NCBI GenBank assembly: GCA_916048095.2 | Contig: OU696578.1 | Span: 260,501-324,500 of the forward strand | Direction: 5' to 3' | From: Sacculina carcini | Lineage: Eukaryota; Arthropoda; Thecostraca; Sacculinidae | DNA: 64,000 nucleotides | Shown: positions 1-64,000 of the stretch, one piece after another | Layout: every line of letters begins with the position of its first letter | How positions within the stretch are numbered: the first letter of the stretch is position 1 | Position numbers and translations under genes: made by a program | The notes under the pieces: model-generated | Databases searched by the model: none | The model's input: the letters and a program-made list of their open reading frames with translations, nothing else | Told to the model about the DNA's origin: nothing

Positions 1-1145
1 ACTTAGGGCATACTTAGGTAACACTTAGGGCACACTTAGGTAACACTTAGGGCACACTTAGGTAACACTTAGGGCACACTTACGTAACACTTAGGTAACA
101 CTTAGGTAACACTTAGGTAACACTTAGGGCACACTTAGGTAACACTTAGGTAACACTTAGGTAACACTTAGGTAACACTTAGGTAACACTTAGGTAACAC
201 TTAGGTAACACTTAGGTAACACTTAGGGTACACTTAGGTAACACTTAGGGCACCCTTAGGTAACACTTAGGGCACACTTAGGTAACACTTGGGGCACACT
301 TAGGTAACACTTAGGGCATACTTAGGTAACACTTAGGGCACACTTAGGTAACACTTAGGGCACACTTAGGGCACACTTAGGTAACACTTAGGGCACACGT
401 AGGTAACACTTAGGGCACACGTAGGTAACACTTAGGGCACACTTAGGTAACACTTAGGGCACACTTAGGTAACACTTAGGTAACACTTAGGGCACACTTA
501 GGTAACACTTAGGGCACACTTAGGTAACACTTAGGGCACACTTAGGTAACACTTAGAGCACACTTAGGTAACACTTAGGGCACACTTAGGTAACACTTAG
601 GTAACACTTAGGGAACACTTAGGTAACACTTAGGTAACACTTAGGTAACACTTAGGTAACACTTAGGTAACACTTAGGTAACACTTAGGTAACACTTAGG
701 GTACACTTAGGTAACACTTAGGTAACACTTAGGTAACACTTAGGTAACACTTAGGTAACACTTAGGTAACACTTAGGGTACACTTAGGTAACACTTAGGG
801 CACACTTAGGTAACACTTAGGGCACACTTAGGTAACACTTAGGGCACACTTAGGGCACACTTAGGTAACACTTAGGGCACACTTAGGTAACACTTAGGGC
901 ACACGTAGGTAACACTTAGGGCACACTTAGGTAACACTTAGGGCACACTTAGGTAACACTTTGGGCACACTTAGGTAACACTTAGGTAACACTTAGGGCA
1001 CACTTAGGTAACACTTAGGGCACACTTAGGGCACACTTAGGTAACACTTAGGGCACACTGAGGTAACACTTAGGGCACACTTAGGTAACACTTAGGGCAC
1101 ACTTAGGTAACACTTAGGTAACACTTAGGGCACACTTGGGTAACA
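1..1145 (+). repeat. Left array, partial higher-order copy
   Basis: This is the incomplete first copy before the first CCTAGGG marker. It carries the TACG marker at 81, a CACCC variant at 251 and a TTGGGG variant at 290, the same series seen again 2971 bp later (3052, 3222). Near 398 it departs from that later copy: it has two CACGTAGG units where the later copy has CACTGAGG near 3369. The 2971-bp spacing, against 2312 bp for the next interval, shows the higher-order unit is not uniform at its left end. Confidence 0.85.
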
Positions 1146-3456
1146 CCTAGGGCACACTTAGGGCTCACTTAGGTAACACTTAGGGCACAATGAGGTAACA
1201 CTTAGGGCACACTTAGGTAACACTTAGGGCACACTTAGGTAACACTTAGGGCACACTTAGGTAACACTTAGGGCACACTTAGGTAACACTTAGGGCACAC
1301 TTAGGTAACACTTAGGGCAAACTTAGGTAACACTTAGGGCACACTTAGGTAACACTTAGGGCACACTTAGGTAACACTTAGGGCACACTTAGGTAACACT
1401 TAGGGCACACTTAGGTAACACTTAGGGCACACTTAGGTAACACTTAGGTAACACTTAGGTAACACTTAGGTAACACTTAGGTAACACTTAGGTAACACTT
1501 AGGGTACACTTAGGTAACACTTAGGTAACACTTAGGTAACACTTAGGTAACACTTAGGTAACACTTAGGGCACACTTAGGTAACACTTAGGGCACACTTA
1601 GGCAACACTTAGGGCATACTTAGGTAACACTTAGGGCACACTTAGGTAACACTTAGGGCACACTTAGGTAACACTTAGGGCACACTTAGGTAACACTTAG
1701 GGCACACTTAGGTAACACTTAGGTAACACTTAGGTAACACTTAGGTAACACTTAGGGTACACTTAGGTAACACTTAGGGCACACTTAGGTAACACTTAGG
1801 GCACACTTAGGTAACACTTAGGGCACACGTAGGTAACACTTAGGGCACACGTAGGTAACACTTAGGGCACACTTAGGTAACACTTAGGGCACACTTAGGT
1901 AACACTTAGGTAACACTTAGGGCACACGTAGGTAACACTTAGGGCACACTTAGGTAACACTTAGGGCACACTTAGGTAACACTTAGGTAACACTTAGGGC
2001 ACACTTAGGTAACACTTAGGGCACACTTAGGTAACACTTAGGGCACACTTAGGTAACACTTAGGGCACACTTAGGTAACACTTAGGGCACACTTAGGTAA
2101 CACTTAGGGCACACTTAGGTAACACTTAGGTAACACTTAGGTAACACTTAGGTAACACTTAGGTAACACTTAGGTAACACTTAGGGCACACTTAGGTAAC
2201 ACTTAGGGCACACTTAGGTAACACTTAGGTAACACTTAGGGCACACTTGGGTAACACCTAGGGCACACTTAGGGCTCACTTAGGTAACACTTAGGGCACA
2301 ATGAGGTAACACTTAGGGCACACTTAGGTAACACTTAGGGCACACTTAGGTAACACTTAGGGCACACTTAGGTAACACTTATGGCACACTTAGGTAACAC
2401 TTAGGGCACACTTAGGTAACACTTAGGGCACACTTAGGGCACACTTAGGTAACACTTAGGGCACACTTAGGTAACACTTAGGGCACACTTAGGTAACACT
2501 TAGGGCACACTTAGGGCACACTTAGGTAACACTTAGGGCACACTTAGGGCACACTTAGGTAACACTTAGGGCACACTGAGGTAACACTTAGGGCACACTT
2601 AGGTAACACTTAGGTAACACTTGGGTAACGCTTAGGTAACACTTAGGTAACACTTAGGTAACACTTAGGTAACACTTAGGTAACACAAAAGGGTACACTT
2701 AGGTACCACTTAGGGCACACTTAGGTAACACTTAGGGCACACTTAGGCAACACTTAGGGCATACTTAGGTAACACTTAGGGCACACTTAGGTAACACTTA
2801 GGGCACACTTAGGTAACACTTAGGGCACACTTAGGTAACACTTAGGGCACACTTAGGTAACACTTAGGTAACACTTAGGTAACACTTAGGTAACACTTAG
2901 GTAACACTTAGGGTACACTTAGGTAACACTTAGGGCACACTTAGGTAACACTTAGGGCACACTTAGGTAACACTTAGGGCATACTTAGGTAACACTTAGG
3001 GCACACTTAGGTAACACTTAGGGCACACTTAGGTAACACTTAGGGCACACTTACGTAACACTTAGGTAACACTTAGGTAACACTTAGGTAACACTTAGGG
3101 CACACTTAGGTAACACTTAGGTAACACTTAGGTAACACTTAGGTAACACTTAGGTAACACTTAGGTAACACTTAGGTAACACTTAGGTAACACTTAGGGT
3201 ACACTTAGGTAACACTTAGGGCACCCTTAGGTAACACTTAGGGCACACTTAGGTAACACTTGGGGCACACTTAGGTAACACTTAGGGCATACTTAGGTAA
3301 CACTTAGGGCACACTTAGGTAACACTTAGGGCACACTTAGGGCACACTTAGGTAACACTTAGGGCACACTGAGGTAACACTTAGGGCACACTTAGGTAAC
3401 ACTTAGGGCACACTTAGGTAACACTTAGGTAACACTTAGGGCACACTTGGGTAACA
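1146..3456 (+). repeat. Left array higher-order repeat, complete copy (2311 bp)
   Basis: This runs from one CCTAGGG marker (1146) to the third (3457) and holds about 210 units. It consists of two related halves, 1111 bp (1146-2256) and 1200 bp (2257-3456), each starting with the CCTAGGG, GGCTCAC and AATGAGG variants. The second half contains the ACAAAAGGG unit (AAAA at 2687) and the TACG variant at 3052. The length is 210 units plus one base, explained by the 12-bp ACAAAAGGG unit. The following copy repeats its private variants, such as GGGCAA at 1315 (again at 3627) and ATGGC at 2381 (again at 4693), each 2312 bp on. Confidence 0.92.
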
Positions 3457-5597
3457 CCTAGGGCACACTTAGGGCTCACTTAGGTAACACTTAGGGCACA
3501 ATGAGGTAACACTTAGGGCACACTTAGGTAACACTTAGGGCACACTTAGGTAACACTTAGGGCACACTTAGGTAACACTTAGGGCACACTTAGGTAACAC
3601 TTAGGGCCACACTTAGGTAACACTTAGGGCAAACTTAGGTAACACTTAGGGCACACTTAGGTAACACTTAGGGCACACTTAGGTAACACTTAGGGCACAC
3701 TTAGGTAACACTTAGGGCACACTTAGGTAACACTTAGGGCACACTTAGGTAACACTTAGGTAACACTTAGGTAACACTTAGGTAACACTTAGGTAACACT
3801 TAGGTAACACTTAGGGTACACTTAGGTAACACTTAGGTAACACTTAGGTAACACTTAGGTAACACTTAGGTAACACTTAGGGCACACTTAGGTAACACTT
3901 AGGGCACACTTAGGCAACACTTAGGGCATACTTAGGTAACACTTAGGGCACACTTAGGTAACACTTAGGGCACACTTAGGTAACACTTAGGGCACACTTA
4001 GGTAACACTTAGGGCACACTTAGGTAACACTTAGGTAACACTTAGGTAACACTTAGGTAACACTTAGGGTACACTTAGGTAACACTTAGGGCACACTTAG
4101 GTAACACTTAGGGCACACTTAGGTAACACTTAGGGCACACGTAGGTAACACTTAGGGCACACGTAGGTAACACTTAGGGCACACTTAGGTAACACTTAGG
4201 GCACACTTAGGTAACACTTAGGTAACACTTAGGGCACACGTAGGTAACACTTAGGGCACACTTAGGTAACACTTAGGGCACACTTAGGTAACACTTAGGT
4301 AACACTTAGGGCACACTTAGGTAACACTTAGGGCACACTTAGGTAACACTTAGGGCACACTTAGGTAACACTTAGGGCACACTTAGGTAACACTTAGGGC
4401 ACACTTAGGTAACACTTAGGGCACACTTAGGTAACACTTAGGTAACACTTAGGTAACACTTAGGTAACACTTAGGTAACACTTAGGTAACACTTAGGGCA
4501 CACTTAGGTAACACTTAGGGCACACTTAGGTAACACTTAGGTAACACTTAGGGCACACTTGGGTAACACCTAGGGCACACTTAGGGCTCACTTAGGTAAC
4601 ACTTAGGGCACAATGAGGTAACACTTAGGGCACACTTAGGTAACACTTAGGGCACACTTAGGTAACACTTAGGGCACACTTAGGTAACACTTATGGCACA
4701 CTTAGGTAACACTTAGGGCACACTTAGGTAACACTTAGGGCACACTTAGGGCACACTTAGGTAACACTTAGGGCACACTTAGGTAACACTTAGGGCACAC
4801 TTAGGTAACACTTAGGGCACACTTAGGGCACACTTAGGTAACACTTAGGGCACACTTAGGGCACACTTAGGTAACACTTAGGGCACACTGAGGTAACACT
4901 TAGGGCACACTTAGGTAACACTTAGGTAACACTTGGGTAACGCTTAGGTAACACTTAGGTAACACTTAGGTAACACTTAGGTAACACTTAGGTAACACAA
5001 AAGGGTACACTTAGGTACCACTTAGGGCACACTTAGGTAACACTTAGGGCACACTTAGGCAACACTTAGGGCATACTTAGGTAACACTTAGGGCACACTT
5101 AGGTAACACTTAGGGCACACTTAGGTAACACTTAGGGCACACTTAGGTAACACTTAGGGCACACTTAGGTAACACTTAGGTAACACTTAGGTAACACTTA
5201 GGTAACACTTAGGTAACACTTAGGGTACACTTAGGTAACACTTAGGGCACACTTAGGTAACACTTAGGGCACACTTAGGTAACACTTAGGGCATACTTAG
5301 GTAACACTTAGGGCACACTTAGGTAACACTTAGGGCACACTTAGGTAACACTTAGGGCACACTTACGTAACACTTAGGTAACACTTAGGTAACACTTAGG
5401 TAACACTTAGGGCACACTTAGGTAACACTTAGGTAACACTTAGGTAACACTTAGGTAACACTTAGGTAACACTTAGGTAACACTTAGGTAACACTTAGGT
5501 AACACTTAGGGTACACTTAGGTAACACTTAGGGCACCCTTAGGTAACACTTAGGGCACACTTAGGTAACACTTGGGGCACACTTAGGTAACACTTAG
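3457..5597 (+). repeat. Left array higher-order repeat, copy cut by the gap
   Basis: This is the second copy of the 2.31-kb higher-order repeat, present for 2141 bp before the N run. Its marker series matches the first copy with an offset of 2312 (one base more than 2311, due to a 12-bp GGGCCAC unit near 3605). Matched markers are CCTAGGG at 4569, ACAAAAGGG at 4999 and TACG at 5364. Nothing unusual marks the last units before the gap; the array simply stops in mid-unit. Confidence 0.9.
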
Positions 5598-5797
5598 NNN
5601 NNNNNNNNNNNNNNNNNNNNNNNNNNNNNNNNNNNNNNNNNNNNNNNNNNNNNNNNNNNNNNNNNNNNNNNNNNNNNNNNNNNNNNNNNNNNNNNNNNNN
5701 NNNNNNNNNNNNNNNNNNNNNNNNNNNNNNNNNNNNNNNNNNNNNNNNNNNNNNNNNNNNNNNNNNNNNNNNNNNNNNNNNNNNNNNNNNNNNNNNN
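5598..5797. other. Assembly gap, 200 N
   Basis: Exactly 200 undetermined bases. A round length like this is normally a placeholder put in by scaffolding software, so the true distance is unknown and may be much larger. Satellite orientation reverses across it: ACTTAGG on the + strand to the left, on the - strand to the right. Because both flanks are long near-identical repeats, the order and orientation of the two contigs here are weakly supported by sequence alone. Confidence 0.97.
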
Positions 5798-5875
5798 TGT
5801 GCCCTAAGTGTTACCTAAGTGTTACCTAAGTGTTACCTAAGTGTTACCTAAGTGTTACCTAAGTGTTACCTAAGT

Positions 5876-5885
5876 TTACCTAAGT
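5876..5885 (-). repeat. 10-bp short unit (first of many)
   Basis: TTACCTAAGT lacks the leading G of the 11-bp form, shifting the register by one base. It follows a run of TA-form units and precedes a CCC variant unit. It recurs about twice in most cycles, for example starting at 7975, and explains why cycle lengths fall 1 to 4 bp short of multiples of 11 (1945 = 177x11-2; 2604 = 237x11-3; 3329 = 303x11-4). Doubled short units occur near 18379, 55057 and 58028. Confidence 0.95.
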
Positions 5886-5891
5886 GTTACC

Positions 5892-5897
5892 CACGTG
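5892..5897. other. CACGTG palindrome in a variant unit
   Basis: This hexamer is made by the variant unit GTTACCCACGT followed by G. It has the form of an E-box, the site class bound by basic helix-loop-helix proteins. It recurs in ordered places in the right array, for example 6222-6227 and 6958-6963. The common unit forms contain no CpG, so these sites carry most CpGs of the array. Whether anything binds is unknown. Confidence 0.45.
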
Positions 5898-6446
5898 TGC
5901 CCTAAGTGTTACCTAAGTGTGCCCTAAGTGTTACCTAAGTGTGCCCTAAGTGTTACCTAAGTGTGCCCTAAGTGTTACCTAAGTGTGCCCTAAGTGTTAC
6001 CTAAGTGTGCCCTAAGTGTTACCTAAGTGTTACCTAAGTGTGCCCTAAGTGTGCCCTAAGTGTGCCCTAAGTGTTACCTAAGTGTGCCCTAAGTGTTACC
6101 TAAGTGTGCCCTAAGTGTTTCCTAAGTGTGCCCTAAGTGTTACCTAAGTGTACCCTAAGTGTTACCTAAGTGTTACCTAAGTGTTACCTAAGTGTTACCC
6201 AAGTGTTACCTAAGTGTTACCCACGTGTTACCTAAGTGTGCCCTAAGTGTTACCTAAGTGTGCCCTAAGTGTTACCTAAGTGTGCCCTAAGTGTTACCTA
6301 AGTGTGCCCTAAGTGTTACCTAAGTGTTACCTAATTGTTACCTAAGTGTTACCTAAGTGTGCCCTAAGTGTTACCTAAGTGTGCCCTAAGTGTTACCTAA
6401 GTGTGCCCTAAGTGTTACCTAAGTGTGCCCTAAGTGTTACCTAAGT

Positions 6447-8545
6447 GTGATCTAAGTGTTACCTAAGTGTGCCCTAACTGTTACCTAAGTGTGCCCTAAG
6501 TGTTACCTAAGTGTGCCCTAAGTGTTACCTAAGTGTTACCTAAGTGTTACCTAAGTGTTACCTAAGTGTGCCCTAAGTGTTACCTAAGTGTTACCTAAGT
6601 ATGCCCTAAGTGTTACCTAAGTGTTACCTAAGTGTGCCCTAAGTGTTACCTAAGTGTGCCCTAAGTGTTACCTAAGTGTGCCCTAAGTGTTACCTAAGTG
6701 TTACCTAAGTGTTACCTAAGTGTTACCTAAGTGTTACCTAAGTGTTACCTAAGTGTTACCTAAGTTTACCTAAGTGTTACCCAAGTGTGCCCTAAGTGTT
6801 ACCTAAGTGTGCCCTAAGTGTTACCTAAGTGTGCCCTAAGTGTTACCTAAGTGTGCCCTAAGTGTTACCTAAGTGTGCCCTAAGTGTTACCTAAGTGTTA
6901 CCTAAGTGTTACCTAAGTGTTACCTAAGTGTTACCCAAGTGTTACTTAAGTGTTACCCACGTGTTACCTAAGTGTGCCCTAAGTGTTACCTAAGTGTGCC
7001 CTAAGTGTTACCTAAGTGTGCCCTAAGTGTTACCTAAGTGTTACCTAAGTTTTACCTAAGTGTTACCTAAGTGTGCCCTAAGTGTTACCTAAGTGTGCCC
7101 TAAGTGTTAACTAAGTGTGCCCTAAGTGTTACCTAAGTGTGCCCTAAGTGTTACCTAAGTGTTACCTAAGTGTTACCTAAGTGTTACCTAAGTGTTACCT
7201 AAGTGTTACCTAAGTGTGCCCTAAGTGTTACCCAAGTGTGCCCTAAGTGTTACCTAAGTGTGCCCTAAGTGTTACCTAAGTGTTACCTAAGTGTGCCCTA
7301 AGTGTGCCCTAAGTTTGCCCTAAGTGTTACCTAAGTGTGCCCTAAGTGTTACCTAAGTGTGCCCTAAGTGTTTCCTAAGTGTGCCCTAAGTGTTACCTAA
7401 GTGTACCCTAAGTGTTACCTAAGTGTTACCTAAGTGTTACCTAAGTGTTACCTAAGTGTTACCCAAGTGTTACCTAAGTGTTACCCACGTGTTACCTAAG
7501 TGTGCCCTAAATGTTACCTAAGTGTTACCTAAGTGTTACCTAAGTGTTACCTAAGTGTGCCCTAAGTGTTACCTAAGTATGCCCTAAGTGTTACCTAAGT
7601 GTGCCCTAAGTGTTACCTAAGTGTGCCCTAAATGTTACCTAAGTGTGCCCTAAGTGTTACCTAAGTGTGTCCTAAGTGTTTCCCAAGTGTGCCCTAAGTG
7701 TTACCTAAGTGTACCCTAAGTGTTACCTAAGTGTTACCTAAGTGTTACCTAAGTGTTACCTAAGTGTACCCTAAGTGTTACCTAAGTGTGCCCTAAGTGT
7801 TACCTAAGTGTTACCTAAGTGTTACCTAAGTGTGCCCTAAGTGTTACCTAAGTGTGCCCTAAGTGTTACCTAAGTGTGCCCTAAGTGTTACCTAAGTGTG
7901 CCCTAAGTGTTACCTAAGTGTTACCTAAGTGTTACCTAAGTGTTACCTAAGTGTTACCTAAGTGTTACCTAAGTTTACCTAAGTGTTACCCACGTGTGCC
8001 CTAAGTGTTACCTAAGTGTGCCCTAAGTGTTACCTAAGTGTGCCCTAAGTGTTACCTAAGTGTGCCCTAAGTGTTACCTAAGTGTGCCCTAAGTGTTACC
8101 TAAGTGTGCCCTAAGTGTTACCTAAGTGTTACCTAAGTGTGCCCTAAGTGTGCCCTAAGTGTGCCCTAAGTGTTACCTAAGTGTGCCCTAAGTGTTACCT
8201 AAGTGTGCCCTAAGTGTTTCCTAAGTGTGCCCTAAGTGTTACCTGAGTGTACCCTAAGTGTTACCTAAGTGTTACCTAAGTGTTACCTAAGTGTTACCCA
8301 AGTGTTACCTAAGTGTTACCCACGTGTTACCTAAGTGTGCCCTAAGTGTTACCTAAGTGTGCCCTAAGTGTTACCTAAGTGTGCCCTAAGTGTTACCTAA
8401 GTGTGCCCTAAGTGTTACCTAAGTGTTACCTAATTGTTACCTAAGTGTTACCTAAGTGTGCCCTAAGTGTTACCTAAGTGTGCCCTAAGTGTTACCTAAG
8501 TGTGCCCTAAGTGTTACCTAAGTGTGCCCTAAGTGTTACCTAAGT
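6447..8545 (-). repeat. Right array cycle, 2099 bp (type T1)
   Basis: Marker D to marker D. The order is D, CCTAACTG, an AGTATGCCC variant at +151, a short unit with CCCAAG, TTACTTAAG with CCCACG, TTTT at +603 (7050), GTTAACT, then a direct step to the CCCAAGTGTGCCC and GTTTGCCC block without the CGAAG unit. It continues with TTTCCT, CCTAAATG, GTGTCCT, a short unit at 7975, the triple GC run and CCTAATTG. The same path is used in 33159-35246, which is one unit shorter. Confidence 0.9.
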
Positions 8546-10490
8546 GTGATCTAAGTGTTACCTAAGTGTGCCCTAACTGTTACCTAAGTGTGCCCTAAGT
8601 GTTACCTAAGTGTGCCCTAAGTGTTACCTAAGTGTTACCTAAGTGTTACCTAAGTGTTACCTAAGTGTGCCCTAAGTGTTACCTAAGTGTTACCTAAGTA
8701 TGCCCTAAGTGTTACCTAAGTGTTACCTAAGTGTGCCCTAAGTGTTACCTAAGTGTGCCCTAAGTGTTACCTAAGTGTGCCCTAAGTGTTACCTAAGTGT
8801 TACCTAAGTGTTACCTAAGTGTTACCTAAGTGTTACCTAAGTGTTACCTAAGTGTTACCTAAGTTTACCTAAGTGTTACCCAAGTGTGCCCTAAGTGTTA
8901 CCTAAGTGTGCCCTAAGTGTTACCTAAGTGTGCCCTAAGTGTTACCTAAGTGTGCCCTAAGTGTTACCTAAGTGTGCCCTAAGTGTTACCTAAGTGTTAC
9001 CTAAGTGTTACCTAAGTGTTACCTAAGTGTTACCCAAGTGTTACTTAAGTGTTACCCACGTGTTACCTAAGTGTGCCCTAAGTGTTACCTAAGTGTGCCC
9101 TAAGTGTTACCTAAGTGTGCCCTAAGTGTTACCTAAGTGTGCCCTAAGTGTTACCTAAGTGTGCCCTAAGTGTTACCCAAGTGTGCCCTAAGTGTTACCT
9201 AAGTGTGCCCTAAGTGTTACCTAAGTGTTACCTAAGTGTGCCCTAAGTGTGCCCTAAGTTTGCCCTAAGTGTTACCTAAGTGTGCCCTAAGTGTTACCTA
9301 AGTGTGCCCTAAGTGTTTCCTAAGTGTGCCCTAAGTGTTACCTAAGTGTACCCTAAGTGTTACCTAAGTGTTACCTAAGTGTTACCTAAGTGTTACCTAA
9401 GTGTTACCCAAGTGTTACCTAAGTGTTACCCACGTGTTACCTAAGTGTGCCCTAAATGTTACCTAAGTGTTACCTAAGTGTTACCTAAGTGTTACCTAAG
9501 TGTGCCCTAAGTGTTACCTAAGTATGCCCTAAGTGTTACCTAAGTGTGCCCTAAGTGTTACCTAAGTGTGCCCTAAATGTTACCTAAGTGTGCCCTAAGT
9601 GTTACCTAAGTGTGTCCTAAGTGTTTCCCAAGTGTGCCCTAAGTGTTACCTAAGTGTACCCTAAGTGTTACCTAAGTGTTACCTAAGTGTTACCTAAGTG
9701 TTACCTAAGTGTACCCTAAGTGTTACCTAAGTGTGCCCTAAGTGTTACCTAAGTGTTACCTAAGTGTTACCTAAGTGTGCCCTAAGTGTTACCTAAGTGT
9801 GCCCTAAGTGTTACCTAAGTGTGCCCTAAGTGTTACCTAAGTGTGCCCTAAGTGTTACCTAAGTGTTACCTAAGTGTTACCTAAGTGTTACCTAAGTGTT
9901 ACCTAAGTGTTACCTAAGTTTACCTAAGTGTTACCCACGTGTGCCCTAAGTGTTACCTAAGTGTGCCCTAAGTGTTACCTAAGTGTGCCCTAAGTGTTAC
10001 CTAAGTGTGCCCTAAGTGTTACCTAAGTGTGCCCTAAGTGTTACCTAAGTGTGCCCTAAGTGTTACCTAAGTGTTACCTAAGTGTGCCCTAAGTGTGCCC
10101 TAAGTGTGCCCTAAGTGTTACCTAAGTGTGCCCTAAGTGTTACCTAAGTGTGCCCTAAGTGTTTCCTAAGTGTGCCCTAAGTGTTACCTGAGTGTACCCT
10201 AAGTGTTACCTAAGTGTTACCTAAGTGTTACCTAAGTGTTACCCAAGTGTTACCTAAGTGTTACCCACGTGTTACCTAAGTGTGCCCTAAGTGTTACCTA
10301 AGTGTGCCCTAAGTGTTACCTAAGTGTGCCCTAAGTGTTACCTAAGTGTGCCCTAAGTGTTACCTAAGTGTTACCTAATTGTTACCTAAGTGTTACCTAA
10401 GTGTGCCCTAAGTGTTACCTAAGTGTGCCCTAAGTGTTACCTAAGTGTGCCCTAAGTGTTACCTAAGTGTGCCCTAAGTGTTACCTAAGT
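8546..10490 (-). repeat. Right array cycle, 1945 bp (type T2)
   Basis: After D the AGTATGCCC variant lies at +151 and TTACTTAAG at +495, as in other cycles. The TTTT/GTTAACT/CGAAG block is then skipped, and the array goes straight to CCCAAGTGTGCCC and GTTTGCCC. The 1945-bp length (177 units with two short units) and the marker offsets are identical in 25204-27148 and 38291-40235. Confidence 0.93.
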
Positions 10491-13400
10491 GTGATCTAAG
10501 TGTTACCTAAGTGTGCCCTAACTGTTACCTAAGTGTGCCCTAAGTGTTACCTAAGTGTGCCCTAAGTGTTACCTAAGTGTTACCTAAGTGTTACCTAAGT
10601 GTTACCTAAGTGTGCCCTAAGTGTTACCTAAGTGTTACCTAAGTATGCCCTAAGTGTTACCTAAGTGTTACCTAAGTGTGCCCTAAGTGTTACCTAAGTG
10701 TGCCCTAAGTGTTACCTAAGTGTGCCCTAAGTGTTACCTAAGTGTTACCTAAGTGTTACCTAAGTGTTACCTAAGTGTTACCTAAGTGTTACCTAAGTGT
10801 TACCTAAGTTTACCTAAGTGTTACCCAAGTGTGCCCTAAGTGTTACCTAAGTGTGCCCTAAGTGTTACCTAAGTGTGCCCTAAGTGTTACCTAAGTGTGC
10901 CCTAAGTGTTACCTAAGTGTGCCCTAAGTGTTACCTAAGTGTTACCTAAGTGTTACCTAAGTGTTACCTAAGTGTTACCCAAGTGTTACTTAAGTGTTAC
11001 CCACGTGTTACCTAAGTGTGCCCTAAGTGTTACCTAAGTGTGCCCTAAGTGTTACCTAAGTGTGCCCTAAGTGTTACCTAAGTGTTACCTAAGTTTTACC
11101 TAAGTGTTACCTAAGTGTGCCCTAAGTGTTACCTAAGTGTGCCCTAAGTGTTAACTAAGTGTGCCCTAAGTGTTACCTAAGTGTGCCCTAAGTGTTACCT
11201 AAGTGTTACCTAAGTGTTACCTAAGTGTTACCTAAGTGTTACCTAAGTGTTACCTAAGTGTGCCCGAAGTGTTACCTAAGTGTTACCTAAGTGTTACCTA
11301 AGTATGCCCTAAGTGTTACCTAAGTGTTACCTAAGTGTGCCCTAAGTGTTACCTAAGTGTGCCCTAAGTGTTACCTAAGTGTGCCCTAAGTGTTACCTAA
11401 GTGTTACCTAAGTGTTACCTAAGTGTTACCTAAGTGTTACCTAAGTGTTACCTAAGTGTTACCTAAGTTTACCTAAGTGTTACCCAAGTGTGCCCTAAGT
11501 GTTACCTAAGTGTGCCCTAAGTGTTACCTAAGTGTGCCCTAAGTGTTACCTAAGTGTGCCCTAAGTGTTACCTAAGTGTTACCTAAGTGTTACCTAAGTG
11601 TTACCTAAGTGTGCCCTAAGTGTTACCTAAGTGTTACCTAAGTATGCCCTAAGTGTTACCTAAGTGTTACCTAAGTGTGCCCTAAGTGTTACCTAAGTGT
11701 GCCCTAAGTGTTACCTAAGTGTGCCCTAAGTGTTACCTAAGTGTGCCCTAAGTGTTACCTAAGTGTGCCCTAAGTGTTACCCAAGTGTGCCCTAAGTGTT
11801 ACCTAAGTGTGCCCTAAGTGTTACCTAAGTGTTACCTAAGTGTGCCCTAAGTGTGCCCTAAGTTTGCCCTAAGTGTTACCTAAGTGTGCCCTAAGTGTTA
11901 CCTAAGTGTGCCCTAAGTGTTTCCTAAGTGTGCCCTAAGTGTTACCTAAGTGTACCCTAAGTGTTACCTAAGTGTTACCTAAGTGTTACCTAAGTGTTAC
12001 CTAAGTGTTACCCAAGTGTTACCTAAGTGTTACCCACGTGTTACCTAAGTGTGCCCTAAATGTTACCTAAGTGTTACCTAAGTGTTACCTAAGTGTTACC
12101 TAAGTGTGCCCTAAGTGTTACCTAAGTGTTACCTAAGTGTTACCTAAGTGTTACCTAAGTGTTACCTAAGTGTTACCTAAGTGTTACCTAAGTTTACCTA
12201 AGTGTTACCCAAGTGTGCCCTAAGTGTTACCTAAGTGTGCCCTAAGTGTTACCTAAGTGTGCCCTAAGTGTTACCTAAGTGTGCCCTAAGTGTTACCTAA
12301 GTGTGCCCTAAGTGTTACCTAAGTGTTACCTAAGTGTTACCTAAGTGTTACCTAAGTGTTACCCAAGTGTTACTTAAGTGTTACCCACGTGTTACCTAAG
12401 TGTGCCCTAAGTGTTACCTAAGTGTGCCCTAAGTGTTACCTAAGTGTGCCCTAAGTGTTACCTAAGTGTGCCCTAAGTGTTACCTAAGTGTGCCCTAAGT
12501 GTTACCCAAGTGTGCCCTAAGTGTTACCTAAGTGTGCCCTAAGTGTTACCTAAGTGTTACCTAAGTGTGCCCTAAGTGTGCCCTAAGTTTGCCCTAAGTG
12601 TTACCTAAGTGTGCCCTAAGTGTTACCTAAGTGTGCCCTAAGTGTTTCCTAAGTGTGCCCTAAGTGTTACCTAAGTGTACCCTAAGTGTTACCTAAGTGT
12701 TACCTAAGTGTTACCTAAGTGTTACCTAAGTGTTACCCAAGTGTTACCTAAGTGTTACCCACGTGTTACCTAAGTGTGCCCTAAATGTTACCTAAGTGTT
12801 ACCTAAGTGTTACCTAAGTGTTACCTAAGTGTGCCCTAAGTGTTACCTAAGTATGCCCTAAGTGTTACCTAAGTGTGCCCTAAGTGTTACCTAAGTGTGC
12901 CCTAAATGTTACCTAAGTGTGCCCTAAGTGTTACCTAAGTGTGTCCTAAGTGTTTCCCAAGTGTGCCCTAAGTGTTACCTAAGTGTACCCTAAGTGTTAC
13001 CTAAGTGTTACCTAAGTGTTACCTAAGTGTTACCTAAGTGTACCCTAAGTGTTACCTAAGTGTGCCCTAAGTGTTACCTAAGTGTTACCTAAGTGTTACC
13101 TAAGTGTGCCCTAAGTGTTACCTAAGTGTGCCCTAAGTGTTACCTAAGTGTGCCCTAAGTGTTACCTAAGTGTGCCCTAAGTGTTACCTAAGTGTTACCT
13201 AAGTGTTACCTAAGTGTTACCTAAGTGTTACCTAAGTGTTACCTAAGTTTACCTAAGTGTTACCCACGTGTGCCCTAAGTGTTACCTAAGTGTGCCCTAA
13301 GTGTTACCTAAGTGTGCCCTAAGTGTTACCTAAGTGTGCCCTAAGTGTTACCTAAGTGTGCCCTAAGTGTTACCTAAGTGTGCCCTAAGTGTTACCTAAG

Positions 13401-13819
13401 TGTTACCTAAGTGTGCCCTAAGTGTGCCCTAAGTGTGCCCTAAGTGTTACCTAAGTGTGCCCTAAGTGTTACCTAAGTGTGCCCTAAGTGTTTCCTAAGT
13501 GTGCCCTAAGTGTTACCTGAGTGTACCCTAAGTGTTACCTAAGTGTTACCTAAGTGTTACCTAAGTGTTACCCAAGTGTTACCTAAGTGTTACCCACGTG
13601 TTACCTAAGTGTGCCCTAAGTGTTACCTAAGTGTGCCCTAAGTGTTACCTAAGTGTGCCCTAAGTGTTACCTAAGTGTGCCCTAAGTGTTACCTAAGTGT
13701 TACCTAATTGTTACCTAAGTGTTACCTAAGTGTGCCCTAAGTGTTACCTAAGTGTGCCCTAAGTGTTACCTAAGTGTGCCCTAAGTGTTACCTAAGTGTG
13801 CCCTAAGTGTTACCTAAGT
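10491..13819 (-). repeat. Right array cycle, 3329 bp (type T3, compound)
   Basis: TTTT is at +603 (11094) and CGAAG at +774 (11265). The cycle then passes through the GTTTGCCC and CCTAAATG blocks. Near 12.06-12.19 kb it jumps back into a TA run, short unit, CCCAAG and TTACTTAAG block that normally follows D, without a D unit. It then takes the T2 path to the end. It reads as two cycles fused by a deletion that removed one D. Confidence 0.9.
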
Positions 13820-16423
13820 GTGATCTAAGTGTTACCTAAGTGTGCCCTAACTGTTACCTAAGTGTGCCCTAAGTGTTACCTAAGTGTGCCCTAAGTGTTA
13901 CCTAAGTGTTACCTAAGTGTTACCTAAGTGTTACCTAAGTGTGCCCTAAGTGTTACCTAAGTGTTACCTAAGTATGCCCTAAGTGTTACCTAAGTGTTAC
14001 CTAAGTGTGCCCTAAGTGTTACCTAAGTGTGCCCTAAGTGTTACCTAAGTGTGCCCTAAGTGTTACCTAAGTGTTACCTAAGTGTTACCTAAGTGTTACC
14101 TAAGTGTTACCTAAGTGTTACCTAAGTGTTACCTAAGTTTACCTAAGTGTTACCCAAGTGTGCCCTAAGTGTTACCTAAGTGTGCCCTAAGTGTTACCTA
14201 AGTGTGCCCTAAGTGTTACCTAAGTGTGCCCTAAGTGTTACCTAAGTGTGCCCTAAGTGTTACCTAAGTGTTACCTAAGTGTTACCTAAGTGTTACCTAA
14301 GTGTTACCCAAGTGTTACTTAAGTGTTACCCACGTGTTACCTAAGTGTGCCCTAAGTGTTACCTAAGTGTGCCCTAAGTGTTACCTAAGTGTGCCCTAAG
14401 TGTTACCTAAGTGTTACCTAAGTTTTACCTAAGTGTTACCTAAGTGTGCCCTAAGTGTTACCTAAGTGTGCCCTAAGTGTTAACTAAGTGTGCCCTAAGT
14501 GTTACCTAAGTGTGCCCTAAGTGTTACCTAAGTGTTACCTAAGTGTTACCTAAGTGTTACCTAAGTGTTACCTAAGTGTTACCTAAGTGTGCCCGAAGTG
14601 TTACCTAAGTGTTACCTAAGTGTTACCTAAGTATGCCCTAAGTGTTACCTAAGTGTTACCTAAGTGTGCCCTAAGTGTTACCTAAGTGTGCCCTAAGTGT
14701 TACCTAAGTGTGCCCTAAGTGTTACCTAAGTGTTACCTAAGTGTTACCTAAGTGTTACCTAAGTGTTACCTAAGTGTTACCTAAGTGTTACCTAAGTTTA
14801 CCTAAGTGTTACCCAAGTGTGCCCTAAGTGTTACCTAAGTGTGCCCTAAGTGTTACCTAAGTGTGCCCTAAGTGTTACCTAAGTGTGCCCTAAGTGTTAC
14901 CTAAGTGTTACCTAAGTGTTACCTAAGTGTTACCTAAGTGTGCCCTAAGTGTTACCTAAGTGTTACCTAAGTATGCCCTAAGTGTTACCTAAGTGTTACC
15001 TAAGTGTGCCCTAAGTGTTACCTAAGTGTGCCCTAAGTGTTACCTAAGTGTGCCCTAAGTGTTACCTAAGTGTGCCCTAAGTGTTACCTAAGTGTGCCCT
15101 AAGTGTTACCCAAGTGTGCCCTAAGTGTTACCTAAGTGTGCCCTAAGTGTTACCTAAGTGTTACCTAAGTGTGCCCTAAGTGTGCCCTAAGTTTGCCCTA
15201 AGTGTTACCTAAGTGTGCCCTAAGTGTTACCTAAGTGTGCCCTAAGTGTTTCCTAAGTGTGCCCTAAGTGTTACCTAAGTGTACCCTAAGTGTTACCTAA
15301 GTGTTACCTAAGTGTTACCTAAGTGTTACCTAAGTGTTACCCAAGTGTTACCTAAGTGTTACCCACGTGTTACCTAAGTGTGCCCTAAATGTTACCTAAG
15401 TGTTACCTAAGTGTTACCTAAGTGTTACCTAAGTGTGCCCTAAGTGTTACCTAAGTATGCCCTAAGTGTTACCTAAGTGTGCCCTAAGTGTTACCTAAGT
15501 GTGCCCTAAGTGTTACCTAAGTGTGCCCTAAGTGTTACCTAAGTGTGTCCTAAGTGTTTCCCAAGTGTGCCCTAAGTGTTACCTAAGTGTACCCTAAGTG
15601 TTACCTAAGTGTTACCTAAGTGTTACCTAAGTGTTACCTAAGTGTACCCTAAGTGTTACCTAAGTGTGCCCTAAGTGTTACCTAAGTGTTACCTAAGTGT
15701 TACCTAAGTGTGCCCTAAGTGTTACCTAAGTGTGCCCTAAGTGTTACCTAAGTGTGCCCTAAGTGTTACCTAAGTGTGCCCTAAGTGTTACCTAAGTGTT
15801 ACCTAAGTGTTACCTAAGTGTTACCTAAGTGTTACCTAAGTGTTACCTAAGTTTACCTAAGTGTTACCCACGTGTGCCCTAAGTGTTACCTAAGTGTGCC
15901 CTAAGTGTTACCTAAGTGTGCCCTAAGTGTTACCTAAGTGTGCCCTAAGTGTTACCTAAGTGTGCCCTAAGTGTTACCTAAGTGTGCCCTAAGTGTTACC
16001 TAAGTGTTACCTAAGTGTGCCCTAAGTGTGCCCTAAGTGTGCCCTAAGTGTTACCTAAGTGTGCCCTAAGTGTTACCTAAGTGTGCCCTAAGTGTTTCCT
16101 AAGTGTGCCCTAAGTGTTACCTAAGTGTACCCTAAGTGTTACCTAAGTGTTACCTAAGTGTTACCTAAGTGTTACCCAAGTGTTACCTAAGTGTTACCCA
16201 CGTGTTACCTAAGTGTGCCCTAAGTGTTACCTAAGTGTGCCCTAAGTGTTACCTAAGTGTGCCCTAAGTGTTACCTAAGTGTGCCCTAAGTGTTACCTAA
16301 GTGTTACCTAATTGTTACCTAAGTGTTACCTAAGTGTGCCCTAAGTGTTACCTAAGTGTGCCCTAAGTGTTACCTAAGTGTGCCCTAAGTGTTACCTAAG
16401 TGTGCCCTAAGTGTTACCTAAGT
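13820..16423 (-). repeat. Right array cycle, 2604 bp (type T4)
   Basis: This is the full path: D, AGTATGCCC, short unit, TTACTTAAG, TTTT at +603 (14423), GTTAACT, CGAAG at +774 (14594), a second short-unit block, CCCAAGTGTGCCC, GTTTGCCC, TTTCCT, CCTAAATG, GTGTCCT, a third short unit, triple GC run, CCTAAG before TACCC, CCTAATTG. The length is 237 units less 3 bp, matching three short units. The same length recurs at 30555, 40236 and 58617. Confidence 0.93.
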
Positions 16424-18796
16424 GTGATCTAAGTGTTACCTAAGTGTGCCCTAACTGTTACCTAAGTGTGCCCTAAGTGTTACCTAAGTGTGCCCTAAGT
16501 GTTACCTAAGTGTTACCTAAGTGTTACCTAAGTGTTACCTAAGTGTGCCCTAAGTGTTACCTAAGTGTTACCTAAGTATGCCCTAAGTGTTACCTAAGTG
16601 TTACCTAAGTGTGCCCTAAGTGTTACCTAAGTGTGCCCTAAGTGTTACCTAAGTGTGCCCTAAGTGTTACCTAAGTGTTACCTAAGTGTTACCTAAGTGT
16701 TACCTAAGTGTTACCTAAGTGTTACCTAAGTGTTACCTAAGTTTACCTAAGTGTTACCCAAGTGTGCCCTAAGTGTTACCTAAGTGTGCCCTAAGTGTTA
16801 CCTAAGTGTGCCCTAAGTGTTACCTAAGTGTGCCCTAAGTGTTACCTAAGTGTGCCCTAAGTGTTACCTAAGTGTTACCTAAGTGTTACCTAAGTGTTAC
16901 CTAAGTGTTACCCAAGTGTTACTTAAGTGTTACCCACGTGTTACCTAAGTGTGCCCTAAGTGTTACCTAAGTGTGCCCTAAGTGTTACCTAAGTGTGCCC
17001 TAAGTGTTACCTAAGTGTTACCTAAGTTTTACCTAAGTGTTACCTAAGTGTGCCCTAAGTGTTACCTAAGTGTGCCCTAAGTGTTAACTAAGTGTGCCCT
17101 AAGTGTTACCTAAGTGTGCCCTAAGTGTTACCTAAGTGTTACCTAAGTGTTACCTAAGTGTTACCTAAGTGTGCCCTAAGTGTTACCTAAGTGTGCCCTA
17201 AGTGTTACCTAAGTGTTACCTAAGTGTTACCTAAGTGTTACCTAAGTGTTACCTAAGTGTTACCTAACTGTTACCTAAGTGTTGCCTAAGTGTGCCCTAA
17301 GTGTTACCTAAGTGTTACCTAAGTATGCCCTAAGTGTTACCTAAGTGTTACCTAAGTGTGCCCTAAGTGTTACCTAAGTGTGCCCTAAGTGTGCCCTAAG
17401 TGTGCCCTAAGTGTGCCCTAAGTGTTACCTAAGTGTGCCCTAAGTGTTACCTAAGTGTGCCCTAAGTGTTACCTAAGTGTGCCCTAAGTGTTACCTAAGT
17501 GTGCCCTAAGTGTTACCTAAGTGTTACCTAAGTGTTACCTAAGTGTGCCCTAACTGTTACCTAAGTGTGCCCTAAGTGTTACCTAAGTGTGCCCTAAGTG
17601 TTACCTAAGTGTTACCTAAGTGTTACCTAAGTGTTACCTAAGTGTTACCTAAGTGTGCCCTAAGTGTTACCTAAGTGTTACCTAAGTATGCCCTAAGTGT
17701 TACCTAAGTGTTACCTAAGTGTGCCCTAAGTGTTACCTAAGTGTGCCCTAAGTGTTACCTAAGTGTGCCCTAAGTGTTACCTAAGTGTGCCCTAAGTGTT
17801 ACCTAAGTGTGCCCTAAGTGTTACCCAAGTGTGCCCTAAGTGTTACCTAAGTGTGCCCTAAGTGTTACCTAAGTGTTACCTAAGTGTGCCCTAAGTGTGC
17901 CCTAAGTTTGCCCTAAGTGTTACCTAAGTGTGCCCTAAGTGTTACCTAAGTGTGCCCTAAGTGTTTCCTAAGTGAGCCCTAAGTGTTACCTAAGTATGCC
18001 CTAAGTGTTACCTAAGTGTGCCCTAAGTGTTACCTAAGTGTGCCCTAAGTGTTACCTAAGTGTGCCCTAAGTGTTACCTAAGTGTGTCCTAAGTGTTTCC
18101 CAAGTGTGCCCTAAGTGTTACCTAAGTGTACCCTAAGTGTTACCTAAGTGTTACCTAAGTGTTACCTAAGTGTTACCTAAGTGTACCCTAAGTGTTACCT
18201 AAGTGTGCCCTAAGTGTTACCTAAGTGTTACCTAAGTGTTACCTAAGTGTGCCCTAAGTGTTACCTAAGTGTGCCCTAAGTGTTACCTAAGTGTGCCCTA
18301 AGTGTTACCTAAGTGTGCCCTAAGTGTTACCTAAGTGTTACCTAAGTGTTACCTAAGTGTTACCTAAGTGTTACCTAAGTTTACCTAAGTTTACCTAAGT
18401 GTTACCCACGTGTGCCCTAAGTGTTACCTAAGTGTGCCCTAAGTGTTACCTAAGTGTGCCCTAAGTGTTACCTAAGTGTGCCCTAAGTGTTACCTAAGTG
18501 TGCCCTAAGTGTTACCTAAGTGTTACCTAAGTGTGCCCTAAGTGTTACCTAAGTGTGCCCTAAGTGTTACCTAAGTGTGCCCTAAGTGTTACCTAAGTGT
18601 GCCCTAAGTGTTACCTAAGTGTTACCTAAGTGTTACCTAAGTGTTACCTAAGTGTGCCCGAAGTGTTACCTAAGTGTTACCTAAGTGTTACCTAAGTGTT
18701 ACCTAAGTGTTACCTAAGTGTTACTTAAGTGTGCCCTAAGTGTTACCTAAGTGTGCCCTAAGTGTTACCTAAGTGTGCCCTAAGTGTTACCTAAGT
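16424..18796 (-). repeat. Right array cycle, 2373 bp, rearranged mosaic
   Basis: D to TTTT (17027) keeps the usual 603 bp. Beyond GTTAACT the order is unlike other cycles. It has a GTTACCTAACTG junction near 17265, a private GTTGCCTAAG unit (17281), a run of four GC-form units (about 17380-17423), a GCCCTAACTG without D (near 17549), a private GTGAGCCC (17972), a doubled short unit near 18379, and CGAAG (18659) with TTACTTAAG just before the next D. CCTAATTG is missing. At least three join points are implied. Confidence 0.85.
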
Positions 18797-20401
18797 GTGA
18801 TCTAAGTGTTACCTAAGTGTGCCCTAACTGTTACCTAAGTGTGCCCTAAGTGTTACCTAAGTGTGCCCTAAGTGTTACCTAAGTGTTACCTAAGTGTTAC
18901 CTAAGTGTTACCTAAGTGTGCCCTAAGTGTTACCTAAGTGTTACCTAAGTATGCCCTAAGTGTTACCTAAGTGTTACCTAAGTGTGCCCTAAGTGTTACC
19001 TAAGTGTGCCCTAAGTGTTACCTAAGTGTGCCCTAAGTGTTACCTAAGTGTGCCCTAAGTGTTACCTAAGTGTGCCCTAAGTGTTACCCAAGTGTGCCCT
19101 AAGTGTTACCTAAGTGTGCCCTAAGTGTTACCTAAGTGTTACCTAAGTGTGCCCTAAGTGTGCCCTAAGTTTGCCCTAAGTGTTACCTAAGTGTGCCCTA
19201 AGTGTTACCTAAGTGTGCCCTAAGTGTTTCCTAAGTGTGCCCTAAGTGTTACCTAAGTGTACCCTAAGTGTTACCTAAGTGTTACCTAAGTGTTACCTAA
19301 GTGTTACCTAAGTGTTACCCAAGTGTTACCTAAGTGTTACCCACGTGTTACCTAAGTGTGCCCTAAATGTTACCTAAGTGTTACCTAAGTGTTACCTAAG
19401 TGTTACCTAAGTGTGCCCTAAGTGTTACCTAAGTATGCCCTAAGTGTTACCTAAGTGTGCCCTAAGTGTTACCTAAGTGTGCCCTAAATGTTACCTAAGT
19501 GTGCCCTAAGTGTTACCTAAGTGTGTCCTAAGTGTTTCCCAAGTGTGCCCTAAGTGTTACCTAAGTGTACCCTAAGTGTTACCTAAGTGTTACCTAAGTG
19601 TTACCTAAGTGTTACCTAAGTGTACCCTAAGTGTTACCTAAGTGTGCCCTAAGTGTTACCTAAGTGTTACCTAAGTGTTACCTAAGTGTGCCCTAAGTGT
19701 TACCTAAGTGTGCCCTAAGTGTTACCTAAGTGTGCCCTAAGTGTTACCTAAGTGTGCCCTAAGTGTTACCTAAGTGTTACCTAAGTGTTACCTAAGTGTT
19801 ACCTAAGTGTTACCTAAGTGTTACCTAAGTTTACCTAAGTGTTACCCACGTGTGCCCTAAGTGTTACCTAAGTGTGCCCTAAGTGTTACCTAAGTGTGCC
19901 CTAAGTGTTACCTAAGTGTGCCCTAAGTGTTACCTAAGTGTGCCCTAAGTGTTACCTAAGTGTGCCCTAAGTGTTACCTAAGTGTTACCTAAGTGTGCCC
20001 TAAGTGTGCCCTAAGTGTGCCCTAAGTGTTACCTAAGTGTGCCCTAAGTGTTACCTAAGTGTGCCCTAAGTGTTTCCTAAGTGTGCCCTAAGTGTTACCT
20101 GAGTGTACCCTAAGTGTTACCTAAGTGTTACCTAAGTGTTACCTAAGTGTTACCCAAGTGTTACCTAAGTGTTACCCACGTGTTACCTAAGTGTGCCCTA
20201 AGTGTTACCTAAGTGTGCCCTAAGTGTTACCTAAGTGTGCCCTAAGTGTTACCTAAGTGTGCCCTAAGTGTTACCTAAGTGTTACCTAATTGTTACCTAA
20301 GTGTTACCTAAGTGTGCCCTAAGTGTTACCTAAGTGTGCCCTAAGTGTTACCTAAGTGTGCCCTAAGTGTTACCTAAGTGTGCCCTAAGTGTTACCTAAG
20401 T
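18797..20401 (-). repeat. Right array cycle, 1605 bp (T2 with a 340-bp deletion)
   Basis: After AGTATGCCC (18948) the cycle goes directly to CCCAAGTGTGCCC near 19085. The TA run, short unit, TTACTTAAG and CCCACG block are missing. The difference from 1945 bp is 340 bp, which equals 31 units including one 10-bp unit. This is a clean whole-unit deletion. Confidence 0.9.
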
Positions 20402-22357
20402 GTGATCTAAGTGTTACCTAAGTGTGCCCTAACTGTTACCTAAGTGTGCCCTAAGTGTTACCTAAGTGTGCCCTAAGTGTTACCTAAGTGTTACCTAAGT
20501 GTTACCTAAGTGTTACCTAAGTGTGCCCTAAGTGTTACCTAAGTGTTACCTAAGTATGCCCTAAGTGTTACCTAAGTGTTACCTAAGTGTGCCCTAAGTG
20601 TTACCTAAGTGTGCCCTAAGTGTTACCTAAGTGTGCCCTAAGTGTTACCTAAGTGTTACCTAAGTGTTACCTAAGTGTTACCTAAGTGTTACCTAAGTGT
20701 TACCTAAGTGTTACCTAAGTTTACCTAAGTGTTACCCAAGTGTGCCCTAAGTGTTACCTAAGTGTGCCCTAAGTGTTACCTAAGTGTGCCCTAAGTGTTA
20801 CCTAAGTGTGCCCTAAGTGTTACCTAAGTGTGCCCTAAGTGTTACCTAAGTGTTACCTAAGTGTTACCTAAGTGTTACCTAAGTGTTACCCAAGTGTTAC
20901 TTAAGTGTTACCCACGTGTTACCTAAGTGTGCCCTAAGTGTTACCTAAGTGTGCCCTAAGTGTTACCTAAGTGTGCCCTAAGTGTTACCTAAGTGTGCCC
21001 TAAGTGTTACCTAAGTGTGCCCTAAGTGTTACCCAAGTGTGCCCTAAGTGTTACCTAAGTGTGCCCTAAGTGTTACCTAAGTGTTACCTAAGTGTGCCCT
21101 AAGTGTGCCCTAAGTTTGCCCTAAGTGTTACCTAAGTGTGCCCTAAGTGTTACCTAAGTGTGCCCTAAGTGTTTCCTAAGTGTGCCCTAAGTGTTACCTA
21201 AGTGTTACCTAAGTGTACCCTAAGTGTTACCTAAGTGTTACCTAAGTGTTACCTAAGTGTTACCTAAGTGTTACCCAAGTGTTACCTAAGTGTTACCCAC
21301 GTGTTACCTAAGTGTGCCCTAAATGTTACCTAAGTGTTACCTAAGTGTTACCTAAGTGTTACCTAAGTGTGCCCTAAGTGTTACCTAAGTATGCCCTAAG
21401 TGTTACCTAAGTGTGCCCTAAGTGTTACCTAAGTGTGCCCTAAATGTTACCTAAGTGTGCCCTAAGTGTTACCTAAGTGTGTCCTAAGTGTTTCCCAAGT
21501 GTGCCCTAAGTGTTACCTAAGTGTACCCTAAGTGTTACCTAAGTGTTACCTAAGTGTTACCTAAGTGTTACCTAAGTGTACCCTAAGTGTTACCTAAGTG
21601 TGCCCTAAGTGTTACCTAAGTGTTACCTAAGTGTTACCTAAGTGTGCCCTAAGTGTTACCTAAGTGTGCCCTAAGTGTTACCTAAGTGTGCCCTAAGTGT
21701 TACCTAAGTGTGCCCTAAGTGTTACCTAAGTGTTACCTAAGTGTTACCTAAGTGTTACCTAAGTGTTACCTAAGTGTTACCTAAGTTTACCTAAGTGTTA
21801 CCCACGTGTGCCCTAAGTGTTACCTAAGTGTGCCCTAAGTGTTACCTAAGTGTGCCCTAAGTGTTACCTAAGTGTGCCCTAAGTGTTACCTAAGTGTGCC
21901 CTAAGTGTTACCTAAGTGTGCCCTAAGTGTTACCTAAGTGTTACCTAAGTGTGCCCTAAGTGTGCCCTAAGTGTGCCCTAAGTGTTACCTAAGTGTGCCC
22001 TAAGTGTTACCTAAGTGTGCCCTAAGTGTTTCCTAAGTGTGCCCTAAGTGTTACCTGAGTGTACCCTAAGTGTTACCTAAGTGTTACCTAAGTGTTACCT
22101 AAGTGTTACCCAAGTGTTACCTAAGTGTTACCCACGTGTTACCTAAGTGTGCCCTAAGTGTTACCTAAGTGTGCCCTAAGTGTTACCTAAGTGTGCCCTA
22201 AGTGTTACCTAAGTGTGCCCTAAGTGTTACCTAAGTGTTACCTAATTGTTACCTAAGTGTTACCTAAGTGTGCCCTAAGTGTTACCTAAGTGTGCCCTAA
22301 GTGTTACCTAAGTGTGCCCTAAGTGTTACCTAAGTGTGCCCTAAGTGTTACCTAAGT
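20402..22357 (-). repeat. Right array cycle, 1956 bp (T2 plus one unit)
   Basis: This has the same path as the 1945-bp cycles with one extra GTTACCTAAGT before the TACCC unit near 21205, which accounts for the 11 extra bases. It has CCTGAG before the second TACCC series, as in other T2 cycles. Confidence 0.9.
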
Positions 22358-25203
22358 GTGATCTAAGTGTTACCTAAGTGTGCCCTAACTGTTACCTAAG
22401 TGTGCCCTAAGTGTTACCTAAGTGTGCCCTAAGTGTTACCTAAGTGTTACCTAAGTGTTACCTAAGTGTTACCTAAGTGTGCCCTAAGTGTTACCTAAGT
22501 GTTACCTAAGTATGCCCTAAGTGTTACCTAAGTGTTACCTAAGTGTGCCCTAAGTGTTACCTAAGTGTGCCCTAAGTGTTACCTAAGTGTGCCCTAAGTG
22601 TTACCTAAGTGTTACCTAAGTGTTACCTAAGTGTTACCTAAGTGTTACCTAAGTGTTACCTAAGTGTTACCTAAGTTTACCTAAGTGTTACCCAAGTGTG
22701 CCCTAAGTGTTACCTAAGTGTGCCCTAAGTGTTACCTAAGTGTGCCCTAAGTGTTACCTAAGTGTGCCCTAAGTGTTACCTAAGTGTGCCCTAAGTGTTA
22801 CCTAAGTGTTACCTAAGTGTTACCTAAGTGTTACCTAAGTGTTACCCAAGTGTTACTTAAGTGTTACCCACGTGTTACCTAAGTGTGCCCTAAGTGTTAC
22901 CTAAGTGTGCCCTAAGTGTTACCTAAGTGTGCCCTAAGTGTTACCTAAGTGTTACCTAAGTTTTACCTAAGTGTTACCTAAGTGTGCCCTAAGTGTTACC
23001 TAAGTGTGCCCTAAGTGTTAACTAAGTGTGCCCTAAGTGTTACCTAAGTGTGCCCTAAGTGTTACCTAAGTGTTACCTAAGTGTTACCTAAGTGTTACCT
23101 AAGTGTTACCTAAGTGTTACCTAAGTGTGCCCGAAGTGTTACCTAAGTGTTACCTAAGTGTTACCTAAGTATGCCCTAAGTGTTACCTAAGTGTTACCTA
23201 AGTGTGCCCTAAGTGTTACCTAAGTGTGCCCTAAGTGTTACCTAAGTGTGCCCTAAGTGTTACCTAAGTGTTACCTAAGTGTTACCTAAGTGTTACCTAA
23301 GTGTTACCTAAGTGTTACCTAAGTGTTACCTAAGTTTACCTAAGTGTTACCCAAGTGTGCCCTAAGTGTTACCTAAGTGTGCCCTAAGTGTTACCTAAGT
23401 GTGCCCTAAGTGTTACCTAAGTGTGCCCTAAGTGTTACCTAAGTGTTACCTAAGTGTTACCTAAGTGTTACCTAAGTGTGCCCTAAGTGTTACCTAAGTG
23501 TTACCTAAGTATGCCCTAAGTGTTACCTAAGTGTTACCTAAGTGTGCCCTAAGTGTTACCTAAGTGTGCCCTAAGTGTTACCTAAGTGTGCCCTAAGTGT
23601 TACCTAAGTGTGCCCTAAGTGTTACCTAAGTGTGCCCTAAGTGTTACCCAAGTGTGCCCTAAGTGTTACCTAAGTGTGCCCTAAGTGTTACCTAAGTGTT
23701 ACCTAAGTGTGCCCTAAGTGTGCCCTAAGTTTGCCCTAAGTGTTACCTAAGTGTGCCCTAAGTGTTACCTAAGTGTGCCCTAAGTGTTTCCTAAGTGTGC
23801 CCTAAGTGTTACCTAAGTGTACCCTAAGTGTTACCTAAGTGTTACCTAAGTGTTACCTAAGTGTTACCTAAGTGTTACCCAAGTGTTACCTAAGTGTTAC
23901 CCACGTGTTACCTAAGTGTGCCCTAAATGTTACCTAAGTGTGCCCTAAGTGTTACCTAAGTGTTACCTAAGTGTGCCCTAAGTGTGCCCTAAGTTTGCCC
24001 TAAGTGTTACCTAAGTGTGCCCTAAGTGTTACCTAAGTGTGCCCTAAGTGTTTCCTAAGTGTGCCCTAAGTGTTACCTAAGTGTACCCTAAGTGTTACCT
24101 AAGTGTTACCTAAGTGTTACCTAAGTGTTACCTAAGTGTTACCCAAGTGTTACCTAAGTGTTACCCACGTGTTACCTAAGTGTGCCCTAAATGTTACCTA
24201 AGTGTTACCTAAGTGTTACCTAAGTGTTACCTAAGTGTGCCCTAAGTGTTACCTAAGTATGCCCTAAGTGTTACCTAAGTGTGCCCTAAGTGTTACCTAA
24301 GTGTGCCCTAAATGTTACCTAAGTGTGCCCTAAGTGTTACCTAAGTGTGTCCTAAGTGTTTCCCAAGTGTGCCCTAAGTGTTACCTAAGTGTACCCTAAG
24401 TGTTACCTAAGTGTTACCTAAGTGTTACCTAAGTGTTACCTAAGTGTACCCTAAGTGTTACCTAAGTGTGCCCTAAGTGTTACCTAAGTGTTACCTAAGT
24501 GTTACCTAAGTGTGCCCTAAGTGTTACCTAAGTGTGCCCTAAGTGTTACCTAAGTGTGCCCTAAGTGTTACCTAAGTGTGCCCTAAGTGTTACCTAAGTG
24601 TTACCTAAGTGTTACCTAAGTGTTACCTAAGTGTTACCTAAGTGTTACCTAAGTTTACCTAAGTGTTACCCACGTGTGCCCTAAGTGTTACCTAAGTGTG
24701 CCCTAAGTGTTACCTAAGTGTGCCCTAAGTGTTACCTAAGTGTGCCCTAAGTGTTACCTAAGTGTGCCCTAAGTGTTACCTAAGTGTTACCTAAGTGTGC
24801 CCTAAGTGTGCCCTAAGTGTGCCCTAAGTGTTACCTAAGTGTGCCCTAAGTGTTACCTAAGTGTGCCCTAAGTGTTTCCTAAGTGTGCCCTAAGTGTTAC
24901 CTGAGTGTACCCTAAGTGTTACCTAAGTGTTACCTAAGTGTTACCTAAGTGTTACCCAAGTGTTACCTAAGTGTTACCCACGTGTTACCTAAGTGTGCCC
25001 TAAGTGTTACCTAAGTGTGCCCTAAGTGTTACCTAAGTGTGCCCTAAGTGTTACCTAAGTGTGCCCTAAGTGTTACCTAAGTGTTACCTAATTGTTACCT
25101 AAGTGTTACCTAAGTGTGCCCTAAGTGTTACCTAAGTGTGCCCTAAGTGTTACCTAAGTGTGCCCTAAGTGTTACCTAAGTGTGCCCTAAGTGTTACCTA
25201 AGT
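22358..25203 (-). repeat. Right array cycle, 2846 bp with internal 264-bp duplication
   Basis: This follows the long path (TTTT at 22961, CGAAG at 23132). The GTTTGCCC, TTTCCT, TACCC, CCCACG and CCTAAATG block is present twice in tandem. The GTTTGCCC variants lie at 23729 and 23993, 264 bp (24 units) apart. The length equals 2604 plus 264 minus 22, the last because the block after the short unit has one AB dimer fewer. Confidence 0.9.
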
Positions 25204-27148
25204 GTGATCTAAGTGTTACCTAAGTGTGCCCTAACTGTTACCTAAGTGTGCCCTAAGTGTTACCTAAGTGTGCCCTAAGTGTTACCTAAGTGTTACCTAA
25301 GTGTTACCTAAGTGTTACCTAAGTGTGCCCTAAGTGTTACCTAAGTGTTACCTAAGTATGCCCTAAGTGTTACCTAAGTGTTACCTAAGTGTGCCCTAAG
25401 TGTTACCTAAGTGTGCCCTAAGTGTTACCTAAGTGTGCCCTAAGTGTTACCTAAGTGTTACCTAAGTGTTACCTAAGTGTTACCTAAGTGTTACCTAAGT
25501 GTTACCTAAGTGTTACCTAAGTTTACCTAAGTGTTACCCAAGTGTGCCCTAAGTGTTACCTAAGTGTGCCCTAAGTGTTACCTAAGTGTGCCCTAAGTGT
25601 TACCTAAGTGTGCCCTAAGTGTTACCTAAGTGTGCCCTAAGTGTTACCTAAGTGTTACCTAAGTGTTACCTAAGTGTTACCTAAGTGTTACCCAAGTGTT
25701 ACTTAAGTGTTACCCACGTGTTACCTAAGTGTGCCCTAAGTGTTACCTAAGTGTGCCCTAAGTGTTACCTAAGTGTGCCCTAAGTGTTACCTAAGTGTGC
25801 CCTAAGTGTTACCTAAGTGTGCCCTAAGTGTTACCCAAGTGTGCCCTAAGTGTTACCTAAGTGTGCCCTAAGTGTTACCTAAGTGTTACCTAAGTGTGCC
25901 CTAAGTGTGCCCTAAGTTTGCCCTAAGTGTTACCTAAGTGTGCCCTAAGTGTTACCTAAGTGTGCCCTAAGTGTTTCCTAAGTGTGCCCTAAGTGTTACC
26001 TAAGTGTACCCTAAGTGTTACCTAAGTGTTACCTAAGTGTTACCTAAGTGTTACCTAAGTGTTACCCAAGTGTTACCTAAGTGTTACCCACGTGTTACCT
26101 AAGTGTGCCCTAAATGTTACCTAAGTGTTACCTAAGTGTTACCTAAGTGTTACCTAAGTGTGCCCTAAGTGTTACCTAAGTATGCCCTAAGTGTTACCTA
26201 AGTGTGCCCTAAGTGTTACCTAAGTGTGCCCTAAATGTTACCTAAGTGTGCCCTAAGTGTTACCTAAGTGTGTCCTAAGTGTTTCCCAAGTGTGCCCTAA
26301 GTGTTACCTAAGTGTACCCTAAGTGTTACCTAAGTGTTACCTAAGTGTTACCTAAGTGTTACCTAAGTGTACCCTAAGTGTTACCTAAGTGTGCCCTAAG
26401 TGTTACCTAAGTGTTACCTAAGTGTTACCTAAGTGTGCCCTAAGTGTTACCTAAGTGTGCCCTAAGTGTTACCTAAGTGTGCCCTAAGTGTTACCTAAGT
26501 GTGCCCTAAGTGTTACCTAAGTGTTACCTAAGTGTTACCTAAGTGTTACCTAAGTGTTACCTAAGTGTTACCTAAGTTTACCTAAGTGTTACCCACGTGT
26601 GCCCTAAGTGTTACCTAAGTGTGCCCTAAGTGTTACCTAAGTGTGCCCTAAGTGTTACCTAAGTGTGCCCTAAGTGTTACCTAAGTGTGCCCTAAGTGTT
26701 ACCTAAGTGTGCCCTAAGTGTTACCTAAGTGTTACCTAAGTGTGCCCTAAGTGTGCCCTAAGTGTGCCCTAAGTGTTACCTAAGTGTGCCCTAAGTGTTA
26801 CCTAAGTGTGCCCTAAGTGTTTCCTAAGTGTGCCCTAAGTGTTACCTGAGTGTACCCTAAGTGTTACCTAAGTGTTACCTAAGTGTTACCTAAGTGTTAC
26901 CCAAGTGTTACCTAAGTGTTACCCACGTGTTACCTAAGTGTGCCCTAAGTGTTACCTAAGTGTGCCCTAAGTGTTACCTAAGTGTGCCCTAAGTGTTACC
27001 TAAGTGTGCCCTAAGTGTTACCTAAGTGTTACCTAATTGTTACCTAAGTGTTACCTAAGTGTGCCCTAAGTGTTACCTAAGTGTGCCCTAAGTGTTACCT
27101 AAGTGTGCCCTAAGTGTTACCTAAGTGTGCCCTAAGTGTTACCTAAGT
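25204..27148 (-). repeat. Right array cycle, 1945 bp (type T2)
   Basis: The length matches 8546-10490, and the offsets match too: AGTA at +151 (25355) and TTACT at +495 (25699). Its distance from that copy is 16658 bp, and the D that closes it is also 16658 bp from its counterpart, showing that the two regions belong to a larger duplication. Confidence 0.92.
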
Positions 27149-30100
27149 GTGATCTAAGTGTTACCTAAGTGTGCCCTAACTGTTACCTAAGTGTGCCCTA
27201 AGTGTTACCTAAGTGTGCCCTAAGTGTTACCTAAGTGTTACCTAAGTGTTACCTAAGTGTTACCTAAGTGTGCCCTAAGTGTTACCTAAGTGTTACCTAA
27301 GTATGCCCTAAGTGTTACCTAAGTGTTACCTAAGTGTGCCCTAAGTGTTACCTAAGTGTGCCCTAAGTGTTACCTAAGTGTGCCCTAAGTGTTACCTAAG
27401 TGTTACCTAAGTGTTACCTAAGTGTTACCTAAGTGTTACCTAAGTGTTACCTAAGTGTTACCTAAGTTTACCTAAGTGTTACCCAAGTGTGCCCTAAGTG
27501 TTACCTAAGTGTGCCCTAAGTGTTACCTAAGTGTGCCCTAAGTGTTACCTAAGTGTGCCCTAAGTGTTACCTAAGTGTGCCCTAAGTGTTACCTAAGTGT
27601 TACCTAAGTGTTACCTAAGTGTTACCTAAGTGTTACCCAAGTGTTACTTAAGTGTTACCCACGTGTTACCTAAGTGTGCCCTAAGTGTTACCTAAGTGTG
27701 CCCTAAGTGTTACCTAAGTGTGCCCTAAGTGTTACCTAAGTGTTACCTAAGTTTTACCTAAGTGTTACCTAAGTGTGCCCTAAGTGTTACCTAAGTGTGC
27801 CCTAAGTGTTAACTAAGTGTGCCCTAAGTGTTACCTAAGTGTGCCCTAAGTGTTACCTAAGTGTTACCTAAGTGTTACCTAAGTGTTACATAAGTGTTAC
27901 CTAAGTGTTACCTAAGTGTGCCCGAAGTGTTACCTAAGTGTTACCTAAGTGTTACCTAAGTATGCCCTAAGTGTTACCTAAGTGTTACCTAAGTGTGCCC
28001 TAAGTGTTACCTAAGTGTGCCCTAAGTGTTACCTAAGTGTGCCCTAAGTGTTACCTAAGTGTTACCTAAGTGTTACCTAAGTGTTACCTAAGTGTTACCT
28101 AAGTGTTACCTAAGTGTTACCTAAGTTTACCTAAGTGTTACCCAAGTGTGCCCTAAGTGTTACCTAAGTGTGCCCTAAGTGTTACCTAAGTGTGCCCTAA
28201 GTGTTACCTAAGTGTGCCCTAAGTGTTACCTAAGTGTTACCTAAGTGTTACCTAAGTGTTACCTAAGTGTGCCCTAAGTGTTACCTAAGTGTTACCTAAG
28301 TATGCCCTAAGTGTTACCTAAGTGTTACCTAAGTGTGCCCTAAGTGTTACCTAAGTGTGCCCTAAGTGTTACCTAAGTGTGCCCTAAGTGTTACCTAAGT
28401 GTGCCCTAAGTGTTACCTAAGTGTGCCCTAAGTGTTACCCAAGTGTGCCCTAAGTGTTACCTAAGTGTGCCCTAAGTGTTACCTAAGTGTTACCTAAGTG
28501 TGCCCTAAGTGTGCCCTAAGTTTGCCCTAAGTGTTACCTAAGTGTGCCCTAAGTGTTACCTAAGTGTGCCCTAAGTGTTTCCTAAGTGTGCCCTAAGTGT
28601 TACCTAAGTGTACCCTAAGTGTTACCTAAGTGTTACCTAACTGTTACCTAAGTGTGCCCTAAGTGTTACCTAAGTGTGCCCTAAGTGTTACCTAAGTGTT
28701 ACCTAAGTGTTACCTAAGTGTTACCTAAGTGTGCCCTAAGTGTTACCTAAGTGTTACCTAAGTATGCCCTAAGTGTTACCTAAGTGTTACCTAAGTGTGC
28801 CCTAAGTGTTACCTAAGTGTGCCCTAAGTGTTACCTAAGTGTGCCCTAAGTGTTACCTAAGTGTTACCTAAGTGTTACCTAAGTGTTACCTAAGTGTTAC
28901 CTAAGTGTTACCTAAGTGTTACCTAAGTTTACCTAAGTGTTACCCAAGTGTGCCCTAAGTGTTACCTAAGTGTGCCCTAAGTGTTACCTAAGTGTGCCCT
29001 AAGTGTTACCTAAGTGTGCCCTAAGTGTTACCTAAGTGTGCCCTAAGTGTTACCTAAGTGTTACCTAAGTGTTACCTAAGTGTTACCTAAGTGTTACCCA
29101 AGTGTTACTTAAGTGTTACCCACGTGTTACCTAAGTGTGCCCTAAGTGTTACCTAAGTGTGCCCTAAGTGTTACCTAAGTGTGCCCTAAGTGTTACCTAA
29201 GTGTGCCCTAAGTGTTACCTAAGTGTGCCCTAAGTGTTACCCAAGTGTGCCCTAAGTGTTACCTAAGTGTGCCCTAAGTGTTACCTAAGTGTTACCTAAG
29301 TGTGCCCTAAGTGTGCCCTAAGTTTGCCCTAAGTGTTACCTAAGTGTGCCCTAAGTGTTACCTAAGTGTGCCCTAAGTGTTTCCTAAGTGTGCCCTAAGT
29401 GTTACCTAAGTGTACCCTAAGTGTTACCTAAGTGTTACCTAAGTGTTACCTAAGTGTTACCTAAGTGTTACCCAAGTGTTACCTAAGTGTTACCCACGTG
29501 TTACCTAAGTGTGCCCTAAATGTTACCTAAGTGTTACCTAAGTGTTACCTAAGTGTTACCTAAGTGTGCCCTAAGTGTTACCTAAGTATGCCCTAAGTGT
29601 TACCTAAGTGTGCCCTAAGTGTTACCTAAGTGTGCCCTAAATGTTACCTAAGTGTGCCCTAAGTGTTACCTAAGTGTGTCCTAAGTGTTTCCCAAGTGTG
29701 CCCTAAGTGTTACCTAAGTGTACCCTAAGTGTTACCTAAGTGTTACCTAAGTGTTACCTAAGTGTTACCTAAGTGTACCCTAAGTGTTACCTAAGTGTGC
29801 CCTAAGTGTTACCTAAGTGTTACCTAAGTGTTACCTAAGTGTGCCCTAAGTGTTACCTAAGTGTGCCCTAAGTGTTACCTAAGTGTGCCCTAAGTGTTAC
29901 CTAAGTGTGCCCTAAGTGTTACCTAAGTGTTACCTAAGTGTTACCTAAGTGTTACCTAAGTGTTACCTAAGTGTTACCTAAGTTTACCTAAGTGTTACCC
30001 ACGTGTGCCCTAAGTGTTACCTAAGTGTGCCCTAAGTGTTACCTAAGTGTGCCCTAAGTGTTACCTAAGTGTGCCCTAAGTGTTACCTAAGTGTGCCCTA

Positions 30101-30554
30101 AGTGTTACCTAAGTGTGCCCTAAGTGTTACCTAAGTGTTACCTAAGTGTGCCCTAAGTGTGCCCTAAGTGTGCCCTAAGTGTTACCTAAGTGTGCCCTAA
30201 GTGTTACCTAAGTGTGCCCTAAGTGTTTCCTAAGTGTGCCCTAAGTGTTACCTGAGTGTACCCTAAGTGTTACCTAAGTGTTACCTAAGTGTTACCTAAG
30301 TGTTACCCAAGTGTTACCTAAGTGTTACCCACGTGTTACCTAAGTGTGCCCTAAGTGTTACCTAAGTGTGCCCTAAGTGTTACCTAAGTGTGCCCTAAGT
30401 GTTACCTAAGTGTGCCCTAAGTGTTACCTAAGTGTTACCTAATTGTTACCTAAGTGTTACCTAAGTGTGCCCTAAGTGTTACCTAAGTGTGCCCTAAGTG
30501 TTACCTAAGTGTGCCCTAAGTGTTACCTAAGTGTGCCCTAAGTGTTACCTAAGT
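27149..30554 (-). repeat. Right array cycle, 3406 bp (T3-like, different junction)
   Basis: This is the counterpart of 10491-13819 but 77 bp (7 units) longer. TTTT is at 27752 and CGAAG at 27923, as expected. The internal fusion differs: after the TACCC unit near 28610 the array enters a GTTACCTAACTG unit (near 28632), where all ordinary copies have GTGCCCTAACTG next to D. From the short unit near 28926 the two copies are again in step (offset 16735). A private GTTACATAAG lies at 27885. Confidence 0.9.
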
Positions 30555-33158
30555 GTGATCTAAGTGTTACCTAAGTGTGCCCTAACTGTTACCTAAGTGT
30601 GCCCTAAGTGTTACCTAAGTGTGCCCTAAGTGTTACCTAAGTGTTACCTAAGTGTTACCTAAGTGTTACCTAAGTGTGCCCTAAGTGTTACCTAAGTGTT
30701 ACCTAAGTATGCCCTAAGTGTTACCTAAGTGTTACCTAAGTGTGCCCTAAGTGTTACCTAAGTGTGCCCTAAGTGTTACCTAAGTGTGCCCTAAGTGTTA
30801 CCTAAGTGTTACCTAAGTGTTACCTAAGTGTTACCTAAGTGTTACCTAAGTGTTACCTAAGTGTTACCTAAGTTTACCTAAGTGTTACCCAAGTGTGCCC
30901 TAAGTGTTACCTAAGTGTGCCCTAAGTGTTACCTAAGTGTGCCCTAAGTGTTACCTAAGTGTGCCCTAAGTGTTACCTAAGTGTGCCCTAAGTGTTACCT
31001 AAGTGTTACCTAAGTGTTACCTAAGTGTTACCTAAGTGTTACCCAAGTGTTACTTAAGTGTTACCCACGTGTTACCTAAGTGTGCCCTAAGTGTTACCTA
31101 AGTGTGCCCTAAGTGTTACCTAAGTGTGCCCTAAGTGTTACCTAAGTGTTACCTAAGTTTTACCTAAGTGTTACCTAAGTGTGCCCTAAGTGTTACCTAA
31201 GTGTGCCCTAAGTGTTAACTAAGTGTGCCCTAAGTGTTACCTAAGTGTGCCCTAAGTGTTACCTAAGTGTTACCTAAGTGTTACCTAAGTGTTACCTAAG
31301 TGTTACCTAAGTGTTACCTAAGTGTGCCCGAAGTGTTACCTAAGTGTTACCTAAGTGTTACCTAAGTATGCCCTAAGTGTTACCTAAGTGTTACCTAAGT
31401 GTGCCCTAAGTGTTACCTAAGTGTGCCCTAAGTGTTACCTAAGTGTGCCCTAAGTGTTACCTAAGTGTTACCTAAGTGTTACCTAAGTGTTACCTAAGTG
31501 TTACCTAAGTGTTACCTAAGTGTTACCTAAGTTTACCTAAGTGTTACCCAAGTGTGCCCTAAGTGTTACCTAAGTGTGCCCTAAGTGTTACCTAAGTGTG
31601 CCCTAAGTGTTACCTAAGTGTGCCCTAAGTGTTACCTAAGTGTTACCTAAGTGTTACCTAAGTGTTACCTAAGTGTGCCCTAAGTGTTACCTAAGTGTTA
31701 CCTAAGTATGCCCTAAGTGTTACCTAAGTGTTACCTAAGTGTGCCCTAAGTGTTACCTAAGTGTGCCCTAAGTGTTACCTAAGTGTGCCCTAAGTGTTAC
31801 CTAAGTGTGCCCTAAGTGTTACCTAAGTGTGCCCTAAGTGTTACCCAAGTGTGCCCTAAGTGTTACCTAAGTGTGCCCTAAGTGTTACCTAAGTGTTACC
31901 TAAGTGTGCCCTAAGTGTGCCCTAAGTTTGCCCTAAGTGTTACCTAAGTGTGCCCTAAGTGTTACCTAAGTGTGCCCTAAGTGTTTCCTAAGTGTGCCCT
32001 AAGTGTTACCTAAGTGTACCCTAAGTGTTACCTAAGTGTTACCTAAGTGTTACCTAAGTGTTACCTAAGTGTTACCCAAGTGTTACCTAAGTGTTACCCA
32101 CGTGTTACCTAAGTGTGCCCTAAATGTTACCTAAGTGTTACCTAAGTGTTACCTAAGTGTTACCTAAGTGTGCCCTAAGTGTTACCTAAGTATGCCCTAA
32201 GTGTTACCTAAGTGTGCCCTAAGTGTTACCTAAGTGTGCCCTAAGTGTTACCTAAGTGTGCCCTAAGTGTTACCTAAGTGTGTCCTAAGTGTTTCCCAAG
32301 TGTGCCCTAAGTGTTACCTAAGTGTACCCTAAGTGTTACCTAAGTGTTACCTAAGTGTTACCTAAGTGTTACCTAAGTGTACCCTAAGTGTTACCTAAGT
32401 GTGCCCTAAGTGTTACCTAAGTGTTACCTAAGTGTTACCTAAGTGTGCCCTAAGTGTTACCTAAGTGTGCCCTAAGTGTTACCTAAGTGTGCCCTAAGTG
32501 TTACCTAAGTGTGCCCTAAGTGTTACCTAAGTGTTACCTAAGTGTTACCTAAGTGTTACCTAAGTGTTACCTAAGTGTTACCTAAGTTTACCTAAGTGTT
32601 ACCCACGTGTGCCCTAAGTGTTACCTAAGTGTGCCCTAAGTGTTACCTAAGTGTGCCCTAAGTGTTACCTAAGTGTGCCCTAAGTGTTACCTAAGTGTGC
32701 CCTAAGTGTTACCTAAGTGTGCCCTAAGTGTTACCTAAGTGTTACCTAAGTGTGCCCTAAGTGTGCCCTAAGTGTGCCCTAAGTGTTACCTAAGTGTGCC
32801 CTAAGTGTTACCTAAGTGTGCCCTAAGTGTTTCCTAAGTGTGCCCTAAGTGTTACCTAAGTGTACCCTAAGTGTTACCTAAGTGTTACCTAAGTGTTACC
32901 TAAGTGTTACCCAAGTGTTACCTAAGTGTTACCCACGTGTTACCTAAGTGTGCCCTAAGTGTTACCTAAGTGTGCCCTAAGTGTTACCTAAGTGTGCCCT
33001 AAGTGTTACCTAAGTGTGCCCTAAGTGTTACCTAAGTGTTACCTAATTGTTACCTAAGTGTTACCTAAGTGTGCCCTAAGTGTTACCTAAGTGTGCCCTA
33101 AGTGTTACCTAAGTGTGCCCTAAGTGTTACCTAAGTGTGCCCTAAGTGTTACCTAAGT
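30555..33158 (-). repeat. Right array cycle, 2604 bp (type T4)
   Basis: TTTT is at +603 (31158) and CGAAG at +774 (31329). It lies 16735 bp from the first T4 cycle at 13820. It carries CCTAAG, not CCTGAG, before TACCC near the end, like the other T4 cycles. Confidence 0.93.
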
Positions 33159-35246
33159 GTGATCTAAGTGTTACCTAAGTGTGCCCTAACTGTTACCTAA
33201 GTGTGCCCTAAGTGTTACCTAAGTGTGCCCTAAGTGTTACCTAAGTGTTACCTAAGTGTTACCTAAGTGTTACCTAAGTGTGCCCTAAGTGTTACCTAAG
33301 TGTTACCTAAGTATGCCCTAAGTGTTACCTAAGTGTTACCTAAGTGTGCCCTAAGTGTTACCTAAGTGTGCCCTAAGTGTTACCTAAGTGTGCCCTAAGT
33401 GTTACCTAAGTGTTACCTAAGTGTTACCTAAGTGTTACCTAAGTGTTACCTAAGTGTTACCTAAGTGTTACCTAAGTTTACCTAAGTGTTACCCAAGTGT
33501 GCCCTAAGTGTTACCTAAGTGTGCCCTAAGTGTTACCTAAGTGTGCCCTAAGTGTTACCTAAGTGTGCCCTAAGTGTTACCTAAGTGTGCCCTAAGTGTT
33601 ACCTAAGTGTTACCTAAGTGTTACCTAAGTGTTACCTAAGTGTTACCCAAGTGTTACTTAAGTGTTACCCACGTGTTACCTAAGTGTGCCCTAAGTGTTA
33701 CCTAAGTGTGCCCTAAGTGTTACCTAAGTGTGCCCTAAGTGTTACCTAAGTGTTACCTAAGTTTTACCTAAGTGTTACCTAAGTGTGCCCTAAGTGTTAC
33801 CTAAGTGTGCCCTAAGTGTTAACTAAGTGTGCCCTAAGTGTTACCTAAGTGTGCCCTAAGTGTTACCTAAGTGTTACCTAAGTGTTACCTAAGTGTTACC
33901 TAAGTGTTACCTAAGTGTTACCTAAGTGTGCCCTAAGTGTTACCCAAGTGTGCCCTAAGTGTTACCTAAGTGTGCCCTAAGTGTTACCTAAGTGTTACCT
34001 AAGTGTGCCCTAAGTGTGCCCTAAGTTTGCCCTAAGTGTTACCTAAGTGTGCCCTAAGTGTTACCTAAGTGTGCCCTAAGTGTTTCCTAAGTGTGCCCTA
34101 AGTGTTACCTAAGTGTACCCTAAGTGTTACCTAAGTGTTACCTAAGTGTTACCTAAGTGTTACCTAAGTGTTACCCAAGTGTTACCTAAGTGTTACCCAC
34201 GTGTTACCTAAGTGTGCCCTAAATGTTACCTAAGTGTTACCTAAGTGTTACCTAAGTGTTACCTAAGTGTGCCCTAAGTGTTACCTAAGTATGCCCTAAG
34301 TGTTACCTAAGTGTGCCCTAAGTGTTACCTAAGTGTGCCCTAAATGTTACCTAAGTGTGCCCTAAGTGTTACCTAAGTGTGTCCTAAGTGTTTCCCAAGT
34401 GTGCCCTAAGTGTTACCTAAGTGTACCCTAAGTGTTACCTAAGTGTTACCTAAGTGTTACCTAAGTGTTACCTAAGTGTACCCTAAGTGTTACCTAAGTG
34501 TGCCCTAAGTGTTACCTAAGTGTTACCTAAGTGTTACCTAAGTGTGCCCTAAGTGTTACCTAAGTGTGCCCTAAGTGTTACCTAAGTGTGCCCTAAGTGT
34601 TACCTAAGTGTGCCCTAAGTGTTACCTAAGTGTTACCTAAGTGTTACCTAAGTGTTACCTAAGTGTTACCTAAGTTTACCTAAGTGTTACCCACGTGTGC
34701 CCTAAGTGTTACCTAAGTGTGCCCTAAGTGTTACCTAAGTGTGCCCTAAGTGTTACCTAAGTGTGCCCTAAGTGTTACCTAAGTGTGCCCTAAGTGTTAC
34801 CTAAGTGTGCCCTAAGTGTTACCTAAGTGTTACCTAAGTGTGCCCTAAGTGTGCCCTAAGTGTGCCCTAAGTGTTACCTAAGTGTGCCCTAAGTGTTACC
34901 TAAGTGTGCCCTAAGTGTTTCCTAAGTGTGCCCTAAGTGTTACCTGAGTGTACCCTAAGTGTTACCTAAGTGTTACCTAAGTGTTACCTAAGTGTTACCC
35001 AAGTGTTACCTAAGTGTTACCCACGTGTTACCTAAGTGTGCCCTAAGTGTTACCTAAGTGTGCCCTAAGTGTTACCTAAGTGTGCCCTAAGTGTTACCTA
35101 AGTGTGCCCTAAGTGTTACCTAAGTGTTACCTAATTGTTACCTAAGTGTTACCTAAGTGTGCCCTAAGTGTTACCTAAGTGTGCCCTAAGTGTTACCTAA
35201 GTGTGCCCTAAGTGTTACCTAAGTGTGCCCTAAGTGTTACCTAAGT
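33159..35246 (-). repeat. Right array cycle, 2088 bp (type T1, one unit shorter)
   Basis: It uses the same shortened path as 6447-8545: TTTT at +603 (33762), GTTAACT, then CCCAAGTGTGCCC with no CGAAG. The 11-bp difference matches one unit fewer in the TA run before the last short unit (near 34674). Confidence 0.9.
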
Positions 35247-38200
35247 GTGATCTAAGTGTTACCTAAGTGTGCCCTAACTGTTACCTAAGTGTGCCCTAAG
35301 TGTTACCTAAGTGTGCCCTAAGTGTTACCTAAGTGTTACCTAAGTGTTACCTAAGTGTTACCTAAGTGTGCCCTAAGTGTTACCTAAGTGTTACCTAAGT
35401 ATGCCCTAAGTGTTACCTAAGTGTTACCTAAGTGTGCCCTAAGTGTTACCTAAGTGTGCCCTAAGTGTTACCTAAGTGTGCCCTAAGTGTTACCTAAGTG
35501 TTACCTAAGTGTTACCTAAGTGTTACCTAAGTGTTACCTAAGTGTTACCTAAGTGTTACCTAAGTTTACCTAAGTGTTACCCAAGTGTGCCCTAAGTGTT
35601 ACCTAAGTGTGCCCTAAGTGTTACCTAAGTGTGCCCTAAGTGTTACCTAAGTGTGCCCTAAGTGTTACCTAAGTGTGCCCTAAGTGTTACCTAAGTGTTA
35701 CCTAAGTGTTACCTAAGTGTTACCTAAGTGTTACCCAAGTGTTACTTAAGTGTTACCCACGTGTTACCTAAGTGTGCCCTAAGTGTTACCTAAGTGTGCC
35801 CTAAGTGTTACCTAAGTGTGCCCTAAGTGTTACCTAAGTGTGCCCTAAGTGTTACCTAAGTGTGCCCTAAGTGTTACCCAAGTGTGCCCTAAGTGTTACC
35901 TAAGTGTGCCCTAAGTGTTACCTAAGTGTTACCTAAGTGTGCCCTAAGTGTGCCCTAAGTTTGCCCTAAGTGTTACCTAAGTGTGCCCTAAGTGTTACCT
36001 AAGTGTGCCCTAAGTGTTTCCTAAGTGTGCCCTAAGTGTTACCTAAGTGTACCCTAAGTGTTACCTAAGTGTTACCTAAGTGTTACCTAAGTGTTACCTA
36101 AGTGTTACCCAAGTGTTACCTAAGTGTTACCCACGTGTTACCTAAGTGTGCCCTAAATGTTACCTAAGTGTTACCTAAGTGTTACCTAAGTGTTACCTAA
36201 GTGTGCCCTAAGTGTTACCTAAGTATGCCCTAAGTGTTACCTAAGTGTGCCCTAAGTGTTACCTAAGTGTGCCCTAAATGTTACCTAAGTGTGCCCTAAG
36301 TGTTACCTAAGTGTGTCCTAAGTGTTTCCCAAGTGTGCCCTAAGTGTTACCTAAGTGTACCCTAAGTGTTACCTAAGTGTTACCTAAGTGTTACCTAAGT
36401 GTTACCTAAGTGTACCCTAAGTGTTACCTAAGTGTGCCCTAAGTGTTACCTAAGTGTTACCTAAGTGTTACCTAAGTGTGCCCTAAGTGTTACCTAAGTG
36501 TGCCCTAAGTGTTACCTAAGTGTGCCCTAAGTGTTACCTAAGTGTGCCCTAAGTGTTACCTAAGTGTTACCTAAGTGTTACCTAAGTGTTACCTAAGTGT
36601 TACCTAAGTGTTACCTAAGTTTACCTAAGTGTTACCCACGTGTGCCCTAAGTGTTACCTAAGTGTGCCCTAAGTGTTACCCAAGTGTTACTTAAGTGTTA
36701 CCCACGTGTTACCTAAGTGTGCCCTAAGTGTTACCTAAGTGTGCCCTAAGTGTTACCTAAGTGTGCCCTAAGTGTTACCTAAGTGTTACCTAAGTTTTAC
36801 CTAAGTGTTACCTAAGTGTGCCCTAAGTGTTACCTAAGTGTGCCCTAAGTGTTAACTAAGTGTGCCCTAAGTGTTACCTAAGTGTGCCCTAAGTGTTACC
36901 TAAGTGTTACCTAAGTGTTACCTAAGTGTTACCTAAGTGTTACCTAAGTGTTACCTAAGTGTGCCCTAAGTGTTACCCAAGTGTGCCCTAAGTGTTACCT
37001 AAGTGTGCCCTAAGTGTTACCTAAGTGTTACCTAAGTGTGCCCTAAGTGTGCCCTAAGTTTGCCCTAAGTGTTACCTAAGTGTGCCCTAAGTGTTACCTA
37101 AGTGTGCCCTAAGTGTTTCCTAAGTGTGCCCTAAGTGTTACCTAAGTGTACCCTAAGTGTTACCTAAGTGTTACCTAAGTGTTACCTAAGTGTTACCTAA
37201 GTGTTACCCAAGTGTTACCTAAGTGTTACCCACGTGTTACCTAAGTGTGCCCTAAATGTTACCTAAGTGTTACCTAAGTGTTACCTAAGTGTTACCTAAG
37301 TGTGCCCTAAGTGTTACCTAAGTATGCCCTAAGTGTTACCTAAGTGTGCCCTAAGTGTTACCTAAGTGTGCCCTAAATGTTACCTAAGTGTGCCCTAAGT
37401 GTTACCTAAGTGTGTCCTAAGTGTTTCCCAAGTGTGCCCTAAGTGTTACCTAAGTGTACCCTAAGTGTTACCTAAGTGTTACCTAAGTGTTACCTAAGTG
37501 TTACCTAAGTGTACCCTAAGTGTTACCTAAGTGTGCCCTAAGTGTTACCTAAGTGTTACCTAAGTGTTACCTAAGTGTGCCCTAAGTGTTACCTAAGTGT
37601 GCCCTAAGTGTTACCTAAGTGTGCCCTAAGTGTTACCTAAGTGTGCCCTAAGTGTTACCTAAGTGTTACCTAAGTGTTACCTAAGTGTTACCTAAGTGTT
37701 ACCTAAGTGTTACCTAAGTTTACCTAAGTGTTACCCACGTGTGCCCTAAGTGTTACCTAAGTGTGCCCTAAGTGTTACCTAAGTGTGCCCTAAGTGTTAC
37801 CTAAGTGTGCCCTAAGTGTTACCTAAGTGTGCCCTAAGTGTTACCTAAGTGTGCCCTAAGTGTTACCTAAGTGTTACCTAAGTGTGCCCTAAGTGTGCCC
37901 TAAGTGTGCCCTAAGTGTTACCTAAGTGTGCCCTAAGTGTTACCTAAGTGTGCCCTAAGTGTTTCCTAAGTGTGCCCTAAGTGTTACCTGAGTGTACCCT
38001 AAGTGTTACCTAAGTGTTACCTAAGTGTTACCTAAGTGTTACCCAAGTGTTACCTAAGTGTTACCCACGTGTTACCTAAGTGTGCCCTAAGTGTTACCTA
38101 AGTGTGCCCTAAGTGTTACCTAAGTGTGCCCTAAGTGTTACCTAAGTGTGCCCTAAGTGTTACCTAAGTGTTACCTAATTGTTACCTAAGTGTTACCTAA

Positions 38201-38290
38201 GTGTGCCCTAAGTGTTACCTAAGTGTGCCCTAAGTGTTACCTAAGTGTGCCCTAAGTGTTACCTAAGTGTGCCCTAAGTGTTACCTAAGT
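35247..38290 (-). repeat. Right array cycle, 3044 bp, compound
   Basis: It starts on the T2 path (CCCAAGTGTGCCC near 35876) and reaches the short unit and CCCACGTG near 36625-36640. After only a few units it jumps to CCCAAG, TTACTTAAG and CCCACG (near 36680). It then runs through TTTT (near 36795), GTTAACT and the T1-type step without CGAAG. The triple GC run and D expected after the first short unit have been lost at this join. Confidence 0.87.
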
Positions 38291-40235
38291 GTGATCTAAG
38301 TGTTACCTAAGTGTGCCCTAACTGTTACCTAAGTGTGCCCTAAGTGTTACCTAAGTGTGCCCTAAGTGTTACCTAAGTGTTACCTAAGTGTTACCTAAGT
38401 GTTACCTAAGTGTGCCCTAAGTGTTACCTAAGTGTTACCTAAGTATGCCCTAAGTGTTACCTAAGTGTTACCTAAGTGTGCCCTAAGTGTTACCTAAGTG
38501 TGCCCTAAGTGTTACCTAAGTGTGCCCTAAGTGTTACCTAAGTGTTACCTAAGTGTTACCTAAGTGTTACCTAAGTGTTACCTAAGTGTTACCTAAGTGT
38601 TACCTAAGTTTACCTAAGTGTTACCCAAGTGTGCCCTAAGTGTTACCTAAGTGTGCCCTAAGTGTTACCTAAGTGTGCCCTAAGTGTTACCTAAGTGTGC
38701 CCTAAGTGTTACCTAAGTGTGCCCTAAGTGTTACCTAAGTGTTACCTAAGTGTTACCTAAGTGTTACCTAAGTGTTACCCAAGTGTTACTTAAGTGTTAC
38801 CCACGTGTTACCTAAGTGTGCCCTAAGTGTTACCTAAGTGTGCCCTAAGTGTTACCTAAGTGTGCCCTAAGTGTTACCTAAGTGTGCCCTAAGTGTTACC
38901 TAAGTGTGCCCTAAGTGTTACCCAAGTGTGCCCTAAGTGTTACCTAAGTGTGCCCTAAGTGTTACCTAAGTGTTACCTAAGTGTGCCCTAAGTGTGCCCT
39001 AAGTTTGCCCTAAGTGTTACCTAAGTGTGCCCTAAGTGTTACCTAAGTGTGCCCTAAGTGTTTCCTAAGTGTGCCCTAAGTGTTACCTAAGTGTACCCTA
39101 AGTGTTACCTAAGTGTTACCTAAGTGTTACCTAAGTGTTACCTAAGTGTTACCCAAGTGTTACCTAAGTGTTACCCACGTGTTACCTAAGTGTGCCCTAA
39201 ATGTTACCTAAGTGTTACCTAAGTGTTACCTAAGTGTTACCTAAGTGTGCCCTAAGTGTTACCTAAGTATGCCCTAAGTGTTACCTAAGTGTGCCCTAAG
39301 TGTTACCTAAGTGTGCCCTAAATGTTACCTAAGTGTGCCCTAAGTGTTACCTAAGTGTGTCCTAAGTGTTTCCCAAGTGTGCCCTAAGTGTTACCTAAGT
39401 GTACCCTAAGTGTTACCTAAGTGTTACCTAAGTGTTACCTAAGTGTTACCTAAGTGTACCCTAAGTGTTACCTAAGTGTGCCCTAAGTGTTACCTAAGTG
39501 TTACCTAAGTGTTACCTAAGTGTGCCCTAAGTGTTACCTAAGTGTGCCCTAAGTGTTACCTAAGTGTGCCCTAAGTGTTACCTAAGTGTGCCCTAAGTGT
39601 TACCTAAGTGTTACCTAAGTGTTACCTAAGTGTTACCTAAGTGTTACCTAAGTGTTACCTAAGTTTACCTAAGTGTTACCCACGTGTGCCCTAAGTGTTA
39701 CCTAAGTGTGCCCTAAGTGTTACCTAAGTGTGCCCTAAGTGTTACCTAAGTGTGCCCTAAGTGTTACCTAAGTGTGCCCTAAGTGTTACCTAAGTGTGCC
39801 CTAAGTGTTACCTAAGTGTTACCTAAGTGTGCCCTAAGTGTGCCCTAAGTGTGCCCTAAGTGTTACCTAAGTGTGCCCTAAGTGTTACCTAAGTGTGCCC
39901 TAAGTGTTTCCTAAGTGTGCCCTAAGTGTTACCTGAGTGTACCCTAAGTGTTACCTAAGTGTTACCTAAGTGTTACCTAAGTGTTACCCAAGTGTTACCT
40001 AAGTGTTACCCACGTGTTACCTAAGTGTGCCCTAAGTGTTACCTAAGTGTGCCCTAAGTGTTACCTAAGTGTGCCCTAAGTGTTACCTAAGTGTGCCCTA
40101 AGTGTTACCTAAGTGTTACCTAATTGTTACCTAAGTGTTACCTAAGTGTGCCCTAAGTGTTACCTAAGTGTGCCCTAAGTGTTACCTAAGTGTGCCCTAA
40201 GTGTTACCTAAGTGTGCCCTAAGTGTTACCTAAGT
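38291..40235 (-). repeat. Right array cycle, 1945 bp (type T2)
   Basis: This is the third cycle of exactly 1945 bp, with TTACT at +495 (38786) and the same skip of the TTTT/CGAAG block. It is followed directly by a 2604-bp cycle. At the first two sites a compound T3 cycle follows instead. Confidence 0.92.
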
Positions 40236-42839
40236 GTGATCTAAGTGTTACCTAAGTGTGCCCTAACTGTTACCTAAGTGTGCCCTAAGTGTTACCTAAG
40301 TGTGCCCTAAGTGTTACCTAAGTGTTACCTAAGTGTTACCTAAGTGTTACCTAAGTGTGCCCTAAGTGTTACCTAAGTGTTACCTAAGTATGCCCTAAGT
40401 GTTACCTAAGTGTTACCTAAGTGTGCCCTAAGTGTTACCTAAGTGTGCCCTAAGTGTTACCTAAGTGTGCCCTAAGTGTTACCTAAGTGTTACCTAAGTG
40501 TTACCTAAGTGTTACCTAAGTGTTACCTAAGTGTTACCTAAGTGTTACCTAAGTTTACCTAAGTGTTACCCAAGTGTGCCCTAAGTGTTACCTAAGTGTG
40601 CCCTAAGTGTTACCTAAGTGTGCCCTAAGTGTTACCTAAGTGTGCCCTAAGTGTTACCTAAGTGTGCCCTAAGTGTTACCTAAGTGTTACCTAAGTGTTA
40701 CCTAAGTGTTACCTAAGTGTTACCCAAGTGTTACTTAAGTGTTACCCACGTGTTACCTAAGTGTGCCCTAAGTGTTACCTAAGTGTGCCCTAAGTGTTAC
40801 CTAAGTGTGCCCTAAGTGTTACCTAAGTGTTACCTAAGTTTTACCTAAGTGTTACCTAAGTGTGCCCTAAGTGTTACCTAAGTGTGCCCTAAGTGTTAAC
40901 TAAGTGTGCCCTAAGTGTTACCTAAGTGTGCCCTAAGTGTTACCTAAGTGTTACCTAAGTGTTACCTAAGTGTTACCTAAGTGTTACCTAAGTGTTACCT
41001 AAGTGTGCCCGAAGTGTTACCTAAGTGTTACCTAAGTGTTACCTAAGTATGCCCTAAGTGTTACCTAAGTGTTACCTAAGTGTGCCCTAAGTGTTACCTA
41101 AGTGTGCCCTAAGTGTTACCTAAGTGTGCCCTAAGTGTTACCTAAGTGTTACCTAAGTGTTACCTAAGTGTTACCTAAGTGTTACCTAAGTGTTACCTAA
41201 GTGTTACCTAAGTTTACCTAAGTGTTACCCAAGTGTGCCCTAAGTGTTACCTAAGTGTGCCCTAAGTGTTACCTAAGTGTGCCCTAAGTGTTACCTAAGT
41301 GTGCCCTAAGTGTTACCTAAGTGTTACCTAAGTGTTACCTAAGTGTTACCTAAGTGTGCCCTAAGTGTTACCTAAGTGTTACCTAAGTATGCCCTAAGTG
41401 TTACCTAAGTGTTACCTAAGTGTGCCCTAAGTGTTACCTAAGTGTGCCCTAAGTGTTACCTAAGTGTGCCCTAAGTGTTACCTAAGTGTGCCCTAAGTGT
41501 TACCTAAGTGTGCCCTAAGTGTTACCCAAGTGTGCCCTAAGTGTTACCTAAGTGTGCCCTAAGTGTTACCTAAGTGTTACCTAAGTGTGCCCTAAGTGTG
41601 CCCTAAGTTTGCCCTAAGTGTTACCTAAGTGTGCCCTAAGTGTTACCTAAGTGTGCCCTAAGTGTTTCCTAAGTGTGCCCTAAGTGTTACCTAAGTGTAC
41701 CCTAAGTGTTACCTAAGTGTTACCTAAGTGTTACCTAAGTGTTACCTAAGTGTTACCCAAGTGTTACCTAAGTGTTACCCACGTGTTACCTAAGTGTGCC
41801 CTAAATGTTACCTAAGTGTTACCTAAGTGTTACCTAAGTGTTACCTAAGTGTGCCCTAAGTGTTACCTAAGTATGCCCTAAGTGTTACCTAAGTGTGCCC
41901 TAAGTGTTACCTAAGTGTGCCCTAAGTGTTACCTAAGTGTGCCCTAAGTGTTACCTAAGTGTGTCCTAAGTGTTTCCCAAGTGTGCCCTAAGTGTTACCT
42001 AAGTGTACCCTAAGTGTTACCTAAGTGTTACCTAAGTGTTACCTAAGTGTTACCTAAGTGTACCCTAAGTGTTACCTAAGTGTGCCCTAAGTGTTACCTA
42101 AGTGTTACCTAAGTGTTACCTAAGTGTGCCCTAAGTGTTACCTAAGTGTGCCCTAAGTGTTACCTAAGTGTGCCCTAAGTGTTACCTAAGTGTGCCCTAA
42201 GTGTTACCTAAGTGTTACCTAAGTGTTACCTAAGTGTTACCTAAGTGTTACCTAAGTGTTACCTAAGTTTACCTAAGTGTTACCCACGTGTGCCCTAAGT
42301 GTTACCTAAGTGTGCCCTAAGTGTTACCTAAGTGTGCCCTAAGTGTTACCTAAGTGTGCCCTAAGTGTTACCTAAGTGTGCCCTAAGTGTTACCTAAGTG
42401 TGCCCTAAGTGTTACCTAAGTGTTACCTAAGTGTGCCCTAAGTGTGCCCTAAGTGTGCCCTAAGTGTTACCTAAGTGTGCCCTAAGTGTTACCTAAGTGT
42501 GCCCTAAGTGTTTCCTAAGTGTGCCCTAAGTGTTACCTAAGTGTACCCTAAGTGTTACCTAAGTGTTACCTAAGTGTTACCTAAGTGTTACCCAAGTGTT
42601 ACCTAAGTGTTACCCACGTGTTACCTAAGTGTGCCCTAAGTGTTACCTAAGTGTGCCCTAAGTGTTACCTAAGTGTGCCCTAAGTGTTACCTAAGTGTGC
42701 CCTAAGTGTTACCTAAGTGTTACCTAATTGTTACCTAAGTGTTACCTAAGTGTGCCCTAAGTGTTACCTAAGTGTGCCCTAAGTGTTACCTAAGTGTGCC
42801 CTAAGTGTTACCTAAGTGTGCCCTAAGTGTTACCTAAGT
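40236..42839 (-). repeat. Right array cycle, 2604 bp (type T4)
   Basis: TTTT is at +603 (40839). It has the full marker series with CGAAG, GTTTGCCC and GTGTCCT, and CCTAAG before TACCC near the end (about 42538). Confidence 0.93.
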
Positions 42840-44619
42840 GTGATCTAAGTGTTACCTAAGTGTGCCCTAACTGTTACCTAAGTGTGCCCTAAGTGTTACC
42901 TAAGTGTGCCCTAAGTGTTACCTAAGTGTTACCTAAGTGTTACCTAAGTGTTACCTAAGTGTTACCTAAGTGTGCCCTAAGTGTTACCTAAGTGTTACCT
43001 AAGTATGCCCTAAGTGTTACCTAAGTGTTACCTAAGTGTGCCCTAAGTGTTACCTAAGTGTGCCCTAAGTGTTACCTAAGTGTGCCCTAAGTGTTACCTA
43101 AGTGTTACCTAAGTGTTACCTAAGTGTTACCTAAGTGTTACCTAAGTGTTACCTAAGTGTTACCTAAGTTTACCTAAGTGTTACCCAAGTGTGCCCTAAG
43201 TGTTACCTAAGTGTGCCCTAAGTGTTACCTAAGTGTGCCCTAAGTGTTACCTAAGTGTGCCCTAAGTGTTACCTAAGTGTGCCCTAAGTGTTACCTAAGT
43301 GTTACCTAAGTGTTACCTAAGTGTTACCTAAGTGTTACCCAAGTGTTACTTAAGTGTTACCCACGTGTTACCTAAGTGTGCCCTAAGTGTTACCTAAGTG
43401 TGCCCTAAGTGTTACCTAAGTGTGCCCTAAGTGTTACCTAAGTGTTACCTAAGTTTTACCTAAGTGTTACCTAAGTGTGCCCTAAGTGTTACCTAAGTGT
43501 GCCCTAAGTGTTAACTAAGTGTGCCCTAAGTGTTACCTAAGTGTGCCCTAAGTGTTACCTAAGTGTTACCTAAGTGTTACCTAAGTGTTACCTAAGTGTT
43601 ACCTAAGTGTTACCTAAGTGTGCCCGAAGTGTTACCTAAGTGTTACCTAAGTGTTACCTAAGTGTTACCTAAGTGTTACCTAAGTGTTACTTAAGTGTGC
43701 CCTAAGTGTTACCTAAGTGTGCCCTAAGTGTTACCTAAGTGTGTCCTAAGTGTTTCCCAAGTGTGCCCTAAGTGTTACCTAAGTGTACCCTAAGTGTTAC
43801 CTAAGTGTTACCTAAGTGTTACCTAAGTGTTACCTAAGTGTACCCTAAGTGTTACCTAAGTGTGCCCTAAGTGTTACCTAAGTGTTACCTAAGTGTTACC
43901 TAAGTGTGCCCTAAGTGTTACCTAAGTGTGCCCTAAGTGTTACCTAAGTGTGCCCTAAGTGTTACCTAAGTGTGCCCTAAGTGTTACCTAAGTGTTACCT
44001 AAGTGTTACCTAAGTGTTACCTAAGTGTTACCTAAGTGTTACCTAAGTTTACCTAAGTGTTACCCACGTGTGCCCTAAGTGTTACCTAAGTGTGCCCTAA
44101 GTGTTACCTAAGTGTGCCCTAAGTGTTACCTAAGTGTGCCCTAAGTGTTACCTAAGTGTGCCCTAAGTGTTACCTAAGTGTGCCCTAAGTGTTACCTAAG
44201 TGTTACCTAAGTGTGCCCTAAGTGTGCCCTAAGTGTGCCCTAAGTGTTACCTAAGTGTGCCCTAAGTGTTACCTAAGTGTGCCCTAAGTGTTTCCTAAGT
44301 GTGCCCTAAGTGTTACCTGAGTGTACCCTAAGTGTTACCTAAGTGTTACCTAAGTGTTACCTAAGTGTTACCCAAGTGTTACCTAAGTGTTACCCACGTG
44401 TTACCTAAGTGTGCCCTAAGTGTTACCTAAGTGTGCCCTAAGTGTTACCTAAGTGTGCCCTAAGTGTTACCTAAGTGTGCCCTAAGTGTTACCTAAGTGT
44501 TACCTAATTGTTACCTAAGTGTTACCTAAGTGTGCCCTAAGTGTTACCTAAGTGTGCCCTAAGTGTTACCTAAGTGTGCCCTAAGTGTTACCTAAGTGTG
44601 CCCTAAGTGTTACCTAAGT
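42840..44619 (-). repeat. Right array cycle, 1780 bp (type T5)
   Basis: The path is D, AGTATGCCC, short unit, TTACTTAAG, TTTT, GTTAACT, CGAAG, a second TTACTTAAG, then directly GTGTCCT, TACCC, short unit, triple GC run and CCTGAG. The GTTTGCCC and CCTAAATG blocks are skipped. TTTT lies at +614 (43454), one unit further than usual because of an extra TA-form unit near 42961. Confidence 0.9.
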
Positions 44620-46487
44620 GTGATCTAAGTGTTACCTAAGTGTGCCCTAACTGTTACCTAAGTGTGCCCTAAGTGTTACCTAAGTGTGCCCTAAGTGTTA
44701 CCTAAGTGTTACCTAAGTGTTACCTAAGTGTTACCTAAGTGTGCCCTAAGTGTTACCTAAGTGTTACTTAAGTATGCCCTAAGTGTTACCTAAGTGTTAC
44801 CTAAGTGTGCCCTAAGTGTTACCTAAGTGTGCCCTAAGTGTTACCTAAGTGTGCCCTAAGTGTTACCTAAGTGTTACCTAAGTGTTACCTAAGTGTTACC
44901 TAAGTGTTACCTAAGTGTTACCTAAGTTTACCTAAGTGTTACCCAAGTGTGCCCTAAGTGTTACCTAAGTGTGCCCTAAGTGTTACCTAAGTGTGCCCTA
45001 AGTGTTACCTAAGTGTGCCCTAAGTGTTACCTAAGTGTGCCCTAAGTGTTACCTAAGTGTTACCTAAGTGTTACCTAAGTGTTACCTAAGTGTTACCCAA
45101 GTGTTACCTAAGTGTTACCCACGTGTTACCTAAGTGTGCCCTAAATGTTACCTAAGTGTTACCTAAGTGTTACCTAAGTGTTACCTAAGTGTGCCCTAAG
45201 TGTTACCTAAGTATGCCCTAAGTGTTACCTAAGTGTGCCCTAAGTGTTACCTAAGTGTGCCCTAAATGTTACCTAAGTGTGCCCTAAGTGTTACCTAAGT
45301 GTGTCCTAAGTGTTTCCCAAGTGTGCCCTAAGTGTTACCTAAGTGTACCCTAAGTGTTACCTAAGTGTTACCTAAGTGTTACCTAAGTGTTACCTAAGTG
45401 TACCCTAAGTGTTACCTAAGTGTGCCCTAAGTGTTACCTAAGTGTTACCTAAGTGTTACCTAAGTGTGCCCTAAGTGTTACCTAAGTGTGCCCTAAGTGT
45501 TACCTAAGTGTGCCCTAAGTGTTACCTAAGTGTGCCCTAAGTGTTACCTAAGTGTTACCTAAGTGTTACCTAAGTGTGCCCTAACTGTTACCTAAGTGTG
45601 CCCTAAGTGTTACCTAAGTGTGCCCTAAGTGTTACCTAAGTGTTACCTAAGTGTTACCTAAGTGTTACCTAAGTGTGCCCTAAGTGTTACCTAAGTGTTA
45701 CCTAAGTATGCCCTAAGTGTTACCTAAGTGTTACCTAAGTATGCCCTAAGTGTTACCTAAGTGTTACCTAAGTGTGCCCTAAGTGTTACCTAAGTGTGCC
45801 CTAAGTGTTACCTAAGTGTGCCCTAAGTGTTACCTAAGTGTGCCCTAAGTGTTACCTAAGTGTTACCTAAGTGTTACCTAAGTGTTACCTAAGTGTTACC
45901 TAAGTGTTACCTAAGTTTACCTAAGTGTTACCCACGTGTGCCCTAAGTGTTACCTAAGTGTGCCCTAAGTGTTACCTAAGTGTGCCCTAAGTGTTACCTA
46001 AGTGTGCCCTAAGTGTTACCTAAGTGTGCCCTAAGTGTTACCTAAGTGTGCCCTAAGTGTTACCTAAGTGTTACCTAAGTGTGCCCTAAGTGTGCCCTAA
46101 GTGTGCCCTAAGTGTTACCTAAGTGTGCCCTAAGTGTTACCTAAGTGTGCCCTAAGTGTTTCCTAAGTGTGCCCTAAGTGTTACCTAAGTGTACCCTAAG
46201 TGTTACCTAAGTGTTACCTAAGTGTTACCTAAGTGTTACCCAAGTGTTACCTAAGTGTTACCCACGTGTTACCTAAGTGTGCCCTAAGTGTTACCTAAGT
46301 GTGCCCTAAGTGTTACCTAAGTGTGCCCTAAGTGTTACCTAAGTGTGCCCTAAGTGTTACCTAAGTGTTACCTAATTGTTACCTAAGTGTTACCTAAGTG
46401 TGCCCTAAGTGTTACCTAAGTGTGCCCTAAGTGTTACCTAAGTGTGCCCTAAGTGTTACCTAAGTGTGCCCTAAGTGTTACCTAAGT
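44620..46487 (-). repeat. Right array cycle, 1868 bp, recombinant
   Basis: The AGTATGCCC variant is at +151 (44771) but is preceded by a TTACTTAAG unit, a combination shared only with the cycle starting at 51191. The block after the first short unit has CCCAAG then CCTAAG rather than TTACTTAAG, and leads straight to CCTAAATG. A GCCCTAACTG without D (near 45586) is followed by two AGTATGCCC variants 33 bp apart (near 45706 and 45739). Confidence 0.86.
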
Positions 46488-49421
46488 GTGATCTAAGTGT
46501 TACCTAAGTGTGCCCTAACTGTTACCTAAGTGTGCCCTAAGTGTTACCTAAGTGTGCCCTAAGTGTTACCTAAGTGTTACCTAAGTGTTACCTAAGTGTT
46601 ACCTAAGTGTGCCCTAAGTGTTACCTAAGTGTTACCTAAGTATGCCCTAAGTGTTACCTAAGTGTTACCTAAGTGTGCCCTAAGTGTTACCTAAGTGTGC
46701 CCTAAGTGTTACCTAAGTGTGCCCTAAGTGTTACCTAAGTGTTACCTAAGTGTTACCTAAGTGTTACCTAAGTGTTACCTAAGTGTTACCTAAGTGTTAC
46801 CTAAGTTTACCTAAGTGTTACCCAAGTGTGCCCTAAGTGTTACCTAAGTGTGCCCTAAGTGTTACCTAAGTGTGCCCTAAGTGTTACCTAAGTGTGCCCT
46901 AAGTGTTACCTAAGTGTGCCCTAAGTGTTACCTAAGTGTTACCTAAGTGTTACCTAAGTGTTACCTAAGTGTTACCCAAGTGTTACTTAAGTGTTACCCA
47001 CGTGTTACCTAAGTGTGCCCTAAGTGTTACCTAAGTGTGCCCTAAGTGTTACCTAAGTGTGCCCTAAGTGTTACCTAAGTGTTACCTAAGTTTTACCTAA
47101 GTGTTACCTAAGTGTGCCCTAAGTGTTACCTAAGTGTGCCCTAAGTGTTAACTAAGTGTGCCCTAAGTGTTACCTAAGTGTGCCCTAAGTGTTACCTAAG
47201 TGTTACCTAAGTGTTACCTAAGTGTTACCTAAGTGTTACCTAAGTGTTACCTAAGTGTGCCCGAAGTGTTACCTAAGTGTTACCTAAGTGTTACCTAAGT
47301 GTTACCTAAGTGTTACCTAAGTGTTACTTAAGTGTGCCCTAAGTGTTACCTAAGTGTGCCCTAAGTGTTACCTAAGTGTGTCCTAAGTGTTTCCCAAGTG
47401 TGCCCTAAGTGTTACCTAAGTGTACCCTAAGTGTTACCTAAGTGTTACCTAAGTGTTACCTAAGTGTTACCTAAGTGTACCCTAAGTGTTACCTAAGTGT
47501 GCCCTAAGTGTTACCTAAGTGTTACCTAAGTGTTACCTAAGTGTGCCCTAAGTGTTACCTAAGTGTGCCCTAAGTGTTACCTAAGTGTGCCCTAAGTGTT
47601 ACCTAAGTGTGCCCTAAGTGTTACCTAAGTGTTACCTAAGTGTTACCTAAGTGTTACCTAAGTGTTACCTAAGTGTTACCTAAGTTTACCTAAGTGTTAC
47701 CCACGTGTGCCCTAAGTGTTACCTAAGTGTGCCCTAAGTGTTACCTAAGTGTGCCCTAAGTGTTACCTAAGTGTGCCCTAAGTGTTACCTAAGTGTGCCC
47801 TAAGTGTTACCTAAGTGTGCCCTAAGTGTTACCTAAGTGTTACCTAAGTGTGCCCTAAGTGTGCCCTAAGTGTGCCCTAAGTGTTACCTAAGTGTGCCCT
47901 AAGTGTTACCTAAGTGTGCCCTAAGTGTTTCCTAAGTGTGCCCTAAGTGTTACCTAAGTGTACCCTAAGTGTTACCTAAGTGTTACCTAAGTGTTACCTA
48001 AGTGTTACCTAAGTGTTACCTAAGTGTTACCCAAGTGTTACCTAAGTGTTACCCACGTGTTACCTAAGTGTGCCCTAAATGTTACCTAAGTGTTACCTAA
48101 GTGTTACCTAAGTGTTACCTAAGTGTGCCCTAAGTGTTACCTAAGTATGCCCTAAGTGTTACCTAAGTGTGCCCTAAGTGTTACCTAAGTGTGCCCTAAA
48201 TGTTACCTAAGTGTGCCCTAAGTGTTACCTAAGTGTGTCCTAAGTGTTTCCCAAGTGTGCCCTAAGTGTTACCTAAGTGTACCCTAAGTGTTACCTAAGT
48301 GTTACCTAAGTGTTACCTAAGTGTTACCTAAGTGTACCCTAAGTGTTACCTAAGTGTGCCCTAAGTGTTACCTAAGTGTTACCTAAGTGTTACCTAAGTG
48401 TGCCCTAAGTGTTACCTAAGTGTGCCCTAAGTGTTACCTAAGTGTGCCCTAAGTGTTACCTAAGTGTGCCCTAAGTGTTACCTAAGTGTTACCTAAGTGT
48501 TACCTAAGTGTGCCCTAACTGTTACCTAAGTGTGCCCTAAGTGTTACCTAAGTGTGCCCTAAGTGTTACCTAAGTGTTACCTAAGTGTTACCTAAGTGTT
48601 ACCTAAGTGTGCCCTAAGTGTTACCTAAGTGTTACCTAAGTATGCCCTAAGTGTTACCTAAGTGTTACCTAAGTATGCCCTAAGTGTTACCTAAGTGTTA
48701 CCTAAGTGTGCCCTAAGTGTTACCTAAGTGTGCCCTAAGTGTTACCTAAGTGTGCCCTAAGTGTTACCTAAGTGTGCCCTAAGTGTTACCTAAGTGTTAC
48801 CTAAGTGTTACCTAAGTGTTACCTAAGTGTTACCTAAGTGTTACCTAAGTTTACCTAAATGTTACCCACGTGTGCCCTAAGTGTTACCTAAGTGTGCCCT
48901 AAGTGTTACCTAAGTGTGCCCTAAGTGTTACCTAAGTGTGCCCTAAGTGTTACCTAAGTGTGCCCTAAGTGTTACCTAAGTGTGCCCTAAGTGTTACCTA
49001 AGTGTTACCTAAGTGTGCCCTAAGTGTGCCCTAAGTGTGCCCTAAGTGTTACCTAAGTGTGCCCTAAGTGTTACCTAAGTGTGCCCTAAGTGTTTCCTAA
49101 GTGTGCCCTAAGTGTTACCTAAGTGTACCCTAAGTGTTACCTAAGTGTTACCTAAGTGTTACCTAAGTGTTACCCAAGTGTTACCTAAGTGTTACCCACG
49201 TGTTACCTAAGTGTGCCCTAAGTGTTACCTAAGTGTGCCCTAAGTGTTACCTAAGTGTGCCCTAAGTGTTACCTAAGTGTGCCCTAAGTGTTACCTAAGT
49301 GTTACCTAATTGTTACCTAAGTGTTACCTAAGTGTGCCCTAAGTGTTACCTAAGTGTGCCCTAAGTGTTACCTAAGTGTGCCCTAAGTGTTACCTAAGTG
49401 TGCCCTAAGTGTTACCTAAGT
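46488..49421 (-). repeat. Right array cycle, 2934 bp, compound
   Basis: TTTT is at +603 (47091) and CGAAG at +774 (47262), followed by a T5-like step to GTGTCCT. After the triple GC run near 47.85 kb it enters the CCCACG and CCTAAATG block (48.06 kb) instead of CCTAATTG and D. It then shows the same D-less GCCCTAACTG (near 48515) and doubled AGTATGCCC join as the 44620 cycle. A private CCTAAAT follows the short unit at 48854. Confidence 0.86.
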
Positions 49422-51190
49422 GTGATCTAAGTGTTACCTAAGTGTGCCCTAACTGTTACCTAAGTGTGCCCTAAGTGTTACCTAAGTGTGCCCTAAGTGT
49501 TACCTAAGTGTTACCTAAGTGTTACCTAAGTGTTACCTAAGTGTGCCCTAAGTGTTACCTAAGTGTTACCTAAGTATGCCCTAAGTGTTACCTAAGTGTT
49601 ACCTAAGTGTGCCCTAAGTGTTACCTAAGTGTGCCCTAAGTGTTACCTAAGTGTGCCCTAAGTGTTACCTAAGTGTTACCTAAGTGTTACCTAAGTGTTA
49701 CCTAAGTGTTACCTAAGTGTTACCTAAGTGTTACCTAAGTTTACCTAAGTGTTACCCAAGTGTGCCCTAAGTGTTACCTAAGTGTGCCCTAAGTGTTACC
49801 TAAGTGTGCCCTAAGTGTTACCTAAGTGTGCCCTAAGTGTTACCTAAGTGTGCCCTAAGTGTTACCTAAGTGTTACCTAAGTGTTACCTAAGTGTTACCT
49901 AAGTGTTACCCAAGTGTTACTTAAGTGTTACCCACGTGTTACCTAAGTGTGCCCTAAGTGTTACCTAAGTGTGCCCTAAGTGTTACCTAAGTGTGCCCTA
50001 AGTGTTACCTAAGTGTTACCTAAGTTTTACCTAAGTGTTACCTAAGTGTGCCCTAAGTGTTACCTAAGTGTGCCCTAAGTGTTAACTAAGTGTGCCCTAA
50101 GTGTTACCTAAGTGTGCCCTAAGTGTTACCTAAGTGTTACCTAAGTGTTACCTAAGTGTTACCTAAGTGTTACCTAAGTGTTACCTAAGTGTGCCCGAAG
50201 TGTTACCTAAGTGTTACCTAAGTGTTACCTAAGTGTTACCTAAGTGTTACCTAAGTGTTACTTAAGTGTGCCCTAAGTGTTACCTAAGTGTGCCCTAAGT
50301 GTTACCTAAGTGTGTCCTAAGTGTTTCCCAAGTGTGCCCTAAGTGTTACCTAAGTGTACCCTAAGTGTTACCTAAGTGTTACCTAAGTGTTACCTAAGTG
50401 TTACCTAAGTGTACCCTAAGTGTTACCTAAGTGTGCCCTAAGTGTTACCTAAGTGTTACCTAAGTGTTACCTAAGTGTGCCCTAAGTGTTACCTAAGTGT
50501 GCCCTAAGTGTTACCTAAGTGTGCCCTAAGTGTTACCTAAGTGTGCCCTAAGTGTTACCTAAGTGTTACCTAAGTGTTACCTAAGTGTTACCTAAGTGTT
50601 ACCTAAGTGTTACCTAAGTTTACCTAAGTGTTACCCACGTGTGCCCTAAGTGTTACCTAAGTGTGCCCTAAGTGTTACCTAAGTGTGCCCTAAGTGTTAC
50701 CTAAGTGTGCCCTAAGTGTTACCTAAGTGTGCCCTAAGTGTTACCTAAGTGTGCCCTAAGTGTTACCTAAGTGTTACCTAAGTGTGCCCTAAGTGTGCCC
50801 TAAGTGTGCCCTAAGTGTTACCTAAGTGTGCCCTAAGTGTTACCTAAGTGTGCCCTAAGTGTTTCCTAAGTGTGCCCTAAGTGTTACCTGAGTGTACCCT
50901 AAGTGTTACCTAAGTGTTACCTAAGTGTTACCTAAGTGTTACCCAAGTGTTACCTAAGTGTTACCCACGTGTTACCTAAGTGTGCCCTAAGTGTTACCTA
51001 AGTGTGCCCTAAGTGTTACCTAAGTGTGCCCTAAGTGTTACCTAAGTGTGCCCTAAGTGTTACCTAAGTGTTACCTAATTGTTACCTAAGTGTTACCTAA
51101 GTGTGCCCTAAGTGTTACCTAAGTGTGCCCTAAGTGTTACCTAAGTGTGCCCTAAGTGTTACCTAAGTGTGCCCTAAGTGTTACCTAAGT
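49422..51190 (-). repeat. Right array cycle, 1769 bp (type T5)
   Basis: TTTT is at +603 (50025), followed by CGAAG, TTACTTAAG and the direct step to GTGTCCT. It is 11 bp shorter than the first T5 cycle, matching the loss of one TA-form unit before TTTT. CCTGAG precedes TACCC near 50887. Confidence 0.9.
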
Positions 51191-53893
51191 GTGATCTAAG
51201 TGTTACCTAAGTGTGCCCTAACTGTTACCTAAGTGTGCCCTAAGTGTTACCTAAGTGTGCCCTAAGTGTTACCTAAGTGTTACCTAAGTGTTACCTAAGT
51301 GTTACCTAAGTGTGCCCTAAGTGTTACCTAAGTGTTACTTAAGTATGCCCTAAGTGTTACCTAAGTGTTACCTAAGTGTGCCCTAAGTGTTACCTAAGTG
51401 TGCCCTAAGTGTTACCTAAGTGTGCCCTAAGTGTTACCTAAGTGTTACCTAAGTGTTACCTAAGTGTTACCTAAGTGTTACCTAAGTGTTACCTAAGTTT
51501 ACCTAAGTGTTACCCAAGTGTGCCCTAAGTGTTACCTAAGTGTGCCCTAAGTGTTACCTAAGTGTGCCCTAAGTGTTACCTAAGTGTGCCCTAAGTGTTA
51601 CCTAAGTGTGCCCTAAGTGTTACCTAAGTGTTACCTAAGTGTTACCTAAGTGTTACCTAAGTGTTACCCAAGTGTTACTTAAGTGTTACCCACGTGTTAC
51701 CTAAGTGTGCCCTAAGTGTTACCTAAGTGTGCCCTAAGTGTTACCTAAGTGTGCCCTAAGTGTTACCTAAGTGTTACCTAAGTTTTACCTAAGTGTTACC
51801 TAAGTGTGCCCTAAGTGTTACCTAAGTGTGCCCTAAGTGTTAACTAAGTGTGCCCTAAGTGTTACCTAAGTGTGCCCTAAGTGTTACCTAAGTGTTACCT
51901 AAGTGTTACCTAAGTGTTACCCAAGTGTTACCTAAGTGTTACCTAAGTGTGCCCGAAGTGTTACCTAAGTGTTACCTAAGTGTTACCTAAGTATGCCCTA
52001 AGTGTTACCTAAGTGTTACCTAAGTGTGCCCTAAGTGTTACCTAAGTGTGCCCTAAGTGTTACCTAAGTGTGCCCTAAGTGTTACCTAAGTGTTACCTAA
52101 GTGTTACCTAAGTGTTACCTAAGTGTTACCTAAGTGTTACCTAAGTGTTACCTAAGTTTACCTAAGTGTTACCCAAGTGTGCCCTAAGTGTTACCTAAGT
52201 GTGCCCTAAGTGTTACCTAAGTGTGCCCTAAGTGTTACCTAAGTGTGCCCTAAGTGTTACCTAAGTGTTACCTAAGTGTTACCTAAGTGTTACCTAAGTG
52301 TGCCCTAAGTGTTACCTAAGTGTTACCTAAGTATGCCCTAAGTGTTACCTAAGTGTTACCTAAGTGTGCCCTAAGTGTTACCTAAGTGTGCCCTAAGTGT
52401 TACCTAAGTGTGCCCTAAGTGTTACCTAAGTGTGCCCTAAGTGTTACCTAAGTGTGCCCTAAGTGTTACCCAAGTGTGCCCTAAGTGTTACCTAAGTGTG
52501 CCCTAAGTGTTACCTAAGTGTTACCTAAGTGTGCCCTAAGTGTGCCCTAAGTTTGCCCTAAGTGTTACCTAAGTGTGCCCTAAGTGTTACCTAAGTGTGC
52601 CCTAAGTGTTTCCTAAGTGTGCCCTAAGTGTTACCTAAGTGTACCCTAAGTGTTACCTAAGTGTTACCTAAGTGTTACCTAAGTGTTACCTAAGTGTTAC
52701 CCAAGTGTTACCTAAGTGTTACCCACGTGTTACCTAAGTGTGCCCTAAATGTTACCTAAGTGTTACCTAAGTGTTACCTAAGTGTTACCTAAGTGTGCCC
52801 TAAGTGTTACCTAAGTATGCCCTAAGTGTTACCTAAGTGTGCCCTAAGTGTTACCTAAGTGTGCCCTAAGTGTTACCTAAGTGTGCCCTAAGTGTTACCT
52901 AAGTGTGTCCTAAGTGTTTCCCAAGTGTGCCCTAAGTGTTACCTAAGTGTACCCTAAGTGTTACCTAAGTGTTACCTAAGTGTTACCTAAGTGTTACCTA
53001 AGTGTACCCTAAGTGTTACCTAAGTGTGCCCTAAGTGTTACCTAAGTGTTACCTAAGTGTACCCTAAGTGTTACCTAAGTGTTACCTAAGTGTTACCTAA
53101 GTGTTACCTAAGTGTACCCTAAGTGTTACCTAAGTGTGCCCTAAGTGTTACCTAAGTGTTACCTAAGTGTTACCTAAGTGTGCCCTAAGTGTTACCTAAG
53201 TGTGCCCTAAGTGTTACCTAAGTGTGCCCTAAGTGTTACCTAAGTGTGCCCTAAGTGTTACCTAAGTGTTACCTAAGTGTTACCTAAGTGTTACCTAAGT
53301 GTTACCTAAGTGTTACCTAAGTTTACCTAAGTGTTACCCACGTGTGCCCTAAGTGTTACCTAAGTGTGCCCTAAGTGTTACCTAAGTGTGCCCTAAGTGT
53401 TACCTAAGTGTGCCCTAAGTGTTACCTAAGTGTGCCCTAAGTGTTACCTAAGTGTGCCCTAAGTGTTACCTAAGTGTTACCTAAGTGTGCCCTAAGTGTG
53501 CCCTAAGTGTGCCCTAAGTGTTACCTAAGTGTGCCCTAAGTGTTACCTAAGTGTGCCCTAAGTGTTTCCTAAGTGTGCCCTAAGTGTTACCTAAGTGTAC
53601 CCTAAGTGTTACCTAAGTGTTACCTAAGTGTTACCTAAGTGTTACCCAAGTGTTACCTAAGTGTTACCCACGTGTTACCTAAGTGTGCCCTAAGTGTTAC
53701 CTAAGTGTGCCCTAAGTGTTACCTAAGTGTGCCCTAAGTGTTACCTAAGTGTGCCCTAAGTGTTACCTAAGTGTTACCTAATTGTTACCTAAGTGTTACC
53801 TAAGTGTGCCCTAAGTGTTACCTAAGTGTGCCCTAAGTGTTACCTAAGTGTGCCCTAAGTGTTACCTAAGTGTGCCCTAAGTGTTACCTAAGT
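51191..53893 (-). repeat. Right array cycle, 2703 bp (T4 with 110-bp duplication)
   Basis: This is the T4 path with TTTT at +592 (51783) and CGAAG at +763 (51954), one unit less than usual. A 110-bp tandem duplication (10 units) sits near 52949-53168: GTACCC units at 52949, 53003, 53059 and 53113 form two pairs offset by 110. 2604 minus 11 plus 110 gives 2703 exactly. Confidence 0.9.
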
Positions 53894-55639
53894 GTGATCT
53901 AAGTGTTACCTAAGTGTGCCCTAACTGTTACCTAAGTGTGCCCTAAGTGTTACCTAAGTGTTACCTAAGTGTTACCTAAGTGTTACCTAAGTGTGCCCTA
54001 AGTGTTACCTAAGTGTTACCTAAGTATGCCCTAAGTGTTACCTAAGTGTTACCTAAGTGTGCCCTAAGTGTTACCTAAGTGTGCCCTAAGTGTTACCTAA
54101 GTGTGCCCTAAGTGTTACCTAAGTGTTACCTAAGTGTTACCTAAGTGTTACCTAAGTGTTACCTAAGTGTTACCTAAGTGTTACCTAAGTTTACCTAAGT
54201 GTTACCCAAGTGTGCCCTAAGTGTTACCTAAGTGTGCCCTAAGTGTTACCTAAGTGTGCCCTAAGTGTTACCTAAGTGTGCCCTAAGTGTTACCTAAGTG
54301 TGCCCTAAGTGTTACCTAAGTGTTACCTAAGTGTTACCTAAGTGTTACCTAAGTGTTACCCAAGTGTTACTTAAGTGTTACCCACGTGTTACCTAAGTGT
54401 GCCCTAAGTGTTACCTAAGTGTGCCCTAAGTGTTACCTAAGTGTGCCCTAAGTGTTACCTAAGTGTTACCTAAGTTTTACCTAAGTGTTACCTAAGTGTG
54501 CCCTAAGTGTTACCTAAGTGTGCCCTAAGTGTTAACTAAGTGTGCCCTAAGTGTTACCTAAGTGTGCCCTAAGTGTTACCTAAGTGTTACCTAAGTGTTA
54601 CCTAAGTGTTACCTAAGTGTTACCTAAGTGTTACCTAAGTGTGCCCGAAGTGTTACCTAAGTGTTACCTAAGTGTTACCTAAGTGTTACCTAAGTGTTAC
54701 CTAAGTGTTACTTAAGTGTGCCCTAAGTGTTACCTAAGTGTGCCCTAAGTGTTACCTAAGTGTGTCCTAAGTGTTTCCCAAGTGTGCCCTAAGTGTTACC
54801 TAAGTGTACCCTAAGTGTTACCTAAGTGTTACCTAAGTGTTACCTAAGTGTTACCTAAGTGTACCCTAAGTGTTACCTAAGTGTGCCCTAAGTGTTACCT
54901 AAGTGTTACCTAAGTGTTACCTAAGTGTGCCCTAAGTGTTACCTAAGTGTGCCCTAAGTGTTACCTAAGTGTGCCCTAAGTGTTACTTAAGTGTGCCCTA
55001 AGTGTTACCTAAGTGTTACCTAAGTGTTACCTAAGTGTTACCTAAGTGTTACCTAAGTTTACCTAAGTTTACCTAAGTGTTACCCACGTGTGCCCTAAGT
55101 GTTACCTAAGTGTGCCCTAAGTGTTACCTAAGTGTGCCCTAAGTGTTACCTAAGTGTGCCCTAAGTGTTACCTAAGTGTGCCCTAAGTGTTACCTAAGTG
55201 TGCCCTAAGTGTTACCTAAGTGTTACCTAAGTGTGCCCTAAGTGTGCCCTAAGTGTGCCCTAAGTGTTACCTAAGTGTGCCCTAAGTGTTACCTAAGTGT
55301 GCCCTAAGTGTTTCCTAAGTGTGCCCTAAGTGTTACCTGAGTGTACCCTAAGTGTTACCTAAGTGTTACCTAAGTGTTACCTAAGTGTTACCCAAGTGTT
55401 ACCTAAGTGTTACCCACGTGTTACCTAAGTGTGCCCTAAGTGTTACCTAAGTGTGCCCTAAGTGTTACCTAAGTGTGCCCTAAGTGTTACCTAAGTGTGC
55501 CCTAAGTGTTACCTAAGTGTTACCTAATTGTTACCTAAGTGTTACCTAAGTGTGCCCTAAGTGTTACCTAAGTGTGCCCTAAGTGTTACCTAAGTGTGCC
55601 CTAAGTGTTACCTAAGTGTGCCCTAAGTGTTACCTAAGT
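53894..55639 (-). repeat. Right array cycle, 1746 bp (T5 less two units)
   Basis: TTTT is at +581 (54475), 22 bp earlier than usual because one AB dimer after GCCCTAACTG is missing. A doubled 10-bp short unit (near 55057) removes one more base. These two changes explain the difference from the 1769-bp T5 cycle. Confidence 0.9.
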
Positions 55640-56848
55640 GTGATCTAAGTGTTACCTAAGTGTGCCCTAACTGTTACCTAAGTGTGCCCTAAGTGTTACC
55701 TAAGTGTGCCCTAAGTGTTACCTAAGTGTTACCTAAGTGTTACCTAAGTGTTACCTAAGTGTTACCCAAGTGTTACCTAAGTGTTACCCACGTGTTACCT
55801 AAGTGTGCCCTAAATGTTACCTAAGTGTTACCTAAGTGTTACCTAAGTGTTACCTAAGTGTGCCCTAAGTGTTACCTAAGTATGCCCTAAGTGTTACCTA
55901 AGTGTGCCCTAAGTGTTACCTAAGTGTGCCCTAAGTGTTACCTAAGTGTGCCCTAAGTGTTACCAAAGTGTGTCCTAAGTGTTTCCCAAGTGTGCCCTAA
56001 GTGTTACCTAAGTGTACCCTAAGTGTTACCTAAGTGTTACCTAAGTGTTACCTAAGTGTTACCTAAGTGTACCCTAAGTGTTACCTAAGTGTGCCCTAAG
56101 TGTTACCTAAGTGTTACCTAAGTGTTACCTAAGTGTGCCCTAAGTGTTACCTAAGTGTGCCCTAAGTGTTACCTAAGTGTGCCCTAAGTGTTACCTAAGT
56201 GTGCCCTAAGTGTTACCTAAGTGTTACCTAAGTGTTACCTAAGTGTTACCTAAGTGTTACCTAAGTGTTACCTAAGTTTACCTAAGTGTTACCCACGTGT
56301 GCCCTAAGTGTTACCTAAGTGTGCCCTAAGTGTTACCTAAGTGTGCCCTAAGTGTTACCTAAGTGTGCCCTAAGTGTTACCTAAGTGTGCCCTAAGTGTT
56401 ACCTAAGTGTGCCCTAAGTGTTACCTAAGTGTTACCTAAGTGTGCCCTAAGTGTGCCCTAAGTGTGCCCTAAGTGTTACCTAAGTGTGCCCTAAGTGTTA
56501 CCTAAGTGTGCCCTAAGTGTTTCCTAAGTGTGCCCTAAGTGTTACCTAAGTGTACCCTAAGTGTTACCTAAGTGTTACCTAAGTGTTACCTAAGTGTTAC
56601 CCAAGTGTTACCTAAGTGTTACCCACGTGTTACCTAAGTGTGCCCTAAGTGTTACCTAAGTGTGCCCTAAGTGTTACCTAAGTGTGCCCTAAGTGTTACC
56701 TAAGTGTGCCCTAAGTGTTACCTAAGTGTTACCTAATTGTTACCTAAGTGTTACCTAAGTGTGCCCTAAGTGTTACCTAAGTGTGCCCTAAGTGTTACCT
56801 AAGTGTGCCCTAAGTGTTACCTAAGTGTGCCCTAAGTGTTACCTAAGT
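55640..56848 (-). repeat. Right array cycle, 1209 bp (shortest full cycle)
   Basis: After D and CCTAACTG it steps at once into the CCCAAG, CCCACG and CCTAAATG block (55764-55810). It then runs through GTGTCCT, short unit, triple GC run, CCTAAG before TACCC, CCTAATTG and the next D. The first short unit, TTACTTAAG, TTTT and CGAAG are absent. A private GTTACCAAAG unit lies at about 55959. Confidence 0.9.
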
Positions 56849-58616
56849 GTGATCTAAGTGTTACCTAAGTGTGCCCTAACTGTTACCTAAGTGTGCCCTA
56901 AGTGTTACCTAAGTGTGCCCTAAGTGTTACCTAAGTGTTACCTAAGTGTTACCTAAGTGTTACCTAAGTGTGCCCTAAGTGTTACCTAAGTGTTACCTAA
57001 GTATGCCCTAAGTGTTACCTAAGTGTTACCTAAGTGTGCCCTAAGTGTTACCTAAGTGTGCCCTAAGTGTTACCTAAGTGTGCCCTAAGTGTTACCTAAG
57101 TGTTACCTAAGTGTTACCTAAGTGTTACCTAAGTGTTACCTAAGTGTTACCTAAGTGTTACCTAAGTTTACCTAAGTGTTACCCAAGTGTGCCCTAAGTG
57201 TTACCTAAGTGTGCCCTAAGTGTTACCTAAGTGTGCCCTAAGTGTTACCTAAGTGTGCCCTAAGTGTTACCTAAGTGTGCCCTAAGTGTTACCTAAGTGT
57301 TACCTAAGTGTTACCTAAGTGTTACCTAAGTGTTACCCAAGTGTTACTTAAGTGTTACCCACGTGTTACCTAAGTGTGCCCTAAGTGTTACCTAAGTGTG
57401 CCCTAAGTGTTACCTAAGTGTGCCCTAAGTGTTACCTAAGTGATACCTAAGTTTTACCTAAGTGTTACCTAAGTGTGCCCTAAGTGTTACCTAAGTGTGC
57501 CCTAAGTGTTAACTAAGTGTGCCCTAAGTGTTACCTAAGTGTGCCCTAAGTGTTACCTAAGTGTTACCTAAGTGTTACCTAAGTGTTACCTAAGTGTTAC
57601 CTAAGTGTTACCTAAGTGTGCCCGAAGTGTTACCTAAGTGTTACCTAAGTGTTACCTAAGTGTTACCTAAGTGTTACCTAAGTGTTACTTAAGTGTGCCC
57701 TAAGTGTTACCTAAGTGTGCCCTAAGTGTTACCTAAGTGTGTCCTAAGTGTTTCCCAAGTGTGCCCTAAGTGTTACCTAAGTGTACCCTAAGTGTTACCT
57801 AAGTGTTACCTAAGTGTTACCTAAGTGTTACCTAAGTGTACCCTAAGTGTTACCTAAGTGTGCCCTAAGTGTTACCTAAGTGTTACCTAAGTGTTACCTA
57901 AGTGTGCCCTAAGTGTTACCTAAGTGTGCCCTAAGTGTTACCTAAGTGTGCCCTAAGTGTTACTTAAGTGTGCCCTAAGTGTTACCTAAGTGTTACCTAA
58001 GTGTTACCTAAGTGTTACCTAAGTGTTACCTAAGTTTACCTAAGTTTACCTAAGTGTTACCCACGTGTGCCCTAAGTGTTACCTAAGTGTGCCCTAAGTG
58101 TTACCTAAGTGTGCCCTAAGTGTTACCTAAGTGTGCCCTAAGTGTTACCTAAGTGTGCCCTAAGTGTTACCTAAGTGTGCCCTAAGTGTTACCTAAGTGT
58201 TACCTAAGTGTGCCCTAAGTGTGCCCTAAGTGTGCCCTAAGTGTTACCTAAGTGTGCCCTAAGTGTTACCTAAGTGTGCCCTAAGTGTTTCCTAAGTGTG
58301 CCCTAAGTGTTACCTGAGTGTACCCTAAGTGTTACCTAAGTGTTACCTAAGTGTTACCTAAGTGTTACCCAAGTGTTACCTAAGTGTTACCCACGTGTTA
58401 CCTAAGTGTGCCCTAAGTGTTACCTAAGTGTGCCCTAAGTGTTACCTAAGTGTGCCCTAAGTGTTACCTAAGTGTGCCCTAAGTGTTACCTAAGTGTTAC
58501 CTAATTGTTACCTAAGTGTTACCTAAGTGTGCCCTAAGTGTTACCTAAGTGTGCCCTAAGTGTTACCTAAGTGTGCCCTAAGTGTTACCTAAGTGTGCCC
58601 TAAGTGTTACCTAAGT
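56849..58616 (-). repeat. Right array cycle, 1768 bp (type T5)
   Basis: TTTT is at +603 (57452), preceded by a private TGATACC unit near 57441. It is one base shorter than the 1769-bp T5 cycle because a doubled short unit (near 58028) replaces an 11-bp unit. That doubled short unit and the preceding TTACTTAAG are shared with the 53894 cycle. Confidence 0.9.
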
Positions 58617-61220
58617 GTGATCTAAGTGTTACCTAAGTGTGCCCTAACTGTTACCTAAGTGTGCCCTAAGTGTTACCTAAGTGTGCCCTAAGTGTTACCT
58701 AAGTGTTACCTAAGTGTTACCTAAGTGTTACCTAAGTGTGCCCTAAGTGTTACCTAAGTGTTACCTAAGTATGCCCTAAGTGTTACCTAAGTGTTACCTA
58801 AGTGTGCCCTAAGTGTTACCTAAGTGTGCCCTAAGTGTTACCTAAGTGTGCCCTAAGTGTTACCTAAGTGTTACCTAAGTGTTACCTAAGTGTTACCTAA
58901 GTGTTACCTAAGTGTTACCTAAGTGTTACCTAAGTTTACCTAAGTGTTACCCAAGTGTGCCCTAAGTGTTACCTAAGTGTGCCCTAAGTGTTACCTAAGT
59001 GTGCCCTAAGTGTTACCTAAGTGTGCCCTAAGTGTTACCTAAGTGTGCCCTAAGTGTTACCTAAGTGTTACCTAAGTGTTACCTAAGTGTTACCTAAGTG
59101 TTACCCAAGTGTTACTTAAGTGTTACCCACGTGTTACCTAAGTGTGCCCTAAGTGTTACCTAAGTGTGCCCTAAGTGTTACCTAAGTGTGCCCTAAGTGT
59201 TACCTAAGTGTTACCTAAGTGTTACCTAAGTGTTACCTAAGTGTGCCCTAAGTGTTACCTAAGTGTGCCCTAAGTGTTACCTAAGTGTGCCCTAAGTGTT
59301 ACCTAAGTGTGCCCTAAGTGTTACCTAAGTGTGCCCTAAGTGTTACCTAAGTGTTACCTAAGTGTTACCTAAGTGTTACCTAAGTGTGCCCGAAGTGTTA
59401 CCTAAGTGTTACCTAAGTGTTACCTAAGTATGCCCTAAGTGTTACCTAAGTGTTACCTAAGTGTGCCCTAAGTGTTACCTAAGTGTGCCCTAAGTGTTAC
59501 CTAAGTGTGCCCTAAGTGTTACCTAAGTGTTACCTAAGTGTTACCTAAGTGTTACCTAAGTGTTACCTAAGTGTTACCTAAGTGTTACCTAAGTTTACCT
59601 AAGTGTTACCCAAGTGTGCCCTAAGTGTTACCTAAGTGTGCCCTAAGTGTTACCTAAGTGTGCCCTAAGTGTTACCTAAGTGTGCCCTAAGTGTTACCTA
59701 AGTGTTACCTAAGTGTTACCTAAGTGTTACCTAAGTGTGCCCTAAGTGTTACCTAAGTGTTACCTAAGTATGCCCTAAGTGTTACCTAAGTGTTACCTAA
59801 GTGTGCCCTAAGTGTTACCTAAGTGTGCCCTAAGTGTTACCTAAGTGTGCCCTAAGTGTTACCTAAGTGTGCCCTAAGTGTTACCTAAGTGTGCCCTAAG
59901 TGTTACCCAAGTGTGCCCTAAGTGTTACCTAAGTGTGCCCTAAGTGTTACCTAAGTGTTACCTAAGTGTGCCCTAAGTGTGCCCTAAGTTTGCCCTAAGT
60001 GTTACCTAAGTGTGCCCTAAGTGTTACCTAAGTGTGCCCTAAGTGTTTCCTAAGTGTGCCCTAAGTGTTACCTAAGTGTACCCTAAGTGTTACCTAAGTG
60101 TTACCTAAGTGTTACCTAAGTGTTACCTAAGTGTTACCCAAGTGTTACCTAAGTGTTACCCACGTGTTACCTAAGTGTGCCCTAAATGTTACCTAAGTGT
60201 TACCTAAGTGTTACCTAAGTGTTACCTAAGTGTGCCCTAAGTGTTACCTAAGTATGCCCTAAGTGTTACCTAAGTGTGCCCTAAGTGTTACCTAAGTGTG
60301 CCCTAAGTGTTACCTAAGTGTGCCCTAAGTGTTACCTAAGTGTGTCCTAAGTGTTTCCCAAGTGTGCCCTAAGTGTTACCTAAGTGTACCCTAAGTGTTA
60401 CCTAAGTGTTACCTAAGTGTTACCTAAGTGTTACCTAAGTGTACCCTAAGTGTTACCTAAGTGTGCCCTAAGTGTTACCTAAGTGTTACCTAAGTGTTAC
60501 CTAAGTGTGCCCTAAGTGTTACCTAAGTGTGCCCTAAGTGTTACCTAAGTGTGCCCTAAGTGTTACCTAAGTGTGCCCTAAGTGTTACCTAAGTGTTACC
60601 TAAGTGTTACCTAAGTGTTACCTAAGTGTTACCTAAGTGTTACCTAAGTTTACCTAAGTGTTACCCACGTGTGCCCTAAGTGTTACCTAAGTGTGCCCTA
60701 AGTGTTACCTAAGTGTGCCCTAAGTGTTACCTAAGTGTGCCCTAAGTGTTACCTAAGTGTGCCCTAAGTGTTACCTAAGTGTGCCCTAAGTGTTACCTAA
60801 GTGTTACCTAAGTGTGCCCTAAGTGTGCCCTAAGTGTGCCCTAAGTGTTACCTAAGTGTGCCCTAAGTGTTACCTAAGTGTGCCCTAAGTGTTTCCTAAG
60901 TGTGCCCTAAGTGTTACCTAAGTGTACCCTAAGTGTTACCTAAGTGTTACCTAAGTGTTACCTAAGTGTTACCCAAGTGTTACCTAAGTGTTACCCACGT
61001 GTTACCTAAGTGTGCCCTAAGTGTTACCTAAGTGTGCCCTAAGTGTTACCTAAGTGTGCCCTAAGTGTTACCTAAGTGTGCCCTAAGTGTTACCTAAGTG
61101 TTACCTAATTGTTACCTAAGTGTTACCTAAGTGTGCCCTAAGTGTTACCTAAGTGTGCCCTAAGTGTTACCTAAGTGTGCCCTAAGTGTTACCTAAGTGT
61201 GCCCTAAGTGTTACCTAAGT
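58617..61220 (-). repeat. Right array cycle, 2604 bp (T4 lacking TTTT and GTTAACT)
   Basis: The length and CGAAG offset (+774, 59391) are those of T4. Where TTTT should lie (59220) there is an ordinary GTTACC unit, and GTTAACT is also ordinary. The pattern of TA- and GC-form units across 59220-59390 differs too. The register is unbroken, so the patch looks replaced in place rather than deleted. Confidence 0.9.
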
Positions 61221-62132
61221 GTGATCTAAGTGTTACCTAAGTGTGCCCTAACTGTTACCTAAGTGTGCCCTAAGTGTTACCTAAGTGTGCCCTAAGTGTT
61301 ACCTAAGTGTTACCTGAGTGTTACCTAAGTGTTACCTAAGTGTGCCCTAAGTGTTACCTAAGTGTTACCTAAGTATGCCCTAAGTGTTACCTAAGTGTTA
61401 CCTAAGTGTGCCCTAAGTGTTACCTAAGTGTGCCCTAAGTGTTACCTAAGTGTGCCCTAAGTGTTACCTAAGTGTTACCTAAGTGTTACCTAAGTGTTAC
61501 CTAAGTGTTACCTAAGTGTTACCTAAGTGTTACCTAAGTTTACCTAAGTGTTACCCAAGTGTGCCCTAAGTGTTACCTAAGTGTGCCCTAAGTGTTACCT
61601 AAGTGTGCCCTAAGTGTTACCTAAGTGTGCCCTAAGTGTTACCTAAGTGTGCCCTAAGTGTTACCTAAGTGTTACCTAAGTGTTACCTAAGTGTTACCTA
61701 AGTGTTACCCAAGTGTTACTTAAGTGTTACCCACGTGTTACCTAAGTGTGCCCTAAGTGTTACCTAAGTGTGCCCTAAGTGTTACCTAAGTGTGCCCTAA
61801 GTGTTACCTAAGTGTTACCTAAGTTTTACCTAAGTGTTACCTAAGTGTGCCCTAAGTGTTACCTAAGTGTGCCCTAAGTGTTAACTAAGTGTGCCCTAAG
61901 TGTTACCTAAGTGTGCCCTAAGTGTTACCTAAGTGTTACCTAAGTGTTACCTAAGTGTTACCTAAGTGTTACCTAAGTGTTACCTAAGTGTGCCCGAAGT
62001 GTTACCTAAGTGTTACCTAAGTGTTACCTAAGTGTTACCTAAGTGTTACCTAAGTGTTACTTAAGTGTGCCCTAAGTGTTACCTAAGTGTGCCCTAAGTG
62101 TTACCTAAGTGTGCCCTAAGTGTTACCTAAGT
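61221..62132 (-). repeat. Right array cycle, 912 bp
   Basis: D to TTTT is 603 bp (61824), with CGAAG at +774 (61995). After TTACTTAAG and a few AB dimers the next D follows directly, so everything between the second TTACTTAAG and CCTAATTG is missing. 912 is 83 units less one short-unit base. A private CCTGAG unit occurs near 61312. Confidence 0.92.
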
Positions 62133-62471
62133 GTGATCTAAGTGTTACCTAAGTGTGCCCTAACTGTTACCTAAGTGTGCCCTAAGTGTTACCTAAGTGT
62201 GCCCTAAGTGTTACCTAAGTGTTACCTAAGTGTTACCTAAGTGTTACCTAAGTGTGCCCTAAGTGTTACCTAAGTGTTACCTAAGTGTTACCTAAGTGTG
62301 CCCTAAGTGTTACCTAAGTGTGCCCTAAGTGTTACCTAAGTGTGCCCTAAGTGTTACCTAAGTGTTACCTAAGTGTTACCTAAGTGTTACCTAAGTTTAC
62401 CTAAGTGTTACCTAAGTTTACCTAAGTGTTACCTAAGTGTGCCCTAAGTGTTACCTAAGTGTGCCCTAAGT
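62133..62471 (-). repeat. Right array cycle, 339 bp (smallest)
   Basis: It holds D, CCTAACTG, a TA run, then two 10-bp short units separated by one 11-bp unit (near 62395 and 62416), and D again. The CCC variant that normally follows a short unit is absent. 339 is 31 units less two bases. The same doubled arrangement reappears near 63646 and 63667. Confidence 0.9.
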
Positions 62472-63383
62472 GTGATCTAAGTGTTACCTAAGTGTGCCCT
62501 AACTGTTACCTAAGTGTGTCCTAAGTGTTACCTAAGTGTGCCCTAAGTGTTACCTAAGTGTTACCTAAGTGTTACCTAAGTGTTACCTAAGTGTGCCCTA
62601 AGTGTTACCTAAGTGTTACCTAAGTATGCCCTAAGTGTTACCTAAGTGTTACCTAAGTGTGCCCTAAGTGTTACCTAAGTGTGCCCTAAGTGTTACCTAA
62701 GTGTGCCCTAAGTGTTACCTAAGTGTTACCTAAGTGTTACCTAAGTGTTACCTAAGTGTTACCTAAGTGTTACCTAAGTGTTACCTAAGTTTACCTAAGT
62801 GTTACCCAAGTGTGCCCTAAGTGTTACCTAAGTGTGCCCTAAGTGTTACCTAAGTGTGCCCTAAGTGTTACCTAAGTGTGCCCTAAGTGTTACCTAAGTG
62901 TGCCCTAAGTGTTACCTAAGTGTTACCTAAGTGTTACCTAAGTGTTACCTAAGTGTTACCCAAGTGTTACTTAAGTGTTACCCACGTGTTACCTAAGTGT
63001 GCCCTAAGTGTTACCTAAGTGTGCCCTAAGTGTTACCTAAGTGTGCCCTAAGTGTTACCTAAGTGTTACCTAAGTTTTACCTAAGTGTTACCTAAGTGTG
63101 CCCTAAGTGTTACCTAAGTGTGCCCTAAGTGTTAACTAAGTGTGCCCTAAGTGTTACCTAAGTGTGCCCTAAGTGTTACCTAAGTGTTACCTAAGTGTTA
63201 CCTAAGTGTTACCTAAGTGTTACCTAAGTGTTACCTAAGTGTGCCCGAAGTGTTACCTAAGTGTTACCTAAGTGTTACCTAAGTGTTACCTAAGTGTTAC
63301 CTAAGTGTTACTTAAGTGTGCCCTAAGTGTTACCTAAGTGTGCCCTAAGTGTTACCTAAGTGTGCCCTAAGTGTTACCTAAGT
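62472..63383 (-). repeat. Right array cycle, 912 bp (second copy)
   Basis: TTTT is at +603 (63075) and CGAAG at +774 (63246), with the same length and end as 61221-62132. The two copies and the 339-bp cycle form a 1251-bp repeat: D at 61221 and 62472, and at 62133 and 63384. Confidence 0.92.
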
Positions 63384-64000
63384 GTGATCTAAGTGTTACC
63401 TAAGTGTGCCCTAACTGTTACCTAAGTGTGCCCTAAGTGTTACCTAAGTGTGCCCTAAGTGTTACCTAAGTGTTACCTAAGTGTTACCTAAGTGTTACCT
63501 AAGTGTGCCCTAAGTGTTACCTAAGTGTTACCTAAGTGTTACCTAAGTGTGCCCTAAGTGTTACCTAAGTGTGCCCTAAGTGTTACCTAAGTGTGCCCTA
63601 AGTGTTACCTAAGTGTTACCTAAGTGTTACCTAAGTGTTACCTAAGTTTACCTAAGTGTTACCTAAGTTTACCTAAGTGTTACCTAAGTGTGCCCTAAGT
63701 GTTACCTAAGTGTGCCCCAAGTGTTACCTAAGTGTGCCCTAAGTGTTACCTAAGTGTGCCCTAAGTGTTACCTAAGTGTTACCTAAGTGTGCCCTAAGTG
63801 TGCCCTAAGTGTGCCCTAAGTGTTACCTAAGTGTGCCCTAAGTGTTACCTAAGTGTGCCCTAAGTGTTACCTAAGTGTTACCTAAGTGTTACCTAAGTGT
63901 GCCCTAAGTGTTACCTAAGTGTGCCCTAAGTGTTACCTAAGTGTTACCTAAGTGTTACCTAAGTGTTACCTAAGTGTGCCCTAAGTGTTACCTAAGTGTG
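63384..64000 (-). repeat. Right array, last partial cycle
   Basis: It opens like the 339-bp cycle, including two short units near 63646 and 63667. It continues into AB dimers, a private GCCCCAAG unit (near 63713), a triple GC run (near 63788) and mostly uniform AB and TA-form units to the window end. No D appears in the last 600 bases. The array continues beyond the window. Confidence 0.88.

Follow-up and report, generated by a model that had tools for sequence, protein, structure and literature searches.

Architecture of the satellite array

The window considered here, by which we mean the whole 64,000-nt stretch of DNA that was analysed, consists of one 11-bp satellite that is broken once by a run of Ns. 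This single run (positions 5598–5797) is exactly 200 bases long and serves as a placeholder of fixed length for a gap whose true size is unspecified. To its left lies an arm of 507 units of ~11 bp on the + strand (1–5597), organised in a 210-unit higher-order repeat; to its right lies an arm of 5297 units on the − strand (5798–64000; 58,203 bp) with composite higher-order repeats. Tandem Repeats Finder places one array with a 22-bp period on each side of the gap, and the array runs to both ends of the window, with unique flank nowhere in it. The preliminary description of this DNA had taken the placeholder as the mark of a scaffolding join, and the one 200-N run does indicate such a join; going by general practice, we presume that the gap was written by YaHS or a similar tool.

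The two arms have opposed orientations. Read on the + strand, the left arm contains TTAGG 469 times and CCTAA not once, and the right arm contains CCTAA 4926 times and TTAGG not once, some units lacking an intact motif through a base change inside it. Each arm keeps one orientation throughout, with no switch in the 63.8 kb of visible satellite, and the TTAGG strand runs toward the gap in both, which bears out the convergent geometry that had been described earlier. If two unidirectional arms were joined at random, their orientations would be opposite in one case in two and convergent in one case in four; the geometry alone is therefore worth at most 2 bits and constitutes weak evidence. Nor is the presence of TTAGG in a satellite unit itself a telomere signal, since by computation ~2% of random circular 11-mers contain the motif on one of their two strands.

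Monomers and minor variants

Units were split against the forward monomers only, the right arm being taken as its reverse complement, and every variant found in either arm is close to a forward monomer. The left arm comprises 24 variants (263 copies of ACTTAGGTAAC, 166 of ACTTAGGGCAC and 22 rarer variants among its 507 units) and the right arm 28 (2965 copies of ACTTAGGTAAC, 1517 of ACTTAGGGCAC and 26 rarer variants among its 5297 units), the share of ACTTAGGTAAC being similar in the two. Nine variants are common to both arms, namely the two main monomers and seven minor ones. The arms also have a sequence context in common: the GGGTAC variant stands after at least three TAAC units in 11 of 11 cases on the left and 71 of 99 on the right, the corresponding figures for other minor units being 2 of 66 and 37 of 716. 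The common monomers, minor variants and GGGTAC context together point to common ancestry, and the arms may be sub-arrays of one region; judged by their sequence, they look like descendants of one satellite that was amplified apart. Unit composition shows no shift toward the gap.

Units of deviant length differ between the arms. The 10-bp unit ACTTAGGTAA is confined to the right arm, with 67 copies, and the 12-bp unit ACAAAAGGGTAC to the left, with two, which makes both usable as arm-specific markers.

Searches beyond the window returned nothing related to the satellite. Bacterial, archaeal and viral contigs contained no stretch that matched either an exact pattern of TAAC units or a degenerate pattern for both main monomers. 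Full-text literature searches were made with the TAAC monomer in eleven rotations and the GGGCAC monomer in one, each on both strands, and among the matches listed none concerned satellites or telomeres as judged by title and the start of the abstract. A phrase search of the literature on 11-bp satellites brought up unrelated material only.

Higher-order repeats within and between the arms

Within each arm the two monomers are intermixed in a fixed order over long distances, building kilobase-long higher-order repeats. Units stand head to tail in one orientation over kilobases, and the multi-unit copies are near-identical, far more alike than adjacent units are, as is characteristic of a satellite with higher-order repeats. 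In the left arm the repeat comprises 210 units and recurs at a lag of 2311–2312 bp, with one copy of 270 units that is 60 units longer, and neighbouring copies are identical over all compared bases (1990 of 1990 at lag 2312, and 316 of 316). The longer of these comparisons sets positions 1296–3285 against the adjacent 2.3-kb copy at 3608–5597, and complete identity over 1990 bases implies that this left-arm duplication is either very recent or made by the assembler. The right arm has a mosaic build: steps of 177 and 237 units recur in it (lags measured from the gap-proximal 2500 units), and segments as long as 5.1 kb are repeated exactly at several distances.

In each arm the longer of two alternative spacings exceeds the shorter by exactly 60 units: 270 against 210 in the left arm, and 237 against 177 in the right. 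This coincidence occurs although the order of units differs between the arms, and we regard it as candidate homology only.

Comparison of the two arms finds little in common above the level of the monomer. Set against the reverse complement of the right arm, the left arm matches it exactly over no more than 164 bp at a stretch, whereas all six control pieces of 5597 bp taken from the right arm match the rest of that arm exactly over 1981–5085 bp; on the same strand there are no exact matches of at least 20 bp between the arms. We also aligned the arms as strings of units, up-weighting rare variants and dividing the right arm into blocks of 150 units (35 blocks covering 5250 of its 5297 units). 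Left-versus-right scores lay between 11 and 16 in all 35 blocks, against 67–271 for right-versus-right controls (n = 105) and 103 and 266 for left-versus-left controls, and they did not rise toward the gap across the 35 blocks, so the right arm is no more left-like near the gap than elsewhere. The longest run of units common to both arms numbers 14, all of them main monomers, whereas 10 of 10 control segments of 507 units from the right arm had runs of 134–459 units in common with the rest. Markov models of order 1, 2 and 3 (40 simulated left arms each) yielded mean shared runs of 15.5, 15.0 and 15.3, respectively, so the sharing observed is what local monomer statistics alone produce.

The arms thus have the same main monomers and belong to different higher-order families, with no long-range order in common. 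These statements apply to the 63.8 kb of satellite in the window, in which the left arm spans 5.6 kb; a block of the left type farther inside the right contig, or one of the right type beyond the window's left edge, would be missed. The 58 kb of the right arm in the window contain no left-type repeat, so flipping the right contig would restore continuity with nothing visible.

Contig ends at the gap

Both contigs stop inside a repeat. The last 314 bp of the left contig (5284–5597, + strand) recur exactly at positions 1 and 2972, where the array continues, and the first 900 bp of the right contig (5798–6697, − strand) recur exactly at 15775, 32510, 45839 and 56200, with four further recurrences of its first 100–400 bp. 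In each of the seven recurrences inspected (three of the 900-bp set and the four shorter ones) the preceding 66 bases are satellite. Since the array carries on past these exact copies, the contigs end mid-repeat rather than at a natural boundary, and both should presumably continue into the gap, each in its own orientation.

Origin of the opposed arms

A satisfactory account of this locus has to accommodate arms of opposed orientation with distinct higher-order repeats, contig ends that lie mid-repeat and a window free of telomere repeats. We consider it probable (roughly 0.72) that the gap marks a join made by scaffolding, with a separately homogenised block of one and the same 11-bp satellite on either side. 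Two contigs, each broken inside the satellite, would have been joined by scaffolding, the two blocks having been amplified and homogenised independently of one another. Each block may have grown by repeated duplication, on one strand, of kilobase-long segments of many units, through unequal exchange or a similar process, and the outcome would be that one pair of monomers came to form two different higher-order repeats. The opposed orientation could then have arisen by accident in the joining, or it could reflect how the two blocks truly lie. We infer both this mode of growth and the status of the blocks as separate loci or sub-arrays. The earlier suggestion that both contigs end in the same satellite holds for the monomers, which are the same, and fails for the higher-order repeats, which form two different families.

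Joins of this kind have been described elsewhere. The YaHS assembly of the skink Bassiana duperreyi is reported to contain 54 gaps of 200 Ns each; in three of its scaffolds telomere repeats lay internally, close to YaHS joins, which were judged to be false, and the scaffolds were split (PMC12134992). The 200-N gaps and the repeats near contig joins resemble the situation here; in the skink, however, the repeat belongs to telomeres and the joins were inspected before being split (PMC12134992), whereas here it is a satellite known from the assembly sequence alone.

The alternative that survives best is a genuine head-to-head satellite, that is, oppositely oriented sub-arrays on one chromosome (a macro-dyad symmetry) whose contigs broke near the switch. 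Such an arrangement could have come about through an old switch after which the halves were homogenised apart, or through a later inversion that joined two different higher-order domains of one region, and taking the two routes together we consider it unlikely, if far from negligible. In the assembled order the arms are indeed opposed sub-arrays of one satellite, which holds only if the join is right and would place the switch in the gap. The same monomers and the GGGTAC context in both arms fit this arrangement, and there are precedents: satellites of Tribolium madens are reported to change orientation within arrays, the longest annotated dyad reaching 75 kb (PMC13081366), inversions across alpha-satellite arrays are described in orangutan and macaque (PMC11062924), and in maize a centc array is split by an inversion (PMC8997354). 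The Tribolium satellites TmSat1 and TmSat2 offer a close likeness, each being one satellite in opposed sub-arrays whose dyads measure from a few kilobases to several tens; their switch sites, however, were sequenced and are conserved (PMC13081366), whereas here the switch, if real, lies inside the gap. The Tribolium satellites, moreover, derive from a unit of ~110 bp, as against 11 bp here, where the arms have different higher-order repeats, and according to the authors of that study macro-dyads of satellite arrays are documented only in Tribolium (PMC13081366). Against a head-to-head array stand the 63.8 kb of satellite without a switch of orientation, the higher-order structure that the arms do not share, and the mid-repeat position of both contig ends, which keeps any switch out of sight. 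That a satellite with so minimal a unit, 11 bp, should form a true macro-dyad, the inverted halves bearing entirely separate higher-order repeats, strikes us as doubtful. We favour the scaffold join of separate blocks over a genuine inverted pair as the minimal claim.

Much less probable, and in our judgement very unlikely, is the fusion of two chromosomes end to end, the satellite being their terminal or subterminal DNA. The convergence of the TTAGG strands on the gap is its one positive support at the locus. A precedent for the unit exists in Bombus, whose telomere repeat TTAGGTTGGGG is 11 bp long, begins with TTAGG and has reportedly been verified both by in situ hybridisation and with TRAP (PMC9841428; see also PMC10767889 for the 11-bp repeat), and insect telomere motifs of 1–11 nucleotides are on record (PMC12036569). 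The satellite here is like the Bombus repeat in having an 11-bp unit that starts with TTAGG; unlike that G-rich repeat (PMC9841428), it has equal G and C, two interleaved monomers and higher-order repeats. Tandem TTAGGTTAGG or TTAGGGTTAGGG is absent from both strands of both arms over the 63.8 kb, the junction itself lying inside the gap. One main monomer contains two G and two C and the other three of each, as against 2 G and no C in TTAGG, and in none of the 32 two-kb bins (one includes the gap) does GC skew depart from zero by more than 0.033. Telomerase makes a single tandem unit with a G-rich strand, and long patterns of two interleaved monomers would not be expected from a single telomerase template, given how the enzyme works. 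A fusion also sits poorly with a unit composition that stays unchanged toward the gap. We accordingly reject the reading of the satellite as a telomere repeat, on the absence of tandem TTAGG/TTAGGG, the equality of G and C, the two interleaved monomers and the kilobase higher-order repeats, and for the same reasons of monomer, composition and repeat structure the likeness to chromosome ends drawn in the preliminary description finds no support.

Least credible of all are two readings, a recent inversion whose two breakpoints fell within a single homogeneous array and an assembly artefact of the fold-back (palindromic) kind, which would account for the same monomers on opposite strands and which we reject for the sequence in the window, because both require kilobase cross-arm matches where the longest is 164 bp, the shared run of 14 units is no longer than in the Markov null, and the unit-string scores reach only 11–16. 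Only a left-type block in the part of the right contig beyond the window could revive the recent-inversion reading. As for the broader idea of an inversion inside a satellite, the lack of shared higher-order structure speaks against a recent one in a homogeneous array, and an old inversion, or one with breakpoints in different domains, is uncontradicted.

Implications

Comparison of higher-order repeats across a gap provides a cheap means, requiring no reads, of rejecting fold-backs and recent inversions of homogeneous arrays. If the join is false, the locus illustrates that a scaffold can set two satellite contigs tip to tip and so mimic a chromosome fusion. If the macro-dyad is real, homogenisation may be blocked by orientation, and a single inversion site would allow repeat evolution on its two sides to be compared. 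A true join would let one see, in a natural setting, whether the halves of a satellite cease to homogenise one another when they lie in inverted orientation.
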